Part shown: positions 1 through 64,000 of the stretch, one piece after another
Layout of the letters: the number at the start of each line of letters is the position of its first letter
How positions within the stretch are numbered: position 1 is the stretch's first letter
DNA from: Thermoanaerobaculia bacterium
GTDB taxonomy: Bacteria > Acidobacteriota > Thermoanaerobaculia > Multivoradales > JAHEKO01
Direction: 5' to 3'
Length of the DNA stretch: 64,000 nt
Assembly: GCA_947259925.1 (NCBI GenBank)
Contig: CAMYOG010000006.1
Coordinates: 62,001 to 126,000 of the forward strand
Notes under the pieces: generated by a model
What the model was told of the DNA's origin: nothing
Seen by the model: the letters and a program-made list of their open reading frames with translations, nothing else
Databases searched by the model: none
Made by a program: the position numbers and the translations under genes

Positions 1-822
1 CATCCGCCAGAGGTCGGCGAGCCGCGGGTAGGGCCGGAGCGAGCGGATACCGCGGTCGAACCCCAGCCAGAGCCGACCGCCCGCCGCCGCGATCCGCCTG
101 GCCAGCGCGACGTCGTCGATCACCGCACCCGCGATCTCCGCGTAGCCGCCAGCCGCCGCCAGCGACTCACGCCGCACCAGCACACACCCTCCGGCCGCCG
201 CCGCTACTTCCGAGTCCGTCCGGACTACCTTTCGAAACGGGTAGAGCAGCTGGAAGAAGTAGACGAACGTCGGGATCAGCAGGCGCTCCCAGAACGACCG
301 CGTTCGCAGCCGAGCCATCACCGACACCAGATCGAAGCGGTCGGCCGCCTGCTCCAGAAGCGATCGGACCGAGTCCGGACGGTGCTCGATGTCGGCGTCG
401 CTCAGGAGCAGCCAGGGACAGGCATCGAGCCGGGGATCGTCGTCGAGCGCCCCGATGCCCTCCGACAGCGCCCAGACCTTCCCGGCCCAGCCGGTCGGCG
501 CCGGCCGAGCCGGCACCAGCCGGAAGGAGTCGTCTCTCCCGCTGGCCGCCACCAACTCCCGAGCGACCTCGGCGGTGCCGTCGTCCGACGCATCGTCGAC
601 CAGGACGATCCCCGCGAGCTCCTCCTGGGCCAGAAGCGACGGCAGAGATCGCCTCAGCGCCTGGGCCTCGTTGCGCGCCGGGACCACCGCCACAACCCCG
701 TCGAGCGCTCGCCCCTCGGCGCCGCGCGAGGAGGTCAGACGCAGCTCGTGCGGCCAGGCGCGCGACCGGTCGAAGATCAGAACGACCCAGAACAGACAGA
801 CGACGAGAGCGAAGAGCTCCAT
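1..822 (-). CDS. hpnB: HpnB-like hopanoid-associated glycosyltransferase, family 2 (3' end outside window)
   Basis: The 274 codons visible start at the ATG at 822; the C-terminus, by family length about 100 residues, lies beyond base 1. A membrane-spanning N-terminus (residues 1-17) is followed by a GT2 fold with VPARNE (48-53), LVDDASDDGT (74-83) and the DAD motif in LLSDADIEH (139-147). The later stretches LLIPTFVYFFQLLYPF (181-196), AAAAGGCVLVRR (207-218) and IDDVALA (235-241) are characteristic of HpnB rather than of GT2 enzymes in general. Members accompany hopanoid synthesis and are thought to modify hopanoids at the membrane; the exact acceptor is not established. No squalene-hopene cyclase is visible in this window, but it could lie just outside. 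Confidence 0.85.
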   Translation of the reverse strand, partial: MELFALVVCLFWVVLIFDRSRAWPHELRLTSSRGAEGRALDGVVAVVPARNEAQALRRSLPSLLAQEELAGIVLVDDASDDGTAEVARELVAASGRDDSFRLVPARPAPTGWAGKVWALSEGIGALDDDPRLDACPWLLLSDADIEHRPDSVRSLLEQAADRFDLVSVMARLRTRSFWERLLIPTFVYFFQLLYPFRKVVRTDSEVAAAAGGCVLVRRESLAAAGGYAEIAGAVIDDVALARRIAAAGGRLWLGFDRGIRSLRPYPRLADLWRM

Positions 823-849
823 ACCCGTCACGGCTCCGTCCGCTCTACC

Positions 850-1107
850 ATGATCCGCACCACGACCCACAAGCCATCGATCGACAATATCCGCAAGACC
901 GCTTCCGCGATCGCCTTCGTTACCGCGGTGATGGCCGGGGCGCTCTTTTTCAAGCTGATCAGCATCGCGGATCTGGCGGAGCCTCTCCACGTGATGCTGC
1001 TCCTGGCGACCTCGATCATGTTCGGCACGGTCGGCTTCGGCCTGCTCGCTCTCGGCGCCTACTGCCGCGCCTGGATTCTGCAGACCGTCGACGCCCGAGC
1101 GCGCTAG
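850..1107 (+). CDS. Small two-helix membrane protein, unknown
   Basis: An 85-residue protein with two predicted membrane helices (about 18-40 and 47-70) and short charged ends. Third codon positions are strongly G/C, as in the real genes around it, which supports coding. I do not recognise a family. The start at 850 lies only 27 bases from the divergent hpnB start, which leaves no room for two promoters, so the promoter may lie inside hpnB or the true start may be further in. A longer open frame runs upstream, but it is the shadow of hpnB. Confidence 0.5.
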   Translation: MIRTTTHKPSIDNIRKTASAIAFVTAVMAGALFFKLISIADLAEPLHVMLLLATSIMFGTVGFGLLALGAYCRAWILQTVDARAR

Positions 1108-1197
1108 CCGTCACCGTCCGGAGCCGTTCGGCTCCACCCCACCGGGGCTGGTCGCTCGATCTCCGATCGGGTATCTTGCTGCGCGATTGGAGGCATC

Positions 1198-1965
1198 ATG
1201 GAGACTGCAGGCAAGACGTTCCTGATCACCGGTGGAGCCTCGGGGCTGGGGGAAGCGACCGCGAGGGCGCTCGCCGCGGGCGGCGCCAATCTGGTGCTCG
1301 CCGATCTGAATCGTGAGCGCGGCGAAGCGGTGGCCGCCGACCTCGGCGACTCTGCCCGATTCGCCCCGACCGACGTCACCGACGAGGTGGCGGTCGGCAA
1401 GGCGATCGCGCTCGCCCGAGACGACTTCGGTGCGCTCCACGGCGCGATCAGCTGCGCCGGTATCGGCGATCCGGCCAAGGTGCTCGGCAAGCACGGTCCA
1501 CACCCGCTCGATCTGTTCGAGAAGGTGATCCGGGTCAATCTGATTGGCACCTTCAACGTCCTCCGCCTGGCGGCCGAGGAGATCGCGGTCAACGACCCGA
1601 ACGACCAAGGGGAGCGCGGCGTGATCATCAACACGGCGTCGGTCGCCGCCTACGAGGGTCAGATCGGACAAGCGGCCTACGCCGCCTCCAAGGGAGGCGT
1701 GCTCGGCCTGACGCTGCCGGCGGCCCGTGAGCTCGCGCGCCACGGCATTCGGGTGGTGACCATCGCGCCGGGACTGTTCGACACGCCGTTGATGGCGGGG
1801 CTGCCGGAGGCTGCCCGTGAGTCGCTTGGCCAGCAGGTACCGTTCCCGCCGCGCCTGGGCCGACCGGCCGAGTACGCCGATCTGGTGCTGCACGTCCTCG
1901 CCAACCCGATGCTCAACGGCGAGGTGATCCGGCTCGACGGCGCGATCCGGATGGCGCCGCGGTAA
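1198..1965 (+). CDS. SDR-family 3-hydroxyacyl-CoA dehydrogenase, type 2-like
   Basis: A 255-residue short-chain dehydrogenase/reductase. The nucleotide-binding motif TGGASGLG is at residues 11-18 and the acidic residue D36 (VLADLN) predicts NAD rather than NADP. The catalytic set is S148, Y161 and K165 (YAASK). The insertion around [19 protein letters not shown] and the ending [17 protein letters not shown] match type-2 hydroxyacyl-CoA/17-beta-hydroxysteroid dehydrogenases (HSD10-like). The expected reaction is oxidation of 3-hydroxyacyl-CoA to 3-ketoacyl-CoA in the cytoplasm during fatty-acid or branched-chain amino-acid breakdown. It stands alone, with a palindrome just after its stop. Confidence 0.85.
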
Positions 1966-1970
1966 CAGAA

Positions 1971-1990
1971 AAGGGGAGGGCCCTCCCCTT
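1971..1990. terminator. Perfect 20-base palindrome, possible bidirectional terminator
   Basis: AAGGGGAGGG followed directly by CCCTCCCCTT forms a perfect palindrome six bases after the SDR stop codon, between convergent genes. It could serve both strands. There is no T-run after it, so a classic intrinsic terminator is not proved. Confidence 0.45.
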
Positions 1991-2056
1991 GGACCCCTCC
2001 TGTCGGATGCCGTCCTTCTGTCGGGCATCGCGCACCTCTTGCACCCGCTCGCAGCG

Positions 2057-2560
2057 CTATCTCCACTCGAAGTCCGCGTAGACCACTCGAGCTGAGATCG
2101 CAAACTTCTTGAACAGGACACGTGCGGTCTCGTCGGATCGCCAAGCGATGGGTCGAAGAGTCCCCGACTCGTCCTCGAGCTCGAACTCCGCGACCTCGGA
2201 GCCATCCTCCGATGTCAGCTCGTACCGGCTCCCTCCCGCTGCCTCGAGCCGGTCACAGCCAAACGAGGCTTCGAGCACGAAGTCTCTGCCCTCGTTTTCG
2301 TACACCCACATCTTCGAGCGCGCCTCGTATTCGAGGACCTCGGTTTCGAGCTCACCCGCGGAGTAACTCAGCCGCGCCACCTCACGGTTCTTGAGGTCGC
2401 CGTTGACCGTCAGCGTGAACGTGCGTTCGGTCTGAAACGAGCTCTCTAGCAGCCGCTCGTGCGCCCGACTCACGACGGAGCACTCTCCAGGCGTCAGTGC
2501 CGCCACCGCCGAGCAGGGGATCAGTAACGCCGCGGGCACTAGCAAACCGATGCCGTTCAT
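2057..2560 (-). CDS. Secreted hypothetical protein
   Basis: A 167-residue protein from the ATG at 2560, chosen because it begins a clean signal peptide (MNGIGLLVPAALLIPCSAVA); an ATG 15 bases upstream is the alternative. The mature part holds two cysteines (in GECSVV and FGCDRLE) that could form a disulphide once exported, and many alternating polar/hydrophobic stretches that suggest beta structure. I do not recognise a family. It converges on the SDR gene and may share the palindrome at 1971-1990. Confidence 0.6.
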   Translation of the reverse strand: MNGIGLLVPAALLIPCSAVAALTPGECSVVSRAHERLLESSFQTERTFTLTVNGDLKNREVARLSYSAGELETEVLEYEARSKMWVYENEGRDFVLEASFGCDRLEAAGGSRYELTSEDGSEVAEFELEDESGTLRPIAWRSDETARVLFKKFAISARVVYADFEWR

Positions 2561-2745
2561 TCGCAGTCCCTGCATTGCCACACTTCGGGGTCCGGCTCGC
2601 TCCTCGCCGTGGGGAGCCTCCGAGAATAACGAAACGACCCCGTTCCTGTTCGTAAAACTACAGCGATCCAGACGAGAGCGCAGCACGGTCGCCTCGAGCC
2701 CTGCGGTTGGACGTAGGGTCGAGGCGCGCTAGCCCGGGCCTCGTC

Positions 2746-3162
2746 TCAGTCGGAGTTCGAGATCGAGATCTTGAAGCCGTCGGGGTCGACGACGGCGAAG
2801 TCGCGGGCACCCCACGGCTGGTCGGTCAGCGGCTGGGCGAGCTCGCCGCCTCGCGCCACGATGTCGGTAGCGACCAGATCGACGTCCTGCGCGGTCTCGC
2901 AGTAGAGGCGCAGGCCGACTCCCTTCACCCGATCCCGGCCCTGGGCGAAGTCGTCCTGGCTGACCAGGAAGTCGACGCTCCCCGCCTTCATCTCGACGGC
3001 CTTCAGCACCCCATCCACCTGATGCTCGGCGCCGACCGTGAAGCCCAGCACGTCCCGGTACCAGGCGATGCTCTTCTCGAGATCGCTGGCGGTGATCGCT
3101 GGCACCACGCTGCGCAGTCTCAGGGTCTCCGGTTGCTGCCTGTCCTGTAGATCTCTCTCCAT
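2746..3162 (-). CDS. VOC superfamily (glyoxalase/bleomycin-resistance fold) protein
   Basis: A 138-residue protein from the ATG at 3162. It shows the vicinal-oxygen-chelate pattern: RSVVPAITASDLEKSIAWYR at the N-terminus, GFTV, a middle strand VDFLVSQDDF, and the C-terminal signature ARDFAVVDPDGFKISI. Members bind a metal and act on small molecules (lyases, dioxygenases, antibiotic-binding proteins); the sequence does not show which. The frame is open much further upstream (to 3540), but that part is arginine/alanine-rich shadow of the neighbouring VWFA gene, so I exclude it. Confidence 0.75.
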   Translation of the reverse strand: MERDLQDRQQPETLRLRSVVPAITASDLEKSIAWYRDVLGFTVGAEHQVDGVLKAVEMKAGSVDFLVSQDDFAQGRDRVKGVGLRLYCETAQDVDLVATDIVARGGELAQPLTDQPWGARDFAVVDPDGFKISISNSD

Positions 3163-3188
3163 CGCCGCCGACTCTAACAGCGCCGCCT

Positions 3189-4589
3189 CTAGCGCCGCTC
3201 GAAGTAGGTGCCGATCCGCTCCGCTACCGCACCTTCCGCCAGCCCAATCGATTCGGGTGCGTGCCGACCGTCGATCCAGACGAGACGCTGCTCGTCGAGG
3301 CGTTTCTGCAGCGTGCGCACCGCCCGCTTCAGGTCGCCGAAGGAGCGAATGCGCTCCGCCTCCGGCCACTCCTCGAGTCGCGCGCCGCCCGAGTCGTCCT
3401 GCTCGCCGACGAAGTGCCAGACGAACAACGGCACATCCATGGTGCGCAGATAAGTGCGCGCGGCCTTCGTCGACAGCGTGCTCAGGTCCGGTGCGTCGCC
3501 GGCCAGGGCGAGCACGACGGCGCGGCGGCGATTCCCCCATGCCGCCCGCATCCCGGCGACCGCGACCGCGTCGGCAACCCGCTCGCTGGTCGACATCCCA
3601 GGTGCGTAGAGGTCCGAGGTGAGCGCCCAGAAGAGCCCGCCCCGCTTGCTGTCGAGCCGCGGCGAGATGACGAAGGCGCTGTGGGTGACCCGCTCGTGCC
3701 GGACTTCCGTAGAGCGCGGCAGGAGGAGACGCAGCCGCTCGGCCGAGCCCAGGGCGAGGGCCCGCCGGTCGCGCTCGGAGCTACTGGCGACCGCTCCGCT
3801 ACCGACCGGAGCGGAGCCCTCGGTGGCGCTCGAGCCGCCGGAGGCGCCGACCACTCCGGTGCCGATATCGAATCCCCGACCCCCGAGACCCCCGGCCACC
3901 TCCCGGACGCTGTCGGCGCGCACCACGATGATCTCGGCCGGACCCTTCTCGACCGCGACCACCCGCTGCGGCGAGCCGTCCTTGACGAACCAGTCGCCGA
4001 GCTCGGCCGGCTTGCGCGCCTTGCCCTTGGTGAACACCACCGGCACCGCGGTCAGCTCGCTTCCCGCTTCGTCCAGATAGGTGCCGCCGTAGACCACCTG
4101 GGTATGGGCCGAGATACCGCCGGCGAACCGCAGGTCGACCTGAAGGAAGTGGAATTCGTCTCCGCTCGTGCTTGGCAGGGGAAAGCTCTCGAGGCTCGCC
4201 ACCTCGAGCTCTTCGCCGTCCAGGGTGACCGTGGTCTCGATCGGCAGCAACTCGCCGACCGTCTCCCAGGTCACACGCGCCGCCACCGGCCGGCCCTTGG
4301 GGTCGCGCTCGAGAAAGATGATCGCCTCGGCCTCGGGCCGGGGACGGTTGACCTCGCGGCTGGCCCGACCGGTGACCTCGCCCCGCTCGTCGAGCGCCAG
4401 CGCCTCGATCTCGTGGGGAACGAGGTCGGAGCCGAAGTCGACCAGCGCCTGCCAGGGGGGTTGCTCGAGTCGCGCGGCGACCACTCCGTCGAGGTGCAGG
4501 TCGACCGCCGCGACCGACGGATCGACCGCCAGCTCGACCGGATGGGGTCCGACTACCAGTCCGAGAAAGAGCGTCAGGATCTCTATCAT
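3189..4589 (-). CDS. VWFA-related domain protein of acidobacterial type
   Basis: 466 residues with a hydrophobic N-terminus (MIEILTLFLGLVVG) that may be a short signal or anchor. The segment DWFVKDGSPQRVVAVEKGPAEI followed by VVRADSV resembles the VWFA-related proteins expanded in Acidobacteriota, where an F-V-xDG-x-Q strand precedes the metal-site aspartate. Here the usual DxSxS metal site reads RADSVREV, so metal binding is probably lost. A low-complexity Gly/Ser/Ala stretch follows, then the remaining alpha/beta part with LFVWHFVGEQ. It is probably exported; the role is unknown. The stop is 26 bases upstream of the VOC start on the same strand, so the two may be co-transcribed. Confidence 0.65.
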   Translation of the reverse strand: MIEILTLFLGLVVGPHPVELAVDPSVAAVDLHLDGVVAARLEQPPWQALVDFGSDLVPHEIEALALDERGEVTGRASREVNRPRPEAEAIIFLERDPKGRPVAARVTWETVGELLPIETTVTLDGEELEVASLESFPLPSTSGDEFHFLQVDLRFAGGISAHTQVVYGGTYLDEAGSELTAVPVVFTKGKARKPAELGDWFVKDGSPQRVVAVEKGPAEIIVVRADSVREVAGGLGGRGFDIGTGVVGASGGSSATEGSAPVGSGAVASSSERDRRALALGSAERLRLLLPRSTEVRHERVTHSAFVISPRLDSKRGGLFWALTSDLYAPGMSTSERVADAVAVAGMRAAWGNRRRAVVLALAGDAPDLSTLSTKAARTYLRTMDVPLFVWHFVGEQDDSGGARLEEWPEAERIRSFGDLKRAVRTLQKRLDEQRLVWIDGRHAPESIGLAEGAVAERIGTYFERR

Positions 4590-4654
4590 CGCGCCCTCCG
4601 CTACGATGCGGTGGCCTCCGGGTCGCCCGCGACGAGTCTACCAGCGGCCCGACG

Positions 4655-5104
4655 TCAGGCGGGGGACCAGGTCACCGGATCGCCGGTCGAGATCGTACCG
4701 TCGTCCAGGACCTCGCCGTAGGCGCCGGCTCGCCAGTCCGGGGAGAGCGCCTTCCGGAGCCCGGCCTGCGCCTCTTCCATCCGGTGGCACGGTCGGGTCT
4801 CGCCGTTGATCCGGATGCGGCACGGTCCGACCCGCAGCGTGCGGCCCCGCTTGCCGACGAAGTCGATGCCGCTGACGTAGAGGTTCGCGCGACGCAGGCT
4901 CGGATCGACGTCGAGCCCCATCTCGGCCCGCACGTCCGCCCAGCGATCGGCGCTCAGGAGCGTGATCTGACGTTGGCCGCCGACGTTGGCGTTACCCTCG
5001 AGCCCCTTGCCGGCCACCGCCTCCGCGCTCGCCACGATATCCATCGGACCGCGCTTGAAGCGTTTGATCCAGATCGTCTCGACTCGACCCCCGCTTTCAC
5101 TCAT
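4655..5104 (-). CDS. MOSC domain-containing protein
   Basis: A stand-alone 149-residue MOSC protein. Recognisable parts are GKGLEGNAN (32-40), RQITLLSADRW (45-55), RRANLYVSGIDF (71-82) and the conserved cysteine C106 in ETRPCHRME, which in the family holds a persulphide or binds sulphur/molybdenum cofactor. Such proteins are thought to handle sulphur for metal-sulphur clusters or N-hydroxylated compounds. It is cytoplasmic by sequence. The gene is divergent from the alpha/beta hydrolase at 5119 with only 14 bases between start codons, so at least one promoter must lie inside a coding region. Confidence 0.85.
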   Translation of the reverse strand: MSESGGRVETIWIKRFKRGPMDIVASAEAVAGKGLEGNANVGGQRQITLLSADRWADVRAEMGLDVDPSLRRANLYVSGIDFVGKRGRTLRVGPCRIRINGETRPCHRMEEAQAGLRKALSPDWRAGAYGEVLDDGTISTGDPVTWSPA

Positions 5105-5118
5105 ACTCGATCTCCGCC

Positions 5119-5799
5119 ATGGCCAACCGTCGTACCGAGCTTCGCATTCCGGTCAGCGAAAAGATAGGCGAGGTCTCCGCACTGGTCGACCGGCCGGCCG
5201 AGCCCGACGCTCTGCTGGTTCTCGGTCATGGCGCCGGCGCCGGCATGCGGCATCGGTTTCTCGAGGCGCTGGTCGAGCGGCTCGGCGCACGCCGGATCGC
5301 CGTCTTCCGATATCAGTTCCCCTACATGGAGCGGGGACGCAGGCGGCCCGATCGACAGTCGACCCTGCTGTCCACGGTCAGGGCAGCGGTCGCCGCGGCG
5401 GCGGAGCGGACGGGCGGCCTGCCGCTCTTCGCCGGAGGCAAATCGATGGGCGGCCGGATGACCTCGCTGGCCGCCGCCGAGCAACCGCTCGCCGGTGTGC
5501 GCGGCTTGATCTTCTTCGGCTTCCCGCTGCACGCGCCGGGACGCGACACCGGCGAGCGCGCCGATCACCTGGCGGAGGTCTCGGTGCCGATGATGTTCCT
5601 GCAGGGCACCCGCGACCGTCTCGCGCGTCTCGATCTGCTCGAGCCGGTCTGCCACCGGCTCGGCCGCCGCGCCACCCTGCACGTCGTCGAAGGCGGCGAC
5701 CACTCGTTCCACGTCCTCAAGCGGTCGGGTCGCACCGACGAGGATGCGCTCGACGAGCTGGCGGAAGGTGCCGCCGCCTGGATCAGAAGTCCTTCTTGA
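5119..5799 (+). CDS. Alpha/beta hydrolase, TEX30/KANL3-like
   Basis: 226 residues. The nucleophile serine S109 sits in AGGKSMGGRM, the oxyanion-type HGAGAGM motif is at 37-43, the acid is in FLQGTRDRLA, and the histidine is in EGGDHSFHVL. This set matches the small alpha/beta hydrolase family that includes human TEX30 and the hydrolase part of KANL3; substrates are unknown. The C-terminus overlaps the end of the convergent glsB-like gene by 17 bases. Confidence 0.8.
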   Translation: MANRRTELRIPVSEKIGEVSALVDRPAEPDALLVLGHGAGAGMRHRFLEALVERLGARRIAVFRYQFPYMERGRRRPDRQSTLLSTVRAAVAAAAERTGGLPLFAGGKSMGGRMTSLAAAEQPLAGVRGLIFFGFPLHAPGRDTGERADHLAEVSVPMMFLQGTRDRLARLDLLEPVCHRLGRRATLHVVEGGDHSFHVLKRSGRTDEDALDELAEGAAAWIRSPS

Positions 5800-6031
5800 G
5801 GAAGCCGACGAGGCCGAGCAACACCAGCGCACCGGCCAGCGCCTGAACGAGCGGGCCGACCAGCCCGCCGCCGATCGAGATGCCCGCCCAGTCGAACAGA
5901 TAGCGGCCGAGCACGGCGCCGATCACGCCGATGACCACGTTGCCGATCAGGCCGAAGCCGTGCCCCTTCATCATCTGCCCGGCCAGCCAGCCGGCGACCG
6001 CGCCCACGACCAGCATTCCCACGATATCCAT
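5783..6031 (-). CDS. GlsB/YeaQ/YmgE-family (transglycosylase-associated) membrane protein
   Basis: An 82-residue, glycine-rich protein with three predicted membrane helices. The signature GAVAGWLAGQMMKG at the start and GNVVIGVIGAVLGRYLF in the middle are typical of the family, which is often stress-induced and of unknown mechanism despite its old transglycosylase name. A GGGGAG motif lies at a suitable distance before the ATG. It lies 61 bases downstream of the TonB receptor on the same strand. Confidence 0.85.
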   Translation of the reverse strand: MDIVGMLVVGAVAGWLAGQMMKGHGFGLIGNVVIGVIGAVLGRYLFDWAGISIGGGLVGPLVQALAGALVLLGLVGFLKKDF

Positions 6032-6092
6032 CTCGTACTCCCCGGGGGCCCCGCTGCGGGCCGCCCCGACTCTAGCAGCGCCGGTCTTCAGG

Positions 6093-8210
6093 CTACGGCT
6101 GCCAGCGGATCGAGGCTGCGAACGACCGCTCGGGGGCGAGAGGGACGTCGCTGTCGGCCGAGTTGAAGTACTCCTCGTCGAGCAGGTTGCGCCCGCTCAG
6201 GGCCAGCCCGAGTCCCGGGCGGATCTCGTAGGTGACCCCGGCCGATAGCAGGCTCGCCGAAGGGATCGGCTTCTCTCCGCTACCGAAGTCAGCCTTGCTG
6301 AGCCGCGCCTCCAGCCGTCCGTCGCAACTCCACTTGCCCCGCGTCCAGCGGGCGCCCAGGAACAGGCTGTCGGCGGGGATATCCGCCAGCGGCCGGTCCC
6401 GATCGTCGCGCCCTTTCATCGAGTGGCCGCCGAAGTCGAGGGCCCAGCCGCTGTTCAGCTGCAGGAACCCCTCGAGCTCGACCCCTTCGATGGTGCCCGA
6501 GGTCAGGTTGACGAAGGTCAGCTCGCCGTCGGCGATCTCGACGCGCTCGATGTAGTCGTCGATGTCGTTGCGGAAGACGTAGCCGGCCAGGAAGAGTCGA
6601 TCGCCGTACCAGCGGAGCCCGGTATCGAAGTTGAGCGAGCGCTCGGGATCGAGCGCGGGATTGCCGCGCACGAAGCCGCGGCCCGTCGTGCCGGTGAAGT
6701 AGCGCTCGCTCAGGGACGGAAAGCGCAGGCCGGAGCCGACGTTGATCACCCACTCGAGGCTGGTATCGACAGGCACCACCAGACCGGCAAAGCCGGTGAG
6801 CGCTCCGTCATCGGTGCCGGGCACGCTCGCGTTCTGCTGTCGCTGGTAGGCGTACCGACCACCGACCAGGAGCGTCGACCGGCCGACGTTGCGCTCGAAC
6901 GCCCCGAACAGTCCCGCCTCGTCCTCCTCGCCGCCATCGAGCGTCCGCTGGGTCCCAGTCTCGACCAGCTCGCCTTCGATCAGCCGGCGATTGATCTCGC
7001 GGGCGTCGACCGAGCGCCGCCCGAAGTAGTCGACACCGTAGCGGACCACCGTATTGCGCGCCGGCTGCTGACGGCGCTGCCACTTGAACCCGAAATCCAC
7101 CGCATCGTTGAGCACGCTGTCGACCCGCCCGTCGGTGCGCGAGACCTCGGTCTCGAGATCGTTCGGATGAGCGTAGGCGGTCAGGTCCCAGCCGTTCTCG
7201 GAGCTCGCGCTGAACCGGAGCAGGGCGTGGTCCTCCTCCGGGTAGACAGTGGTTCGCTCGGGAAAGTCGACGTTCGATTTGCCGATGTCCCGGCCCGCCG
7301 AGCCGATGGCGAGCAGATCGAAGCTCAGCCGGCCGCGCGTCCAGGTCCGTCCGAGCGTCGCCGAGGTCTGCTGAAAGCCGGTGTTCAGCTCCTCGCCGCC
7401 AGGAGTCTCGGAGTTGTCGGCAGTCCGGTGGGCGAGCCCGACGCTCCAGCCATCGCTTCCCCAGCCGACCATCTGCTGGAGCTCGTCGCCACGCGTGTCG
7501 TACCCCGCCTGCACCAGCCAGTCCTCGTGTACGCGCGGGAAGAGCTGCACCACACCGCCGAGGGCACCCGAGCCGTAGTAGGTCGACGACGGCCCGCGCA
7601 GAACGTCGGCGGTCCCCATCAGGAGTGGATCGATGAACGACGCCGACACCCCGGCCCGGCGCTCGCTGACGATCCGCATGCCCGAGATCAGCGTCATCAC
7701 CCGCTGCCGCGATACGCCGCGTATCGAGTAGGTCTGGAGAATGCCGCCCTGGCCGTTCTCCGCCACGCCCGGCGTGCCGGCCACGAACTCGGTCAGGGTG
7801 TTGGGCGGCACCACCGAACGAGCCGGATCGAGCACGCTGATCGCGACGCTCACCGGCGAGAAGTTCTCCTCGCCCGGGTTCGCCGTCACCGCGATCGCTT
7901 CGTAGATCTGTTGCTTGAGCCCGAGGGTCACGACCACCGGATCGTCGGCGCTCTCCACTCGCAGGGTCGCCGCATCGAAGCGCGCATGCGTGACGATCAG
8001 CTCGATCGGCGGCTCCGTATCGTCCAGCACGAAGCGACCGTTCATGTCCGAAAAGACGGACGTCCCGTCGCCGGTGACCTCTACCCGCGCGTGCTCGACG
8101 GGAGTTCCGGACGGGCCGAGCACCCGCCCCGCGATCGCGCCACGGGCAGCCGTCGCCGAGGCCGAGGCAAGGATCAGGGTGAGCAGACAGATGAGGAGGT
8201 TCGGTCGCAT
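6093..8210 (-). CDS. TonB-dependent outer-membrane receptor with carboxypeptidase-like N-terminal domain
   Basis: 705 residues. A signal peptide (about 1-24) is followed by a carboxypeptidase-regulatory-like beta domain (GAIAGRVLGPSGTPVEHARV onward, about 25-105), the plug domain with the pore-loop stretch TYSIRGVSRQRVMTLISGMR and GPSSTYYGSGALGG, and a 22-strand-type barrel ending in FAASIRWQP. The YVFRNDIDDYIERVE and NPALDPERSLNFDTGLRW segments resemble haem/siderophore/vitamin B12-type receptors, so the cargo is probably a metal complex or similar small molecule; no binding partner lies beside it to decide. It is divergent from the ABC exporter across a 144-base gap that should hold both promoters. 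Confidence 0.85.
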   Translation of the reverse strand: MRPNLLICLLTLILASASATAARGAIAGRVLGPSGTPVEHARVEVTGDGTSVFSDMNGRFVLDDTEPPIELIVTHARFDAATLRVESADDPVVVTLGLKQQIYEAIAVTANPGEENFSPVSVAISVLDPARSVVPPNTLTEFVAGTPGVAENGQGGILQTYSIRGVSRQRVMTLISGMRIVSERRAGVSASFIDPLLMGTADVLRGPSSTYYGSGALGGVVQLFPRVHEDWLVQAGYDTRGDELQQMVGWGSDGWSVGLAHRTADNSETPGGEELNTGFQQTSATLGRTWTRGRLSFDLLAIGSAGRDIGKSNVDFPERTTVYPEEDHALLRFSASSENGWDLTAYAHPNDLETEVSRTDGRVDSVLNDAVDFGFKWQRRQQPARNTVVRYGVDYFGRRSVDAREINRRLIEGELVETGTQRTLDGGEEDEAGLFGAFERNVGRSTLLVGGRYAYQRQQNASVPGTDDGALTGFAGLVVPVDTSLEWVINVGSGLRFPSLSERYFTGTTGRGFVRGNPALDPERSLNFDTGLRWYGDRLFLAGYVFRNDIDDYIERVEIADGELTFVNLTSGTIEGVELEGFLQLNSGWALDFGGHSMKGRDDRDRPLADIPADSLFLGARWTRGKWSCDGRLEARLSKADFGSGEKPIPSASLLSAGVTYEIRPGLGLALSGRNLLDEEYFNSADSDVPLAPERSFAASIRWQP

Positions 8211-8354
8211 GGGCTCAAGAGAGGAGGCGTTCTACCATGCTATTTACGTGCCGGTCCAGGGCCCGTTGCCGCCGCCGCCCGGGCCATGCACGGGCCGACG
8301 ACGAGGGTAGCGTTGTTCACGGCGCGATTCCCACCAGCACGTACAATCGAGCCG

Positions 8355-9260
8355 ATGCCTTCCCCCTCCGTCGAGCTGAGTGGCGTCAGCAAGTCCTACG
8401 GCAGGTTCCGAGCGGTAGACGACCTGTCGCTCCGGGTCAACGGGGGCGCCATCTTCGGCCTGCTGGGGCCCAACGGAGCCGGCAAGACGACGTCGATCCG
8501 GATGATCATGGACATCATCGCGCCCGACCGCGGTGAGGTCCGGTTCTTCGATCGCCCGCGGCGACAGAAGGACCTGGCGCGGGTCGGCTACCTCCCCGAG
8601 GAGCGCGGCCTCTACCCGAAGATGACGGTGGCCGATCACCTGGTCTTCCTCGGCCGGCTCCGCGGCATGAGCCGGCGCGAGGCCGTGGCGGCCACCCGGC
8701 TCTGGCTGGCGCGCGTCGGGCTCGCGAAGTGGTCGGCCAAGAAAGTGGAAGAGCTCTCGAAGGGGATGCAGCAGAAGGTCCAGCTGGTCGGCACGGTGCT
8801 CCACGAGCCGCGGATCCTGATCCTCGACGAGCCGTTCTCGGGCCTCGATCCGATCAATCAGGAGCTGTTCAAGGAGCTTCTGGCCGAGTATCGCTCGGGC
8901 GGCCGCACGGTCATCTTCTCCACCCACATCATGGAGCAGGCCGAGAAGCTGTGCGACGAGATCTGCCTGATCTCGGGTGGACGGGCGATCCTCTCCGGCT
9001 CCCTGAGCGAGATCAAGCGTCGCCATGGCGGCAACGCCTACCGGCTGGTGGCGACGGGCGAGCTCGACCGCGCGACGGAGATCGCGGGTGTCGAGAGCTC
9101 GATCCAGCAGGACGGCTCCCTCAAGCTCCTGCTCGCCCCCGAGATCGAGGGCGCCGACGTCTTGCGCGATCTGGTCGGCTTCTTGAGCGTCCAGGAGTTC
9201 CGCTCGGAAGAGCCGAGCCTCGAGGAGATCTTCATCCGATCGGTGCGCGATGCGGGTTGA
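8355..9260 (+). CDS. ABC transporter ATP-binding protein, NatA-like
   Basis: 301 residues from the ATG at 8355; the open frame extends far upstream but only as shadow of the TonB receptor. Walker A is GPNGAGKTT, the signature is LSKGMQQKVQ, Walker B is ILILDEPFSGLDP and the switch histidine is in STHIM. The C-terminal extension with VQEFRSEEPSLEEIFIRSV is typical of NatA/YhaQ-type exporters and is thought to dimerise. The gene overlaps the permease gene by 11 bases, so the two are translationally coupled and form one exporter. Confidence 0.9.
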   Translation: MPSPSVELSGVSKSYGRFRAVDDLSLRVNGGAIFGLLGPNGAGKTTSIRMIMDIIAPDRGEVRFFDRPRRQKDLARVGYLPEERGLYPKMTVADHLVFLGRLRGMSRREAVAATRLWLARVGLAKWSAKKVEELSKGMQQKVQLVGTVLHEPRILILDEPFSGLDPINQELFKELLAEYRSGGRTVIFSTHIMEQAEKLCDEICLISGGRAILSGSLSEIKRRHGGNAYRLVATGELDRATEIAGVESSIQQDGSLKLLLAPEIEGADVLRDLVGFLSVQEFRSEEPSLEEIFIRSVRDAG

Positions 9261-10587
9261 GACCGTTCGGGTGATCGCGGCGCGCGAGTATCTGGCGCGC
9301 ATCCGCACCAAGGGGTTCTGGATCGCGACGGTCGGACTACCGGTGTTGATGGCGGCGGTCCTGGTACTGCCGGCGCTGCTCCTGACCCAGACCACCAGCG
9401 CTCACAAGATGGTCATCGTCGACACGACCGGTGGGATCGGCGCCGAGCTGGCCGCCCGGCTCTCCGACTCGCCCGAGCTGCGCCGGGTGACCGAAAAGCT
9501 GGAAGAGACGCTCGAAGGGGTCGACACCGCCGCGATCGAGAGGAAGCTGCAAGGGTTCGTGCCGATCCTCGAGCCGCCGTCGCTCGACCTGCCGGGGCAG
9601 CGCGCCGAGCTCGACCGGCGTGTGCTGGCGGGCGAGATCGACGCCTGGGTCTGGATCAGCGAGCAGGGGCTCGCCGAGGACCGGATCGAGTACCACGCCG
9701 AGAGCGTCTCGAACTTCGTGACCCAGGAACGGCTGGCGCGCGCCGCCTCCTCGACCATCCGGTCGCTCCGGCTGGTCGCCGCCGGCCTCGACCCGGAGGA
9801 GATCGAGCGCCTGGGCCGCTCGATCGATCTGACGACGCTGCGGGTCACCGCGGAAGGGAGCCGCGAGGAGCAGGCGGCTACTGGCGTGGTTCTCGCCTAC
9901 GTCCTCTTCTTCCTGCTCTATATCGCGATTCTGGTCTACGGCCAGCAGGTGATGCTCGGCGTGATCGAAGAGAAGAGCTCGCGGATCGTCGAGGTGATCG
10001 TCGCGACCACCCGGCCGACCGAGCTGATGATGGGCAAGCTGCTCGGTATCTGCTGCGTGGCTCTGACCCAGCTGGCCATCTGGCTCGGCACGATCGTCGT
10101 CCTGACCCTGCCCGGAGTGGTCGCCCGAATGCGCTGGCTGTCCGATCAGTTCGACGTGCCGACGCTAGCGCCCTCTCTGATCGTCCACTTCTTCGCCTTC
10201 TTCGTCCTCGGCTTCGTCCTCTTCTCGAGCTTCTACGGCTCGGTCGGTGCGGCCTTCAACAACATCCAGGAGGCGCAACAGTTCGCGAGCGTCGGCGCGA
10301 TCTTCGCCGTTGCACCGATGCTGCTCTTCTGGATGGTGCTCAACGACCCCGACTCGATGCTGTCGGTCGTCAGCTCCCTGATCCCGTTCTTCACGCCGCT
10401 GCTGATGCTGCTCAGGCTGGCGGTCAAGACGCCGCCCTGGTGGCAGGTGGCTCTCGGCTACCTGCTCACCATCCTGGTGACCGGGGCGATGATCTGGGTC
10501 GCCGGCCGGGTCTACCGCGTCGGCATCCTGATGTACGGCAAGAAGCCGTCGCTACCGGAGATCTGGCGCTGGATCCGCTACGCCTAG
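9250..10587 (+). CDS. ABC-2 type permease, NatB/YhaP-like
   Basis: 445 residues. The pattern is one N-terminal membrane helix (VGLPVLMAAVLVLPALLL), a long extracytoplasmic domain (about 45-215), then five or six helices starting at VVLAYVLFFLLYIAILVYG. The cytoplasmic stretch EEKSSRIVEVIVATTRPTEL is the family hallmark. Together with the overlapping ATPase it forms a half-size exporter; relatives move Na+ or peptides, but the substrate here is not shown by the sequence. The start codon lies inside the ATPase gene. Confidence 0.88.
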   Translation: MRVETVRVIAAREYLARIRTKGFWIATVGLPVLMAAVLVLPALLLTQTTSAHKMVIVDTTGGIGAELAARLSDSPELRRVTEKLEETLEGVDTAAIERKLQGFVPILEPPSLDLPGQRAELDRRVLAGEIDAWVWISEQGLAEDRIEYHAESVSNFVTQERLARAASSTIRSLRLVAAGLDPEEIERLGRSIDLTTLRVTAEGSREEQAATGVVLAYVLFFLLYIAILVYGQQVMLGVIEEKSSRIVEVIVATTRPTELMMGKLLGICCVALTQLAIWLGTIVVLTLPGVVARMRWLSDQFDVPTLAPSLIVHFFAFFVLGFVLFSSFYGSVGAAFNNIQEAQQFASVGAIFAVAPMLLFWMVLNDPDSMLSVVSSLIPFFTPLLMLLRLAVKTPPWWQVALGYLLTILVTGAMIWVAGRVYRVGILMYGKKPSLPEIWRWIRYA

Positions 10588-10597
10588 CCGCGCCCGG

Positions 10598-10993
10598 CTA
10601 GCTCGCGGTGGTGATGGCGAGCGGCTGGATGCCGGAGTCGATCAGGCGCCGTAGGGCGGCCGCCCAGGTCTCTTTCGCCGGCCCGGTGGAGAACGAGACG
10701 CCCGCTTTATAGACCGCCGCGGGATCGGCTCCGTGGCTACCGTTGGTGCCCGCGAAGCGACACCACTCGACGCGGCCGGGCATGCCGAAGCTCTTGGTGC
10801 CCATCTGGACGCGGAAGACATAGCTGGCGCCGACGCGCAGCTGCTGATTCGACTCGATGCCCATTCCCGACTCGCTGACGTCGACGACGGCCGCACCGAT
10901 CGGGAACTCGACGGCGAAGTCCTTGGTCGCGTAGCGCTGGCTCGAACGCGGCTCTTCGCCGGCCTCGATTCGCTGCAGTCTCTTTCGATTCAC
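10598..10993 (-). CDS. PilZ domain protein (probable c-di-GMP receptor)
   Basis: 131 residues forming little more than one PilZ domain. Both binding motifs are kept: RxxxR as RSSQR near residue 16, and D/NxSxxG as DVSESGMG near residue 38. The final strand holds VYKAGVSF, typical of the barrel end. It should bind cyclic di-GMP and act as an adaptor in the cytoplasm. No diguanylate cyclase or type IV pilus gene lies nearby, so the output is unknown. Confidence 0.85.
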   Translation of the reverse strand: MNRKRLQRIEAGEEPRSSQRYATKDFAVEFPIGAAVVDVSESGMGIESNQQLRVGASYVFRVQMGTKSFGMPGRVEWCRFAGTNGSHGADPAAVYKAGVSFSTGPAKETWAAALRRLIDSGIQPLAITTAS

Positions 10994-11013
10994 GTTCGCG
11001 GGTCTCCTCTCGC

Positions 11014-11340
11014 TCAGGGAGCCGGATCTACGGCGGGTATCGATCCTGCGGTACGAGCGCTCCAGGAATAGCCGTCGGTCTCAAGGTGCTCGGCGCTCAC
11101 TTCGAGAGCGGCGCCGCTGCTCGAGGCGACGCTCCAGACGAAGCCCTCGCTCGCCTGCAGGGACTCGCGGTGGACCGGCTCGGCGCGAGCCGTGTCGACC
11201 GCGGTCAAGCTCGAGCCAGCCGCGTCGGAGCGGTCGACCGTCGCCGCCGGTCGATCCCCGTCCCCGGGCCGTGCGAACGGCGCCTGATGGGGTATCAGGA
11301 GAAAGAGGATCGCTACCACGGTGGCCTTGACCATTCTCAT
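11014..11340 (-). CDS. Short secreted hypothetical protein
   Basis: 108 residues from the ATG at 11340 (the next ATG at 11334 is equally possible). The start is chosen because it opens a signal peptide (VVAILFLLIPHQAPFA). The remainder is Asp/Ala/Ser-rich without recognisable domain. It lies 20 bases upstream of the PilZ gene on the same strand, so the two may be co-transcribed, which would link it loosely to c-di-GMP output. Confidence 0.45.
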   Translation of the reverse strand: MRMVKATVVAILFLLIPHQAPFARPGDGDRPAATVDRSDAAGSSLTAVDTARAEPVHRESLQASEGFVWSVASSSGAALEVSAEHLETDGYSWSARTAGSIPAVDPAP

Positions 11341-11643
11341 CGCACTGGTGTCCGGCCTGGTCAGAGAGCAAGCTGGGTACCATGCGCATCCGTCTATATG
11401 TCCACCCGCATTCGCGCCACTCACGAACCCCGGTCGCCGTCGGTTCGCTCTTCGTAACCTCTGAATGGAAAACGATTACGCGCTTCCTTGCGAGCTGTGG
11501 CCGGATCTCGAGAGCGGCGCGGCCGGGATCACCCCTCGACTCGCAGCACCGAAAAAGCGGCGGCCGGATCGCCAGAAAATCGGTGCCGAGGTGCCGTATC
11601 TTGGCAGTGCTCGTGCCGTGTTGATTCTGGATAAGCTCGGACC
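11341..11643. other. Divergent intergenic region, no gene supported
   Basis: 303 bases between the short secreted protein gene and exonuclease III. It is less GC-biased than its surroundings (for example around 11465-11480 and 11570-11640), as expected for promoter DNA. A frame beginning ATG at 11465 is open into xthA, but its third positions are not G/C-rich, so I do not call it. I see no convincing hairpin. Confidence 0.5.
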
Positions 11644-12417
11644 ATGCGTATCGCGACCTGGAACATCAACGGGCTGCGCGCCCGCCTCGATTTCGTGCTC
11701 CACTGGCTCGAGGCGCGTCAGCCCGATCTGGTCGGGCTCCAGGAGCTCAAGCTGACCGACGAGCAGTTCCCGCACGCAGCCTTCGAGGCGCACGGCTACC
11801 AGGCGGCCACTCTCGGTCAGAAGGCCTGGAACGGCGTCGCCGTCCTGAGCCGTGAGCCGCTCGAAGTCAGGCACCGTGGACTCGCCCGACAGGAGGAGAT
11901 GGGGGCGCGGCTGCTGAGCGTCGACACCCTGGGGCTCTCCTTCACCACCATCTACTGCCCGAACGGCAAGCACCTGGAGCACGAGGACTTCCCGCGCAAG
12001 CTCGCCTGGCTCGACGATCTCCGTGCCCACCTGGAGAGCGCGCACGATCCCGCCACGCCCATGGTCCTGTGCGGCGATTTCAATATCTGCCCCGCGCCGA
12101 TCGACAGCTGGAGCGAAGAGACGCTCGCCGGCAAGATCTTCCACACCGACGAGGAGCGGCTACGCTTCCGTCGCCTGCTCCAGTGGGGCCTGCGCGACCT
12201 GTTTCGCGAGCGCTACCCCGACACGCAGGTCTTTTCCTGGTGGGACTACCGTGGCGGAGCGTTCCACCGCGGGATGGGCTTGCGTATCGACTTCCTGCTC
12301 GGCACCGAGAGCGTGCTCGAGCGGACCCGATCGGTCGAGACCGACCGCGAGTACCGGAAGAAGAAGGACGGCCTGACCGCGTCCGATCACGCACCGGTGA
12401 CCGCGGAGCTCGACTGA
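11644..12417 (+). CDS. xthA: Exodeoxyribonuclease III (AP endonuclease)
   Basis: 257 residues of the EEP nuclease fold, full family length. The start MRIATWNINGLRAR gives the metal-binding asparagine; LQELK carries the metal glutamate; GDFNICP carries the catalytic Asp/Asn pair; SWWDYRGGAF is the ExoIII-specific loop; and SDHAPV at the end holds the catalytic Asp-His. It acts on abasic sites and 3' ends in base-excision repair. It stands as a single gene and converges on the intradiol dioxygenase gene. Confidence 0.93.
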   Translation: MRIATWNINGLRARLDFVLHWLEARQPDLVGLQELKLTDEQFPHAAFEAHGYQAATLGQKAWNGVAVLSREPLEVRHRGLARQEEMGARLLSVDTLGLSFTTIYCPNGKHLEHEDFPRKLAWLDDLRAHLESAHDPATPMVLCGDFNICPAPIDSWSEETLAGKIFHTDEERLRFRRLLQWGLRDLFRERYPDTQVFSWWDYRGGAFHRGMGLRIDFLLGTESVLERTRSVETDREYRKKKDGLTASDHAPVTAELD

Positions 12418-12433
12418 ATGGTGCCAGGCGCCG

Positions 12434-13006
12434 TCACCTCAGCCGCAGATCGCGCTCGACCGCGAGCATGCCGTCGTCTCGGGTCTCGATCGGCCGAATG
12501 GTCGCCCAAGTCGGATTCTCGGAGGCGTCGCGTCCGCGCACGCCGAGCTTCGGGTCGCCCTCGAAGTTCAGGGTGAAGCCCTGGCGCGCCATCCCCGGCC
12601 CCCAGACCCGGTAGTGGACATGCGCCGGCGGACCGCCGGTGGCGTAGTGGGCCGGACGGATGCTCTCGAACCGATAGCGGCCGGCGGCATCGGTCAGCAT
12701 CAGGCCGCAGAGGCGCGCGTTCGACTCGTCCATACCTCCCGGCGAGTAGTAGCCGGCGGCGTCGGTATGGAAGACGAACACCGTCGCGCCGGCGACCGGC
12801 GTCTCGCCGTCGGTGGCCAGCACTTGGCCGCTGACCACCATCCGCTCACCCGGCTCGTCGGGCTCGGCGATGACGATCGCCCACTCCTCGGCCTGCTGCC
12901 CGCGGCAGTCACCACGGTCCTGGGCGGCCGCCGGTGGCACCACCATCGAGCCGATGAGACCGAGGAGCACGAGGAGCGCGAGGGTGAGGTCGAGCCGAGA
13001 GGTCAT
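12434..13006 (-). CDS. Exported intradiol ring-cleavage dioxygenase-like protein
   Basis: 190 residues from the ATG at 13006, with a signal peptide (about 1-29). The rest is an intradiol dioxygenase beta fold: ATVFVFHTDAAGYYSPGG (75-91), GRYRFESIRPAHY (109-121) and PPAHVHYRV (126-134). Candidate ligands of the non-haem iron are Y86 or Y87, Y121, H129 and H131, so the site looks complete. The family opens catechol rings between the two hydroxyls. Export is unusual for catabolic enzymes but known for this subgroup. The gene is divergent from a PLP decarboxylase with 18 bases between start codons. Confidence 0.75.
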   Translation of the reverse strand: MTSRLDLTLALLVLLGLIGSMVVPPAAAQDRGDCRGQQAEEWAIVIAEPDEPGERMVVSGQVLATDGETPVAGATVFVFHTDAAGYYSPGGMDESNARLCGLMLTDAAGRYRFESIRPAHYATGGPPAHVHYRVWGPGMARQGFTLNFEGDPKLGVRGRDASENPTWATIRPIETRDDGMLAVERDLRLR

Positions 13007-13024
13007 GCCCAAGGATACGACACC

Positions 13025-14494
13025 ATGCGTGCTAGGTTTCGCCGCGTGACCGCCGACGCCCCCGAATATCCGCTCGAGCTCTCGCACACGGCGATGCGCC
13101 GGCTGGTGGACGAGGCGATGGAGCGGATCGTCGCCCATATCGAATCGCTGCCCGAGCAGGCAGCGTCGGACGTCGCCGGCGGCGCCGAGCTCGCCCGCTC
13201 GATCGCCGAGACCGAGCCACCCGAGACCGCCACGTCGACCGCCGAGCTCCTCGACCTGGTTTTCGATCGGCTGGCGACCAAGAGCTTCAACACCGCCGGG
13301 CCCGGCTTCGTCGCCTACATCCCCGGCGGTGGGCTGTTTCACGCCGCGGTCGCCGACCTGATCGCCGACTCGATCAACCGCTACACGACCGTCTTCGCCG
13401 CCGCCCCGGGGCTGACGCAGCTCGAGATCAACGTCGTGCACTGGTTCAAGCGCATGGTCGGCTTCCCGATCGAGGCGGGCGGCTTCCTGACCAGCGGCGG
13501 CTCGCTGGCCAACTTCAGCGCCCTGGTGACCGCCCGCTGCGAGAGGCTGCCCGAAGATTTCCTCGAGGGCACGCTCTATGTCTCCGAGCAGATCCACCAC
13601 TCGATCGGCAAGGCGGCGGCACTGGCCGGGTTCCCGCCTCGGAGTGTCCGCCGGATCGGTGTCGACGAACGCTTCAGGATTCGCATCGACGAGCTCCGGC
13701 GGGCCATCGAGGCCGATCGTGAAGACGGCCTCGAGCCGTTCCTGGTCGTCGGCAGCGCCGGCACTACCAATACCGGCGCGGTGGACGATCTCGAGGAGTT
13801 GTCGAGCGTCGCCACGGAGCATCGTCTCTGGCTCCACGTCGACGCCGCGTACGGCGGGTTCTTCGTCCTCACCGAGCGCGGGCGGCGGACCCTGCGCGGG
13901 CTGTCGCGTGCCGACTCGATCACCCTCGATCCCCACAAGGGCCTCTTCCTCCCCTACGGTACCGGCGGTCTGCTGGTACGCGAGGGCGAGGCGCTCAAAC
14001 GCGCGCATCAGATGCGGGGTGAGTACATGCTGCCACCGGAGCAGTCGCCCGACCTGGTCGACTTCTGCGATATCTCGCCCGAGCTTTCGCGGGACTTTCG
14101 CGGCCTGCGGGTCTGGCTGCCGCTCAAAATGCACGGTCTGGGCGTCTTTCGGGCGGCGTTGGACGAGAAGCTCGACCTGGCGGAGTGGGCAACCGACCAG
14201 CTGCGCGAGATCCCGGACATCGAGATCGTCGCCGAGCCGCAGCTCTCGCTGCTCGCGTTCCGCCTGCGGCGGGACGGCCTCGGCGCCGCCGAGCTCGACC
14301 GCTTGAACCGCGACCTGATGGACCGGATCAACAGCCGCCAACGGACATTTCTTACCGGTACGCAGCTCGATTCGGGCTTCGTGCTGCGGATCTGTGTGCT
14401 CAACTTCCGGACCCACCGCGACCACATGGAGCTGGCGCTCGAGGCGATTCGCGAGTCAGTCGAGGAATTGTCGCACAAGGTCGATCGGAGTTGA
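13025..14494 (+). CDS. PLP-dependent group II (aromatic-L-amino-acid type) decarboxylase
   Basis: 489 residues from the ATG at 13025. The fold-type I core is clear: FVAYIPGGGLFHAAVADL, FLTSGGSLANF, EQIHHSIGKAA, the PLP-binding aspartate in LHVDAAYGG, and the Schiff-base lysine in LDPHKGLFLPYGTGG. These are group II amino-acid decarboxylase features; the subgroup is close to aromatic and diaminobutyrate decarboxylases. It should remove CO2 from an amino acid to give an amine. The divergent neighbour cleaves catechol rings, which hints at aromatic substrates, but this is only context. Confidence 0.85.
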   Translation: MRARFRRVTADAPEYPLELSHTAMRRLVDEAMERIVAHIESLPEQAASDVAGGAELARSIAETEPPETATSTAELLDLVFDRLATKSFNTAGPGFVAYIPGGGLFHAAVADLIADSINRYTTVFAAAPGLTQLEINVVHWFKRMVGFPIEAGGFLTSGGSLANFSALVTARCERLPEDFLEGTLYVSEQIHHSIGKAAALAGFPPRSVRRIGVDERFRIRIDELRRAIEADREDGLEPFLVVGSAGTTNTGAVDDLEELSSVATEHRLWLHVDAAYGGFFVLTERGRRTLRGLSRADSITLDPHKGLFLPYGTGGLLVREGEALKRAHQMRGEYMLPPEQSPDLVDFCDISPELSRDFRGLRVWLPLKMHGLGVFRAALDEKLDLAEWATDQLREIPDIEIVAEPQLSLLAFRLRRDGLGAAELDRLNRDLMDRINSRQRTFLTGTQLDSGFVLRICVLNFRTHRDHMELALEAIRESVEELSHKVDRS

Positions 14495-14669
14495 GCCTGG
14501 TCGAGCGCGCGCGTGATAGCGTCACCGGCCTAGGAAGATTTTCGTTGTACCTTGCTGGCGCGGCGGTCGATCCATCGGCTGGCCGAAGCGGCTTTTCGTT
14601 CCGACCCGGGGGGTGAGCCCTACTCCGGGCCATTCGGCCCGCGCCCAGCTCTGGTGGGAGTCGGAAGAT

Positions 14670-15236
14670 ATGGCAAAGAAGAACCCCTCCGCGGCCGCCG
14701 GGATCGATATCGAGGCCGGTGGCGAGAGCCTGCATCAGGTTCGAGACATTCTCTTTGGCGCGCAGATGCGTACCGTCGATCGTCGGTTGGCCCAGATCGA
14801 AGACCGGTTCCAACGCGATCTGCAGCAGCACAGGGCCGAGACCGAGAAGCGCGCCGCGAGCCTCGACAGCCAGTTGCGCAAGGAGTCGGAGAAGCTCAGT
14901 GAGCGCATCAAAGCCGAGCGCACCAAGCGCACGGCAGACCTCAAGGACCTCCGCGCCTCGCTCAAGAGCGGGCTCCAGAACCTCGACAAGACGGTCAGCA
15001 AGCTCGAGACGACGACCGATCGCGCCGATGCCGAGCTGCGCGACGAGATCCTCAAGCTCACCAAGGGGCTGGGTGACGACCTCCGAGCACTCTCCGATCG
15101 CCTCAGCGGCGATCTCGACAGCGCCGTCTACGAGCTGCGATCCGAGAAGACCGACCTCGCCTCGTTGGTGCAGCTCTTCTCGGACATGGCCGGCCGCCTC
15201 AGCGAGGATCTGGAGACTCCGCCTGAGGAGAAGTGA
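14670..15236 (+). CDS. Coiled-coil protein, first gene of the small-GTPase cassette
   Basis: 188 residues from the ATG at 14670, preceded by GGAAG. Almost the whole chain (about 25-165) is predicted coiled coil, rich in Lys, Glu, Arg and Leu with heptad-like spacing (LAQIEDRFQRDL, RKESEKLSERIKAERTKR, LRALSDRLSGDL). No signal peptide or membrane helix. The stop codon abuts the GTG of the next gene (AAG TGA GTG), so the four genes to 18390 look like one transcript with coupled translation. By position it may tether or regulate the OmpA-domain protein or the GTPase; this is inference. Confidence 0.75.
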   Translation: MAKKNPSAAAGIDIEAGGESLHQVRDILFGAQMRTVDRRLAQIEDRFQRDLQQHRAETEKRAASLDSQLRKESEKLSERIKAERTKRTADLKDLRASLKSGLQNLDKTVSKLETTTDRADAELRDEILKLTKGLGDDLRALSDRLSGDLDSAVYELRSEKTDLASLVQLFSDMAGRLSEDLETPPEEK

Positions 15237-17039
15237 GTGCCCGCAGACCCCACGCGCCCGCTCGAGCCCCCCGAAGAGCTCGGCGCCGCGCCCGCCGACG
15301 ACGGCAGCCGGGACGGTGAGTCTTTCGCCAAGCTCCGTGAGCTGTTGCTCGGCGAGGAGAGCCGGCAGCTCGAGCGGCTCCGGAGAGAGCTCGACGAGTC
15401 GGAGCTGAGCGTCGAGGAGCTCGCCGAGCGTCTGCCCGGTGCGGCGGCTCTCAGCAGCTCACAAGACGACCAGCTGGCACGGGCTCTGGCACCGACCATC
15501 GAGGCCGGCATCGACGAGTCGGTCGAGCGGGACCCGCAACGGATCGCCAACGCCGTCTATCCGGTGCTCGGCCCCGCGATTCGCAAGGCGATCGCCGAGA
15601 CCATGGCCGGCTTCGTCAACGCGATCAATCGGGCCATCGAGCACAGCCTCTCGCCCCGGGGACTCAAGTGGCGCTTCGAGGCCTGGCGCACCGGAGTCCC
15701 CTATTCGCAGATCGTCATCAAGCACGCGCTCGTCTTCCAGGTCGAGCAGCTCTTTCTGATCCACCGCGAGACCGGTCTACTTCTCCTTCACGAGCACGTG
15801 GACGAAGCGGGCACGAAGGACCCCGACCTCGTGTCGGGCATGCTGACCGCGATTCGTGACTTCGTCAGCGACTCGTTCGACGCCGAAGACGAGGGAGGTC
15901 TCGCCGATTTCAGGGTCGGCACCCTCAGCGTGCTCGTCGAGCGTGGTCCGGAGGCGCTGCTGGCGGCAGTAGTCCGCGGCCAGCCACCGACCGAGCTACG
16001 CCTTCAGCTCGAGGAGACCCTCGAGCTGATCCATCTCCAATTCCGGCAGCCGTTGGCGAAGTTCGACGGCGATGCAACGCCGCTCGAGCCCGCCAGACCG
16101 CTCCTTCACGATCGTCTCGAGACGATCCTGACCACCGACCGGCCAGCGACGCTGGGCTGGGCGCCGCGTGCCGCGTGGCTGGTGCTGGCGCTGGTGGTAC
16201 TGCTCGGGATCGTCTGGACCGTCCGCTCACACCTCGCCTGGGAGCGCACCCTCCGACACCTCGAGGAGGCGCCGGGAATCGTACTCATCGAAGCCGAGCG
16301 TGGACTCGGCGGTTGGCGTCTCAGGGGGTTCTTCGACTCCGACGGCGCCGACCCGGGGGTGGTCCTGGCCGAGAGCGGCATCGATCCACAAGACGTGACA
16401 GGAGAGTGGCAGCCCTACCTTTCTCTCGAGCCGCAGCTCGTCCTCGCGCGTACCGAGCGCCTGCTCGAGCCCCCGCCTTCGCTCGAGCTGGAGCTCGATC
16501 GCGGCCGCCTGATCGCACGGGGCAGCGCATCGCCCAGGTGGCGCGCCCGGGCCGTCCGTCTCGTCGACTCCATCCCTGGAATCGCCGGGTCCGACCTCTC
16601 GGACGTCGAACTGGCGCCCTCCGACGAGCTGAACCGGATGCTTCGGGAGGTGGAGGAGGTGCACGTCCTCTTCCGACTCGGCTCGGCCGAGCTCGACCCG
16701 GAGCCACGGACCCGAGTGGAGGCGCTCGGACCGGCGTTGGCTCGACTGCTGGACCTTTCCCGGGCGGAAGGGTACGAGACCGCGATCGAGCTGGTCGGGC
16801 GCACCGACACCACCGGTACCGAGCAGACCAACCGCCTGCTCAGCCGCCAGCGCGCCGACTCGGTGCGTGACGCCCTGGTCGCCGCGGGCTTCGAGGTGCC
16901 CGAGCTAGAGACCACCGGAGTCGGCATGTCCGAGCCGCTGCGCGGCGAGGATCCCGAATCGACGTCGCGGATCAACCGCAGCACCACTTTCCGCGTCCAG
17001 CTGAGACCCGCGGGACCAGCGAGTGAGGTCATGGAGTGA
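15237..17039 (+). CDS. Membrane-anchored OmpA-domain protein with possible roadblock/longin-like cytoplasmic part
   Basis: 600 residues from a GTG directly after the previous stop. Regions: charged N-terminus (1-80); an alpha/beta region (about 150-280) with VEQLFLIHRETGLLLLHE and a later VRGQPPTELRLQLEETLEL that resembles roadblock/longin-type GTPase regulators; one membrane helix (312-329); a BON-like stretch (SPRWRARAVRLVDSI); and a C-terminal OmpA domain (about 480-595) with the peptidoglycan-binding pattern ELVGRTDTTGTEQTNRLLSRQRADSV. This predicts cytoplasmic N-terminus, single span and a periplasmic wall-binding end. The stop overlaps the GTPase start (GTGA). The OmpA call is firm; the roadblock/longin assignment is my inference from strand pattern only. 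Confidence 0.8.
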   Translation: MPADPTRPLEPPEELGAAPADDGSRDGESFAKLRELLLGEESRQLERLRRELDESELSVEELAERLPGAAALSSSQDDQLARALAPTIEAGIDESVERDPQRIANAVYPVLGPAIRKAIAETMAGFVNAINRAIEHSLSPRGLKWRFEAWRTGVPYSQIVIKHALVFQVEQLFLIHRETGLLLLHEHVDEAGTKDPDLVSGMLTAIRDFVSDSFDAEDEGGLADFRVGTLSVLVERGPEALLAAVVRGQPPTELRLQLEETLELIHLQFRQPLAKFDGDATPLEPARPLLHDRLETILTTDRPATLGWAPRAAWLVLALVVLLGIVWTVRSHLAWERTLRHLEEAPGIVLIEAERGLGGWRLRGFFDSDGADPGVVLAESGIDPQDVTGEWQPYLSLEPQLVLARTERLLEPPPSLELELDRGRLIARGSASPRWRARAVRLVDSIPGIAGSDLSDVELAPSDELNRMLREVEEVHVLFRLGSAELDPEPRTRVEALGPALARLLDLSRAEGYETAIELVGRTDTTGTEQTNRLLSRQRADSVRDALVAAGFEVPELETTGVGMSEPLRGEDPESTSRINRSTTFRVQLRPAGPASEVME

Positions 17040-17554
17040 TCCAGAAAAAGATCTGCATGGTCGGAGTGTTCGCTACCGGCAAGACGAGCCTGGTGCGGCG
17101 TTGGGTCGAGTCGATCTTCTCCGACAAGTACCACTCGACCGTCGGCGTCAAGATCGACAGGAAACAGGTGGAGGTCCGGGGCACCACGGTCAATCTCGTC
17201 CTCTGGGACCTCGCCGGCCGGGACGAGCTCGAGGACATCAAGCCGAGCTATCTGCGCGGAGCGTCGGGCATCTTGTACGTCGTCGACGGTACGCGCCGCG
17301 AGACGTTCGACCAGGTCTTCGAGCTCCGCGACATCGCCGCCCGGACGATCGGCGAGGTGCCGTCGGTGGTCGCCCTGAACAAGTCCGACCTGAGAGCCCA
17401 GTGGCAGCTCGAGCGTGCCGATTCGAGTCGCTTGGACGACATGGGCTGGCACAACTTCACGACCAGCGCCCTGACCGGCGAGGGTGTCGAGGAGGCCTTC
17501 GAATGGCTGGCGAAACTCACCCTCGGCGACTACCGCGGAGAAGTCGGGTCGTGA
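17036..17554 (+). CDS. Ras-superfamily small GTPase (Rup/Rab-like)
   Basis: 172 residues from a GTG that overlaps the previous stop as GTGA. All G motifs are present: G1 GVFATGKTS (10-18), G2 threonine T35 in YHSTVGV, G3 WDLAGRDE (57-64), G4 NKSD (115-118) and G5 TSA (143-145). The position of the catalytic Gln of Ras (after DxxG) is Arg62, so intrinsic hydrolysis is probably low. The stretch SYLRGASGILYVVDGTR is typical of bacterial Rab-like proteins, not of MglA. There is no lipidation motif at the C-terminus; membrane contact would come through the OmpA-domain partner. Its stop overlaps the phosphatase start as GTGA again. Confidence 0.9.
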   Translation: MIQKKICMVGVFATGKTSLVRRWVESIFSDKYHSTVGVKIDRKQVEVRGTTVNLVLWDLAGRDELEDIKPSYLRGASGILYVVDGTRRETFDQVFELRDIAARTIGEVPSVVALNKSDLRAQWQLERADSSRLDDMGWHNFTTSALTGEGVEEAFEWLAKLTLGDYRGEVGS

Positions 17555-18390
17555 GTGGACGCTCAGAGCCCTACGAGCTCGATCTCTTCGGCCTGACCGA
17601 CATCGGGCGCAAACGCGAAGAGAACGAGGACCAGTTCCTGATCGCCTCGCTGAGCAAGTCGGCGCAGACCCTGCACTCGAGTCTCGACGAGGCCTGGCTA
17701 GCCGATCGGCTGGACTGCGGCCGCGCCTACCTCCTGGTCGTAGCCGACGGACTGGGCGGCCTCACCCGCGGCCGCGAGGCGAGCGGCACCGCGGTGGAGG
17801 TAGTCGCCGAGCAGATCTCGCACGCCGCGAGCTGCTACTACATGAGCGAGATCGAGCGCGAGCACGAGTTCATCGACAAGCTCGAGGCGGCGATGGAGCG
17901 CGCGCACGAGCAGGTCAAGGAGCGCCTCGGGGCGGACGGCCGCAGCGCAGCGACCACGATCACGATGCTGACGCTCATTTGGCCCCGCGGCTACTTCGTC
18001 CACGCGGGCGACAGTCGCGGCTACTACCTGCGAAAGGGACGGCTGCTGCAGTTCACCCGCGACCAGACGATGGCCGACTACATGGTCGATGCCGGTCGGC
18101 TCACCGAGGAGGAAGCGAGCCAGGGACCCTTGAAGCACGTGCTGCTGAGCGCCGTCGGGGGCCAGGAGCTCAAACCGTCCGTCGGGCTCGTCGACTTCGA
18201 AGACGGTGACGTGCTGCTCCTGTGCACCGACGGACTGACCGGCCACGTCCCCGACGACCGGATCCGCGAGATCCTCGAGACTACAGGCGACGCCCAGAGC
18301 GCCTGTCGGCAGCTGGTCGACGAGGCTCTGGCGGCGGGGGGTACCGACAACATCACCGCCATCGTGGCCCGGATGTCCGAGCGCGACTGA
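17551..18390 (+). CDS. PP2C-family protein serine/threonine phosphatase
   Basis: 279 residues from the GTG at 17551. The metal and phosphate motifs of bacterial PP2C are complete: REENEDQF (22-29), VVADGLGG (63-70), HAGDSRGYYL (151-160), LLLCTDGLTG (222-231) and AGGTDNITAIVA (262-273). It should dephosphorylate Ser/Thr on proteins in the cytoplasm. As last gene of the cassette, its likely targets include the coiled-coil, OmpA-domain or GTPase partners. The only kinase in the window is 34 kb away, so the opposing kinase is unknown. Confidence 0.92.
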   Translation: MSGRSEPYELDLFGLTDIGRKREENEDQFLIASLSKSAQTLHSSLDEAWLADRLDCGRAYLLVVADGLGGLTRGREASGTAVEVVAEQISHAASCYYMSEIEREHEFIDKLEAAMERAHEQVKERLGADGRSAATTITMLTLIWPRGYFVHAGDSRGYYLRKGRLLQFTRDQTMADYMVDAGRLTEEEASQGPLKHVLLSAVGGQELKPSVGLVDFEDGDVLLLCTDGLTGHVPDDRIREILETTGDAQSACRQLVDEALAAGGTDNITAIVARMSERD

Positions 18391-18685
18391 CGAGGGGGCC
18401 CGAGCCGCGCCGGGCCGAGCGTCCAGCCTGCCCAGCAATTGTGGCGGCGATGCGCCGGGTACGGCCGCCACTTCCGACCGTGGAGATTCTCCCTACCCGA
18501 ACTACCGGGCCATGGAGAAACTCCATGGGGCCCGAATCGCGGGACCGAGCCACGCGGCTAGCGCCGCTCTCCTCGGGCACCAGAAGCTCCGATGCGACCA
18601 CCCTCTGAGGAGCGCGAGCCTCTTGGTTCGGTCTTGCGCCTATCGCCAACGGTCTACGGTACGACGCTTGCGAATTGAAGCCCGC
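18391..18685. other. Intergenic region before the subtilase
   Basis: 295 bases with no supported gene. It holds the strong inverted repeat at 18506-18534. Downstream of it the sequence falls in GC (about 18615-18680, with TTGGTTCGG and TTGCGAATTGAAG), which is where I would expect the promoter of the subtilase gene, but no single -35/-10 pair is convincing. Confidence 0.4.
18506..18534. terminator. Long inverted repeat between phosphatase and subtilase genes
   Basis: The arms CCATGGAG and CTCCATGG pair perfectly around an AAA loop (18510-18528), and the stem continues as CGGG with CCCG after a two-base bulge. This gives 12 base pairs. There is no T-run, so it may be a terminator working with Rho, an mRNA-stabilising end for the cassette, or a regulator binding site. 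Confidence 0.45.
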
Positions 18686-20947
18686 ATGACCCATGCGCGC
18701 CATTTCTTCCCTACCCTGGTTGCTGGACTGGTCCTGACGGCACTGCTCGCGCTCTCGCCCGCGCTAGCTGCCGCGGCCCCCGAGACGCTCATCGTTCAGG
18801 GCCGGGGCGTGGCCGGGACCGCCGCGCTGGTCCGAGCGGTGGGCGGCAACGTGACCCACGAGCTCGACCTCATCGGTGGCGTCGCCGCCGAGCTGACGCC
18901 CGAGCAACGGAGGGCGCTCGCGCGGCGCCATCCGGACCTTCGTGTGTACCCCAACCGGACCACCGCCGTCACCAGCGCGCTGGACAGCATCAGCTACGTC
19001 TCCGATCGGTTCGGCGACGACAGCTTCGACAACAACGACGGCAGTCGCCACTTCGCGTCCCCCTGGATCGAGGTCGATCCGCCGGCCGATGCTCCCAACC
19101 CCGAACGCGGGCGGGTCCGGATTCGCAACGGTGAGCTGCGCCTGGGCGGCCGCTCGTCGAGCACCAGTCAGGTGAGCATCGCCCGCCGGGTCGATCTGGG
19201 CGCGGCCGTGGTCCAAGCGAGACTGAGCTTCGAGTACCGGACCGGATCGCGCGTCGACGAGGGAGACGCCGTGAGCCTGGAGGTCTCGGCCGACAGCGGA
19301 GAATCGTACAGCGAGCTCGAGCGCTTCACCGGCATCGACGGCAAGCTCGAGGGCTCGCGGGACTTCGACATCTCCGGCTACGCTTCCGCGGCGACCACGA
19401 TCCGCTTCCGCGTCTCCAACGGCTACGGCGGCAAGAGGGAGTATTTCTACGTCGACAATCTCGAGGTCAGATCCACGTCGACCACGGTCAGCACCGTCGA
19501 CGCGGCCCTTACCCCGCCCGAGATCACGGAGGCCCCGACCCACTGCAGCGGGAGTCAGAGCGGTAGCTTCGGCAATACCCCCTACACCGACTACCCGACA
19601 GTCATCGGAGCCGACTGCCTCCACGACGAAGGGATCTTCGGCCATGGGGTCACCATCGCCTTCCTCGACACCGGCCTGTGGAAGAAGACCGCGACCCAGG
19701 ACAACCATCTCCAGGAGCTCCGCATCCTGGCGCAGTACGACGTGATTCGGGATCGTCTCGAGCCGGATCTGTACGAGGACCACGACTACGAGCAGGACAT
19801 CGACGATGACAACGGCCACGGCACGCACGTCGCGGCGGTCGCCCTGAGCAGCGACTCGACCGAAAACGGCGCCTATCAGGGCATCGCTCCCGGGGTCAAT
19901 CTGGTCGCGGTCAAAGCACTCGATACGACCGGTGCCGGTACCTACCTCGACGTGATTCGGGGAATCGACTGGATCGTCACTCACAAGGACCTCTACAACA
20001 TCCGGGTGCTGAACCTCTCCATCGGCGCGCCACCGCAGTCTCGCTATTGGGACGATCCCCTCAACCAGGCCGTGATGGCTGCCTGGCAGGCGGGCATCGT
20101 CGTCGTCGCCTCGGCCGGTAATCAGGGACCCGACGCGATGACGGTCGGAGTGCCCGGGAACGTCCCCTACATCATCACCGTCGGGGCGATGTCGGACGGT
20201 GTGACCCCACAGAATCCGTCAGACGACTTCCTGACTTCCTTTTCCGCCGCCGGGCCGACCCACGAAGGATTCGTCAAGCCCGAGCTCGTCGCGCCCGGCG
20301 GCCACATGCTCGCCTGGATGCCGCCGCACGGGACCATTCCGCAGGAGCATCCCGAGTTCATGGACGAGGGTCAGGAGTACTTCACGATGTCCGGCACCTC
20401 CCAGGCGACCGCGGTGGTCAGCGGCGTCGTCGCGCTCATGCTGGAGACCGAGCCGGGCCTGAGCCCCGACGACGTCAAGTGTCGCCTGATGGCGTCGGCG
20501 CGACCGGCCGTCAGCACCACCGGCGAGCTCGCCTACAGCGTCTTTCAACAGGGCGCGGGCATGGTCGACGCCTACCGGGCTGCCTCGAGTCAGGCTGTCG
20601 GATGCGCCAACCGCGGTCTCGACGTCCACGACGACCTGGCCGGCATCCGGCACTTCGCCGGCCGGGCACGGCAGCTCACGGACGGTAGCTACTTCCTCGA
20701 TGGCCTGCCCGCGACCGACGCGTTCGTCTGGGACGACGGTTTCGCCTGGGGTGATGCCTTCGTCTGGGACGACGCCTTCGTCTGGGACGACGGTTTCGCC
20801 TGGGGTGACGCCTTCGTCTGGGACGACGCCTTCGTCTGGGACGACGGTTTCGCCTGGGACGACGGTTTCGCCTGGGGTGACGCTTTCGTCTGGGACGACG
20901 GGCTGGCCGAGCCGATGTCGATCAACACCTGGGTCGAACAGGAGTGA
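18686..20947 (+). CDS. Secreted subtilisin-like serine protease (S8) with inserted beta domain and hexapeptide tail
   Basis: 753 residues from the ATG at 18686, which begins a signal peptide (to about 30). Residues 33-95 look like an I9-type propeptide. A beta-rich jelly-roll-like domain follows (about 105-265, with DGDDSFDNNDGS-type start and REYFYVDNLEV end). The catalytic domain starts near 300: D328 (FLDTG), H378 (DNGHGTH), oxyanion N479 (ASAGNQ) and S572 (MSGTSQA). After about residue 675 come ten hexapeptide repeats with consensus D-A/G-F-V/A-W-D/G, then a short end. The protease is complete and should be active outside the cell. The insert between propeptide and catalytic domain and the Trp/Asp repeat tail are unusual. 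Confidence 0.9.
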   Translation: MTHARHFFPTLVAGLVLTALLALSPALAAAAPETLIVQGRGVAGTAALVRAVGGNVTHELDLIGGVAAELTPEQRRALARRHPDLRVYPNRTTAVTSALDSISYVSDRFGDDSFDNNDGSRHFASPWIEVDPPADAPNPERGRVRIRNGELRLGGRSSSTSQVSIARRVDLGAAVVQARLSFEYRTGSRVDEGDAVSLEVSADSGESYSELERFTGIDGKLEGSRDFDISGYASAATTIRFRVSNGYGGKREYFYVDNLEVRSTSTTVSTVDAALTPPEITEAPTHCSGSQSGSFGNTPYTDYPTVIGADCLHDEGIFGHGVTIAFLDTGLWKKTATQDNHLQELRILAQYDVIRDRLEPDLYEDHDYEQDIDDDNGHGTHVAAVALSSDSTENGAYQGIAPGVNLVAVKALDTTGAGTYLDVIRGIDWIVTHKDLYNIRVLNLSIGAPPQSRYWDDPLNQAVMAAWQAGIVVVASAGNQGPDAMTVGVPGNVPYIITVGAMSDGVTPQNPSDDFLTSFSAAGPTHEGFVKPELVAPGGHMLAWMPPHGTIPQEHPEFMDEGQEYFTMSGTSQATAVVSGVVALMLETEPGLSPDDVKCRLMASARPAVSTTGELAYSVFQQGAGMVDAYRAASSQAVGCANRGLDVHDDLAGIRHFAGRARQLTDGSYFLDGLPATDAFVWDDGFAWGDAFVWDDAFVWDDGFAWGDAFVWDDAFVWDDGFAWDDGFAWGDAFVWDDGLAEPMSINTWVEQE
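20717..20896 (+). repeat. Ten tandem 18-base repeats coding a Trp/Asp-rich hexapeptide
   Basis: Ten in-frame 18-base units encode D-A/G-F-V/A-W-D/G at the end of the subtilase. Two alternating variants occur (DAFVWD and DGFAWG/DGFAWD), arranged in a higher-order pattern of about three units. DNA identity between units is high, which points to recent duplication or slippage. Confidence 0.85.
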
Positions 20948-20979
20948 CCGGACGCTGATCGCCGGCGCGTCGCTCTAGA

Positions 20980-22401
20980 TCACAGGTCCAGGCTGGCGGC
21001 GATCCGTTGGCGGTACTCCGCCGCCTTCTCGAGCACGCTGTCGGTATCTTCGGAGAGCACCCGGCCGCTCTCGACCAGGACCCGTCCGTGGACCATCACC
21101 AGCTCGACGTCGGACGCTTTGGTCGCGTAGGTGAGCGCCGAGAACGGATCGTAGAGCGGCCGCTGGTGGAAGCCGCTCGGATCGACGACGATCAGATCGG
21201 CCAGCTTACCCGCCTCCAGCGAGCCGATCTCGCCGTCCAGGCCGAGCGCCCGGGCACCGCCGAGGGTCGCCATGTGGATCGCCTCGGGCGCGCTGATCAG
21301 GGTCGGATCGGAATTGACCATCTTGTGCAGCTTGGCGGCGGTGTCGATCTCGCCCCAGAGATCGAGGTCGTTGTTCGAGGCCGGTCCATCGGTGCCCAGC
21401 CCGACCGCCACCCCGCCGGCGAGCATCCTGGGCACCGGCGCCACGCCGGCCGCCACCTTCATGTTCGATTCCGGACAGTGCGCCACGCCGACCCCGCGCT
21501 CGTACAGCAGAGCGATCTCGGACTCGCTCGGCCAGACGACGTGCTTGGCCACCACCCGGCTGTCGAGAATGCCGAGGTCGTCCAGATAGTCGATCGGCCG
21601 CAGGCCGGTGCGCTCGAGAATCTGCTCGACCTCCGACATGTCCTCGGCCAGGTGGATGAGCATCGGCACGTCGTGCTTCGCCGCCAGGGCGTGGCTCTGT
21701 TGGAGATGCTCGGCCGATACCGTGTACGGGGCGTGGGGTGCGACCGCGGGGGTGATCCGCTCGTGACCGCGCCAGCGCTCGATGAACGCCTCGGTGTAGG
21801 CGACCGCATCCTCCCAGGTCTTGTTGTCGGGAGCCGGGAAGTCGATCAGGGTCTCGCCGACCACCGCGCGCATGCCACAGCGGTCGGCCTCCTCGGCGAT
21901 CGCGTCCTCGTAGTAGTACATGTCGACGAAGGTGGTGATGCCACCGCGCAGCATCTCCAGACACGCCAGGCGAGTGCCCCAGCGAACGAACTCCTCGTCG
22001 ACGTGCTCCGCCTCGGCCGGGAAGATCACCTCCTGGAGCCACTCCATCAGCGGCAGATCGTCTGCGAGCCCGCGAAAGAGGGTCATCGGCACGTGGGTGT
22101 GCAGGTTGATCAGGCCGGGTAGCACGATCCGCCCCTCGGTCGAGACGACTCGCGCCTGCGGGAAGCGGGAGCGGAGCTCATCGGCATCGCCGACCGCTTC
22201 GATTCGGGCGCCCCGGACGGCCACCGCGCCGTCTTCGAGGACGGTCCCGTCGGCATCCATGGTCAGGACCGTGCCGCCCGCCAACAGCCAGACGGCGTCG
22301 CCGGCGTCCGCCGTCGCCGGCCCGCCGCGCGGAGTCTCGCCGCAGGCGAGCAGCACGACCGCAAGGGCGAGGATCGGGAGGAGTGAGCGGAGGATACGCA
22401 T
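20980..22401 (-). CDS. Lipoprotein amidohydrolase, MtaD/TrzN-like deaminase family
   Basis: 473 residues. The N-terminus ends in a lipobox (VVLLAC, Cys about 20), so the protein is predicted to be lipid-anchored. The rest is a full amidohydrolase: metal-binding HxH in LINLHTHVPMTLFRGLADD, a third histidine in PHAPYTVS, LIHLAED, and the metal aspartate in LGTDGPASNNDLDL. These features match 5-methylthioadenosine/S-adenosylhomocysteine deaminases and chlorohydrolases. The expected reaction is hydrolytic deamination of a purine-like or triazine-like ring, here outside the cytoplasm. It is divergent from a secreted protein gene and converges on the subtilase. Confidence 0.82.
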   Translation of the reverse strand: MRILRSLLPILALAVVLLACGETPRGGPATADAGDAVWLLAGGTVLTMDADGTVLEDGAVAVRGARIEAVGDADELRSRFPQARVVSTEGRIVLPGLINLHTHVPMTLFRGLADDLPLMEWLQEVIFPAEAEHVDEEFVRWGTRLACLEMLRGGITTFVDMYYYEDAIAEEADRCGMRAVVGETLIDFPAPDNKTWEDAVAYTEAFIERWRGHERITPAVAPHAPYTVSAEHLQQSHALAAKHDVPMLIHLAEDMSEVEQILERTGLRPIDYLDDLGILDSRVVAKHVVWPSESEIALLYERGVGVAHCPESNMKVAAGVAPVPRMLAGGVAVGLGTDGPASNNDLDLWGEIDTAAKLHKMVNSDPTLISAPEAIHMATLGGARALGLDGEIGSLEAGKLADLIVVDPSGFHQRPLYDPFSALTYATKASDVELVMVHGRVLVESGRVLSEDTDSVLEKAAEYRQRIAASLDL

Positions 22402-22494
22402 CGGTGTCTACGGGTCGCGGCGGGTATGGTAGCAGCGCTTTTGACGCTCTTGCCGGCGTGCACTAGGCTGGCGCTCCGAAAGAGGGAGGAAATC

Positions 22495-23109
22495 ATGCCG
22501 AGCCATCGTTTCATCGCCCTGTTCGCACTCGTTTCGGTCGCCACCGTGGCGCCGGCGCTGTCGCAGGCCCCATCAGCAGCCGAGCAGATCCATGGCGCGG
22601 TGAGCCCGGCGCCGGAAGCCCTGCGCGCGGGGGCGACAGTCCTCGGCTACGCCGACGGCGAGCTGGTTCGCCTGCGCGAGGGCGACGGCGAGCTGGTCTG
22701 CCTGGCCGACGATCCCTCGGACGAGCGCTTCCATGTGGCCTGCTACCACGTCGCCCTCGAGCCGTTCATGGCCCGGGGTCGCGAGCTGCGCAAGCAGGGC
22801 CTCGAGCGTGAGGCAGTGGTCTCGTCCCGCCGTGACGAGATCGCCGGCGGCAAGCTCGAGTTCCCGAGCGCGCCGGCGGCCCTCTACTCGCTCACTGGAC
22901 CGGACGGCAGCTTCGACGCCGAGACCCAGACGGTCCGGGGCGGCACGCGTGTCTACTCGATCTACATCGCCTACGCGACCGGCGATCAGACCGGGCTGTC
23001 GACCTCGCCGAGCGGCACCGGCCAGCCCTGGCTGATGGCCGCTGGGGAGCCGTGGGCGCACATCATGCTGGTACAGCCCTCGGACGGCGGTACCGCGGAC
23101 GACGAGTAG
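22495..23109 (+). CDS. Secreted hypothetical protein
   Basis: 204 residues from the ATG at 22495, preceded by an excellent GGAGGAAAT ribosome-binding site. A signal peptide covers about 1-23 (cleavage after LSQA). The mature chain has a repeated acidic motif (GELVRLREGDGELVCLADD) and two cysteines in VCLADD and VACYHV that could pair. I do not recognise a family. Its stop is 12 bases before the FkbM gene, so they may share a transcript. Confidence 0.7.
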   Translation: MPSHRFIALFALVSVATVAPALSQAPSAAEQIHGAVSPAPEALRAGATVLGYADGELVRLREGDGELVCLADDPSDERFHVACYHVALEPFMARGRELRKQGLEREAVVSSRRDEIAGGKLEFPSAPAALYSLTGPDGSFDAETQTVRGGTRVYSIYIAYATGDQTGLSTSPSGTGQPWLMAAGEPWAHIMLVQPSDGGTADDE

Positions 23110-23121
23110 CCCAGCCGCCCC

Positions 23122-24021
23122 TTGACCTACCAGCGCCGCTCGAGTCTCTACCACCTGGGAGCCGTCCCCCGACAGATCTGGAGGCATCCGAACAACCGCG
23201 GCCGTCGGCTGCGCCGCCTCGTCGGCTCGGTGTTCTTCCAGTTGCGCAAGCGGCTCGGGTTGGCACCCGCCACGCTGCCGCTGGTGGGAGACCTGCGGGT
23301 GATCGCCGACACCGGTGCCGGCGGTGTCTCCAACCTGGTCTACTTCGGCAGCTACTTCGAATACGACGAGCTGCGCTTCTGTGAGCGCTACCTGCGCCCC
23401 GGCGACCACGTGGTCGACGGCGGCGCCAACATCGGCCTGGTCTCGCTCCTGCTCTGCCGGTGGGTCGGCGATCAGGGGAGCGTCACCGCGTTCGAGCCGG
23501 CTCCCACCGCCGCGCGCCAGATGCGCGGCAATCTGGAGCTCAATCGGGTCGCCAACGTCGAGCTGATCGAGGCCGCGCTCGGCGCTCACGACGGAACCAC
23601 GCAGCTGATCGCCGACATGGACGTCAGCAATCAGCTCGTGCGCGAAGCCCCCGGAGATCACGCGGTCGAGACCGTCCGCGTCGTCCGCCTCGAAGAGGTC
23701 CTCGAGGACCGAGCCTACGCGCTGGTCAAGCTCGACCTCGAGGGCGCCGAGCTCGACGCCCTGCGCGGAGCGGAGGCCCTGCTCGCCGCCGACAGACTGC
23801 CGGTACTCCTGCTCGAGGCGTACGATCACCAGCTGCTACGCCTAGGTGGCAGCCGCGTCGAGGTGCTCGAACTGCTCGAAGCGCACGGCTACCGGTTTGC
23901 GGAGTTCGACGCCGACTCGAATCGGCTGACCTTCGCCGAGCGGCCGGCAGGGGACGACTTCCTCGCCATCCACTCGGGCAGTGAGCCGACGGTGGAGCGC
24001 CGACTCGCCGACTCGGGCTAG
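23122..24021 (+). CDS. FkbM-family methyltransferase
   Basis: 299 residues from a TTG start; no better start is visible further in. The SAM-binding motif is DHVVDGGANIGLVSLLL, followed by GSVTAFEPAPTAARQMRGNL and the later KLDLEGAELDALRGA, the FkbM hallmark (K-x-DxEG-E). The first 60 residues are basic and fit no domain. FkbM enzymes O-methylate sugars, glycolipids or polyketides; the acceptor here is unknown. It may be co-transcribed with the secreted protein before it. Confidence 0.8.
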   Translation: MTYQRRSSLYHLGAVPRQIWRHPNNRGRRLRRLVGSVFFQLRKRLGLAPATLPLVGDLRVIADTGAGGVSNLVYFGSYFEYDELRFCERYLRPGDHVVDGGANIGLVSLLLCRWVGDQGSVTAFEPAPTAARQMRGNLELNRVANVELIEAALGAHDGTTQLIADMDVSNQLVREAPGDHAVETVRVVRLEEVLEDRAYALVKLDLEGAELDALRGAEALLAADRLPVLLLEAYDHQLLRLGGSRVEVLELLEAHGYRFAEFDADSNRLTFAERPAGDDFLAIHSGSEPTVERRLADSG

Positions 24022-24072
24022 CCTGAGCTTCTCACCGGCATTCGTAGCGAGCCGGCGTAGGACCCCTGAGGC

Positions 24073-25356
24073 CTACCCCAGCACCAGGGCCATGTCTCTC
24101 AGATTGATCGCGTAGTAGCGGAACTCTTCCAGCGCGTCGCGGCCGATATTGCAGTCGAGATACTCCTCGGCGCCCTCCACCAGCGGCGCCGAGTAGATGT
24201 CGACCCGACTCAGCTGGACGTCCGCCCGCGCCAGGTTGATGGTCAGGAACGGCGCGCGGAAGACCTCGACCTTGCGGAGCCCGCCGACGCCGCCGACCTT
24301 CACCTTCTGCGGATCGGCGATGGCGTGGATGCGCTCCCGGAAGCGGCGATAGAAGGGTGAGTAGAAGAAGGTGCGGTTGGCTCCGGTGTCGAGCCGGCAG
24401 ACCAGGTCCTGATTGAAGGCACGGGCGCGCACCAGCGGCTCGTGATCGTCGAGCGCCAGGTTGAAGCGCTTCCGTCTGGGCGGCCGGGCGGGGATCTCGA
24501 GCGTGTTGTCGGCCCAGAACCGGACCTCGCCGAGCGCCTCGAGCATCGGAAATCCGACCAGCCCCGGAATCCGGGTGCCGTCAGGGAAGGTCAGCTGATC
24601 GTCCGCGAAGATCAGAAAGACGACGTTGCGGTAGGTCGCCGTGCCGAAGCGGACACGATCCGCTACCGCGACGTCGGCGACGGCGGGCTTGCCGGTGGCG
24701 GTCGCCACCTGGAGACCGACTTCGCGAACCACGAGCCCGGCCCGCTCCGCTTCCGAGCGCATCAAGACCGACAAGTTGGCCCCGGTGTCGACCGCCAGCC
24801 GTATCTTGCGACCGCCGATCTCGATTGGCACCCGGCCGTCGAGTCGCCGATTGATCCGACCGGTCTTGGCGATCGCGACCTGCTGAGGCGGGATGTCGGC
24901 GAGCGCCGCCAGCAGCAGGGCGGTATTGCGCACCTCGCTCACCAGCTTCGGAGCCGGCCTCCCCAGCGGCGCCTGCACGATTCGCCGTGCGACCGCGAGC
25001 GCCGGCCCGTACTCGTGCAGCCGGAGGTGATTCGCCATCCGCAGGCGGCGCGCCTCGCCGACCAGCTCCACCGGCACGGCGCCGCCCGCGCTCAGCTCCA
25101 ACAGGGTCTGGTTCGAGGCGTGCGACCGGTTGAACGCATGCTGGACCGCGGCCGCCAGGAATCGCATCTCGGCGGATCCAGTGGGAGCGGACTCCGGGAT
25201 CCCTCCGAGGTGATCGCGCAGGGCGAAGTAGTCGCGCTGCCGATAGAGCTCGAGGAGCTCCTCGACCGAGGGCGGCTCGGTCGACGGCAGCGGACGCGCG
25301 GTCAGCGCGACGGCCGAGACCACCAGCACCACCAGCGCCAGTGTGCGCACCCTCAT
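24073..25356 (-). CDS. Exported retropepsin-like aspartic protease with two DTG sites
   Basis: 427 residues from the ATG at 25356, which starts a signal peptide (about 1-20). An alpha-helical region (30-160) resembling TPR repeats precedes two aspartic-protease domains. The first has the catalytic motif DTGAN at 190-194 with the flap-like FPDGTRIPGLVGFPMLEAL; the second has DTGAN at 323-327. Two retropepsin lobes in one chain could form an internal pseudo-dimer like pepsin. It is the second gene after the BNR protein (25-base gap), so it may process secreted proteins made from the same transcript. Confidence 0.75.
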   Translation of the reverse strand: MRVRTLALVVLVVSAVALTARPLPSTEPPSVEELLELYRQRDYFALRDHLGGIPESAPTGSAEMRFLAAAVQHAFNRSHASNQTLLELSAGGAVPVELVGEARRLRMANHLRLHEYGPALAVARRIVQAPLGRPAPKLVSEVRNTALLLAALADIPPQQVAIAKTGRINRRLDGRVPIEIGGRKIRLAVDTGANLSVLMRSEAERAGLVVREVGLQVATATGKPAVADVAVADRVRFGTATYRNVVFLIFADDQLTFPDGTRIPGLVGFPMLEALGEVRFWADNTLEIPARPPRRKRFNLALDDHEPLVRARAFNQDLVCRLDTGANRTFFYSPFYRRFRERIHAIADPQKVKVGGVGGLRKVEVFRAPFLTINLARADVQLSRVDIYSAPLVEGAEEYLDCNIGRDALEEFRYYAINLRDMALVLG

Positions 25357-25381
25357 CGCGCGACTATAGCCGCGCACGCTC

Positions 25382-28300
25382 CTACCTGCCGCCCGGTATC
25401 CCCCGGCCGGCACTCCACGGTACCCCGGCCGCCTCCAGGTCGGCCTCGAGGGCCGGTATCTCCTGCTCGAGGATCGCCGCGAACGCCGAGCGAATCCCGG
25501 CGAAGTCCTCCTGCGCGATCTCGAACTGGCGCTTGTGCATCGTGGTCGGCCCGTAGGTGGACATGGAGTTGCCGATACCGACCACGCTCAGACGGCGTAG
25601 CACGCTGACCGGACCCGGATCACCGAAGTTGTCGCGGCGGTCGTTGCCAGCCAGATCCTCGTGCAGGGCCATGACCCGCCGCTCGATGTCCCGCACCCGG
25701 TCGTCGAGCTCGTTGCCGGACACCGTCGACTCCATCAGGGCGCCCCGGATCAACTCCAGCTTCTCCTCGGTGTCATGGAAGAGATCGTGGGTCGCCTGGG
25801 CGACGCGGCCCATCTCCGCCATCTCCCTCCAGAACGCCGCCACCACCGCCGGCTCGGCACCCTTGTAGCCGCGCTCGCGCAGCGGCACGACCTCGAAGCT
25901 CTGCGACTGGCCGAAGTCGGTCACCGTCCCGTCGACGCGTTTCGCCATGCTGACGCTGTAGGTACCGGGGGCGACCATGTAGCCGCCACCGCCACCGAAG
26001 AAGCCGCCCCCGCTTTCGGGGTCGTACGGCCCGAGATCCGGATAGCTCAGGTCCCAGGCGACCCGATGAAAGCCGGCGCTCCCCGGCGCCGACAGACGAC
26101 GCACGACGTTCCCTTCGGCGTCGCGCACGTTGAGCAGGATGGTCGGATCCTCTTCGGTCTCCTCCTGGCGCAGCTCGTCCCATCCCGGATACGGGTTGTC
26201 CCCACTCTCTTCCTTGATCTCCTTCTCCTTCTCGTGCCGCGCCTGCTTGCGGGTCTGCAGACCGTCCTTCAGGTAGTAGGTAAAGATCGCGCCGAACGGT
26301 GGATTCTCCGCGGTGTAGAAGTCGGCTCCCTGGGTCGCCTTGGAGCCCCGACCGAGCGGCCGCCGCTGCATGTACCACCAGGCGTCCTTGACCGGAAAGA
26401 GCTGGGCATCGCGCTCGAGCATCTCTTCCGAGACCTCGCGCAGCGGGCTGTAGTCGTCGAGGATGTAGAAGCTGCGGCCGAAGGTCGCCCCGACCAGGTC
26501 GTTCTCGCGCTGCTGGATGACCAGATCGCGGAACGGGATGGTCGGCGCGCCCCCTTCGAGCTTGATCCACTTCTCGCCGCCGTCGACGGTGAAGAAGACA
26601 CCGAACTCGGTGCCGGCGAAGAGCAGGCTCGGGTTGACGTGGTCCTGGACCAGCCGCCAGACGATGTGGCGCTCGGGCAGATCCCCGGAGATGCTCTTCC
26701 AGGTCCGTCCCCGATCGGTGCTCTTGTAGACGTAGGGCGAGAAGTCACCCTTCTTGTGATCGTCGACCACCACGTAGACCGTGTTGGGGTCGTGCAGATC
26801 GGCCTTGATGTCGTTGACGAAGAAGTAGTCGGCGACGCCCGGCAGGGAGTCGACCTTACGCCAGCTCTGGCCACCGTCTTCGGTGATCTGGATCAGGCCG
26901 TCGTCGGTACCGGCGTAGAAGAGTCCGTCGACCAGCGGCGACTCGGCCAGCGAGGTGACCGTGGCGTACTTCGACATCGCCCACAGGTCCCAGATCGCGT
27001 CGAAGCTCCAGACCCGGTCCATCAGCGGCAGGGTCAGCCGGTCCTCGCCGCGCGACAGATCGCCGGAGATCGGCGTCCAGCTGTCGCCACGGTCGTCGCT
27101 ACGCCAGACCCGCTGGGAGGCGAAGTAGATCCGCGCCGGGTCGTGCGGACTGATCAGGATCGGCGAGTCCCAGTTGAACCGGTCCCACTCCTCGTCCGCT
27201 TCGGGCTGCGGCTGGATGTAGATGATCTCGCCGGTCTTCCGATCCCAGCGCGTCAGGTTCCCTTCCTGCCACTCCGAGTAGACGATGTTGGGATCGGTCG
27301 GATCGATCGCCGGCTGATGGCCGTCGCCGAACAGGGTGATCTGCCAATCCGAGTTGCGGATGCCGTTGACGTTGTCGGTCCGCGACGGCCCGTACTGCGT
27401 GTTGTTGTCCTGGGTGCCGCCGACCACGTTGTAGAACGGCTCGTCGTAGTCGACCGCCACCTTGTAGAACTGCGTGATCGGCAGGTTGGCGACGAACTTC
27501 CAGTTCTTGCCCAGGTCCCAACTCTCGTAGACGCCGCCGTCGGCGCCATTGAGCAGGTAGTCTGGATCGTTCGGGTCGAATGCGAGCGCGTGGTTGTCGC
27601 CGTGCTTGTGCTCCTCGCCGACCGGCACGAACGTCTTGCCGCCGTCCTCCGAGACGTGCATTCGTGGATCCATCTGGTAGATCCGATCGAACTTGTGCGG
27701 ACTGGCGAAGATCTCCTGGTAGTAGTGGGGCCCGGTACCGCCCGAGAGATAGTCGCTGCGCTTCTCCCAGGTCTCGCCGCCGTCCTCCGAACGGTAGAAG
27801 CCGCCCTCGCGATGCGCGAGCTCGACGGTCGCGTAGACGACGTCGGGGTATTGGGGCGAGATCGCCAGGCCGATCTTGCCCATGTCCTCGCCGGGCAGAC
27901 CGCTGGTCAGCTCGCGCCAGGTCTGGCCGCCGTCCTCGGACTTGTGGATACCGCTCTCCGGACCGCCGTTGATCAGCGCCGCTACCGTGCGATGGCGCTG
28001 GTGCATGGCGGCGTAGAGGACCTCCGGATCCCGCGGGTCCATCCGCACCTCGTTGACGCCGGTGTACTCGCCTCCTGAGAGGATGTTCTCCCAGGTAGCA
28101 CCGCCGTCGGTCGTCTTGAACAGCCCTCGATCGCCTCCCGGCGTCCACAGCGGCCCCTGGGAAGCGATGTACACGGTGTTCGAGTCCTCGGGGTGGACGA
28201 TGATGTTTCCGACGTGCTCGGACTCCTCGAGCCCCACCTTCTCCCAGCTGGCGCCGCCGTCCCGACTCCGGTAGACACCGTCGCCGTAGCCGACGTGACG

Positions 28301-28681
28301 ACCGCCGACGTTCTCGCCGGTGCCGACCCAGATGGTGGACGGGTTGTTCGGGTCGATGGTGATCGAGCCGATCGAGTAGGAGCCCTGGCCGTCGAAAATC
28401 GATTCCCAGGTGGTGCCGGCGTTGGTGGTTTTCCAGACCCCGCCGCTGCCCACACCGACGTACCAGACGCTCTGGTCGTTCGGATCGACGGCGATGTCGG
28501 CGATTCGGCCGGACATCAGCGCCGGCCCGATGCTCCGCATCTCGAGACCGGAGAAGGTCGACGCCTGCATCTTCGAGGTGTCTTCCGGCTCCTCGGCCTT
28601 GTCCGCCCTCTTCCCTTTCGCCGCCCACGCGCAGGGTACCGAAATGATCATGAGCACAGCGATCGCCTTCACGAGTCTCAT
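25382..28681 (-). CDS. Very large secreted BNR/sortilin (VPS10)-type beta-propeller protein
   Basis: 1,099 residues from the ATG at 28681, chosen because GGAGG lies eight bases before it; a TTG two codons earlier is less likely. After a signal peptide (to about 21) the chain carries many BNR repeats of the type S/T-x-DGG-x-TW (NAGTTWESI, DGGASWEKV, DGGATWENI, DGGQTWREL, DGGETWEKR, DGGQSWRKV), consistent with a ten-bladed sortilin-type propeller. The C-terminal 300 residues hold a short beta domain (NVRDAEGNVVRRL, typical of such proteins) and a helical end. Relatives are abundant in Acidobacteriota and related phyla and are often called glycosyl hydrolases, but no catalytic residues are known; treat as a secreted binding protein. 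Confidence 0.85.
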   Translation of the reverse strand: MRLVKAIAVLMIISVPCAWAAKGKRADKAEEPEDTSKMQASTFSGLEMRSIGPALMSGRIADIAVDPNDQSVWYVGVGSGGVWKTTNAGTTWESIFDGQGSYSIGSITIDPNNPSTIWVGTGENVGGRHVGYGDGVYRSRDGGASWEKVGLEESEHVGNIIVHPEDSNTVYIASQGPLWTPGGDRGLFKTTDGGATWENILSGGEYTGVNEVRMDPRDPEVLYAAMHQRHRTVAALINGGPESGIHKSEDGGQTWRELTSGLPGEDMGKIGLAISPQYPDVVYATVELAHREGGFYRSEDGGETWEKRSDYLSGGTGPHYYQEIFASPHKFDRIYQMDPRMHVSEDGGKTFVPVGEEHKHGDNHALAFDPNDPDYLLNGADGGVYESWDLGKNWKFVANLPITQFYKVAVDYDEPFYNVVGGTQDNNTQYGPSRTDNVNGIRNSDWQITLFGDGHQPAIDPTDPNIVYSEWQEGNLTRWDRKTGEIIYIQPQPEADEEWDRFNWDSPILISPHDPARIYFASQRVWRSDDRGDSWTPISGDLSRGEDRLTLPLMDRVWSFDAIWDLWAMSKYATVTSLAESPLVDGLFYAGTDDGLIQITEDGGQSWRKVDSLPGVADYFFVNDIKADLHDPNTVYVVVDDHKKGDFSPYVYKSTDRGRTWKSISGDLPERHIVWRLVQDHVNPSLLFAGTEFGVFFTVDGGEKWIKLEGGAPTIPFRDLVIQQRENDLVGATFGRSFYILDDYSPLREVSEEMLERDAQLFPVKDAWWYMQRRPLGRGSKATQGADFYTAENPPFGAIFTYYLKDGLQTRKQARHEKEKEIKEESGDNPYPGWDELRQEETEEDPTILLNVRDAEGNVVRRLSAPGSAGFHRVAWDLSYPDLGPYDPESGGGFFGGGGGYMVAPGTYSVSMAKRVDGTVTDFGQSQSFEVVPLRERGYKGAEPAVVAAFWREMAEMGRVAQATHDLFHDTEEKLELIRGALMESTVSGNELDDRVRDIERRVMALHEDLAGNDRRDNFGDPGPVSVLRRLSVVGIGNSMSTYGPTTMHKRQFEIAQEDFAGIRSAFAAILEQEIPALEADLEAAGVPWSAGRGIPGGR

Positions 28682-28762
28682 CGTCAAAGCCTCCAGTTTC
28701 GATGATGTGTGGGGCCGCGTTCCCAGCGCGGCACCAACGAGCGTAGCAGACCCGACCGCCGC

Positions 28763-30106
28763 TCAGTGGATGTCGTACGCCCCGCCGCCGATGAACTCGC
28801 GTAGCAGCGAGGTCGCCGGCACCTTCGCCTCGTCGCCGGCACTGACGTCGGCGATCGAGTTCATCAGCTCGCTGATGCGGCGAGCGCGCAGATAGCCGTC
28901 GAGACGTTTCTCGTTGTCCTGCCACTTCTCGAGGAACGGCTCGAGGTGCTCGGCCAGGTGCCGCTCCAGAAACGGCAGCTCGTAGGCGAGCGAGCTGTTG
29001 ACCTGATAGTCGGCCTGGCTCTGATGCGGAATGATGTGCTTGAGCTCGCTCCGACGCACGAAGTGCCAGTGGAGAATCGTCCTCTCGGGGGAGTAGGCCC
29101 GGAATTTCGAGTCCCTGATCATCCGGCGTAGCAGCCGGATGTCCGTCCACCGGATGTAGCGGCCGTTGGTGTTCTTGAGCTGGGCGATGGTCTCGATGTA
29201 GACCCTGAACTTGTGCTCGTCCGGCACACTCTCGGTCAGTCCGCCGTAGAGGCCGTGCAGGGTATCGAGCAGGATGAGCGTCTCGGCGCTCGCCTCGAAG
29301 CGGGTCGTCTCGCTGGTCCGCTTGCCGCTCTTGAAATCGTAGACCGGCACGTCGATCGCGCGGCCGCGGTCGAGCTCCTCCAGGTGCTGGTTGATCAGCT
29401 TCAGGTCGAGCGCTTCGGGGGTCTCGAAGTCGTAGTCGCCGAACTCGTCGCGCGGATGGAGCTCGAGGTCGAAGAAGTAGTTGTCGAGCGCCAGCGGGAT
29501 CACGTGCACCCCCTCGGCCTCGAGGCGGTGCATCAGCTTGTGGGTGGTCGTCGTCTTGCCCGAGCTGCTCGGTCCGGCGACGACGATGAAGCGCAGCTCC
29601 TCGTGCCGCTCCAGAATCGCCGCGGCGGCGCCGTCGATCATCGATTCGAAGCGCTCGTCGCTCGCCTCGATCAGCTCTCCCAGCCGGCCCGAGAGGATGA
29701 TCTCGTTCAATCCCTCGACCGTATGGCAGCCTTGCTCGACCGCCCAGTCGAGCGCCTGCCACATCTGCTTGTAGGGCAGATACTCGACCTCTTCCGAGCT
29801 GCGCTGAGCGCGCATTCGCGCCCGGCCCGAGCGGTAGAGGATGTACGACTTCGCCGTACGAGCGTGGCCGTTCTTGATCAGCACCCGCTCGACCACGTCC
29901 TGGATCTCCTCGACCGTGGGCGAAGCGTCCTCGGTGTAGGTGGCCTCCAGCGCCTCGACCACCTGGCCGCTCAGTCGCTCGGAGAGATCTCGATCGTGAC
30001 CGCCGATCGCCGCCGCCGCCTTGTAGATGGCGACGGTGATCTTGTCGCGATCGAACGGCACGACCTCACCGTTCCGCTTGATGATGGTCCGTATTCCGTC
30101 CGGCAT
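28763..30106 (-). CDS. ATP-cone/uridine kinase fusion protein
   Basis: 447 residues from the ATG at 30106. Residues 1-95 are an ATP-cone, with IKRNGEVVPFDRDKITVAIYKA at the start and the usual helices to SYILYR; this domain binds ATP/dATP and acts as an allosteric switch in ribonucleotide reductases and NrdR. From about 170 a uridine-kinase/phosphoribulokinase-type kinase follows, with P-loop GPSSSGKTTT (178-187), LDNYFFD and DFETPEALDL. The expected reaction is nucleoside phosphorylation, tuned by adenine nucleotides. Such fusions exist in several bacteria, but the true substrate is not settled. It is a single-gene unit. Confidence 0.85.
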   Translation of the reverse strand: MPDGIRTIIKRNGEVVPFDRDKITVAIYKAAAAIGGHDRDLSERLSGQVVEALEATYTEDASPTVEEIQDVVERVLIKNGHARTAKSYILYRSGRARMRAQRSSEEVEYLPYKQMWQALDWAVEQGCHTVEGLNEIILSGRLGELIEASDERFESMIDGAAAAILERHEELRFIVVAGPSSSGKTTTTHKLMHRLEAEGVHVIPLALDNYFFDLELHPRDEFGDYDFETPEALDLKLINQHLEELDRGRAIDVPVYDFKSGKRTSETTRFEASAETLILLDTLHGLYGGLTESVPDEHKFRVYIETIAQLKNTNGRYIRWTDIRLLRRMIRDSKFRAYSPERTILHWHFVRRSELKHIIPHQSQADYQVNSSLAYELPFLERHLAEHLEPFLEKWQDNEKRLDGYLRARRISELMNSIADVSAGDEAKVPATSLLREFIGGGAYDIH

Positions 30107-30246
30107 CGGTACCGAGAATAGCGCAAGCTCGCCACCCTGGAATCCGTCATCGCTAGTGTCGTCCCGGCGCCGGAGCGACGTCACAGCCGGACCGGTGCTC
30201 GATCACCGGACCTCGAACCGACGGACTCTAGAAGGGGGTGACGGCG

Positions 30247-30297
30247 ATGCAGGTACGGACTCGCGTCCTGGCGGCCACGTTCATCTGGTCGGATTAG
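30247..30297 (+). CDS. Possible 16-residue small ORF
   Basis: ATG to TAG over 17 codons, coding MQVRTRVLAATFIWSD. It follows a GAAGGGGG motif eight bases upstream and is followed seven bases later by a strong hairpin (30304-30331). It may be a leader peptide or simply part of a small transcript. Too short to judge by codon use. Confidence 0.25.
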   Translation: MQVRTRVLAATFIWSD

Positions 30298-30303
30298 GGC
30301 GAT

Positions 30304-30340
30304 CGCCGGGCCGCGCCAAGGCGGCCCGGCGCTTCTCTCG
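30304..30340 (+). terminator. Strong hairpin, probable terminator
   Basis: CGCCGGGCCGC (30304-30314) pairs perfectly with GCGGCCCGGCG (30321-30331) around a GCCAAG loop, and is followed by CTTCTCTCG. The 11-bp G/C stem with a pyrimidine tail fits a factor-independent terminator on the + strand, ending any transcript that starts between 30107 and 30300. It lies 95 bases before the LysM-FecR gene, so it could also work as an attenuator. Confidence 0.55.
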
Positions 30341-30425
30341 ACGGCTGGCGGCTCACACGGCGGCGCCGATGCACCGGCGGAGCGACAGCTGCGGGGTGAC
30401 TCACCGGCATCGGGGCGAGTAAGCT

Positions 30426-32378
30426 ATGCGGACGATGACCAGGCATCCGGCGCGGGGTCTGGCCGCCTCGTTGCTGCTGATCTTCGCCGCGGCCGCCTTC
30501 GGCCAGGACGAAGCGGGAGCGGGCGGCGGCGACGGTATGCTCACCGGCTGGCACATCGTGCGGCCGGGCGAGAATCTGATCCGCATCACCACCAAGTACC
30601 TCGGATCGCCGGCGCGCTGGCGCGAGAACTGGAAGCTCAATCCGGAGATCAAGAATCCGCACGTGATCGCGCCGGGCACCCGGCTGCGCATCCTGCTCGA
30701 CTTCGAGCTCGCACCGCCGGTGGCCAGGCTCAAGGAGGTGTCGGGCCAGGTCGAGGAGCGGCCGGTACCGATCCCCTGGAACGACGCGCAGGCCGAGGAC
30801 CTGCTGGTCGAGAAGGACGGTCTGCGCACCTACAAGGACTCGTCGACCGAGCTCGAGTTCCGCGACGGCTCCAACCTGGTCCTGTCCGAGGAGTCGCTGG
30901 TCTTCCTGCGCACGTCGGAGCGCTCCGTGACCGGGCCGAAGAAGCGCTCGGTCGAGATCGTCGAGGGGCAGGCCGAGGTACAGGCGCTCGAGCCGGGCGC
31001 GCCTCGTACCGACATCGAGATCCTGGTCGGCACCGCCAAGGCGACCGCTACCCAGAGTGAAGACGGCCTGGCGCAGGCGCGCGCCCGTAAGGCGGCCGAC
31101 GGCGCCGCCCAGGTCATGGTCTACGAGGGAGCCAGCGAAGTCGAGGCCGGCGGCGAGTCGGTGGAGGTGCCCAAAGGGATGGGCACCGCGGTGCCCGAGA
31201 ACGCACGGCCGTCGCCGCCCGAGAAGCTACTGCCGCCACCGGCGCCGCTCGAGCCGGCTGCGGCCAGCGAGTGGCCCTTCGGCAACCCCTGGTTCTCGTG
31301 GCAGCCGGTGCCGGAAGCCCGAGCGCACACGGTCGAGATCTGCGCCGATCCCGGCTGCGGCCAGCTGGTCCGGAGGGCAGCCGAGGTCCGCGACGCGCGC
31401 TGGCGCCCCGAGCCGCTCCCCGAAGGGGATCTCTACTGGCGGGTCACCGCGGTCGCCCCGTCGGGGCTCGACGGCTATCCGAGCGAGGCGGTGCCGTTCA
31501 AGATCCTGTTCAGCGGTACCGACACGTTGCCACCCACCGGCGAGCTGTCGGTCAGCGGCGAGAGCGTGACCCGTGACGGCGTCACCTACTACGAGGCGGG
31601 CGCGAGCATCGAGGCCTCGATGACCGACGGTGAGAGCGGCATCGAGAGCTGGACCGTGGAGGTCGACGGTCGCCAGCTCGACGAGAGCGAGCTGGCGGGA
31701 CCTTGGGCGACCGGCGAGCACACTGCCAGAGTGGTCGGCGTCGATCGCGCCGGCAATCGAGGAGCGAGCGACAGCATCCGCTTCCAGGTCGACGCCGACG
31801 GCCCGGCGGTCGAGCTCCGTACGGGTGGGAGCGAGTTGGTCGCGGAGAAGCTCGGAGTCGGCTCGATTCCCGAGCAGTGGTGCAAACGGCGCAAGCGCTG
31901 GGTCAAGAGATACACCCGGCCGACCTCGGGCGAGTGGCCGGTCTGGACCCTGATCGCGGCCGGGAGTACCGAGACGCCGATGACCGACGACTACGACCCC
32001 GAAGAGATTCTGAGACCCGGACAGCGCACCGATCTGCGAGTGGATGTCGCGGGTGACGACCCCGGGGTCCTGCTGCTGGCCGCCGGAAGGCTCGACGTCG
32101 GACCGAGCGCGGTGACCGTCGAAGACGGCGGCGACGTCAGCTTCTGCAGACCCGCCGGGCCCGGAGGCCCCGGCTACGCGAAGAACGCGATCCTCTGGGT
32201 AGGCGCGACCGACGCCGGAAGCGGCAAGGTTGTCTCACTCTCGATCGACACCGAGAGCCGCGACGCTGCCGACCCGGGCGCGGCAGCCGAGATCCACCTG
32301 GTCGTCGAGACCGAGGACGTCCTCGGCAATCGTCGCCGCGTCGAGTTGCCCTTCCGGCCCCTCAAGACGACCGACTGA
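30426..32378 (+). CDS. Exported LysM-FecR domain protein
   Basis: 650 residues from the ATG at 30426 (a second ATG three codons on is possible). A signal peptide (to about 26) is followed by a LysM-like repeat (GWHIVRPGENLIRITTKYL, about 41-95), which binds peptidoglycan, then a FecR-type beta domain (about 100-245, with YKDSSTELEFRDGSNLVLSEES) and several Ig-like beta segments with SGIESWTVEVDGRQ and DRAGNRG. Proteins with this order occur next to or within sensory envelope systems. Without a sigma factor nearby, the FecR part is probably structural, not a sigma regulator. Confidence 0.78.
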   Translation: MRTMTRHPARGLAASLLLIFAAAAFGQDEAGAGGGDGMLTGWHIVRPGENLIRITTKYLGSPARWRENWKLNPEIKNPHVIAPGTRLRILLDFELAPPVARLKEVSGQVEERPVPIPWNDAQAEDLLVEKDGLRTYKDSSTELEFRDGSNLVLSEESLVFLRTSERSVTGPKKRSVEIVEGQAEVQALEPGAPRTDIEILVGTAKATATQSEDGLAQARARKAADGAAQVMVYEGASEVEAGGESVEVPKGMGTAVPENARPSPPEKLLPPPAPLEPAAASEWPFGNPWFSWQPVPEARAHTVEICADPGCGQLVRRAAEVRDARWRPEPLPEGDLYWRVTAVAPSGLDGYPSEAVPFKILFSGTDTLPPTGELSVSGESVTRDGVTYYEAGASIEASMTDGESGIESWTVEVDGRQLDESELAGPWATGEHTARVVGVDRAGNRGASDSIRFQVDADGPAVELRTGGSELVAEKLGVGSIPEQWCKRRKRWVKRYTRPTSGEWPVWTLIAAGSTETPMTDDYDPEEILRPGQRTDLRVDVAGDDPGVLLLAAGRLDVGPSAVTVEDGGDVSFCRPAGPGGPGYAKNAILWVGATDAGSGKVVSLSIDTESRDAADPGAAAEIHLVVETEDVLGNRRRVELPFRPLKTTD

Positions 32379-33927
32379 GGGGGTCGCCCCGTCTTACCCG
32401 GTCCGGTGGCTTGAACGCCACCGCAAGCGCGAACGAGAGCGTCGATCCGACGACCGGGTTCCAGATCCAGGCGAACGGCGACTCGACCGCGAACAGGCGC
32501 GGCCAGAACTCGAACAGCAGGAGCACTCCGATTCCGACGAGAATGGCGACTACGTTGCCAGCGTCTCTACCCCGCGTGGTGAGCACGCCGGCCAGGAAGA
32601 CGCCGAGCAGCGGCGGGAAGATCCAGGTCAACACCTTGAGTCCGAGCGTCAGGACGCCGAAGCCGCGGCGGATATCTCCCGCCCCCTCGAACCTCCAGAC
32701 CAGGACCGCGACCGCCACCAGCAACAGGGCGAAGAAGATCGCCAGGATCCGCGCGACGAGCAGGTAGTGGGAGTCCTTGCGTCCCGGCTTGATGTACGGC
32801 TGCCAGATCGAGCGGACGGCGGTGGTCGAGAGCGCCGAGATCGCCGAATCGAGGCTCGACATGGCGGTGGCGAAGATCGCGGCGATGATCAGGCCGCGGA
32901 CTCCGACGGGCAGCGTCTGCAGGATGTAGAACGGGAACAAAAAATCGTACGCGCGCCCGGGATCGGCAAGCCCCTCGGCCTCGGCCAGTCGGGCGGCGGT
33001 GGCCGCGGCGCCGGCGTCACCGCCCAGCTGTAGCCACAGGAGTGAGCCGACCACCAGGAAGAGCCCGGCGAACGGAATGACGAGAAGTGAGCTCAGAACC
33101 AGGCTCATCCGTCCGCCCTTCGCCTCCCGGCAGGCGAGCGCGCGTTGGATCATGTCCTGATCGGTGCCGTGAGTCGACATGGTCAGAAGGCCGCTGCCGA
33201 TCAGTCCGGCGAACAGCGTGTACGCGATCTTCGGATCGAGCGACAGATCGATCAGTCTGAGCTTCGACGCGCCGGTCTCGGTGGTCGCCGCGGTCAGCTG
33301 CTCGATGGCACCGGCGACGTCGAGCCCGGTTCCTCGAAGCAGGAAGAAGATCGCCACCACAGCGCCTCCGATCAGCATCACCCCCTGCAGGACATCGGTC
33401 CAGACGACCGAGCGCAGGCCGCCGAGCAGGGTGTAGCCGGCGGCCACGACCGCGATGGCGGCGATCGCGCTCGGGAACCCGAGATCGGTCACCAGCACCA
33501 GGGCGATGGCTGCTCCGTAGAGGCGTACGCCGCTACCCAGCACTCGCCCGACGAGGAAGAGGCCGCTCGCCAGGTCCCGGGATCGCGAGCCGAAGCGCTT
33601 GGCCAGGTAGTCGTAGACCGTCACCACCTCGGCCTTGTAGTAGGCGGGAATCAGCAGCCAGGCGACCGCGAGCCGGGCCAGGGCCGAGCCGAGCGCGAGC
33701 TGCAGATAAGTCCAGTCTCCCCGCAGTGACTGGGTGGGCACGCCGATGAAGGTCAGCACGCTGGTCTCGGTCGCCAGGATGGAGAGGCCGGCCGCCCACC
33801 ACGGGATCGTGCGCCCACCCAGGAAGTAGTCGCGGGTGGACGCCTGGCCCCGACCTACCCACAGACCGATGGCGGCCACCAGGGCGAGGTAGGAGCCGAG
33901 CACGACATAGTCGAGCGAGCTCAGCAT
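32362..33927 (-). CDS. Sodium:solute symporter family (SSS) protein
   Basis: 521 residues from the ATG at 33927 (MLSSLDYVVLGSYL); the frame is open to 34032 but the extra part is not membrane-like. About 13 helices, with SSS hallmarks: STRDYFLGGRTIPWWAAGLSI near the start, TDVLQGVMLIGG, and the GLIIAAIFATAMSSLDSAIS sodium-site helix. It should import a small solute (sugar, carboxylate or amino acid) with Na+; the sequence does not say which. The 3' end overlaps the convergent LysM-FecR gene by 17 bases. Confidence 0.88.
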   Translation of the reverse strand: MLSSLDYVVLGSYLALVAAIGLWVGRGQASTRDYFLGGRTIPWWAAGLSILATETSVLTFIGVPTQSLRGDWTYLQLALGSALARLAVAWLLIPAYYKAEVVTVYDYLAKRFGSRSRDLASGLFLVGRVLGSGVRLYGAAIALVLVTDLGFPSAIAAIAVVAAGYTLLGGLRSVVWTDVLQGVMLIGGAVVAIFFLLRGTGLDVAGAIEQLTAATTETGASKLRLIDLSLDPKIAYTLFAGLIGSGLLTMSTHGTDQDMIQRALACREAKGGRMSLVLSSLLVIPFAGLFLVVGSLLWLQLGGDAGAAATAARLAEAEGLADPGRAYDFLFPFYILQTLPVGVRGLIIAAIFATAMSSLDSAISALSTTAVRSIWQPYIKPGRKDSHYLLVARILAIFFALLLVAVAVLVWRFEGAGDIRRGFGVLTLGLKVLTWIFPPLLGVFLAGVLTTRGRDAGNVVAILVGIGVLLLFEFWPRLFAVESPFAWIWNPVVGSTLSFALAVAFKPPDRVRRGDPLSRSS

Positions 33928-34008
33928 CTGCAGATTGCGCACACGATACCGGTTTGGAGCCGCATCGCAAACCTGTGCTATGAATAGGCGATACCATCGA
34001 GCCTCGCA

Positions 34009-35568
34009 ATGCGGCGACCGATTCGGACTCAATTCAGGCAGGTCCTAGCTCCGACTCTGGTCGCCGCTCTCGTAGTCCCTTCGTCGGCTGCCGAAGCGGT
34101 CTCGGTCTGGCCGCACCCGCCCGCCGACCCGGTGGTCCAGCTCGACAGTGAGTTGAGCAAGCTCGGCCGATTCGAGGTCGCCGTGCAGGGTCCGACCGAC
34201 GGCTCTCTGAAGCAGATCCAGAAGCTCAAGCGGCCCTCGGGTATCGCCTTCGACAGCCGCGACCGGCTGCTGGTGAGCGATTCGCGCCAGGGTGTTCTGT
34301 TGCAGATCGATCCCGATCTCGGCGTCGTGCTGGTGCTCGGCAGCGGTACCGATCCGACGCTCCAGGAGCCGCGGGGCGTGGCGGTCCATCCGGACGGCAC
34401 GATCTACGTGGCCGACGCGGGCCTCCGCCGGGTTGTCGCCTTCGACCGACAGGGTGAGGTGTCCGCCGTTTTCGGTGACGACAGCCTGGCCGAGCCGGTC
34501 GATGTCGCGGTGTCGCCTGCCGCGGATCAGCTCTACGTCGTCGACTCCAAGAGCAATCATCTGGCGATCTTCGACGTCACCAGCCGGCGGCAGGTCGAGA
34601 CCTTCGGCGAGCGCGGGGTCGGGGTCGGCGAGTTCATCCTGCCGACGGCGGTGGAGTTCGATCGCGCCGGCAACCTCATGGTCGTCGATCAGCTGAACGG
34701 TCGCGTTCAGATCTTCGACCCGGCAGGCGCGTTCACCCGGGCGCTCCATTTCGATCGCTTCAGCCGCCCATACGACATCGCCACCGATTCGCTGGGCAAG
34801 GTCTACGTCAGCGACAGTGCGCAAAGCCTGATTCAGGTATACGACCCCGATCTGGAGCCGGTGCTCGCGGTCGGCCGTAACGGCCTGCGTCACGGCGAGT
34901 TCCTCGGCATCGGTGGCCTCGCGGTCCGGGGCGATCGCCTGGCGGCGCTGGATCGAGCTGGCGGGCGCGTCCAGATCTTCCAGCTGCACGGCGTCGAGGA
35001 TCGACCGGTCGGGGCGCCCCAGGCGTCGTCGACCTGGACCGAGCCGCCGCCCGCGGTCGCCGAGGAGATCTCGGCGCCGCTCGAAGCTTCGCAGCTCGAG
35101 GAGCCCGAGGTCGAGGCGCCCGTGCGCGAGATCACCGTCGCCCTGCCACCGCCGGCCACCGAAGAGCCGCTCGAGGCCGTTGCCGAAGAGCCGCAAGTGC
35201 CGGCCGCTCCCGACGAGACGGCGATCGCCCGCGAGCTGCTGGAGGCGGTGAACGGCTGGGCAGCCGCCTGGGCGGCCCAGGACGTCGAGCGTTATCTCGC
35301 TTTCTACGCTCGGACCTTCCAGCCGACGGACGGCTCGAGCCGCGACGATTGGGCGGCCGTGCGTCGCTCGCGCCTGACCGCACCCAGCTCGATCGAGGTC
35401 GAGATCGGGAAGGCCGAGACCTCGATCGAAGCCGGAGCCGTCGAGGTGACCTTCCTCCAATCGTACAGATCCGACCGGTTCTCGGATCGCGTGCGCAAGC
35501 AGCTGCGATTGGTGCTCGAAGACGGCGCCTGGAAGATCGAGCGCGAGACGGTGCTCGAGACGCTCTAG
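34009..35568 (+). CDS. Exported NHL-repeat protein with C-terminal NTF2-like domain
   Basis: 519 residues. A signal peptide-like start (to about 28) is followed by an NHL/SMP-30-type beta-propeller (about 60-330), with repeated pieces RPSGIAFDSRDRLLVSD, EPRGVAVHPDGTIYVAD, LPTAVEFDRAGNLMVVDQ and RPYDIATDSLGKVYVSD. A Pro/Glu/Ala-rich linker (335-410) leads to an NTF2-like domain (about 415-519: WAAAWAAQDVERYLAFYA and KQLRLVLEDGAWKIERE) like that found at the end of some L,D-transpeptidases. Probable periplasmic binding or scaffold protein. It is divergent from the symporter over an 81-base gap. Confidence 0.78.
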   Translation: MRRPIRTQFRQVLAPTLVAALVVPSSAAEAVSVWPHPPADPVVQLDSELSKLGRFEVAVQGPTDGSLKQIQKLKRPSGIAFDSRDRLLVSDSRQGVLLQIDPDLGVVLVLGSGTDPTLQEPRGVAVHPDGTIYVADAGLRRVVAFDRQGEVSAVFGDDSLAEPVDVAVSPAADQLYVVDSKSNHLAIFDVTSRRQVETFGERGVGVGEFILPTAVEFDRAGNLMVVDQLNGRVQIFDPAGAFTRALHFDRFSRPYDIATDSLGKVYVSDSAQSLIQVYDPDLEPVLAVGRNGLRHGEFLGIGGLAVRGDRLAALDRAGGRVQIFQLHGVEDRPVGAPQASSTWTEPPPAVAEEISAPLEASQLEEPEVEAPVREITVALPPPATEEPLEAVAEEPQVPAAPDETAIARELLEAVNGWAAAWAAQDVERYLAFYARTFQPTDGSSRDDWAAVRRSRLTAPSSIEVEIGKAETSIEAGAVEVTFLQSYRSDRFSDRVRKQLRLVLEDGAWKIERETVLETL

Positions 35569-35573
35569 AGCAC

Positions 35574-35590
35574 CGGCGGCAGAGCCGCCG
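35574..35590 (+). terminator. Short hairpin after the NHL-NTF2 gene
   Basis: CGGCGGC and GCCGCCG pair around an AGA loop, six bases after the stop codon at 35568. No T-run follows, so the terminator call is weak. Confidence 0.35.
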
Positions 35591-35684
35591 CAACCGAATC
35601 CGGGCGCATCGCGAAAACCCTCTGCAACCGTGCGGTCGCGCTCGTTCGCGGCCGGAACAACGCGAACTGATGCAGAGGAAACAA

Positions 35685-36389
35685 ATGAAACTCGCCAAGT
35701 ATCTCCCTGTTCTCCTGATCGCAGCACTCTCGAGCACCGTTCCCGCACTCGCCGCCGATGCGACCCTGTATGCCGTGCACGGCATCGACGGGCGCGATCT
35801 CGGACTCGGCCAGGATCTTCCGGTCGACGTGAGCGTCGACGGCGCTTGTGCCCTGCCCAACTTCCGCTTCGGCGAGATCACCGACGGCATCAGCCTGCCG
35901 AGCGGGCGCTACGACATCGCTATCTCCCTGCGCGACCGCCGGAACCCCTGCGGTGGCACGACGGTCATCGCCGGGAACTTCCGCTTTCACTCGGGCCGAA
36001 GCTACTCGCTGGTCGCGCACCTCGACGCCGACGGCGCTCCGACCGCCACCCGCTTCAAGCTCGACACCAAGCGCGTGCGTGACGGATTCGGCCGCCTGCT
36101 CGTCGCTCACACCGCGGTCGCTCCCGAGGTCGACGTGACGGTCAGCCGCGCGAACCGCGCGGACCGAGGTCCGGCGCTCGATCGCTTCTCCAACAACGAA
36201 GCGCGCAAGGTAACCCTGGCCGACGGCACCTGGCTGGCCCGGATCTACCCGGCCCTCGCCCTGAAGTCGGTCGCCGGCCCGGCCGAAGCCCCGATCGCCA
36301 GCGGCAAGGTCACTGTCGTCTACGCTGTCGGCTCGCTCGCCAACGGTACCTTCGGTCTCCTGGCGCAGGTCATCGACGCCAACTCCTGA
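35685..36389 (+). CDS. Secreted DUF4397-domain protein
   Basis: 234 residues from the ATG at 35685, which has GAGGAAAC just before it and starts a clean signal peptide (MKLAKYLPVLLIAALSSTVPALA). An ATG five codons upstream is less likely. The mature part shows the DUF4397 pattern: ATLYAVHGIDGRDLGL at the start, LPSGRYDIAISL, SYSLVAHLDADGAP, then a repeated half with RLLVAHTAVAPEVDVTV. Two Cys (GACALPN and RNPCGG) may form a disulphide. The family is secreted or cell-surface and of unknown function. A strong terminator follows. Confidence 0.85.
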   Translation: MKLAKYLPVLLIAALSSTVPALAADATLYAVHGIDGRDLGLGQDLPVDVSVDGACALPNFRFGEITDGISLPSGRYDIAISLRDRRNPCGGTTVIAGNFRFHSGRSYSLVAHLDADGAPTATRFKLDTKRVRDGFGRLLVAHTAVAPEVDVTVSRANRADRGPALDRFSNNEARKVTLADGTWLARIYPALALKSVAGPAEAPIASGKVTVVYAVGSLANGTFGLLAQVIDANS

Positions 36390-36421
36390 GCGGCCGATTC
36401 CCTCGGTCGCTCGTCCCCCCG

Positions 36422-36453
36422 GGGCCGGCCTTCCCTGGCCGGCCCTGTTTTCT
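36422..36453 (+). terminator. Rho-independent terminator after DUF4397 gene
   Basis: GGGCCGGCC (36422-36430) and GGCCGGCCC (36437-36445) form a perfect nine-base-pair stem around TTCCCT, followed by TGTTTTCTT. This is a classic intrinsic terminator, 33 bases after the stop codon. Confidence 0.85.
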
Positions 36454-36477
36454 TGCCGGCTTGGACTCCTGGACAGC

Positions 36478-37035
36478 CTAACCGGCGAGGTTGCCGGTGA
36501 AGAGGCCCTTCAGGACGCCGAACAGACCGATCACGAAGAGGATCGGCGGATAGAAGAAGATGTACCCGGCGGCCCAGCCGAGGCCAAACCAGACGACCGC
36601 GATCACCATCATCACGATGCCGCCGAGGACCCCCTTGTCGAGGCCGGCGCGCTCGGGCGCGAAGAAGCCGTCGTCGGCGACCGGCTCGGTGTCCGACACA
36701 CGCTCACGCGGCGTGTAGCCGTGGCCGGCGAGATCGGCTGCGATCTCCTCGCGCGAGCGGATCTCGGGCTCGGCGGGAGCCGCGCTCTCGGCCGCGGGCC
36801 TGGCTCGGTACTTCGCGATGACCACGCCGCACTTCATGCACTCCTCGGTCGCAGCCTGTTCATAGCCGCAGGCTGGGCAGGTCAGGGCAGGGGGAGTGGC
36901 GGGCGGGGACGGTACCTCGGCCGGGAACTTCGGCCGGGCACCGCCGGGCTCGATCGGAGTGGCCGAATCGAACCCGGACGCGCTGTCCGTCAGGACGTCG
37001 GTGGCGAGATCGGAAGAGCCGTATCGGTCGGACAT
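36478..37035 (-). CDS. Zinc-ribbon membrane protein
   Basis: 185 residues from the ATG at 37035, with GGAGGTG at the right distance; the upstream open frame is arginine-rich and not a real extension. An Asp/Pro-rich N-terminus leads to a zinc ribbon with two Cys pairs (CPACGYEQA and EECMKCGVVIAKY), then a disordered acidic linker with DGFFAPERAGLDKG, and two membrane helices at the C-terminus (GGIVMMVIAVVWFGLGWAAG and FFYPPILFVIGLFGVLKGL). The layout suits an inner-membrane protein with a cytoplasmic ribbon that binds nucleic acid or protein. No specific function is known to me. Confidence 0.75.
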   Translation of the reverse strand: MSDRYGSSDLATDVLTDSASGFDSATPIEPGGARPKFPAEVPSPPATPPALTCPACGYEQAATEECMKCGVVIAKYRARPAAESAAPAEPEIRSREEIAADLAGHGYTPRERVSDTEPVADDGFFAPERAGLDKGVLGGIVMMVIAVVWFGLGWAAGYIFFYPPILFVIGLFGVLKGLFTGNLAG

Positions 37036-37268
37036 CGTCGCACCTCCAGGGCGGCGCCGGCGCCGGCCGACCCGCTTGCCACCTGCAGAGGGCAAGTCCG
37101 GTGCCAGCGACCCTCCGAACCGCTCAACCGTCAATGGCTTCCGGGCCATAATGGGCACGACGGCCGCCCGCTGACGGTGGCTCCGCACACCACCGAGTGA
37201 CAATTCACGTCAGTCCTGCTTACGTAGCCGGTCGAGCCCTCGGAACGACGGAGAGGTAGGATCCGCGC

Positions 37269-38618
37269 GTGAGTGACGATCTCTTCAGCCAGCTCTGGGC
37301 CGACGCCTGGAAGGACCGGATCAACTCCAGCCCGGACTATGCGAACGCTGCCGCCTCGTGGACCGGTACCCTCGGCATGCGGATCGACCCGGGCTCGAGC
37401 GAGGGCGACGCACCCGCCATCGTGCTCGATCTCGAGGCAGGCGAATGCTGCTCGGCCGAGCGCGTTGACTCGGACGGCCTCGATCGCGCCGAGTACGTTC
37501 TGAGCGCTCCCGAGGCGACCTGGACGAAGCTACTCGGCGAGGGGCGCGACCCGGTCTGGGCGCTCATGACCGGCAAGCTCAAGCTGACCCAGGGAGCCCT
37601 GAGCGGTCTGATGGCCCTCGGCGGCGGCGCGCGCGAGCTGCTGGCGGCGGCTCGTGGCATCGAAGCTCCGCCCACACAGCCCGGCCCGATTCCCAGCGCG
37701 GCCGAGGGCGCCCCCACCGGTGCTCCGGGCACCCGGACCGACTACCGCTCGACCGGCCCGGCCGGCCTCGACCGCGAGTCCCCACCCCTGCGCCTGTGGG
37801 AGAAGGCCAAGGTGCGCGGCGTCTGGAATCCGTCGGAGATCGACTTCGGCCGCGACCGCTCGGACTGGCGGCAGCTCGAAGACGACGAACGCGATCTGCT
37901 GATGCGCGAGACCTCGCTCTTCCTGGCCGGCGAGGAGGCGGTCACCCTCGATCTCCTGCCGCTGATCCAGACCGTCGCCGCGGAGGGCCGGCTCGAAGAG
38001 GAGATCTACCTCACCTCCTTCCTCTGGGAGGAAGCCAAGCACGTCGACGCCTTCAGTCGGTTCTTCGACGACATCGCCGCCGAGCGGAGCGACCTCGATC
38101 GATTCCACACCGCCAGCTACCGGAGCATCTTCTACGACGAGCTGCCGACCGCTCTCGACCGACTACGCACCGACCACTCGCCCGCCGCGCAGGCCGAGGC
38201 CTCGGTGACCTATCACATGATCGTCGAGGGCGTGCTCGCCGAGACTGGATACCACGCCTACTACACCATCCTCGACCGCAACGACATCCTGCCCGGGATG
38301 CGAACCCTGATCGGGCACGTGCAGTCGGACGAGGCGCGTCACCTCGCCTATGGCGTCTTCCTGTTGTCGAGGCTGGTCGCCGAGTACGGCGACAGCGTCT
38401 GGCAGGCGATCGAAGCGCGCATGGAGCGGTTGCTGCCGCTCGCCCTCCAGGTGGTCGAGGAGGCCCTCGCCGTCTACGACCCGGTCCCCTTCGCGCTCGA
38501 CCGCTCGACCTTCGTCGACTTCGCGCAAGACCAGTTCCGGCGCCGGTTCTCACGCATCGAGAAAGCCCGGCGCCAGAGTCTGGACGAGGTCAATCGCGCC
38601 CCGCTCGCGTCAGCCTGA
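37269..38618 (+). CDS. SCP2-domain / R2-like ligand-binding oxidase (R2lox) fusion
   Basis: 449 residues from a GTG start. Residues 1-132 match an SCP2 sterol-carrier lipid-binding domain (WADAWKDRINSSPDYANAA and DPVWALMTGKLKLTQGALS). A Pro/Gly/Ala linker (133-165) follows. Residues 170-449 are an R2lox protein: metal ligands E222, E255, H258, E320, E355 and H358 (GEEAV, EEAKH, YHMIVE, SDEARH). The Val-Tyr pair that forms the R2lox ether crosslink is kept (V225 and Y315). R2lox proteins use a Mn/Fe cofactor and bind a fatty-acid-like ligand; their reaction is unproven. The SCP2 part could feed a lipid to the oxidase. Confidence 0.88.
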   Translation: MSDDLFSQLWADAWKDRINSSPDYANAAASWTGTLGMRIDPGSSEGDAPAIVLDLEAGECCSAERVDSDGLDRAEYVLSAPEATWTKLLGEGRDPVWALMTGKLKLTQGALSGLMALGGGARELLAAARGIEAPPTQPGPIPSAAEGAPTGAPGTRTDYRSTGPAGLDRESPPLRLWEKAKVRGVWNPSEIDFGRDRSDWRQLEDDERDLLMRETSLFLAGEEAVTLDLLPLIQTVAAEGRLEEEIYLTSFLWEEAKHVDAFSRFFDDIAAERSDLDRFHTASYRSIFYDELPTALDRLRTDHSPAAQAEASVTYHMIVEGVLAETGYHAYYTILDRNDILPGMRTLIGHVQSDEARHLAYGVFLLSRLVAEYGDSVWQAIEARMERLLPLALQVVEEALAVYDPVPFALDRSTFVDFAQDQFRRRFSRIEKARRQSLDEVNRAPLASA

Positions 38619-38970
38619 CCGCGGCTCGAGCAGAGCGGCGAGCGCGGTCAGGCGCTCGCACCAGAACTTCTTGCTCCGGTCGCTATCTGCTCGCGACGCA
38701 AGCCTCTGGTGCTGGAGCGACACGCTGCTCTTCTCGACCCCCTTGTCGCTGAAGTAGAACTGGATCCGGGTCCCGTTCTCCCAGTTGACTCGGATCGACC
38801 TGTCGGTCTTGGCGGTACGCAGCCGCCACTCCACATCCGGCAGCCAGCGCTTCCGGGCGCGTGCCTGGCTGAACGCCCGGTAGAGGCGCGACACCGGCAC
38901 CTTGAAGGTCTTGCTCTTGTTGGCCTCGTATTCGCCGCTCCGAGCGTCGAGCCCTCGCCCCCGGGGAGTG
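38610..38970 (-). pseudogene. 5'-truncated SRPBCC (DUF4287-type) protein
   Basis: The frame gives an SRPBCC half-domain (VSRLYRAFSQARARKRWLPD, then VNWENGTRIQFYFSDKG, VSLQHQRL and KFWCERLTALAALLE) like the C-terminal part of proteins that also carry an N-terminal DUF4287-type domain. Homology appears to extend upstream of the first possible start (a GTG at 38900) as RGLDARSGEYEANKSKT. That stretch runs into the end of the YceH gene, and the open frame beyond has no start codon. So the N-terminal half is missing. It may be a dead remnant, or translated from 38900 as a 96-residue fragment. Confidence 0.55.
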
Positions 38971-39630
38971 TCAGGAGAGGAGCGAGTCCAGCTCCTGACG
39001 GAGCGCCGCCACCGTCTTCTCGAGCGACTCGATCCGCTCCTCGAGACGGGCGTAGCGATCGTCGGCCCGCGGGATCGGGACCGGCTGGGGCGTAGGCGCT
39101 CGGCTCGGGGCCGGCGTCTCCGGGGCCGCCTCGATCCGCTCCCCCAGCTGATGGGCCCAGCGGGTCTCCTTCTTACCCGGCGCGCGCGGCAGCTCGACGA
39201 CCAGCTCGCGCTCCTCCACGGTCATGCGCCGGAGCGCCGCTTCGACCTCGCCGATGTCGTCGAAGGGACGCAGGCGGCCGCTCCGGGCGCGCAGCTCGCC
39301 CGGCGTCTGGGGACCTCGGAGAAGCAGCAGGGTCAGGATCGCCTTCTCCCACGGATCGAGCTCCAGGCGCCGGCTGACCGATTGGCTCCAGCGCTCGCTG
39401 CGGGCGCCGTCGGTCCGCCAGACGAGGACGTCGCGACGCATCCGGTCGAGTGTGTCGACAACCTCTGTCTCGGTGAGCGCCATCACCGGATCGCGGTTGC
39501 TCTTCTGGTTACACGCCGCCAGGAGCGCGTTGACGGTCAGTGGGTAGTAGTCGGGCGTCGCCTGCTCCTTCTCGAGCAGCGCGCCCAGGATCCGCTGCTC
39601 GACCGCCCCCAGATCGCTGATCTTTCTCAT
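38971..39630 (-). CDS. YceH family (DUF480) protein
   Basis: 219 residues from the ATG at 39630. The opening GAVEQRILGALLEKEQATPDYYPLTVNALLAACNQKSNRDPVM region is the DUF480 signature, and RRDVLVWRTDGARSERW and ILTLLLLRGPQTPGELRARS form the second winged-helix unit. The family has a tandem winged-helix fold and is of unknown function. A Pro-rich linker and a C-terminal coiled coil (ARLEERIESLEKTVAALRQE) end the protein, as in other members. The stop codon abuts the broken SRPBCC gene; the natural C-terminus looks intact. Confidence 0.9.
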   Translation of the reverse strand: MRKISDLGAVEQRILGALLEKEQATPDYYPLTVNALLAACNQKSNRDPVMALTETEVVDTLDRMRRDVLVWRTDGARSERWSQSVSRRLELDPWEKAILTLLLLRGPQTPGELRARSGRLRPFDDIGEVEAALRRMTVEERELVVELPRAPGKKETRWAHQLGERIEAAPETPAPSRAPTPQPVPIPRADDRYARLEERIESLEKTVAALRQELDSLLS

Positions 39631-39737
39631 CTCGACGCGCAAGGATACAGCGCCAGGCTGCCACCCGCCCACGACCGTCCGAGTGACTCCGTCCTGCTAT
39701 GCTCTCCACGGGAGCGGCCCTCCGGAGGGAGGCGACC

Positions 39738-40937
39738 ATGGACTCACACCGCGAGGCTCCGCGACCGCCCTGGCGTGCCGTAGGCGCGCTGGCCGTGCTG
39801 CTTGGCCTGGCTCCCGCGCTGCTCCTCGCCGGCGAGTGGAGTACCGAGCGACGACTCTCGCGTACCGACGGACAGGTAGGACAGACTGCGGTCGCCGTGA
39901 CCGGCTGTACGGTCTACGTCGCCTGGCTGGACAACAGCGAGTTCTTCTGGAAGGTCTTCTTCGCGCGCAGCCGCGACGGCGGCACCACCTGGTCGCAGGC
40001 GAGGCGGGTCGCGGTCGCCGACGAGAACTCCATCATCGGCCTGGCGCTCGCCGCGGACGGCAGGCGCGTGCACCTCGCCTGGCAGCAGTATCGGAGCGAA
40101 GGCTCACAGATCTTCTATCAGCGAAGCGTGAATCGTGGCAGGTCGTGGCGGCCCGCGCAGCTGCTCTCTGACCAGGCGTTCGAGAACGGCTCCCCGACGA
40201 TCGCCGCCGACGGTCGACACGTCTATGTCGCCTGGAGGACCGAGGCGGGGGCCGAAGGTCTCGGGAGACTCCGTTTCGCCCGCAGCGCCAACCGCGGGCG
40301 GAGGTTCGACCAGGACTGGATGACCGGATCCACAGCCGCCGGCTGGGCGCCCCTGCTCGCGGTCAGCGAGGACCGCCTCCACTTCGTCTACGGCCGATCC
40401 CGACCCCTGGGCAACGGCGAATGGCAGCATCGCATCCTCCATCGCCAGAGCGACAGTCACGCCGTGCACTGGAGCGGCAAGCGACGCGTTCCGAAGCTGC
40501 CCGGCGCCCCGGTCGACCTGACGGTCGAGGGCGACCGGATTCAGATGGTCCTGGCCTCCGGCGGCTACAAGACCTCGGACTCACGACACCACGGGAGCGC
40601 CGACGGGGGCCGCTCGTGGACCGAGGGAAGCCTCCTCAACCGTGCGCTCTCCGATGCCACCACGCCAACGGTCGCGGCTACCGGCGAGCACGTCTACGCG
40701 GCCTGGATCGAGGACTGGTTCGAGTTCGGACCGCTGCTCTACCGCCGGAGCTCGGACGGCGGCCAGACCTGGTCAGACGTCGACCAGATCGTCGAGCACG
40801 CGCGGGGTCCGGCGCTGGTGGCGGTCGCGGAGGGACAAGCGTGTGCGGGCGACGTTCATCTCGCCTACGGCAGGTATCTCAACCTGTCGAACCGCTCTCG
40901 GATGGAGATCTTCTACCGGCGAACCTCGCCCGACTAG
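39738..40937 (+). CDS. Secreted sialidase-like BNR-repeat protein
   Basis: 399 residues from the ATG at 39738, with GGAGGGAGG just before. A signal peptide (about 15-32) is followed by a six-bladed propeller with the BNR repeats SRDGGTTWSQ, VNRGRSWRP, ANRGRRFDQD, SADGGRSWTEG and SSDGGQTWSDV, each preceded by HLAW/YVAW-type strands. This matches exo-alpha-sialidase-like proteins, but I do not see the three-arginine sialidase site, so an enzyme role is doubtful. The gene is divergent from yceH across 107 bases. Confidence 0.78.
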   Translation: MDSHREAPRPPWRAVGALAVLLGLAPALLLAGEWSTERRLSRTDGQVGQTAVAVTGCTVYVAWLDNSEFFWKVFFARSRDGGTTWSQARRVAVADENSIIGLALAADGRRVHLAWQQYRSEGSQIFYQRSVNRGRSWRPAQLLSDQAFENGSPTIAADGRHVYVAWRTEAGAEGLGRLRFARSANRGRRFDQDWMTGSTAAGWAPLLAVSEDRLHFVYGRSRPLGNGEWQHRILHRQSDSHAVHWSGKRRVPKLPGAPVDLTVEGDRIQMVLASGGYKTSDSRHHGSADGGRSWTEGSLLNRALSDATTPTVAATGEHVYAAWIEDWFEFGPLLYRRSSDGGQTWSDVDQIVEHARGPALVAVAEGQACAGDVHLAYGRYLNLSNRSRMEIFYRRTSPD

Positions 40938-41021
40938 CGGACGCGTTCTGGCGCCCGCTCGCTGTCGCCGGTGCATCGGAACGTCGCTTGCAGCCGTACT
41001 TGTCTCCCAAGGAGACCGATC

Positions 41022-41447
41022 ATGCTTCGAGCCGCGGTGATCACAGCAGTTCTTCTGACCGGCATCGTTCGTCCCGCCGCTCCGACGGACCACGCGATGA
41101 CCCTCACCGGCAACTTCATGTCCGGGTTCCAGGACAGGGTGAAGCCGCTGCGCGCCGTCTTCACTCATGCGCGGGAGACGGCTACCGACCAGGACCAGGT
41201 CGCCAGGTTCGACGTGGTCTTCTACTTCCGCTTCAACGGCCGTAATCACGAGTACCGCGGTACTGCCGAAGGGAGGCTCGGCCCCGACGGAGAGCTCGCG
41301 GGTCGCGTACAGAACGAATCGCGACAGAGAACGTTCACTTTCCAGGGCGAGTTCCGGAACGGGGTCCTCGAGGGCACCCACTTCGAGATCGGCCGGAGAG
41401 GGGAACGGAAGACCGGCACTCTGATGCTCGAGATAGCGGGCTCCTGA
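41022..41447 (+). CDS. Small secreted hypothetical protein
   Basis: 141 residues from the ATG at 41022, with AAGGAGA before it. A signal peptide covers about 1-20. The rest is beta-rich with repeated strand pairs (RFDVVFYFRFNG, EYRGTAEGRLG, RTFTFQGEFRNGVLEG), which suggests a small beta-barrel or sandwich. No cysteines, no recognised family. It may share a transcript with the BNR protein 84 bases upstream. Confidence 0.65.
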   Translation: MLRAAVITAVLLTGIVRPAAPTDHAMTLTGNFMSGFQDRVKPLRAVFTHARETATDQDQVARFDVVFYFRFNGRNHEYRGTAEGRLGPDGELAGRVQNESRQRTFTFQGEFRNGVLEGTHFEIGRRGERKTGTLMLEIAGS

Positions 41448-41550
41448 GCGCTCAGGCTCGCACGTTGGCGGGCAGGCGCCGAGCTATGATCCTCGGTGCA
41501 CGCTTCGTCTCGGCACGGCCGCCGCAGACGAATCCCCGAGCGAGCCCTGT

Positions 41551-42795
41551 TTGCGCGACGAGCTGCGGCACACCCTGATTCTGGCGGTCGGCACCGGAAT
41601 CAGCTCTCTGCTCCGCATCGCCTACGTCGTCTACGCCGCCCGGCTGCTCGGGCCCGCCGCCTACGCCGACCTCTACGCGCTCCTGTCGCTCATCTTCCTC
41701 TTCGCGACCGGTATGGCGCCGATCGCCGGCACGGTGAGTCGTTTCACCAGCCTCTACCTGGCGCGCTCGGAACACGGCGCCCTGGCCGGCCTGCGCAGCT
41801 TTGCCCGGACGCAGGTCTGGAGAATCGTGGCGGTCCTGATCCTGGCGTCGCCGCTCGTCGTCGTCGGGCTCCGGCGGCAGCTGTCGCTCGACAGCTGGGC
41901 GCTACCGGTGCTGACCGCCGCCATTCTGCCGCTGATGCTCCTGACCGACCTGCCGCGAGGGCTGCTCCGCGGCGCCATGCGCTTCTCCGGGTTCAGCCTC
42001 AACATCAGCGTCGAGGCGATGGTCCGGCTCGCGCTGTGCGTAGCGCTTCTCGCGCGAGCCGCCACCGGCGAGGCAGCGCTGCTCGCGTACCTGCTGGCGG
42101 CGTTGCTCGCCTGGCCGCTGGGCGAGGCGCAGGTGCGATCGCTGGGCCGCGGGGTCGAGGCGCGACCGCCGGACAGCGGCGTCCTGCGGCGCTTCGGCGG
42201 CAACCTGTTCGCGGTCGCGTTCATCGGAGCCGCGCTGCAGAACGTCGACGTACTGATCGCCCGCAATCTGTTCGACGACCTCGACGCCGGGCTTTACAGT
42301 GCCGCCTCGTCGCTCGCCCGGTTGGTCGCTCTGATCTACCTGCCGTTCGGTATCCAGCTCCTGCCGCTGCTGACTACCAGGCTCGCCGAGCGTCGCCGTT
42401 CGAGTCGGGCCCTGGCGGCACTGATGGCCGCCTTCGCCGTCTGTGCGCTGCTCGCCGTGGCGGTCGTCGCCTGGGCCGGCGAGCCGGTTCTGAGGCTGCT
42501 CTACGGAGTCGAATACCTGGGGGCACAGCCGCTGATCGCGCCGCTCGCCCTGTCGATGGTCTTTGCCGTCCTCTCGATCATGCTCGGCCAGGCGTTCACC
42601 GCGATGAGCTCGTTCGGCTTCCTGCCGTTCTACCTCGCCGCGCTGATCGCCGAGATCGGCATCCTGTGGTGGGCGCGAGCGTCGACGACTACCTTCGCCA
42701 ACGGCCTGCTACTCGCGCAGGTGCTGATCTTCACCGTTGTCCTCGCCTGCTTTCTGGTGCACAGGAGAGAATCGCGACCGATCGGAGCAGGATGA
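41551..42795 (+). CDS. Polysaccharide/oligosaccharide flippase (MOP superfamily)
   Basis: 414 residues from a TTG start; the first helix is LILAVGTGISSLLRIAYVVY. About 12 membrane helices, with RLLGPAAYADLYALLSL near the start and ALQNVDVLIARNLF in the middle, features of Wzx/MATE-like flippases. It should flip a lipid-linked glycan across the inner membrane. It is the first gene of a three-gene cassette in which each stop overlaps the next start (ATGA, then GTGA), with a glycosyltransferase and a sulfotransferase. Confidence 0.82.
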   Translation: MRDELRHTLILAVGTGISSLLRIAYVVYAARLLGPAAYADLYALLSLIFLFATGMAPIAGTVSRFTSLYLARSEHGALAGLRSFARTQVWRIVAVLILASPLVVVGLRRQLSLDSWALPVLTAAILPLMLLTDLPRGLLRGAMRFSGFSLNISVEAMVRLALCVALLARAATGEAALLAYLLAALLAWPLGEAQVRSLGRGVEARPPDSGVLRRFGGNLFAVAFIGAALQNVDVLIARNLFDDLDAGLYSAASSLARLVALIYLPFGIQLLPLLTTRLAERRRSSRALAALMAAFAVCALLAVAVVAWAGEPVLRLLYGVEYLGAQPLIAPLALSMVFAVLSIMLGQAFTAMSSFGFLPFYLAALIAEIGILWWARASTTTFANGLLLAQVLIFTVVLACFLVHRRESRPIGAG

Positions 42796-43985
42796 GCTCG
42801 GCACTGTTTCTCACCGCGAAGCTTCCCCTCCCCGCTGAAGACGGTGGGCGCATCGCCGCCTGGAACCTCGCCCGCTGTCTGCGTCACAACGGCTACGATC
42901 TCGATCTCGCCTGCTTCGCCGGATCGCCCGATCAGGTCCGCGAGCAATGGGCCGAGCTCGAGAGCGTCTTCCGCTCGATCACGACCGCCACCCGCGAGGT
43001 CTCGCGTCAGTACCCGCTCGAGCTGGTGCGCGCGCTCCTGACCGGCGAGTCGTACTTCGTCCGCAAGTTCCACTCGCGCCGCCTCGAGCGCGGCATCGAA
43101 GCCCTGCTCGCCGCCCACCGGTACGACCTCACCCTGGTCGAATCGGTCTTCACCGCGGTCTACCTGCCGGCGATCCGCGCCCGAGACTCGGCCGGTCGGC
43201 TCGTGCTCCGGCTGCAGAACGTGGAGCACGAGATCTTCGAACGCCTCGCGGAGCGCGAGCGGCGCTGGCCGCATCGTTATCTGCTCCGACGGGAGGCGCG
43301 GCTCTTCCGCCGCTTCGAGCTCGACGCCATCCGTGCGACCGACGATGTGCGCGCGATCTCGGAGCGCGATGCCTCGCTCCTCGCCGAGAGCTCCGGCAAG
43401 CCGATCGGCGTGCTCGACGCCCTGATCGACGCGGACCTCTATCAACCTGGCTCGGTCGAGCAGATCGAGCGACATTCGATCGTCTCCATCGGCGACTACG
43501 CCTGGCTCCCCAATCGGAATGGGGTCCTCTGGTTCCACGACCGGGTCTGGCCGCGGATCGCGGAGCGCTTCGGCACCGCCCGCTGGTACATCGTCGGCCG
43601 CAATCCGCCGGCGGCACTCCGTCGCCTGGCGAGCGAGCGGATCGTGGTCACCGGCAGGGTGGCGGACGACGCCGACTACTTCCGCCGAGCGGATTTGTTC
43701 GTCGTGCCGCTGCTCGAGGGCTCGGGCGTCCGGATCAAGATTCTGCTGGCGCTCGCCATGGGCAAGCGCGTCCTGTCGACCACGATCGGCGCCGAGGGGA
43801 TCGGCTTTCCGGGCGTCGGGGTGCGCGATGTCGACGCCGATTGGGTCACCGAGATCGAGCGCCTGTTCGAGTCGCCTCCCGAGATCGACCACCAAGCGGT
43901 CGAATATGCTCGGCGCCACCACCACTGGCAGCGGCCGTTCCTGCCGCTGCCCGGAGAGCCGGCCGAGCGCTCTCGTCGCCCGTGA
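42792..43985 (+). CDS. Glycosyltransferase family 4 (group 1)
   Basis: 397 residues from the ATG at 42792, overlapping the flippase stop. The N-terminal lobe starts ALFLTAKLPLPAEDGGR with the loop typical of GT4, and the donor-binding half ends in ADLFVVPLLEGSGVRIKILLALA followed by GKRVLSTTIGAEGI, the E-x7-E-type pattern for nucleotide-sugar binding. It should add a sugar to the lipid-linked surface glycan made for the flippase. The donor sugar cannot be told from the sequence. Confidence 0.85.
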   Translation: MSSALFLTAKLPLPAEDGGRIAAWNLARCLRHNGYDLDLACFAGSPDQVREQWAELESVFRSITTATREVSRQYPLELVRALLTGESYFVRKFHSRRLERGIEALLAAHRYDLTLVESVFTAVYLPAIRARDSAGRLVLRLQNVEHEIFERLAERERRWPHRYLLRREARLFRRFELDAIRATDDVRAISERDASLLAESSGKPIGVLDALIDADLYQPGSVEQIERHSIVSIGDYAWLPNRNGVLWFHDRVWPRIAERFGTARWYIVGRNPPAALRRLASERIVVTGRVADDADYFRRADLFVVPLLEGSGVRIKILLALAMGKRVLSTTIGAEGIGFPGVGVRDVDADWVTEIERLFESPPEIDHQAVEYARRHHHWQRPFLPLPGEPAERSRRP

Positions 43986-44872
43986 GGAAGTTCTTCATCA
44001 TCGGCTGCCCCCGGTCGGGGACCACCCTGCTCCAGCAGATCCTCGACCGGCACCCCGCGGTCGTCGTACCGCCCGAAACCGCGTTCTTCACCACGCTCCT
44101 GTCCGGCTGGCCAGGACGGTATCGCCGGCAGCGGCGGCGGATCGAAGCGGATCTCGAGATCGCCCTGCCAGAGGTCCGGCGGCCGCGCGAGCGTGCCGCG
44201 CAAGCGGAGCTCTACGAACAAATGGCGTCGGCGTATCTGCAACGCATCGAGCGACCGGCCCCCGTCTGGTTCGGCGACAAGACGCCCGACCATCTGCGCC
44301 ACGTAGCGGAGATCAGCTCGGTCTTCCCGGACGCCCGTTTCATTCTGATCTATCGCGACGGCCGCGACGTCGCCCTCAGCCTCTCCAAGGTCCCCTGGAC
44401 GCCCGACGATCCGGTGGTCAACTTCGGTCTCTGGCTCGACGCGATGGCGCTCCAGGAGAAGCTCGAGCGCGACCCGGCCGTTCCGATCCTCTTCGTCCGT
44501 TACGAGGACCTCGTCAGCTCTCCGGAGGCCGAGGTCGCACGCGTCACCGGTCACCTGGAGCTCGACTACCGCGAGCAGCTGCTCGCACCGGACTCCGACC
44601 CCCGAGGCGTCCCGGCGTGGGAGCGAGATTGGAAGGAGACGGCTCACCAGCCGATCCGGGGGGATCGGGTCGGGGTCTGGAAGCGCGAGCTGACGTCCGC
44701 TCAGATCGAGCGGATGGAGCGCTGGGGTGGCGCGGCGCTCAAGCGACTCGGCTACCCGATCTCGCCGGGAGTCAGCCCCGGCGGTCCGCTGGCCGCCGGC
44801 CTCTCGACCCACCTCCGGCGAGCAGCCTGGCGGGCGCGGGTCGGCGCCGCTCTCCTCTTCGGGCGCCGCTAG
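43982..44872 (+). CDS. Sulfotransferase (PAPS-dependent)
   Basis: 296 residues from a GTG that overlaps the previous stop. The 5'-phosphosulphate loop is CPRSGTTLLQQIL (9-21) and the 3'-phosphate site is FILIYRDGRDVALS (about 120-133). These are the two PAPS motifs of the sulfotransferase fold. With a flippase and GT4 in the same cassette, the likely role is sulphation of a surface or capsular sugar in the cytoplasm before export. No PAPS synthesis genes are in the window. Confidence 0.85.
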   Translation: MRKFFIIGCPRSGTTLLQQILDRHPAVVVPPETAFFTTLLSGWPGRYRRQRRRIEADLEIALPEVRRPRERAAQAELYEQMASAYLQRIERPAPVWFGDKTPDHLRHVAEISSVFPDARFILIYRDGRDVALSLSKVPWTPDDPVVNFGLWLDAMALQEKLERDPAVPILFVRYEDLVSSPEAEVARVTGHLELDYREQLLAPDSDPRGVPAWERDWKETAHQPIRGDRVGVWKRELTSAQIERMERWGGAALKRLGYPISPGVSPGGPLAAGLSTHLRRAAWRARVGAALLFGRR

Positions 44873-44882
44873 CTTGGCCAGG

Positions 44883-45746
44883 TTAGAACCAGACCACCAA
44901 CGTAGCGGTCCAGAGCAGGTCGAGCTCGTCCAGCGGCACCAGCACCGTCTCACCGATCTCGGTCCCCTGGTCGTCGAACAGGGAGACCTCGGTCAACGAC
45001 GGTTGATTGTCGTAGAGAGCCTGGAGGCTCACCTTGAGCGCGAGGCGCTCGCTCATCGACACCTCGATCCAGTTCCTGGAGTCGAACCGGTAGTCGGACG
45101 TCTCGTCCAGGTTGCCGTCGGCCACCAGCGAGCTGCCGAAGGTGGTGCTCGGAGTCAGCAGCCGATCGAAGCCGTAGCCGAGATGGACACCAAAAAAGGT
45201 CTCGGCCCCTCCGACGACGTTCTCCTGACGGGTGTAGCTGGCGCCATAGGTGGTCGAGAAGTTCGTGGTCTCGCTCTCGATCCAGTGGTGGCCCGCGCCG
45301 ACGGTCCCGATGTATCGGTTGTCGACGCCGGCGAAGGTATTTCGATCCCACTCCGCGCCCAGAAACCAGAAGGCGCGCTCGCTGATCGAGCGGTCGAAAC
45401 GGCTCCGCATCAGGTAGTTCTCGGCGGTCAGCTCGGTGATCGACTCCTCTACCAGCTCGAAGCTCTCGGGGGACCCGACGCCGAATCGAGTCGTGGTGGT
45501 CGATTCCGCACGCAGACCGGACGCCTCGAAGGAGAGGGTCGACGCCTGCCATCGGCGCGTAAGCTGCACTCGTGCGCTGAAGCTCTCCGCTTCGGCGTTG
45601 CCGGAGGTGATCACCGCGCCCATCTCCGCCGATCCACCCCAACCGGTCTCCGGCGGCTCGTCCTCGGCGACCACCGGGCCGACCGCCCCGATGAGCACCG
45701 CCAGAGACGCGAGTAGCCGGATCCGTGTGACTCCTGGAGCTCTCAT
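44883..45746 (-). CDS. DUF481 outer-membrane barrel protein
   Basis: 287 residues with a signal peptide (about 1-27). The DUF481 pattern is clear: GWGGSAEMGAVITSGNAEAES at the start of the mature part, ENYLMRSRFDRSISERAFWF, and DRNTFAGVDNRYIGTVGAG, ending in a barrel strand LLWTATLVVWF with terminal aromatic. Relatives such as YdiY are salt- or envelope-stress-linked outer-membrane proteins. It is divergent from the channel gene at 45988 across 241 bases that must hold both promoters. Confidence 0.85.
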   Translation of the reverse strand: MRAPGVTRIRLLASLAVLIGAVGPVVAEDEPPETGWGGSAEMGAVITSGNAEAESFSARVQLTRRWQASTLSFEASGLRAESTTTTRFGVGSPESFELVEESITELTAENYLMRSRFDRSISERAFWFLGAEWDRNTFAGVDNRYIGTVGAGHHWIESETTNFSTTYGASYTRQENVVGGAETFFGVHLGYGFDRLLTPSTTFGSSLVADGNLDETSDYRFDSRNWIEVSMSERLALKVSLQALYDNQPSLTEVSLFDDQGTEIGETVLVPLDELDLLWTATLVVWF

Positions 45747-45987
45747 GATCGATGACTCGCCGGCTCGAGCCCTTTCGTCACTGCCGATCCGGACCGCCGC
45801 GGCCGGGAGTCTAGCAGCGACGAGAAGGGGCTCACGCCGCCGGTCTCCGGGCTGGTTCGTGGAATAATCGAGACCTTCCGTTGGGGGGGACTATCCAGTC
45901 ATTCCAGACGTCGCTCTGCTCTCGCGCAGTCGGGGAGTAGTGCGGCCTCTTGGCCTCATCATGTTTGACCAAAGGAGGTTATTGCCC

Positions 45988-47808
45988 ATGAACCGCAACA
46001 CTCTAGGTCTGGCGCTCGGGCTGGTGCTTTGCCCGTTGGCACTCGCTGGCATCGGCGTCGCGCAGGAGCCGGCCGGCACCGTCGAGACCGGCCAGACCGA
46101 GCCGCCGGCTCAGACCGAGTCGGCCGATCCACCGATCGATACCGTCGATATCGAAGACCCCATGCCGGTCGAGCCGGCCGGGGCGGCCGACCCGTCCGAG
46201 GGCGTCGGTGGCGCCGTCTCCTCGGCGGTCGTCGAGACCAAGGACGCCATGGTCGGCGGCGCCAGCGAAGTCGCCCAGCAGGGCAAACGGGTCTGGTACG
46301 ACAACCTGCGCCCGATGTGGGATCGATTCCTGGCCGCCGCTCCGGGTCTCATCAAGGCACTGTTGGTCCTGTTCGCCTTCTGGATCGCGGCGATCCTGGT
46401 CTCGGCGGGGGTCCGCAAGCTCCTCGGGATGACCAACCTGGACGAGAAGGCGGCGCGCGACTGGGGTCTGGGCGACATGATGGAAGGCAAGGACGGGGAG
46501 GCGCGCTCGCTCGCCGGCATCGTCGCCGGCGCGGTGAAGGCCCTGATTCTCCTCTTCGGCTTCGTCGCCTTCTTCGACGCCCTCGACCTGAACATGGTCG
46601 CGGGCCCGCTGCAGGGCATCCTCGACAAGATCGCCGAGGCGGTGCCGTCGCTGCTCTACGCCTTCCTGATCCTCGCGGTCTACTGGATCATCGGCACGCT
46701 GCTCAAGATGGGCGCCACCAAGGGGCTCGAGGCCGTCGGCTTCGACGCTCGCGCGGAGCGCTTCATGAAGCCGCGCGAGGTCGATGGCGTCCGAATCGGT
46801 CCGAGCGCCATGATCGGCAGGTTGCTCTTCTACGTCGTCCTGCTGATCGGCATCCCGCCGTTCCTCGACGCCCTCGGCCAGCAGGCCCTGGTCGCGCCGC
46901 TGCGCGACATGCTGTCGAAGGTGCTCGCCTTCCTACCCAACATCGCCGCGGCCCTGGTGCTGTTCTTCATCGGCCGGATCATCGCCACGATCGTGCGCGA
47001 GGTGGTGACCAACTTCCTCGCCGCCACCGGCGCCGACGAGCTGGCCGAGAAGGTCGGCTTCGGCACGAAGGAAGAGACCAAGTCGATCTCCGAGATCATC
47101 GGCTCGATCGCCTACTTCTTCATCATCATCCCGATCCTGGTGGCCGCGGTCGACAGCCTGCAGATGAAGGCGGTCTCCGAGCCGGTAAAGGCGACGCTGG
47201 AGCAGGTGCTGGGGGCGGTGCCGCTGATCTTCCTGGCGCTGGTCGTGGTCGCGGTCGGCTACTTCATCGCCAAGATGGTCCGCAGTCTGGTCGAATCGTT
47301 CCTCAGCGGCGTCGGCTTCGATCAGCTCCCGGAGCGGGTCGGCCTCCACTTCCTCAAGCCACGGGAAGAAGGCCCGTCCCTGTCGGCGATCGGCGGCACC
47401 GTAGTCATGGCCATCATCCTGCTGATGATCGCCGAGACCGCGCTGGCGACCCTCAACCTCGGCCCCCTGGCGGAGCTCGTGGGCGGCCTGATCCGCTACC
47501 TGCCGAGCCTGTTCGTCGGTCTGGTCGTGATCCTGGCGGCACTGTCGATCGGCACCTACGCCGGCAAGCTGATCGAGGGAGCCCTCGCCGGTACCCGCCA
47601 CGGCGCCCTGCTGGGCACGATCGGCAAGTACGCGATATTCTTCCTCGGCTTCAGCATGGGCTTGAACCAGCTCGGAGTCGGAGAGGAGATCATTCGGATA
47701 GCGGTATCGGCAGTCCTGGGCGGCACGGCACTCGCGCTCGGTCTCGCCTTCGGACTCGGCGGCAGGGAGAAGGCGCAGCAGCTGATCGACCAGGGCAGCA
47801 ATAGATAA
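45988..47808 (+). CDS. Multi-repeat TM-helix (MscS-related) membrane protein
   Basis: 606 residues from the ATG at 45988, with a near-perfect AAAGGAGGTT ribosome-binding site; the extra in-frame sequence before it is not needed. A signal peptide (to about 25) and an acidic Pro/Glu-rich region (25-75) precede at least four copies of the conserved TM-helix unit (ALLVLFAFWIAAIL, LYAFLILAVYWIIGTLL, IAAALVLFFIGRIIATIV, PLIFLALVVVAVGYFIAKM, LFVGLVVILAALSIGTYAGKL). The unit occurs singly at the start of some small mechanosensitive channels. The C-terminus has a glycine-rich helix (ALALGLAFGLGG) as in MscS pore helices, but no MscS beta domain. Confidence 0.8.
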   Translation: MNRNTLGLALGLVLCPLALAGIGVAQEPAGTVETGQTEPPAQTESADPPIDTVDIEDPMPVEPAGAADPSEGVGGAVSSAVVETKDAMVGGASEVAQQGKRVWYDNLRPMWDRFLAAAPGLIKALLVLFAFWIAAILVSAGVRKLLGMTNLDEKAARDWGLGDMMEGKDGEARSLAGIVAGAVKALILLFGFVAFFDALDLNMVAGPLQGILDKIAEAVPSLLYAFLILAVYWIIGTLLKMGATKGLEAVGFDARAERFMKPREVDGVRIGPSAMIGRLLFYVVLLIGIPPFLDALGQQALVAPLRDMLSKVLAFLPNIAAALVLFFIGRIIATIVREVVTNFLAATGADELAEKVGFGTKEETKSISEIIGSIAYFFIIIPILVAAVDSLQMKAVSEPVKATLEQVLGAVPLIFLALVVVAVGYFIAKMVRSLVESFLSGVGFDQLPERVGLHFLKPREEGPSLSAIGGTVVMAIILLMIAETALATLNLGPLAELVGGLIRYLPSLFVGLVVILAALSIGTYAGKLIEGALAGTRHGALLGTIGKYAIFFLGFSMGLNQLGVGEEIIRIAVSAVLGGTALALGLAFGLGGREKAQQLIDQGSNR

Positions 47809-47819
47809 GACGACTTTTC

Positions 47820-47897
47820 CGGGGCGTCAGCCCCGAAGTCCTCCCTCGAGAGAGGGATCCCTTTGGGGTGCGTGCCTAGCCCGCACCCCCTTTTTTT
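47820..47897 (+). terminator. Terminator cluster with a textbook Rho-independent hairpin
   Basis: Three hairpins in a row. CGGGGC/GCCCCG with GTCA loop (47820-47835), TCCCTC/GAGGGA with GAGA loop (47842-47857), and GGGGTGCG/CGCACCCC (47865-47889) followed by C and seven T residues. The last is a classic intrinsic terminator for the channel gene and also separates it from the convergent hydrolase gene. Confidence 0.9.
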
Positions 47898-47905
47898 GCT
47901 GCCTT

Positions 47906-48751
47906 CTAGCCGCCGAAGCTCTCGGCCAGGAAGGTCTCGAGCTCGGCCCAGCTCTGCTCGTCCGCCTCGCGCTGGTAGGCGAGCGGCATGTCGTACTGCT
48001 CGCCGATCGCGGTGGCGTCGGGGTTGGTGAAGGAGTGGACCGCTCCCTCGTAGGCGATGAAGCGCCAGTCCGCTCCCGCGGCGTCCATCTCCTGCTTGAA
48101 CGCCTCGACCTGGTCGGCGGGCACGTACGGATCGGCGGCGCCGTGCAGGGCCAGGATTCTTGCGCCGATGCCACCGGGCTCGACGCTGGTGTGAGGCGTG
48201 AAGTCGCCGTGGAAGCTCGCCACGGCCGCCAGATCGTCGCCCAGCCGCGCCATGTGCAGAACCATCGCGCCGCCGAAGCAGTAGCCGATCGCCGCCGTGC
48301 GCGTCGGATCGGTGGTCGGGTGCTCTTCGAGCAGCCGCCGGGCAGCACGGAAGCGCTTCGCTCCGACGTCCAGCTGGTTGACCACTTCCATCATGAACCG
48401 CATCGCGTCTTCGGGATGCTCGGCGTATTTGCCGTCGCCGTACATGTCGAGCGCCAGGGCCGTGTAGCCCATCTCCGCGAGCATGCGCGCCCGCTGGCGT
48501 GCGTAGTCGTTGTGTCCCCACCACTCGTGGACGACCAGCACACCTGGCCGCTCGCCGGTCTGGGCCGCGTCGTAGGCGAGGTAGCCGTTAAGCAGCACGC
48601 CACCGACCTCGTAGGCCACCTCCTCGCCCCGGATCTCGGGCTCGCTACTGGTCGAGGGTGGGCTCGGCTCTTCGGGAGGGGGTACCGGCTCGGGCGCCGC
48701 GCAGGCGAGTGCGAGCACGACTCCGAGAGCCAACGGCAACAAGCGTCGCAT
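47906..48751 (-). CDS. Dienelactone hydrolase-family lipoprotein
   Basis: 281 residues from the ATG at 48751, chosen because GGAGAT precedes it and the N-terminus gives a short lipoprotein signal (LALAC lipobox). ATG codons at 48757 and 48763 are alternatives. The hydrolase core shows VVHEWWGHNDYARQRAR (E and W of DLH), the cysteine nucleophile in AAIGYCFGGAMV, the aspartate in HGAADPYVP and the histidine in GAVHSFTNP. DLH enzymes open lactones or ester bonds; lipid-anchored forms are common and act in the periplasm. It follows the PATAN gene on the same strand after about 210 bases. Confidence 0.85.
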   Translation of the reverse strand: MRRLLPLALGVVLALACAAPEPVPPPEEPSPPSTSSEPEIRGEEVAYEVGGVLLNGYLAYDAAQTGERPGVLVVHEWWGHNDYARQRARMLAEMGYTALALDMYGDGKYAEHPEDAMRFMMEVVNQLDVGAKRFRAARRLLEEHPTTDPTRTAAIGYCFGGAMVLHMARLGDDLAAVASFHGDFTPHTSVEPGGIGARILALHGAADPYVPADQVEAFKQEMDAAGADWRFIAYEGAVHSFTNPDATAIGEQYDMPLAYQREADEQSWAELETFLAESFGG

Positions 48752-48962
48752 GGGCATCTCCATTCTTGGTCGAGCGGTGACCCTATCAAGTCCCGTCGTC
48801 ATCCCGGGTCCCAGGGCGGCCGCAGCTCGATCGTACGATCCGTGCCGCCCGGATCCGTGCCGGTCGGGGCGTACGCCAGCAGCAGGGCCACCGACGTCAG
48901 CGCCGGTGAGAGGACTCTCGGAAGACTCAGAGCGGGACGAGTCTACCCCCGCCGCGCTCGGC

Positions 48963-49994
48963 TCAAGCGATGCGGCTCAGGAGACAGTGCTCGAGCATCG
49001 AGCTCGAGCGCAGGAGCTGGGTCGCCAGGTCGCTGGTGTCGACGAGCGGCTCGCACCCCGGCAGGTTGTCGCCGTAGAAGATCAGCAGCACCCGGCCGCC
49101 GGCGAACAGGGGCCCGACGAAGACCTCGGTCGGCCAGTCACCGCCGAGAGCCTCGAGCAGCTCGCGGTTGGCGCCGGTCGGATCGAGCGTCCCTTGATAC
49201 CGAAAGCGGGTCGCACTCACTCGGCGCAGGATCGAATCGCGGCGCAGGCTGATCCGGACGCTGCGGATGAAGGCGGTCGAATCATGATCAGACCTCTCCA
49301 TGCCGAACTGGCTCAGCCCGGCGAACTCGGATGGGCCGACCTGGAACAGCGCGCCACGACCCACGACACCCTTGGCGCGGTCGAGAATGTGGTGCAGGAC
49401 CTCGCCGGTCACGAGCGGCGCCGGGAAGTCGCGGACGACCTCGGGCAGGGAGGGCACTTCGACGGTGGCCGGCGGTACCGCGTGCAGCTCGTCGCCGTGC
49501 CGGCTGGTGATCCCCAGCAGGATCTGGTCCGCCGGCAGGCCACGGTCGAGAGGCAGACGGCCGGTATCGAGCTCGACCTCACCCCGGTCCGGAAAGCGCA
49601 CCTCGTCGAAATCGAACGACCCGGACGGCCAGCGCAGAAACTCCGAGATCACCTGGCCGGCCTGCTCGGCCACCGCGGCCTCGAGCCGCTCCTGGGTCAG
49701 GTGTCCGGCCTCCACCAGGATGGCTCCGAGACGGCGCTCTTCTTCACAGGCCTGCTGCGCTGCCAGCCCCTCCTCGAGCTGCTCCGGAGTCAGCCAGGCG
49801 CGGCTCAAGAGAATGCTGCCGAGGCTCTCGCGGACCGAGGTCGAGACCGCACAGATGATCTTGCCGTCACGCAGGAGGACCAGGCCCTCGCTCTCCTCGC
49901 ACTTGAGGCGTAACCGGCCGTTCTTGCCGGTGGTTGCCATCATCTGCAGCAGATGGGCGAAGTCGAAGCCCTGGAAGGTCCCGTGTATCTCCAT
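48963..49994 (-). CDS. PATAN (DUF4388)-domain protein
   Basis: 343 residues. The first 100 are a DUF4388/PATAN domain (MEIHGTFQGFDFAHLLQMM, then NGRLRLKCEESEGLVLLRDGKI and SILLSRAWLTPEQLEEGLAAQ), a signalling module common in predatory and gliding bacteria that works with response regulators and c-di-GMP outputs. The middle carries a second helical unit (GAILVEAGHLTQERLEAAV), and the C-terminal third holds a GAF-like alpha/beta fold (VGRGALFQVGPSEFAGLSQFG). Probably cytoplasmic, with signal input from the C-terminal part. It sits 110 bases downstream of a cNMP-like gene on the same strand. Confidence 0.7.
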   Translation of the reverse strand: MEIHGTFQGFDFAHLLQMMATTGKNGRLRLKCEESEGLVLLRDGKIICAVSTSVRESLGSILLSRAWLTPEQLEEGLAAQQACEEERRLGAILVEAGHLTQERLEAAVAEQAGQVISEFLRWPSGSFDFDEVRFPDRGEVELDTGRLPLDRGLPADQILLGITSRHGDELHAVPPATVEVPSLPEVVRDFPAPLVTGEVLHHILDRAKGVVGRGALFQVGPSEFAGLSQFGMERSDHDSTAFIRSVRISLRRDSILRRVSATRFRYQGTLDPTGANRELLEALGGDWPTEVFVGPLFAGGRVLLIFYGDNLPGCEPLVDTSDLATQLLRSSSMLEHCLLSRIA

Positions 49995-50104
49995 CTAGCC
50001 CGCTCGCCTCTCCCCAAAGAGAGCGCAAACTCCTTCTCAGTAGAGCCGAAGCGGGCGGCGACCGCTATGGAATCGGCCACGGCGCCCCGAAGGAGCCCAA
50101 GGGC

Positions 50105-50584
50105 CTAGCCGTGCGAGATCAGTCCCGGCCGCACCCGGCTGCGGATCTGCTCACGTGCCGCCGACAACCGCGTCGACAGGTACTGGGCGAATCGGAGGAG
50201 GATCCGAACACCGGCGTCCGGTTTATCGTGCAGGAGGCTCAGCAGCTGCTCCGCGTCGAGCTCGACTACCTCGGTCTCCTCGAGGCAGATGGCGCTGTGC
50301 GGGTAGATGTTCTCTTCGCCCACCAGCGCCGCGATGCCGAACACGGCCCCCCGTTCGCTGAGGCTCATCATCTGCATGTCGCCCGGCGCATCCCTCTGGC
50401 GCTGCCGCAGGGAGACCAGGCCGCGCTCCAATACCCGCAGCGAGCCCGGCTCGTCGCCCTCGGTGAAGATGGTCGTGCCCGCCGGGTAGCTATGCCGCGA
50501 CGCGATCGCCGCCAGGAGTTCGCGGTCGGCCGCTTCCAGGCCGCTGAAGAAGTCGAGTGATTCGAGACTCTCTGAGCTCTCCAT
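50105..50584 (-). CDS. Cyclic nucleotide-binding-like domain protein (degenerate site)
   Basis: 159 residues that are one CAP-type sensor domain without a DNA-binding tail. The fold is clear (DFFSGLEAADRELLAAIA, then PAGTTIFTEGDEPGSLRVLERG). The phosphate-binding cassette, normally FGE...R-S/T-A, reads FGIAALVGEENIYPHSA (82-98): the Glu is Ile84 and the Arg is His96. So cAMP/cGMP binding is probably lost and the domain may bind a partner instead. It lies upstream of the PATAN gene in the same direction and may act with it. Confidence 0.82.
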   Translation of the reverse strand: MESSESLESLDFFSGLEAADRELLAAIASRHSYPAGTTIFTEGDEPGSLRVLERGLVSLRQRQRDAPGDMQMMSLSERGAVFGIAALVGEENIYPHSAICLEETEVVELDAEQLLSLLHDKPDAGVRILLRFAQYLSTRLSAAREQIRSRVRPGLISHG

Positions 50585-50601
50585 GATCGTCGTCCCCGAT
50601 C

Positions 50602-52341
50602 CTAGAACAGTCCTATGACCCGCCCGGTCTCGAGATCGATGTCAACGTTCTCGAACGCGGGCGTCGATGGCAGGCCGGGCATGGTCCGCATGTCGCCGCA
50701 GAGCGGATAGAGAAAGCCGGCGCCGACGCTGGCGCGGATGTCGCGCACCGGCAATCGGAAATTGGTCGGCACGCCCTTCCAGCGCGGCTCGTGGCTCAGG
50801 CTGAGATGCGTCTTGGCCATGCAGATCGGTAGCTTGTCGTAGCCGAGCTTGGTGAAGCGTTTGATCTTCTTCTCCGCCGGGCCGAGAAAGTCGACTCCCT
50901 CGGCGCCGTAGACCTTGGTCGCGATGATCTCGATCTTGGTGCGGATCGGTAGCTCGAGGTCGTAGAGGAAGCGAAACTCCTTGGGCTGTTCGCAGGCGGC
51001 CACGACCGCCTCCGCCAGGTTGACGGCGCCGGCGCCGCCCTGGGCCCAGTGATCGGTCATCACTGCGGTCTCGGCCCCCGCCTCCACCGCCAGGCGCTCG
51101 AGCAGCGCTACCTCCTTGTCGGTGTCGGTGCTGAACCGATTGACCGCCACCACGACCGGCACGCCGAACAGCTTGGCGATCCGGATGTGCGTCGCCAGGT
51201 TCGCGCTGCCGGACTCGAGCGCCTCGAGGTTCTCACCGGTGAGCTCCTCCGGCAACGGCTTGCCCGCGACCACCTTGCCCGCGCCGCCGTGCATCTTGAG
51301 CGCCCGTATGGTCGCGACGATCACTACGCAGTCGGGTATCAGGCCGCTGGCGCGGCATTTGATGTCCATGAACTTCTCCATGCCGATGTCGGAGCCGAAG
51401 CCCGACTCGGTCACCACGTACTCGCCCAGCTGCAGGGCGATCCGGTCGGCGATGACGCTCGAGTTGCCGTGCGCGATGTTGGCGAACGGCCCGGCGTGCA
51501 CCAGCGCCGGAGTGTGCTCCAGCGTCTGCAGCAGGGTCGGCATCAGCGCATCCTTCATCAGGACGGCCATCGCACCGGCGACCTTCAGGTCCTCGGCGGT
51601 CACCGGCTGGCGCTTGAACGTCTCGCCGATCACGATCCTGCCTAGACGCTCGCGCAGGTCGCGGAGGTCCGAGGCTAGCGCCAGAATCGCCATCACCTCG
51701 GACGCGACCGAGATGTCAAAGCCGGTCTCTCGCGGGTAGCCGTTCGGCTTGCCGCCCAGTCCGATCACGACGTTGCGTAGGTTTCGATCGTTCAGGTCGA
51801 GCACCCGCGGCCAGCTGACGTTGAACGGATTGATACCGAGCGCGTTGCCGTGGTGGATGTGATTGTCGATCGCCGCCGCGAGCAGGTTGTGGGCGGCAGT
51901 CACGGCGTGCAGGTCGCCGGTCAGGTGGAGGTTGAAGTCCTCCATCGGAATCACCTGGCTGTAGCCGCCGCCGGCCGCGCCCCCCTTGATTCCGAAGGTC
52001 GGCCCCTGGCTCGGCTGGCGGATGCAGGTGAAGACCTTCTTGCCCAGCCGGCCGAGCCCCTGCGCCAGGCCGACGACGGTGGTCGTCTTCCCCTCACCGA
52101 GCGGTGTCGGCGTGATCGCGGTGACGTCGATGTACTTCCCCTGCGGACGGTCGGCGAACTTGTCGCGCACGTCCAGGTGGACCTTGGCCTTGTACGGGCC
52201 GTAGAGATCGATGTCCTCGGGCTCGAGCCCGACGCGCGCGGCGACGTCGAGGACCGGATCGAGCGGAGCTTCCTGGGCGATCTCGAGATCGCTGGGTACC
52301 GGATCTTTCAGTTCGGGAAACCGCGTTTTCGCCGCTGCCAT
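50602..52341 (-). CDS. fhs: Formate-tetrahydrofolate ligase
   Basis: 579 residues from the ATG at 52341, eight bases after GGGAGA; a GTG two codons upstream is less likely. The P-loop is [13 protein letters not shown]. Family blocks are [71 protein letters not shown] and [16 protein letters not shown]. It makes 10-formyl-THF from formate, THF and ATP, for purine synthesis or one-carbon balance. No folD, fchA or other Wood-Ljungdahl genes lie beside it. The end is close to the cNMP gene start (18 bases), same strand. Confidence 0.95.
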
Positions 52342-52414
52342 ATTCACATTCTCCCTGGCGGGTAGTCACAGTCTACTTCGGTCGACGGGGCGGGGGTTCC
52401 GATAGTCTCGCCTC

Positions 52415-54604
52415 ATGCCGTCCGACCCGAAGGCGCACGATACCCCCGACGAGACCTACCTCGCGGCGGACCTGGCCGGTCGCCGGCTGGGCGCCTACCG
52501 CATCCTGCGGTCACTCGGCCGGGGCGGGATGGGCGAGGTGTTCCTCGGCGAACGGGCGGACGGAGCGTTCGAGGGCCGCGTCGCCATCAAGCTCGTGCGC
52601 CCAGAAGGCAGCGAGGACACCCTGCTCCGTTTCCAGGCCGAGCGCCAGACGCTGGCGAACCTCGAGCATCCAAACATCGCGCGTCTGCTCGACGCCGGCA
52701 GCACCGCCGACGGGCGTCCGTACCTGGTCATGGAGCACGTCGACGGCGTACGCATCGACCGGTACTGCGACGATCTGCAGCTGGGCGTGGAGGAGCGCCT
52801 GCGGATCTTCCTGGACGTCTGCGAAGCGGTCCAACACGCCCATCGCAATCTGATCGTGCACCGCGACCTCAAGCCGGACAACATCCTGGTCAGCGCCCAG
52901 GGAGACGCCAAGCTCCTGGACTTCGGCATCGCCAAGCTGCTTCCCGGGGCCGCCAGCGCGGAAGTAGCGGTGGAGACGCTCACCGGCAAGGCGGCGATGA
53001 GCCTCCACTACGCCAGCCCCGAGCAGCTGGTCGGCGAGCCGATTACCACTGCGACCGACGTGCACGCCCTGGGTCTTCTCCTGTTCCAGCTCCTGACCGG
53101 GCGGCATCCCTACGCACAGCCCGAGGAGTCGGCGGTCGCCACCGTCCATGCCGTGCTGCACCGCGAAGCCGAGCCTCCCAGCCAAGTGGTGACCGAGCCG
53201 TTCGCCGGCCTGCCGCTAGAGCGCCTCAGACGCCGGCTCGACGGCGATCTCGACGTCATCACCCTCATGGCCATGAGAAAGGAGCCCGAACGGCGCTACC
53301 CCTCGGTCGAACGACTGGCCGAGGACGTCCGACGCCATCTGGACGGTCGGCCGGTGAAGGCGCGTCCGGACACGCTCGGCTACCGGACCGCGAAGTTCCT
53401 CCGCCGCCACAAGCTCGGAGTCGGTGCGACAGCGATGATCCTGCTCTCCCTTCTCGGCGGGATGAGCGCGACCCTGTGGCAGGCGAGAATCGCCGAGCAG
53501 CGCGCGGCCGACGTCCGGGCTCTGGCCGGATCGCTCATCTTCGAGGTCGACGACCTGATTCGCGATCTGCCGGGCTCGACGCCGGCCCGGCAGCAGATCG
53601 TGACGCGCGCGCTCACCTACCTGGATCGCCTGGCCGCCGAGTCCGCCGACGACCCGGAGCTGCGGCGCGAGCTCGCCCTCGCCTATCAACGAGTGGGCAA
53701 CATCCAGGGCAACCCGAACACCTCGAATCTGGGCGACACCCAGGGTGCCCTGTCGTCCTACCGCAAAGCGCTCGACCTGGCCGAGGAGGTCGTCCGTAGC
53801 GATCCCGCTGACAGCAACGCCGTTCGCTCCCTGGCCGTGATCCACGAGAAGCTCGCCGACACCCTGGCGTGGACGGGCGATCTCTCCGCCGCCGAGGAGG
53901 ACGCTGCGAGCGCGCTCGCCGCTTTCGAGGACCTGGCCACCAGACATCCCGAGGATCTGCGCCACCACCTGTCGCTCGCCATCAGCCTGATCAAGATGGG
54001 CGATCTCGAGGGGAATCCCGACTTCCCCAACATGGGCAGGCCGGAGTCGGCGCTCGCCTCGTACCGGCAGTCCAGGCTGCTTCTGGACGAGCTGGCGGTC
54101 GCTCACCCCGAGGACTCGGGGGTGCGCCGCTACCGCGCGCTGATCCGCGAGCGGCTGGGCACCGTGCTGCTCGCTACGGGCGACCTGGAGGCGGCAACCG
54201 CCGCTTCCAGGGAGTCGCTGGCGATCCGCCAGGCGACCGCCGAAACCCAGACCGGCAACACCGAGGCCCAGCGAGACGTGGCCGTAGCGCTCGAGAAGCT
54301 CGGTGACGTGCTGCTCGAGGGGGGTAACTCCGAAGCGGCGCTCGAGGAGTTCCGGAACTCGTTCGAGATCTTCCGTGCGCTCGCCGCCGCGGACCCGCAG
54401 AACGCCTCCGCCAGGCGCTCGCTGGCGATCAGTCACCGGAAGCTGGCGACGGCTCTGCAACGGGCGGGTCGGTCCGGGACCGCCAAAGAGGAGCTCCGGG
54501 CGAGCCGCGAGATCCTCGAGGAGCTGGTAGCCGCCGACCCGGGGAACGCGCAGCTCCGAGAGGAGCTCGCCGGGCTCGTCGAGCTGCTCGCCTTTCCGCC
54601 GTAG
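52415..54604 (+). CDS. Membrane-anchored Ser/Thr protein kinase with TPR-like extracytoplasmic repeats
   Basis: 729 residues. The kinase domain (27-310) has G-loop LGRGGMGEV (34-42), ATP lysine K59, catalytic loop HRDLKPDN (149-156), DFG (169-171) and ASPEQ (200-204). One membrane helix (335-354) follows. The C-terminal 370 residues are helical repeats resembling TPRs (ALAYQRVGNIQGNP, LAVIHEKLADTLAWTGDLSAA, ALEKLGDVLLEGGNSEAALEE, AISHRKLATALQRAGRSGTA). This is the typical architecture of acidobacterial and planctomycete kinases. The repeats probably sense or bind partners outside. It is divergent from fhs over a 73-base gap. Confidence 0.93.
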   Translation: MPSDPKAHDTPDETYLAADLAGRRLGAYRILRSLGRGGMGEVFLGERADGAFEGRVAIKLVRPEGSEDTLLRFQAERQTLANLEHPNIARLLDAGSTADGRPYLVMEHVDGVRIDRYCDDLQLGVEERLRIFLDVCEAVQHAHRNLIVHRDLKPDNILVSAQGDAKLLDFGIAKLLPGAASAEVAVETLTGKAAMSLHYASPEQLVGEPITTATDVHALGLLLFQLLTGRHPYAQPEESAVATVHAVLHREAEPPSQVVTEPFAGLPLERLRRRLDGDLDVITLMAMRKEPERRYPSVERLAEDVRRHLDGRPVKARPDTLGYRTAKFLRRHKLGVGATAMILLSLLGGMSATLWQARIAEQRAADVRALAGSLIFEVDDLIRDLPGSTPARQQIVTRALTYLDRLAAESADDPELRRELALAYQRVGNIQGNPNTSNLGDTQGALSSYRKALDLAEEVVRSDPADSNAVRSLAVIHEKLADTLAWTGDLSAAEEDAASALAAFEDLATRHPEDLRHHLSLAISLIKMGDLEGNPDFPNMGRPESALASYRQSRLLLDELAVAHPEDSGVRRYRALIRERLGTVLLATGDLEAATAASRESLAIRQATAETQTGNTEAQRDVAVALEKLGDVLLEGGNSEAALEEFRNSFEIFRALAAADPQNASARRSLAISHRKLATALQRAGRSGTAKEELRASREILEELVAADPGNAQLREELAGLVELLAFPP

Positions 54605-54691
54605 CGGCCAGACCAGCCCGACGCGGTGAAGACCCTGGCGTCCGGCCGGTTCTGATAAGAACGAACGGTTGCACGTTCCCGGGAGATGCTG

Positions 54692-56485
54692 ATGTCGAAG
54701 TGTAAGCTCAATCGGTCGTTCACCACCGTCTTCGTCCCCATGGCGCTACTGATCGCCTGCGGGGCTCCCTCCGAGCAGCCAGGAGCGACGACGCCGGATG
54801 CCGTCGAAGCGTCGCGCCTGGTGCGCGAGCTCGCCGACGAGATCTGGGCCGACACCCTCGAGAACTCGACCTACTATCGGCTACAGGACGGTTTGCCGAT
54901 CGAGAAGCTCGAGGACATGACCCTCGAGGAGCACCACCGTCTGCTGGCGAACGCCGCCGCGTGGCGCGAGCGGCTCGCGGCGATCGAAGGCGCCGCGCTG
55001 ACCGGAGACGACCGCATCACCTACGAGATCCTCGCTTTCCAGCTCGAAGACGACGGCACCGACGACACCGACTACTGGCTCCGATTCGACGTCACCGCCT
55101 ACCAGGGCCCCTACCTCTTTACCTTCGCGCACCAGGCGCTCGCCGGTCATCCGTTCCCCGACGCGGCGGCGGCCGACAAGTACCTGGCGCTGGTCGGAGA
55201 GTATGCCGACATGGCCGAGCAGCTGACCGCCCAGGTCGAAGGTCAGGCCGAGCGCGGCATCTACCTGCCGAAGGCGGCGCTGCCGCCGACCCGAACGACC
55301 TGGGAGGCGATCCGTGCGGCCTCACCGGCGGCACTGGCGGTCGCCGACGATCGCTTGACCGCCCTCGGCGAAGAGGAGCGCGCGGCGTTCCGAGAAGCCC
55401 TGGACTCGTTGATCGCCGGCCGGGTGGCGACCGGCTTCGACGGCCTGCTGGCGGCGCTCGGCGCCGACTACGAGGCGCGGGCGCCCGAGACCGTCGGCAT
55501 CGGCCAGTACCCGGGTGGCTCGGACGTCTACCGGCGCCTGATCCGTACCCACACCACTCTGCCGCTCACCGCCGAGGAGATCCACGAGCGCGGCAAGGTG
55601 GCGGTCGCCGAGATCGCCGAGCGCATGCAGGCGGTGCGCGACGAGCTCGGTTTCGAGGGCACGGCGCGCGAGTTCCACACCCAGCTCAAGAGCGACCCTC
55701 GCTTCATCGCCGACGCGCCGGCCGAGGTCGAAGAACGCTACATGAGCTTCATCGGCAAGATCGAGCCGATGATCGACAGCTACTTCCGGGTTCAGCCCGA
55801 GGCGGCCTACGGCGTCCGCCGGCTGCCGCCAGCGGCCGAGGCGGGCATGACTTTCGGCTACTACAACCCGCCGACCGCGGCTGATCCGGTCGGCTACTAC
55901 AACTACAACGGCTCCGACCTCGCCAACCGCAGCCTGATCGGCGCCGGCTCGCTGATCTATCACGAGCTTCTGCCCGGCCATCACTTCCACATCGCCACCC
56001 AGAGCGAGAACCAAGCTCTGCAGGAGCTGCGCAAGAAGTACAGCATCGGCGCCTTCACCGAGGGGTGGGCCGAGTACGCGGCGAGTCTGGGCATCGAGAT
56101 GGGCATGTACGAGACGCCCTACGACCGCTACGGCCGCTACATCATGGAGATGTTCCTCGCCACCCGGCTGGTCGTCGACACCGGCATGAACGCTCTCGGC
56201 TGGTCGCTCGAGGAGGCGCGTCAGTTCATGCGCGAGCACCTCTTCCACTCCGACGTCGAGATCGCTTCCGAGACCCTGCGCTACTCGACCAGCATGCCCG
56301 GCCAGGCGCTCGCCTATCGGCTCGGCTACGAGAAGATGTGGGAGCTGCGGTGGCGCGCCGAAGAGGCGCTCGGCGACGCCTTCGACATCCGCGACTTCCA
56401 CGACGTCGTGCTGACCGACGGCGCCAAGCCGCTACCGGTGCTCGAAGCGAAGGTCGACCGCTACATCGCGGCGACCGGGCCGTGA
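54692..56485 (+). CDS. DUF885-family lipoprotein (putative zinc metallopeptidase)
   Basis: 597 residues from the ATG at 54692 (GGGAG six bases before); an ATG two codons upstream is an alternative. A lipobox sits at LLIACGAP. The catalytic-type motif is HELLPGHHFH, an HExxxxHH-like DUF885 signature, preceded by AAYGVRRLPPAAEAGMTFGYYNPP and followed by EGWAEYAASLGIEMG. DUF885 proteins are distant relatives of zinc peptidases and are usually secreted or lipid-anchored; activity on oligopeptides is likely but not proved. It suits the peptide-scavenging theme of nearby genes (NSS transporter, M24 peptidase). Confidence 0.88.
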   Translation: MSKCKLNRSFTTVFVPMALLIACGAPSEQPGATTPDAVEASRLVRELADEIWADTLENSTYYRLQDGLPIEKLEDMTLEEHHRLLANAAAWRERLAAIEGAALTGDDRITYEILAFQLEDDGTDDTDYWLRFDVTAYQGPYLFTFAHQALAGHPFPDAAAADKYLALVGEYADMAEQLTAQVEGQAERGIYLPKAALPPTRTTWEAIRAASPAALAVADDRLTALGEEERAAFREALDSLIAGRVATGFDGLLAALGADYEARAPETVGIGQYPGGSDVYRRLIRTHTTLPLTAEEIHERGKVAVAEIAERMQAVRDELGFEGTAREFHTQLKSDPRFIADAPAEVEERYMSFIGKIEPMIDSYFRVQPEAAYGVRRLPPAAEAGMTFGYYNPPTAADPVGYYNYNGSDLANRSLIGAGSLIYHELLPGHHFHIATQSENQALQELRKKYSIGAFTEGWAEYAASLGIEMGMYETPYDRYGRYIMEMFLATRLVVDTGMNALGWSLEEARQFMREHLFHSDVEIASETLRYSTSMPGQALAYRLGYEKMWELRWRAEEALGDAFDIRDFHDVVLTDGAKPLPVLEAKVDRYIAATGP

Positions 56486-56492
56486 GCCGGCC

Positions 56493-57839
56493 TCAACCGA
56501 TCAGGCCGAAGCCGCCGAGCAGGATCAGGGTCACCGCGATCGGAATGATGAAGCGGATGAACGGCCCCCAGGCCGCGCCGACCGTGATTCGACTGCTGCC
56601 GACGTTGGTCTCTTCGCGGAACGCTCGCCACTTCCAGACGAAGATCACATAGAGCAGGATCAGCAGGCCGCCGATCGCCAGCAGGTAGTCGCCCGAGACC
56701 CGGTTGGCGAAGTCGAACAGGTCCATCCCCAGAATGCGCACCTGCGACCATGGCCCCTGGGAGAGAACGACCGGTGCACAAATCAGGAAGGAGACGATCG
56801 CTCCGAGGGTGACGGCGCGCTTCCTCTCGAGGCCGAGCGAGTCCATTGCCGAGGCGATCAGAACCTCGAACATGGCGATCTGAGAGGTCAGCCCCGCCAC
56901 CAGGAGGAGAAAGAAGAAGGCGGTGCCGAAGATCGCCCCGCCCGGCATCTGCTCGAAGAGAGCCGTCATGGTAACGAACAGGAGCCCCGGCCCCTGGTCG
57001 GGATCCATCCCGAACGCGAACAGCGCCGGGAAGATGACCAGGCCAGCGACGAAGGCGACGCCGGTGTCGAAAAGCACCACGATCGCGGCGTTGCCCGGCA
57101 CGTCGCCACGCTTCGAGAGGTAGCTGCCGAAGCCGAACGCCACAGCCATCCCGATACCGATCGAGAAGAACGCCTGGCCGAGCGCCGCCAGGATCGAGGA
57201 CGCATTCAGAGCCGAGAAATCCGGCTGCAGGTACCAGGTGAGCCCCGCCCGGGCGCCCGGATAGGTCAGACCCCGGATCGCCAGACCGGCTAGCAGGATC
57301 ACCAACAAGGGCATCAGGAGCTTGGCGAGGCGCTCGATGCCACCCGCCAGTCCGCGCCGGACGATCAGCGCCATGAACAGGATGACCAGTGCCGAGTACG
57401 CGATGATTGGCCCGGGCGTGGCGATGAACGCCTCGTACGAGGCCCGAGTCTCCGCCGGCGTCGCGCCCATCGAGACGCCGCGCACGATCTTGACCAGATA
57501 GGCGACCAGCCAGGCGAGCAGCATCACGTAGTAGGCGGAGATCAGGACCGCCGCCAGCACTCCGAACCAGCCGATCAGGTTCCACGGACTCGTCTTCGAG
57601 CCGGTCAGTCGCTCCATGCCGGCGATCGGCGTCAGACCGCTCCTGCGGCCGAGGCTGATCTCGGCGGTCATCAGCGGGATGCCGATCAGGACCGCGAAGG
57701 CGACGTAGACCAGGAGGAACGCGCCGCCGCCGTTCTCCCCGACCAGGTACGGGAAGCGCCAGATGTTGCCAAGGCCGACGGCGAAGCCGGCGGTGGTCAG
57801 GACGAAGCCGAGCCGGCTGCCCCAGGACTCGCGCGCCAT
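56493..57839 (-). CDS. Sodium-dependent transporter, NSS/SNF family
   Basis: 448 residues from the ATG at 57839; the frame is open further upstream (to 58505) but that is Arg/Ser-rich shadow. Twelve helices with the NSS hallmark in TM1, GFAVGLGNIWRFPYLVGENGGGAF, which carries Na+ and substrate contacts, and the TM6 stretch ALGQAFFSIGIGMAVAFGFGSYL. The family imports amino acids with Na+ (LeuT, MhsT, TnaT). The 3' end is 7 bases from the convergent DUF885 gene. It is divergent from the CPBP protease. Confidence 0.92.
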   Translation of the reverse strand: MARESWGSRLGFVLTTAGFAVGLGNIWRFPYLVGENGGGAFLLVYVAFAVLIGIPLMTAEISLGRRSGLTPIAGMERLTGSKTSPWNLIGWFGVLAAVLISAYYVMLLAWLVAYLVKIVRGVSMGATPAETRASYEAFIATPGPIIAYSALVILFMALIVRRGLAGGIERLAKLLMPLLVILLAGLAIRGLTYPGARAGLTWYLQPDFSALNASSILAALGQAFFSIGIGMAVAFGFGSYLSKRGDVPGNAAIVVLFDTGVAFVAGLVIFPALFAFGMDPDQGPGLLFVTMTALFEQMPGGAIFGTAFFFLLLVAGLTSQIAMFEVLIASAMDSLGLERKRAVTLGAIVSFLICAPVVLSQGPWSQVRILGMDLFDFANRVSGDYLLAIGGLLILLYVIFVWKWRAFREETNVGSSRITVGAAWGPFIRFIIPIAVTLILLGGFGLIG

Positions 57840-57942
57840 TATGCGACCCCGGGCGCCGTCCGGTCCGATTCGGGTCTGCTCTCGATCCACGCTGCGCGGC
57901 TGTGGGCCATGCGCTTCGCGTACGATATCCGACTCGACTGCA

Positions 57943-58686
57943 GTGAACGGGCGATCCAAGGTAGCAGGACCCACGGCACCACCACCGCCACTCGGCTGGC
58001 GAACGACGTTCGTTCTCTTCGCCGGCGTCGCGGTTGCCCTCTTCTTCGTGACCGACCTGCTTCTGCCGTCGCTCGCCGAGCGCTTCGCGGTCGAGCCGGT
58101 GCTCTTGTGGCTCGCGGCCTCGGGCGCGCTCCTCTTCCCCGCCATCCTGCTGATCGGATGGGTCCTCGTGCGCCAGGAGGGCTGGACGCTCGGCAGTGAG
58201 CTCTGGACCGAGCGGCTCCGATTCAGGCCGATGAATGGCGCGGACTGGGGCTGGAGCCTGGCCGCTTTCGGCGCGATCCTCGGCCTCACCGCGCCGCTCG
58301 TGGCCCTGATCGAGCGGGCGCTTCCCGGGCTCGAGCTGGCACCCTGGTTTCTCCAGATGGAGCCGCTCGCCGGTAGGCGGCTCTGGATCCTGGCCGCCTG
58401 GCTCCCGGTCTTCGCTCTAACGATCCTCGCCGAAGAGGTCGTCTGGCGCGGTGTCGTCTTGCCGCGGCAGGAAGCCGCGCTCGGCCGGTGGGGCTGGCTC
58501 GCCAACGGCGCCGGCTGGCTACTCTTTCACCTCGCCCTCGGACCGGCGATCCTCGTCAGCCTGCTGTCGATCGTCGTGATCCTTCCGTGGGTCGTTCAAA
58601 GACGCGCCAACAGCTGGGTGGGCGTCGCCATCCATGCCGCGTTCAACGGACCCGGCTTTCTGGCGACCGCTCTCGGTTGGGTCTAG
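57943..58686 (+). CDS. CPBP-family intramembrane glutamic protease
   Basis: 247 residues from a GTG at 57943, the most plausible start; upstream open sequence is a shadow of the divergent transporter. Seven or eight membrane helices. The three family motifs are present: EEVVWRG (EExxxR), the FH pair in LLFHLALG, and HAAFNG (HxxxN). Relatives include CAAX proteases and the bacterial proteins that cut in the membrane or protect against bacteriocins. Start assignment is less sure than the gene itself. Confidence 0.8.
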   Translation: MNGRSKVAGPTAPPPPLGWRTTFVLFAGVAVALFFVTDLLLPSLAERFAVEPVLLWLAASGALLFPAILLIGWVLVRQEGWTLGSELWTERLRFRPMNGADWGWSLAAFGAILGLTAPLVALIERALPGLELAPWFLQMEPLAGRRLWILAAWLPVFALTILAEEVVWRGVVLPRQEAALGRWGWLANGAGWLLFHLALGPAILVSLLSIVVILPWVVQRRANSWVGVAIHAAFNGPGFLATALGWV

Positions 58687-58723
58687 GGCGCAACCGGGAG
58701 CTGCTGGTCGCGTATCAAGAGAG

Positions 58724-59590
58724 ATGTCGCCGGTGGAGCGCACTCTCGTCCTCACTCTCGCGGCGTCGCTGGTGAGCTCCACGCCGGCGGCTCCCGGCCG
58801 GCCGGCCGAGTCGGCCGTCTTCGTCGCCGGCGGCTCGTTCGAGATGGGTACCGACCCCGCCGACGTTCCAGAGCTCAAGGCCCGTTACCAGATCGACTTC
58901 CCCGGAGTCTTCGAGAACGAGGCGCCGGCCCACCAGGTCACGGTCAGCGACTTCCGGCTGGACCGGCACGAGGTCAGCTACGAGCGCTTCGCGGAGTTCC
59001 TCGCGGCGCACCCGGAGTGGCGGCGCGACCACATCGCTCCGGAGCTCCACAACGGCGACTACCTCGGGGACTGGACCGACGGACGCCCGCCGGCCGGCAA
59101 GTCGGACCACCCGATCGTGTTCATCACCTGGCACTCCGCCCAGGCGTTCTGCCGCTGGGCCGGTGGCCGGCTGCCGACCGAGGCCGAGTGGGAGTTCGCC
59201 GCGCGCGCCGGCGACGACCGGGAGTTTCCATGGGGCGACGAGCCACCGTCACCGGAGCGCGCGAACTACTACAGGAACGGTCTGCAGGCGACGACGCCGG
59301 TCGGCAGCTTCCCCGCGAACGAGCTCGGCCTGCACGATCTGGCAGGCAACGTCTGGGAGTTCCTGCTCGACGCCTGGGTCGAGAGCTACCCGGACGGACC
59401 GCGCACCGATCCCGTCGCGGGCGGACCGGTAGCGGACGATCCCATCCTCGAGGTCGAGGGTCGCCGCGCCGTGCGCGGCGCCAGCTACGGTGGCTCGGTG
59501 GTCAACCTGCGCACTCGCTGGCGTGACAGCCACGTGGTTACCAACGCGGTGGCCTTCGTCGGATTCCGCTGTGCCTACCCGCCGCGCTAG
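58724..59590 (+). CDS. SUMF1/FGE-fold protein, non-FGE type
   Basis: 288 residues from the ATG at 58724, with a signal peptide (to about 24, cleavage near STPAAPG). The SUMF1 fold is clear: VAGGSFEMGTD at the start, FRLDRHEVSYERFAEFLA, HPIVFITWHSAQAFCRWAGG, RLPTEAEWEFAARAG, PVGSFPANELGLHDLAGNVWEF and AVRGASYGGS. The formylglycine-generating cysteine pair is absent (the region reads RGASYGGSVVNLRTRWRD). So it does not activate sulfatases and is more likely a binding or other oxidoreductase-type member. It lies 37 bases after the CPBP gene. Confidence 0.85.
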   Translation: MSPVERTLVLTLAASLVSSTPAAPGRPAESAVFVAGGSFEMGTDPADVPELKARYQIDFPGVFENEAPAHQVTVSDFRLDRHEVSYERFAEFLAAHPEWRRDHIAPELHNGDYLGDWTDGRPPAGKSDHPIVFITWHSAQAFCRWAGGRLPTEAEWEFAARAGDDREFPWGDEPPSPERANYYRNGLQATTPVGSFPANELGLHDLAGNVWEFLLDAWVESYPDGPRTDPVAGGPVADDPILEVEGRRAVRGASYGGSVVNLRTRWRDSHVVTNAVAFVGFRCAYPPR

Positions 59591-61518
59591 TCGGCGAACT
59601 TGACCGTCACCTCGTCCAGGCTCACCTGCGAGCCGACGAGGGTGACCCGATCGCCGATCTCCAACTCGGTGTAGCCGTGGGAGATCAGGCTGGCGCCGTT
59701 GCGACTGACCGACAGGACCAACGTGTCGAGCGGCAGCTTGAGATCGCGCAGTGCGACCTTGTGCAGCAGCGGATTGAGCACCTTGATCTCGGCTACCTCC
59801 TGGTCGCGTCCCATGCCGAGCAGGAGCTCGGTCGCGGTCGGCGAGCGAACGAAGTGGTCGAGCAGGCTCACCAGGGCGGTCGCCGGGTCGATGATCGTCG
59901 CGCCGAGCTCCGTGTAGCGGGGCCAGCGCTCGCGATCGTCCGACTGGACGATGACGTTCTTGGTTCCGAAGCGCTCGAACGCCAGCTCGCACAGACGCTC
60001 GTTCTCGTCGTCCGGGAGGAGGGTGACGATCGCCTGGGCCTTGTCAACTCCGATGGCGATCAGGGTCTCCGGCTCGAGATCGTCCAGGAAGACGATCTCG
60101 AACTCGGAGCCGTTGTCGCGCGGCTCCGCCCGGCGGTCCTCACCGCGCGCGGCGACCTTCACCTGCCAGCCGTGGGCGTTCAGCTGTCGCGCCAGTGCCA
60201 GTGACTGGCCGTCTAGGCCGAAGACGATCGCCAGCGGCGTGCCGCGCAGGTCGCGACGGCCCGCCCGGACCCGGGCCTCGCCAGCCAGGTTGAGCGCCCA
60301 CTTGAAGAGCGGCGGGCCGACGATCTGGTTGAGCACGATGACCGAGATGATCAGGGTGGCGAAGGAGCCGCCCCAGGCCGGAAACTCGGCCGCCACCTCC
60401 TTGGCCAGACCGAGGCCGATCCCCGCCTGGGTGATGAACGCCATCCAGCCGATCCGGTTGAGTCGCGCCGGATCGCCCGCCGCCGTACCACCCAGGAAAG
60501 AACCGATACCGATCGCGACGACGCGGACGGCGAACAGCGCCAGCGCGATCTGCCAGGTCGTTGCCAGTACGTCGAGAGCCAGCGACGCTCCGGCGAGCGT
60601 GAAGAAGAGCGTGTAGACCGGCGGGCTGGCGTCGTCGAGAACCCGCCGAAACGAGGTGCGGAAGCCGGTGAAGTTGGTGACCACGAAGCCGGCCACCATG
60701 CAGATCAGGAGCGGCTCGAGGAGCACCTCGAACGGCCAGTGCTCGTGGGTCAGCCCGCGCACGGTCGCCGAGAAGGTGAAGACCAGGAAGCCGAGGAAGA
60801 GCAACAGACCCGCCCGCACCGATCTGCTCCTCGGCAGAGAAACGAGGAGCGGCACCAGCTTGCCGGCCGCGAAGCCCAGGCCGATGGAGACCAGGATCTC
60901 GGCGAGGACGAGCGCCACGACGGCCAGGTCGAAGCCGAGTTGGGTGAGTAGCGCGTCCGCCACCGAGGAGCAGAACGCGAACAGGACGATGACCACCACG
61001 TCCATCGTCACGGTCACGCCCAGGACCATGCGCGTGAACGGGCCACGCGCCCGGAGCTCGTTGACCACCGCGATCGCCGACGAAGGGGAGCGCGCCACCA
61101 TCACCGCGCCGGCCAGAATCGCGACCGCCACCCTACCGCTCGCCGGCATTCCGTTCAGGAACGGCAAGGTGTCGGCGATCAGGTAGACGACGGTACTGGC
61201 GAGCGTGAAGGTGCTCGCCACCAGGCCGAGGGTCACCCAACGGATACTGCGGAAGCTGCCGCGCATCTCGTGCAGGTTGAGCTCCGACCCGGCGGCGAAG
61301 GCGATGAAGGCGAGCGCCACCTGATCGATGAATCGGAGCTTGGGCAGCGCCTCGGTCGGGATCAGCCCGAGCGCGTACGGCCCGGCGAGAATGCCGGTGA
61401 ACAGAAAGCCGGTGATCAGCGGCAGCCGCCAGCGCGTGAACGCCTCGCCGATGGTGCTCGCCGACAGGGCGATCAGGCCTACGGCGGCGAGCGGGAGCAC
61501 GAACTCGATCAGGTTCAT
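59587..61518 (-). CDS. Kef-type monovalent cation:proton antiporter with TrkA domains
   Basis: 643 residues from the ATG at 61518. The first 400 form a CPA2 antiporter membrane domain of about 13 helices (ITGFLFTGILAGPYALGL, AFIAFAAGSELN, AVMVARSPSSAIAVVNELRARG). A Rossmann-type TrkA-N domain follows (about 435-560, with VKVAARGEDRR and VTLLPDDENERLCELAFERFG), then a TrkA-C domain (about 575-643, ending DRVTLVGSQVSLDEVTVKF). The Rossmann and TrkA-C parts should sense nucleotides and gate K+ or Na+/H+ exchange. The TrkA-N glycine motif is weak (VFGLDGQSLALAR), so nucleotide binding is less certain. The last 4 bases overlap the SUMF1 gene end. Confidence 0.88.
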   Translation of the reverse strand: MNLIEFVLPLAAVGLIALSASTIGEAFTRWRLPLITGFLFTGILAGPYALGLIPTEALPKLRFIDQVALAFIAFAAGSELNLHEMRGSFRSIRWVTLGLVASTFTLASTVVYLIADTLPFLNGMPASGRVAVAILAGAVMVARSPSSAIAVVNELRARGPFTRMVLGVTVTMDVVVIVLFAFCSSVADALLTQLGFDLAVVALVLAEILVSIGLGFAAGKLVPLLVSLPRSRSVRAGLLLFLGFLVFTFSATVRGLTHEHWPFEVLLEPLLICMVAGFVVTNFTGFRTSFRRVLDDASPPVYTLFFTLAGASLALDVLATTWQIALALFAVRVVAIGIGSFLGGTAAGDPARLNRIGWMAFITQAGIGLGLAKEVAAEFPAWGGSFATLIISVIVLNQIVGPPLFKWALNLAGEARVRAGRRDLRGTPLAIVFGLDGQSLALARQLNAHGWQVKVAARGEDRRAEPRDNGSEFEIVFLDDLEPETLIAIGVDKAQAIVTLLPDDENERLCELAFERFGTKNVIVQSDDRERWPRYTELGATIIDPATALVSLLDHFVRSPTATELLLGMGRDQEVAEIKVLNPLLHKVALRDLKLPLDTLVLSVSRNGASLISHGYTELEIGDRVTLVGSQVSLDEVTVKFAD

Positions 61519-61625
61519 CGGAGCCGGGGGCTTCGGACAACCGAGGCGGCGTGGGAGGGATCTCAACCCTAGCACCCGGCGCCAGGCGATGGTGCAACGC
61601 GTTGCACACCGCCGACGCTCTACGT

Positions 61626-61644
61626 CGCCGGGCTTGACCCGGCG
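61626..61644 (+). promoter_or_regulatory. Hairpin in the terC 5' region
   Basis: CGCCGGG and CCCGGCG pair around CTTGA, 48 bases before the terC start. It could be a leader-RNA structure. I looked for a yybP-ykoY manganese riboswitch here, as such elements precede many terC genes, but the conserved sequence is not recognisable. Confidence 0.25.
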
Positions 61645-61691
61645 GGGCGAGGTGGAGAGGATCGCCCGGAGACCGACCGAAGGAGGCGACC

Positions 61692-62468
61692 ATGGAGACC
61701 ATTCTGGGCAATCTCGTTACCCTCGCGCTGCTGACGCTGCTGCAAGCGGTCCTCGGGTTCGACAATCTGCTCTACATCTCGCTCGAGTCGAAGCGCGCGC
61801 CGGAGGAGCACCAGTCGAAGGTCCGCAAGCTCGGCATCGGCCTCGCGGTCTTGCTCCGGATCGCGCTCCTCTTCATCCTGGTGAACCTGATCCGCTTCGT
61901 ACAGGATCCGTTCTTCGCCCTGCACTGGGCCGGCGTCGCCGAGGGTGAGTTCAACCTGCACAGCGTGATCGTGCTGGCCGGCGGTGTCTTCATCGTCTAC
62001 ACGGCGACCAAGGAGATCTTCCACATGCTGAGCGTGGATGACCTCGAGCACGATGAGCGCAAGTCGAAGTCGGTCGGCCAGGTGGTCTTCTGGATCGTCC
62101 TGATGAACCTGGTCTTCTCGTTCGACTCGATCCTCTCAGCCATCGCGCTCACCGACGTCTTCTGGGTGATGGCGACGGCGATCGTCATCGGCGGGGCCCT
62201 GATGATCTGGCTCGCCGATCGGGTGTCGACGTTTCTGCAGAAGAACCGGATGTACGAGGTGCTCGGGCTGTTCATCCTGTTCGTGGTCGGCATCATGCTC
62301 CTGACCGAAGGCGGGCATCTTGCACACCTCACTCTCTTCGGCCAGGCGATCTCGCCGATGACCAAGACCACGTTCTACTTCGTGATCGGCGTGCTGGTGC
62401 TGACCGACGTCGTCCAGTCGCGCTACCGGAAGAAGCTGATGCGACAGAAGGCGGGTGTTGCCACCTGA
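61692..62468 (+). CDS. TerC-family integral membrane protein
   Basis: 258 residues from an ATG with GGAGG seven bases before it. Seven to eight helices. The paired acidic signatures of the family are LLQAVLGFDNLLYISLESKR near the start and LMNLVFSFDSILSAIALTD in the middle; the aspartates are thought to bind metal. TerC/Alx-type proteins export Mn2+ or help metallate exoenzymes, and some give tellurite resistance. Here no other tellurite genes are present, so a manganese or secretion role is more likely. Confidence 0.9.
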   Translation: METILGNLVTLALLTLLQAVLGFDNLLYISLESKRAPEEHQSKVRKLGIGLAVLLRIALLFILVNLIRFVQDPFFALHWAGVAEGEFNLHSVIVLAGGVFIVYTATKEIFHMLSVDDLEHDERKSKSVGQVVFWIVLMNLVFSFDSILSAIALTDVFWVMATAIVIGGALMIWLADRVSTFLQKNRMYEVLGLFILFVVGIMLLTEGGHLAHLTLFGQAISPMTKTTFYFVIGVLVLTDVVQSRYRKKLMRQKAGVAT

Positions 62469-62580
62469 CGACCAAGCGACCCGGCCGGTCGCGCCGACGT
62501 CCCGCGGCGAGTAGAGAGCTCGCTCGTGCTGTTTCGGGAGACAGATAGGCCCATTGCAGAACGGAAACAGGGAGATACAG

Positions 62581-64000
62581 ATGCCACGTTCGCTGCTCAT
62601 GCTCATCACGTGCTTGCCGCTGGTCGCCCTCGAGCGATCGGCTGTCGCCGACGAAGAGTCGTTGTTCAATCCCTTCACGTACGACTACGCTACCGAGGCT
62701 GCCATCGCTGCCGATATCGACGTGGACAATCCCGATCCGGCCCGGCTGCGCGAGATCTTTGCCAAGCGCAGAGCGCGTGTCATCGAAGCCATCCCTGCCG
62801 GTGCGATGCTGGTTTTCTCGGTCGAGCGTGCGCAGGAGCGGCGACTCGAGTTCCAGGTGCCACACTCCGACAATCACGACTTCATCTACCTGACGGGCCT
62901 GGACGGGATCGACAGCCTCGATTCCGCGATACTGCTGCTACCGGCACACGCCGAGGCCGGGGGGCGGCTCGATGAGGACCCGCGCGATCGCGTGGCCCTA
63001 TACACCTCCGGGGACGCCGCCGCCCTATCGAGTCGAACCGGTATCGCGGACGTGCGACCGTTCTCGAAGCTGGAGGAAGACCTGTCGGTGGCACTGACAG
63101 ACTTCCGCGACTGGCGCGTCACGCAGGTCCGTCGTTACCCCCTGGCCGCCGCGCTGTCGCGCGCCTGGGGCAGCCGCAACAAGGTTCTGTATCTCAATTA
63201 CCCGCGCTTCTTCCGCCTCGGCATGCCCGAACCGGCCCGTATCGAAACGTTCGAGCGCATCCGCCGGTTCTCGCCAGAGATCGCCCTGCGCGACTCGGCG
63301 GACATCCTGGACCAGGTGCGCATGCTGCAGGACTCCTGGTCATTGGCGAATCTGCGCCGCGCTGTCGAGATCACCAGCGACGGCGTGGTCGAGGCGCTGC
63401 GTGCGGCACGGCCCGGCATGACCGAGAAGGAGGTCATGGAGGTGATGGACTTCGTGTACAGGTACCACGGTGCGACGCTCGGCTTCCCGACCTCGGTGCG
63501 CCGCGAGACCGGCCACCGTCCCGAGGCCGAGCCGAGCGTCCCGGAGGGCTGGATCGAGTTCGTGCCGCGTTCTGGTGGCGCCGTCATCGAGTCCGGCGAC
63601 ATGGTCTGGACCGATACCGGTGCAGCCTTCAATCACTACTCGGCGGACATTCAGCGCAACATCCCGGTCGACGGCAGCTTCACTGCCGAGCAGCGTCGTC
63701 TGTACGAGATCGCTCTCGATGTGCAAACCACCGTCATCGAGATGGTACGACCGGGTGTCACCTGGTGGGAGCTACACGATCAGGCGATACAGATGCTGCG
63801 CGACGCGGGCGGCTACGACGTCGATTACTACTACGGCATCGGGCACTTCATCGGCATGGAAGTACACGACGAGGGCGACTACAGCGTGCCGTTGCAGCCG
63901 GGCATGGTGCTGTCCATCGAGCAGGGTGTGATGAAGCCCGGCGAGCCCCGCATCGCATTCGAGGACGACGTGCTGGTTACCGAAGAGGGATTCGAGTGGC
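62581..64000 (+). CDS. Exported Xaa-Pro aminopeptidase, M24 family (3' end outside window)
   Basis: 473 codons visible from the ATG at 62581; GGGAGAT precedes it. The N-terminus (RSLLMLITCLPLVALERSAVA) is a signal peptide. An N-terminal aminopeptidase-P domain (about 40-230, SDNHDFIYLTGLDG) is followed by the creatinase-fold catalytic domain with all five metal-ligand blocks: VWTDTGA (D), YSADIQRN (D), YYYGIGHFIGMEVHD (H), LSIEQG (E) and AFEDDVLVT (E). It releases N-terminal residues before proline, here outside the cytoplasm. A few C-terminal residues lie past the window. Confidence 0.92.
   Translation, partial: MPRSLLMLITCLPLVALERSAVADEESLFNPFTYDYATEAAIAADIDVDNPDPARLREIFAKRRARVIEAIPAGAMLVFSVERAQERRLEFQVPHSDNHDFIYLTGLDGIDSLDSAILLLPAHAEAGGRLDEDPRDRVALYTSGDAAALSSRTGIADVRPFSKLEEDLSVALTDFRDWRVTQVRRYPLAAALSRAWGSRNKVLYLNYPRFFRLGMPEPARIETFERIRRFSPEIALRDSADILDQVRMLQDSWSLANLRRAVEITSDGVVEALRAARPGMTEKEVMEVMDFVYRYHGATLGFPTSVRRETGHRPEAEPSVPEGWIEFVPRSGGAVIESGDMVWTDTGAAFNHYSADIQRNIPVDGSFTAEQRRLYEIALDVQTTVIEMVRPGVTWWELHDQAIQMLRDAGGYDVDYYYGIGHFIGMEVHDEGDYSVPLQPGMVLSIEQGVMKPGEPRIAFEDDVLVTEEGFEW

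Follow-up and report, generated by a model that had tools for sequence, protein, structure and literature searches.

A Group 1 Rup-type small GTPase cassette with a PP2C phosphatase gene in the output slot and a recoded switch II in an acidobacterium

Within a 64,000-nucleotide stretch of a Thermoanaerobaculia genome (hereinafter, the window), we delineated a four-gene cassette that may represent a Group 1 Rup-type system in which the PAS-bearing output enzyme was replaced by a PP2C phosphatase, that is, a wall-anchored GTPase switch with a Ser/Thr phosphatase output; we consider the chances that this reading is correct to be about even. The arrangement of the first three genes is already known as "Group 1 Rup", described in 2015 by Wuichet and Søgaard-Andersen (PMC4316618); what differs here is the PP2C gene in fourth position and the altered charges of the GTPase switch at the presumed sites of partner contact. 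No Group 1 Rup GTPase has been characterized experimentally according to that study, the main text of which does not contain the term "PP2C", and our literature search found no experimental papers on Rup GTPases.

All four genes lie on the plus strand: gene A encodes a coiled-coil protein (14670-15236, ATG start, 188 aa), gene B an inner-membrane protein with a C-terminal OmpA-like domain (15237-17039, GTG start, 600 aa), gene C a Ras-like GTPase (17036-17554, GTG start, 172 aa) and gene D a predicted Stp1-like PP2C Ser/Thr phosphatase (17551-18390, GTG start, 279 aa). Inspection of the ORFs and the DNA showed that the TGA stop of gene A directly abuts the GTG start of gene B and that the B/C and C/D junctions are each a GTGA overlap; the genes are real and translationally coupled, in agreement with the earlier note, which had described four co-directional genes with abutting or overlapping ends. 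The domain identities proposed there were recovered as well, with Pfam matches of B to OmpA, of C to Ras and of D to PP2C_2, and the description of A as a pure coiled coil also holds: this protein, predicted to be cytoplasmic and devoid of transmembrane segments, matches only coiled-coil families, every one of them below the family cut-off. An N-terminal motif, RDILFGxQ, is common to most A homologs.

The B protein contains a single predicted transmembrane segment near residues 311-331 (16167-16229), embedded in an AF2 helix spanning residues 309-344, followed by a periplasmic alpha/beta region (residues about 341-470; 16257-16646) and an OmpA-like peptidoglycan-binding domain (residues 478-580; 16668-16976; Pfam OmpA, 9.5e-12), all on the plus strand. 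A Foldseek search of the PDB aligned the periplasmic region together with the OmpA domain to Rv0899 (OmpATb). The cytoplasmic domain (residues 156-268; 15702-16040, plus strand) is conserved across all cassettes, and its AF2 topology, a-b-b-a-b-b-b-a, is roadblock/longin-like, fitting a b2-a-b3 core with flanking helices. Foldseek additionally produced matches to viral synaptobrevin/longin proteins with probabilities of 0.90-0.94 and weak E-values (0.012-0.032); the top 50 PDB matches of full-length B all fell on the OmpA/periplasmic part and none on the cytoplasmic domain. Profile searches of the PDB seeded with the domain returned nothing significant, a Pfam scan of 57 homologs at E-values up to 10 gave scattered chance matches including a single longin (Fuz_longin_1, 0.12), and hhalign of residues 150-280 against an alignment of 24 MglB-type roadblock sequences, a weak test given the low diversity of that set, detected no match. 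Neither B nor the scanned neighbors matched Robl_LC7 at the sequence level, and the sole Robl_LC7 match of the genome lies on a different contig. Proteins of the roadblock/longin type are established as platforms for GTPases (PMC10933270, PMC3521125). Judging from its modeled fold, the "unknown" domain of B is probably a roadblock/longin platform and hence a candidate regulator of the Group 1 Rup GTPases.

The order of the coiled-coil, TM/OmpA and GTPase genes recurs among 104 loci from many bacterial phyla; of the 93 loci with sufficient room upstream, 84 have homologs of both A and B alongside the GTPase. The earlier note's reading as a transmembrane, wall-binding GTPase cassette is supported, and the cassette is conserved. 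The gene that follows the GTPase typically (76 of 97 loci) encodes a protein with a PAS-like N-terminal domain; the scanned proteins of this kind are histidine kinases, GGDEF-EAL proteins, adenylate cyclases, HD-GYP proteins or sigma54 activators. A PP2C gene occupies this slot, with no PAS-like domain, at eight loci (the window, L019, L020 and L189-L193). Eight Gemmatimonadota cassettes carry a PP2C gene, seven of them in the output slot; in the remaining one, L021, it is located upstream of A, and the output gene encodes a PAS histidine kinase. Among the 15 other Acidobacteriota genomes that encode B, no cassette includes PP2C. Put to the refutation test of the earlier note, the OmpA and coiled-coil partners stood up and PP2C failed in Acidobacteriota, yet PP2C is conserved in a Gemmatimonadota clade that includes the present cassette. 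A search with a profile of the effector domain that features its near-invariant Gln (A1), run with positive controls, did not detect the PAS-like domain at the window locus or anywhere else in the window genome. Among the other searched genomes with PP2C cassettes, it was not found in G297, G499 (main contig of 5.51 Mb), G547, G344, G423 and G506, the exceptions being G298 and G299.

Gene C encodes a single-domain Ras-superfamily GTPase (Pfam Ras, 3.9e-31), below the 240-aa limit of Group 1 Rup, with Rab proteins as its closest relatives in the PDB and with the motifs GVFATGKT (G1), DLAGRD (G3) and NKSD (G4). The G3 motif lacks the catalytic Gln: Arg62 occupies the position of Ras Gln61, where Gln is present in only 1 of 103 cassette loci. 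The GTPases of the PP2C clade show a charge reversal in switch II, with position 62 changed from Glu/Asp to Arg/Lys and position 67 to Asp/Glu in all nine sequences. Position 62 of C and position 154 of B form the top covarying pair between the two proteins among 19,594, and B158 and B162 share a helix face with B154. The covariation mostly reflects a single clade event: after removal of the PP2C clade, this pair drops to rank 341 (z 2.4), leaving the B-C covariation unsupported outside the clade. Furthermore, L021 combines the recoded switch II with both PP2C and the PAS histidine kinase, and L061 shows the same R62/D67 pattern together with a PAS-effector gene, PP2C not having been found; thus, recoding and replacement of the effector by PP2C do not strictly go together.

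The protein encoded by gene D matches PP2C_2 in Pfam (7.9e-10) and the Stp1/IreP PP2C model of NCBIfam (1.3e-51, below the cut-off of the model). All the metal-binding motifs, NED, DGxGG, GDSR, DG and GTDN, are present and are largely invariant across four cassette PP2Cs, which identifies D as a PP2C (PPM) family protein with predicted Ser/Thr phosphatase activity. It contains no N-terminal PAS-like effector domain. By sequence comparison, the cassette PP2Cs are a dedicated subfamily, with 47-53% identity to D, whereas the identity of the genome's remaining PP2Cs to D does not exceed 35%.

The nine PP2C cassettes are monophyletic in both the GTPase tree (100/91) and the B tree (100/99). In the former, from which the original Group 1 sequence set is absent, C is surrounded by cassette GTPases from cyanobacteria, gammaproteobacteria and other bacteria. 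Lateral transfer is probably how the acidobacterium of the window came to be part of this Gemmatimonadota-dominated clade. Contamination is an unlikely cause of the affinity because other genes of the window are closest to genomes of the same order: the exonuclease encoded 2.3 kb upstream shows 62-65% identity to its closest same-order homologs versus 38-42% to those from Gemmatimonadota, and the DUF885 gene at 54686 also finds its closest match in a same-order genome.

Under the preferred reading, B would bind peptidoglycan through its OmpA domain and cross the inner membrane, probably assembled or scaffolded by the coiled coil A, and its roadblock/longin-like domain would serve as a docking and regulatory platform (GEF or GAP) for C. 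A cell-wall change signaled by B would alter the nucleotide state of C, and C, via the lineage-recoded switch II, would engage D in the role otherwise played by a PAS effector; this engagement would change the phosphorylation of Ser/Thr-kinase substrates. An extended version, in which the Ras-like GTPase directly controls the PP2C according to cell-wall state, the wall-anchored cryptic roadblock/longin protein is its GEF or GAP, switch II charges were swapped upon the exchange of PAS effector for phosphatase, and the "unknown" domain of all Group 1 Rup cassettes is such a platform within a Rab-like bacterial system, is tentative and on the whole somewhat doubtful.

Alternatively, the PP2C could be a feedback element that resets the switch by removing from A, B or C the phosphate groups added by an unlinked Ser/Thr kinase, with the true output encoded elsewhere in the genome. 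The position of PP2C upstream of A in L021, beside a PAS histidine kinase output, fits such an accessory role, and Ser/Thr kinases are at hand, with at least one in the window genome (52415-54604 of the window) and one located two genes upstream of the L020 cassette. However, no kinase gene is a conserved neighbor, D fills the slot immediately after the GTPase in eight of the nine cassettes with nothing else output-like present, and the PAS effector was not found in the window genome or in the six other genomes given above as negative. We consider this alternative unlikely, an output role of the phosphatase being the more likely one; the earlier note's view of PP2C as the reset of the GTPase, or as a standard cassette member, fits poorly with a slot usually filled by PAS-like outputs and a PP2C confined to one clade. 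We also consider it unlikely that D belongs to the ordinary housekeeping PP2Cs (PstP/Stp1 type) and is co-transcribed with the Rup cassette in one lineage by happenstance, functionally uncoupled: its broad Stp1-family match, a catalytic core without a special domain and the origin of all PP2C cassettes in one event are compatible with this view, but D has stayed adjacent at every one of the nine loci although the proteins have diverged by about 50%, several loci retain the stop/start overlap, the cassette probably moved as one unit into an acidobacterium, the switch II recoding coincides with PP2C, and the subfamily is distinct from the other PP2Cs of the genome. A chance arrangement of four unrelated genes, to which the absence of PP2C from other Acidobacteriota cassettes might point, can be virtually dismissed, being refuted for A-B-C by conservation over many bacterial phyla.

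Comparison with known systems places the cassette closest to Group 1 Rup (PMC4316618), with which it shares a coiled-coil gene, a gene for a protein combining a conserved domain, a TM segment and OmpA, a small Ras-like GTPase without the G3 glutamine and a signaling gene; neither includes a roadblock (MglB) gene recognizable by sequence. The fourth gene of Group 1 Rup encodes a GGDEF/EAL protein or histidine kinase whose N-terminal domain has an invariant Gln, in contrast to the PP2C found here, and the residue at the Gln61 position is usually Glu/Asp there but Arg/Lys in the PP2C clade. As in MglA/MglB, a small GTPase lies beside a roadblock/longin-like protein, a likeness seen here at the level of predicted structure; unlike MglB, B has no Robl_LC7 match and is predicted to be membrane- and wall-bound, and C is Rab/Ras-like, in line with the earlier suggestion that the system is not the same as MglA/MglB: it is distinct by sequence, and its GTPase fits the Rup group. 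The actinobacterial conservons (CvnA-D) are likewise four-gene, membrane-linked GTPase signaling operons but combine an MglA-type GTPase with a histidine kinase and a roadblock protein of the MglB type, and they contain neither an OmpA protein nor a PP2C. OmpATb/ArfA (Rv0899) resembles B in having a periplasmic alpha/beta region followed by an OmpA domain but lacks the large cytoplasmic, GTPase-associated domain. In RsbU/SpoIIE-type phosphatases (PMC12143880, PMC8080068), PP2C is a regulated signaling output, as proposed here for D; in these enzymes the drive passes via an N-terminal domain and a coiled-coil linker, neither of which D possesses, so its control would require direct binding.

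Among bacterial GTPases, those of Group 1 Rup are closely related to the eukaryotic Rab/Ras group. The data suggest that, through a PAS-like domain common to the output proteins, one GTPase is fitted to many kinds of output. The persistence of PP2C cassettes without a findable Gln-bearing effector domain constrains the idea that the invariant Gln of that domain acts as a "GAP in trans" (PMC4316618). The observations further suggest that one lineage traded the PAS output for PP2C while the switch II charges were reversed; such an exchange offers a natural experiment on how small GTPases select their partners and supplies specific residues for mutation.

The tightly packed four-gene cassette described in the earlier note was confirmed by ORF prediction and inspection of the DNA junctions. 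All four genes lie on the forward strand: gene A (14670-15236) encodes only a coiled coil, whereas Pfam and NCBIfam assign an OmpA-domain protein to B (15237-17039), a Ras-family GTPase to C (17036-17554) and an Stp1-like PP2C phosphatase to D (17551-18390). The stop codon of A is directly abutted by the start of B, and the B/C and C/D junctions are GTGA overlaps. According to Pfam, the flanking genes are unrelated to the cassette: an exonuclease and a PLP decarboxylase precede it, and a subtilase follows. The 3' end of the subtilase gene (18512-20947) carries 54-bp tandem repeats (20716-20901) encoding DAFVWDDGFAWGD-like units. Elsewhere in the window, a short protein (10598-10993, reverse strand) resembles, by eye, the c-di-GMP receptor PilZ, and a Ser/Thr protein kinase with TPR repeats (52415-54604), encoded away from D, is a possible counterpart of this phosphatase.

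The basic arrangement is an already known type. The neighbourhoods of Group 1 Rup GTPases, which lack the G3 glutamine, include a coiled-coil protein, a protein combining an unknown domain, a transmembrane helix and OmpA, and an output gene for a GGDEF/EAL protein or histidine kinase with an invariant Gln in the N-terminal region (Wuichet and Søgaard-Andersen, PMC4316618). No Rup GTPase had been characterised at that time (PMC4316618), and later experimental work on Rup did not turn up in our literature searches. As far as these searches show, the PP2C variant, the recoding of switch II and the roadblock/longin assignment are new, and all three are testable.

Genome searches identified the GTPase at 104 non-redundant loci in Acidobacteriota, Cyanobacteriota, Nitrospirota, Myxococcota, Verrucomicrobiota, Planctomycetota, Pseudomonadota, Gemmatimonadota, Chloroflexota and other phyla. 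Where there was upstream room, B and A were each present in 84 of 93 loci. The RDILFGxQ motif is common at the N-termini of A homologues (70/97), and a looser pattern, R-x-hydrophobic-L-hydrophobic-x-x-E/Q, occurs at the N-termini of B homologues (73/101); possibly, the two represent a shared assembly motif. Three cassettes (L033, L084, L200) contain two tandem Rup-type GTPase genes.

Downstream of the GTPase, 76 of the 97 loci with sufficient room encode a shared effector domain, 8 a PP2C without it and 13 neither; several of these 13 have an adjoining histidine kinase, in some cases accompanied by a sigma54 response regulator (L140 and L196-L199 have one or the other and no PAS effector). 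The effector domain (~135 aa, with a near-invariant Gln in the terminal helix) is predicted with high confidence to adopt a PAS fold (pLDDT 92.9; structural matches to LOV/PAS). Among the proteins scanned with Pfam, it is joined to histidine kinases, class III cyclases, HD-GYP, GGDEF-EAL and sigma54 activators, in some cases in two or three copies (L062, 4314-6350; L021, L023, L028, L030, L065, L142).

D lacks this domain because its PP2C core begins at about residue 12. A profile search of the window genome (92% complete) yielded no match to the effector domain, and the same search was positive in 13 of 15 other B-bearing Acidobacteriota genomes. D-type PP2Cs also occur in 8 Gemmatimonadota cassettes, in 7 of them in the slot of D (L019, L020, L189-L193) and in L021 upstream of A, alongside a double-PAS kinase. 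The effector domain was not found anywhere in 6 of these 8 genomes, including G499 (main contig 5.51 Mb), and in G298 it is confined to a second cassette; this genome carries L020 with a PP2C and L142 with a double-PAS histidine kinase.

In the trees of the GTPase (support 100/91) and of B (100/99), all PP2C cassettes group together as a single clade. The exonuclease 2.3 kb upstream of the window cassette has its closest relatives in genomes of the same order. The GTPase was not found in the other genomes of the family searched and is present in just one other genome of the order, at 49% identity, and the window B shares 65% identity with the Gemmatimonadota form versus at most 50% within Acidobacteriota. 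Collectively, these sequence comparisons indicate that the cassette was probably acquired laterally from the Gemmatimonadota lineage.

When the 9 PP2C-clade GTPases were compared with 94 others, the top two discriminating positions both fell within switch II. Residue 62, equivalent to Ras Gln61, is R/K in 9/9 versus E/D in 79/94 others; residue 67 is D/E in 9/9 and most often K/R in others. Charge changes in B run parallel: residue 154 changes from K/R to V/I/L and residue 162 to K/R in 9/9 cassettes, and residue 223 from D/E to R in 8/9, the window B having A. Corrected mutual information places C62-B154 at the top of all 19,594 inter-protein pairs, and B158 and B162, on the same helix face as B154, also score high. 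Because C62-B154 falls to rank 341 once the PP2C clade is excluded, the covariation reflects mainly a single evolutionary event and is suggestive, rather than proof, of contact. The L140 GTPase (K62), unrelated to this clade, is also accompanied by a B with V154 and K162. L061, which combines R62/D67 with a PAS-effector gene and for which no PP2C was found, is a counterexample to a strict link between recoding and PP2C.

The simplest reading of the cassette is that B would sense or mark the cell wall and, through a roadblock/longin-like domain, control the nucleotide state of C, which would act on the output-slot protein, in the window the PP2C D. The earlier proposal, in which the phosphatase would reset the GTPase, is a possible but less probable reading, since an output protein occupies the same slot in most other cassettes. 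The AF2 model of B (mean pLDDT 83.5, with values below 80 for many of the helices and loops in the N-terminal half) predicts a helix-strand-strand-helix-three strands-helix order at residues 156-268, which fits the roadblock/longin topology. The transmembrane helix comes next, then an alpha/beta region in the periplasm and finally the OmpA domain. Below the OmpA matches, a Foldseek search against viral models retrieved three synaptobrevin/v-SNARE proteins (probabilities 0.90, 0.92 and 0.94; E 0.012-0.032); synaptobrevins are longin-SNARE proteins. Profile comparison with MglB-type roadblocks, Pfam and a PDB sequence profile gave no significant match for the cytoplasmic domain. Known small-GTPase platforms are roadblock/longin dimers (PMC10933270, PMC3521125); confirmation of this fold in B would account for the role of the "unknown" domain of Rup cassettes.
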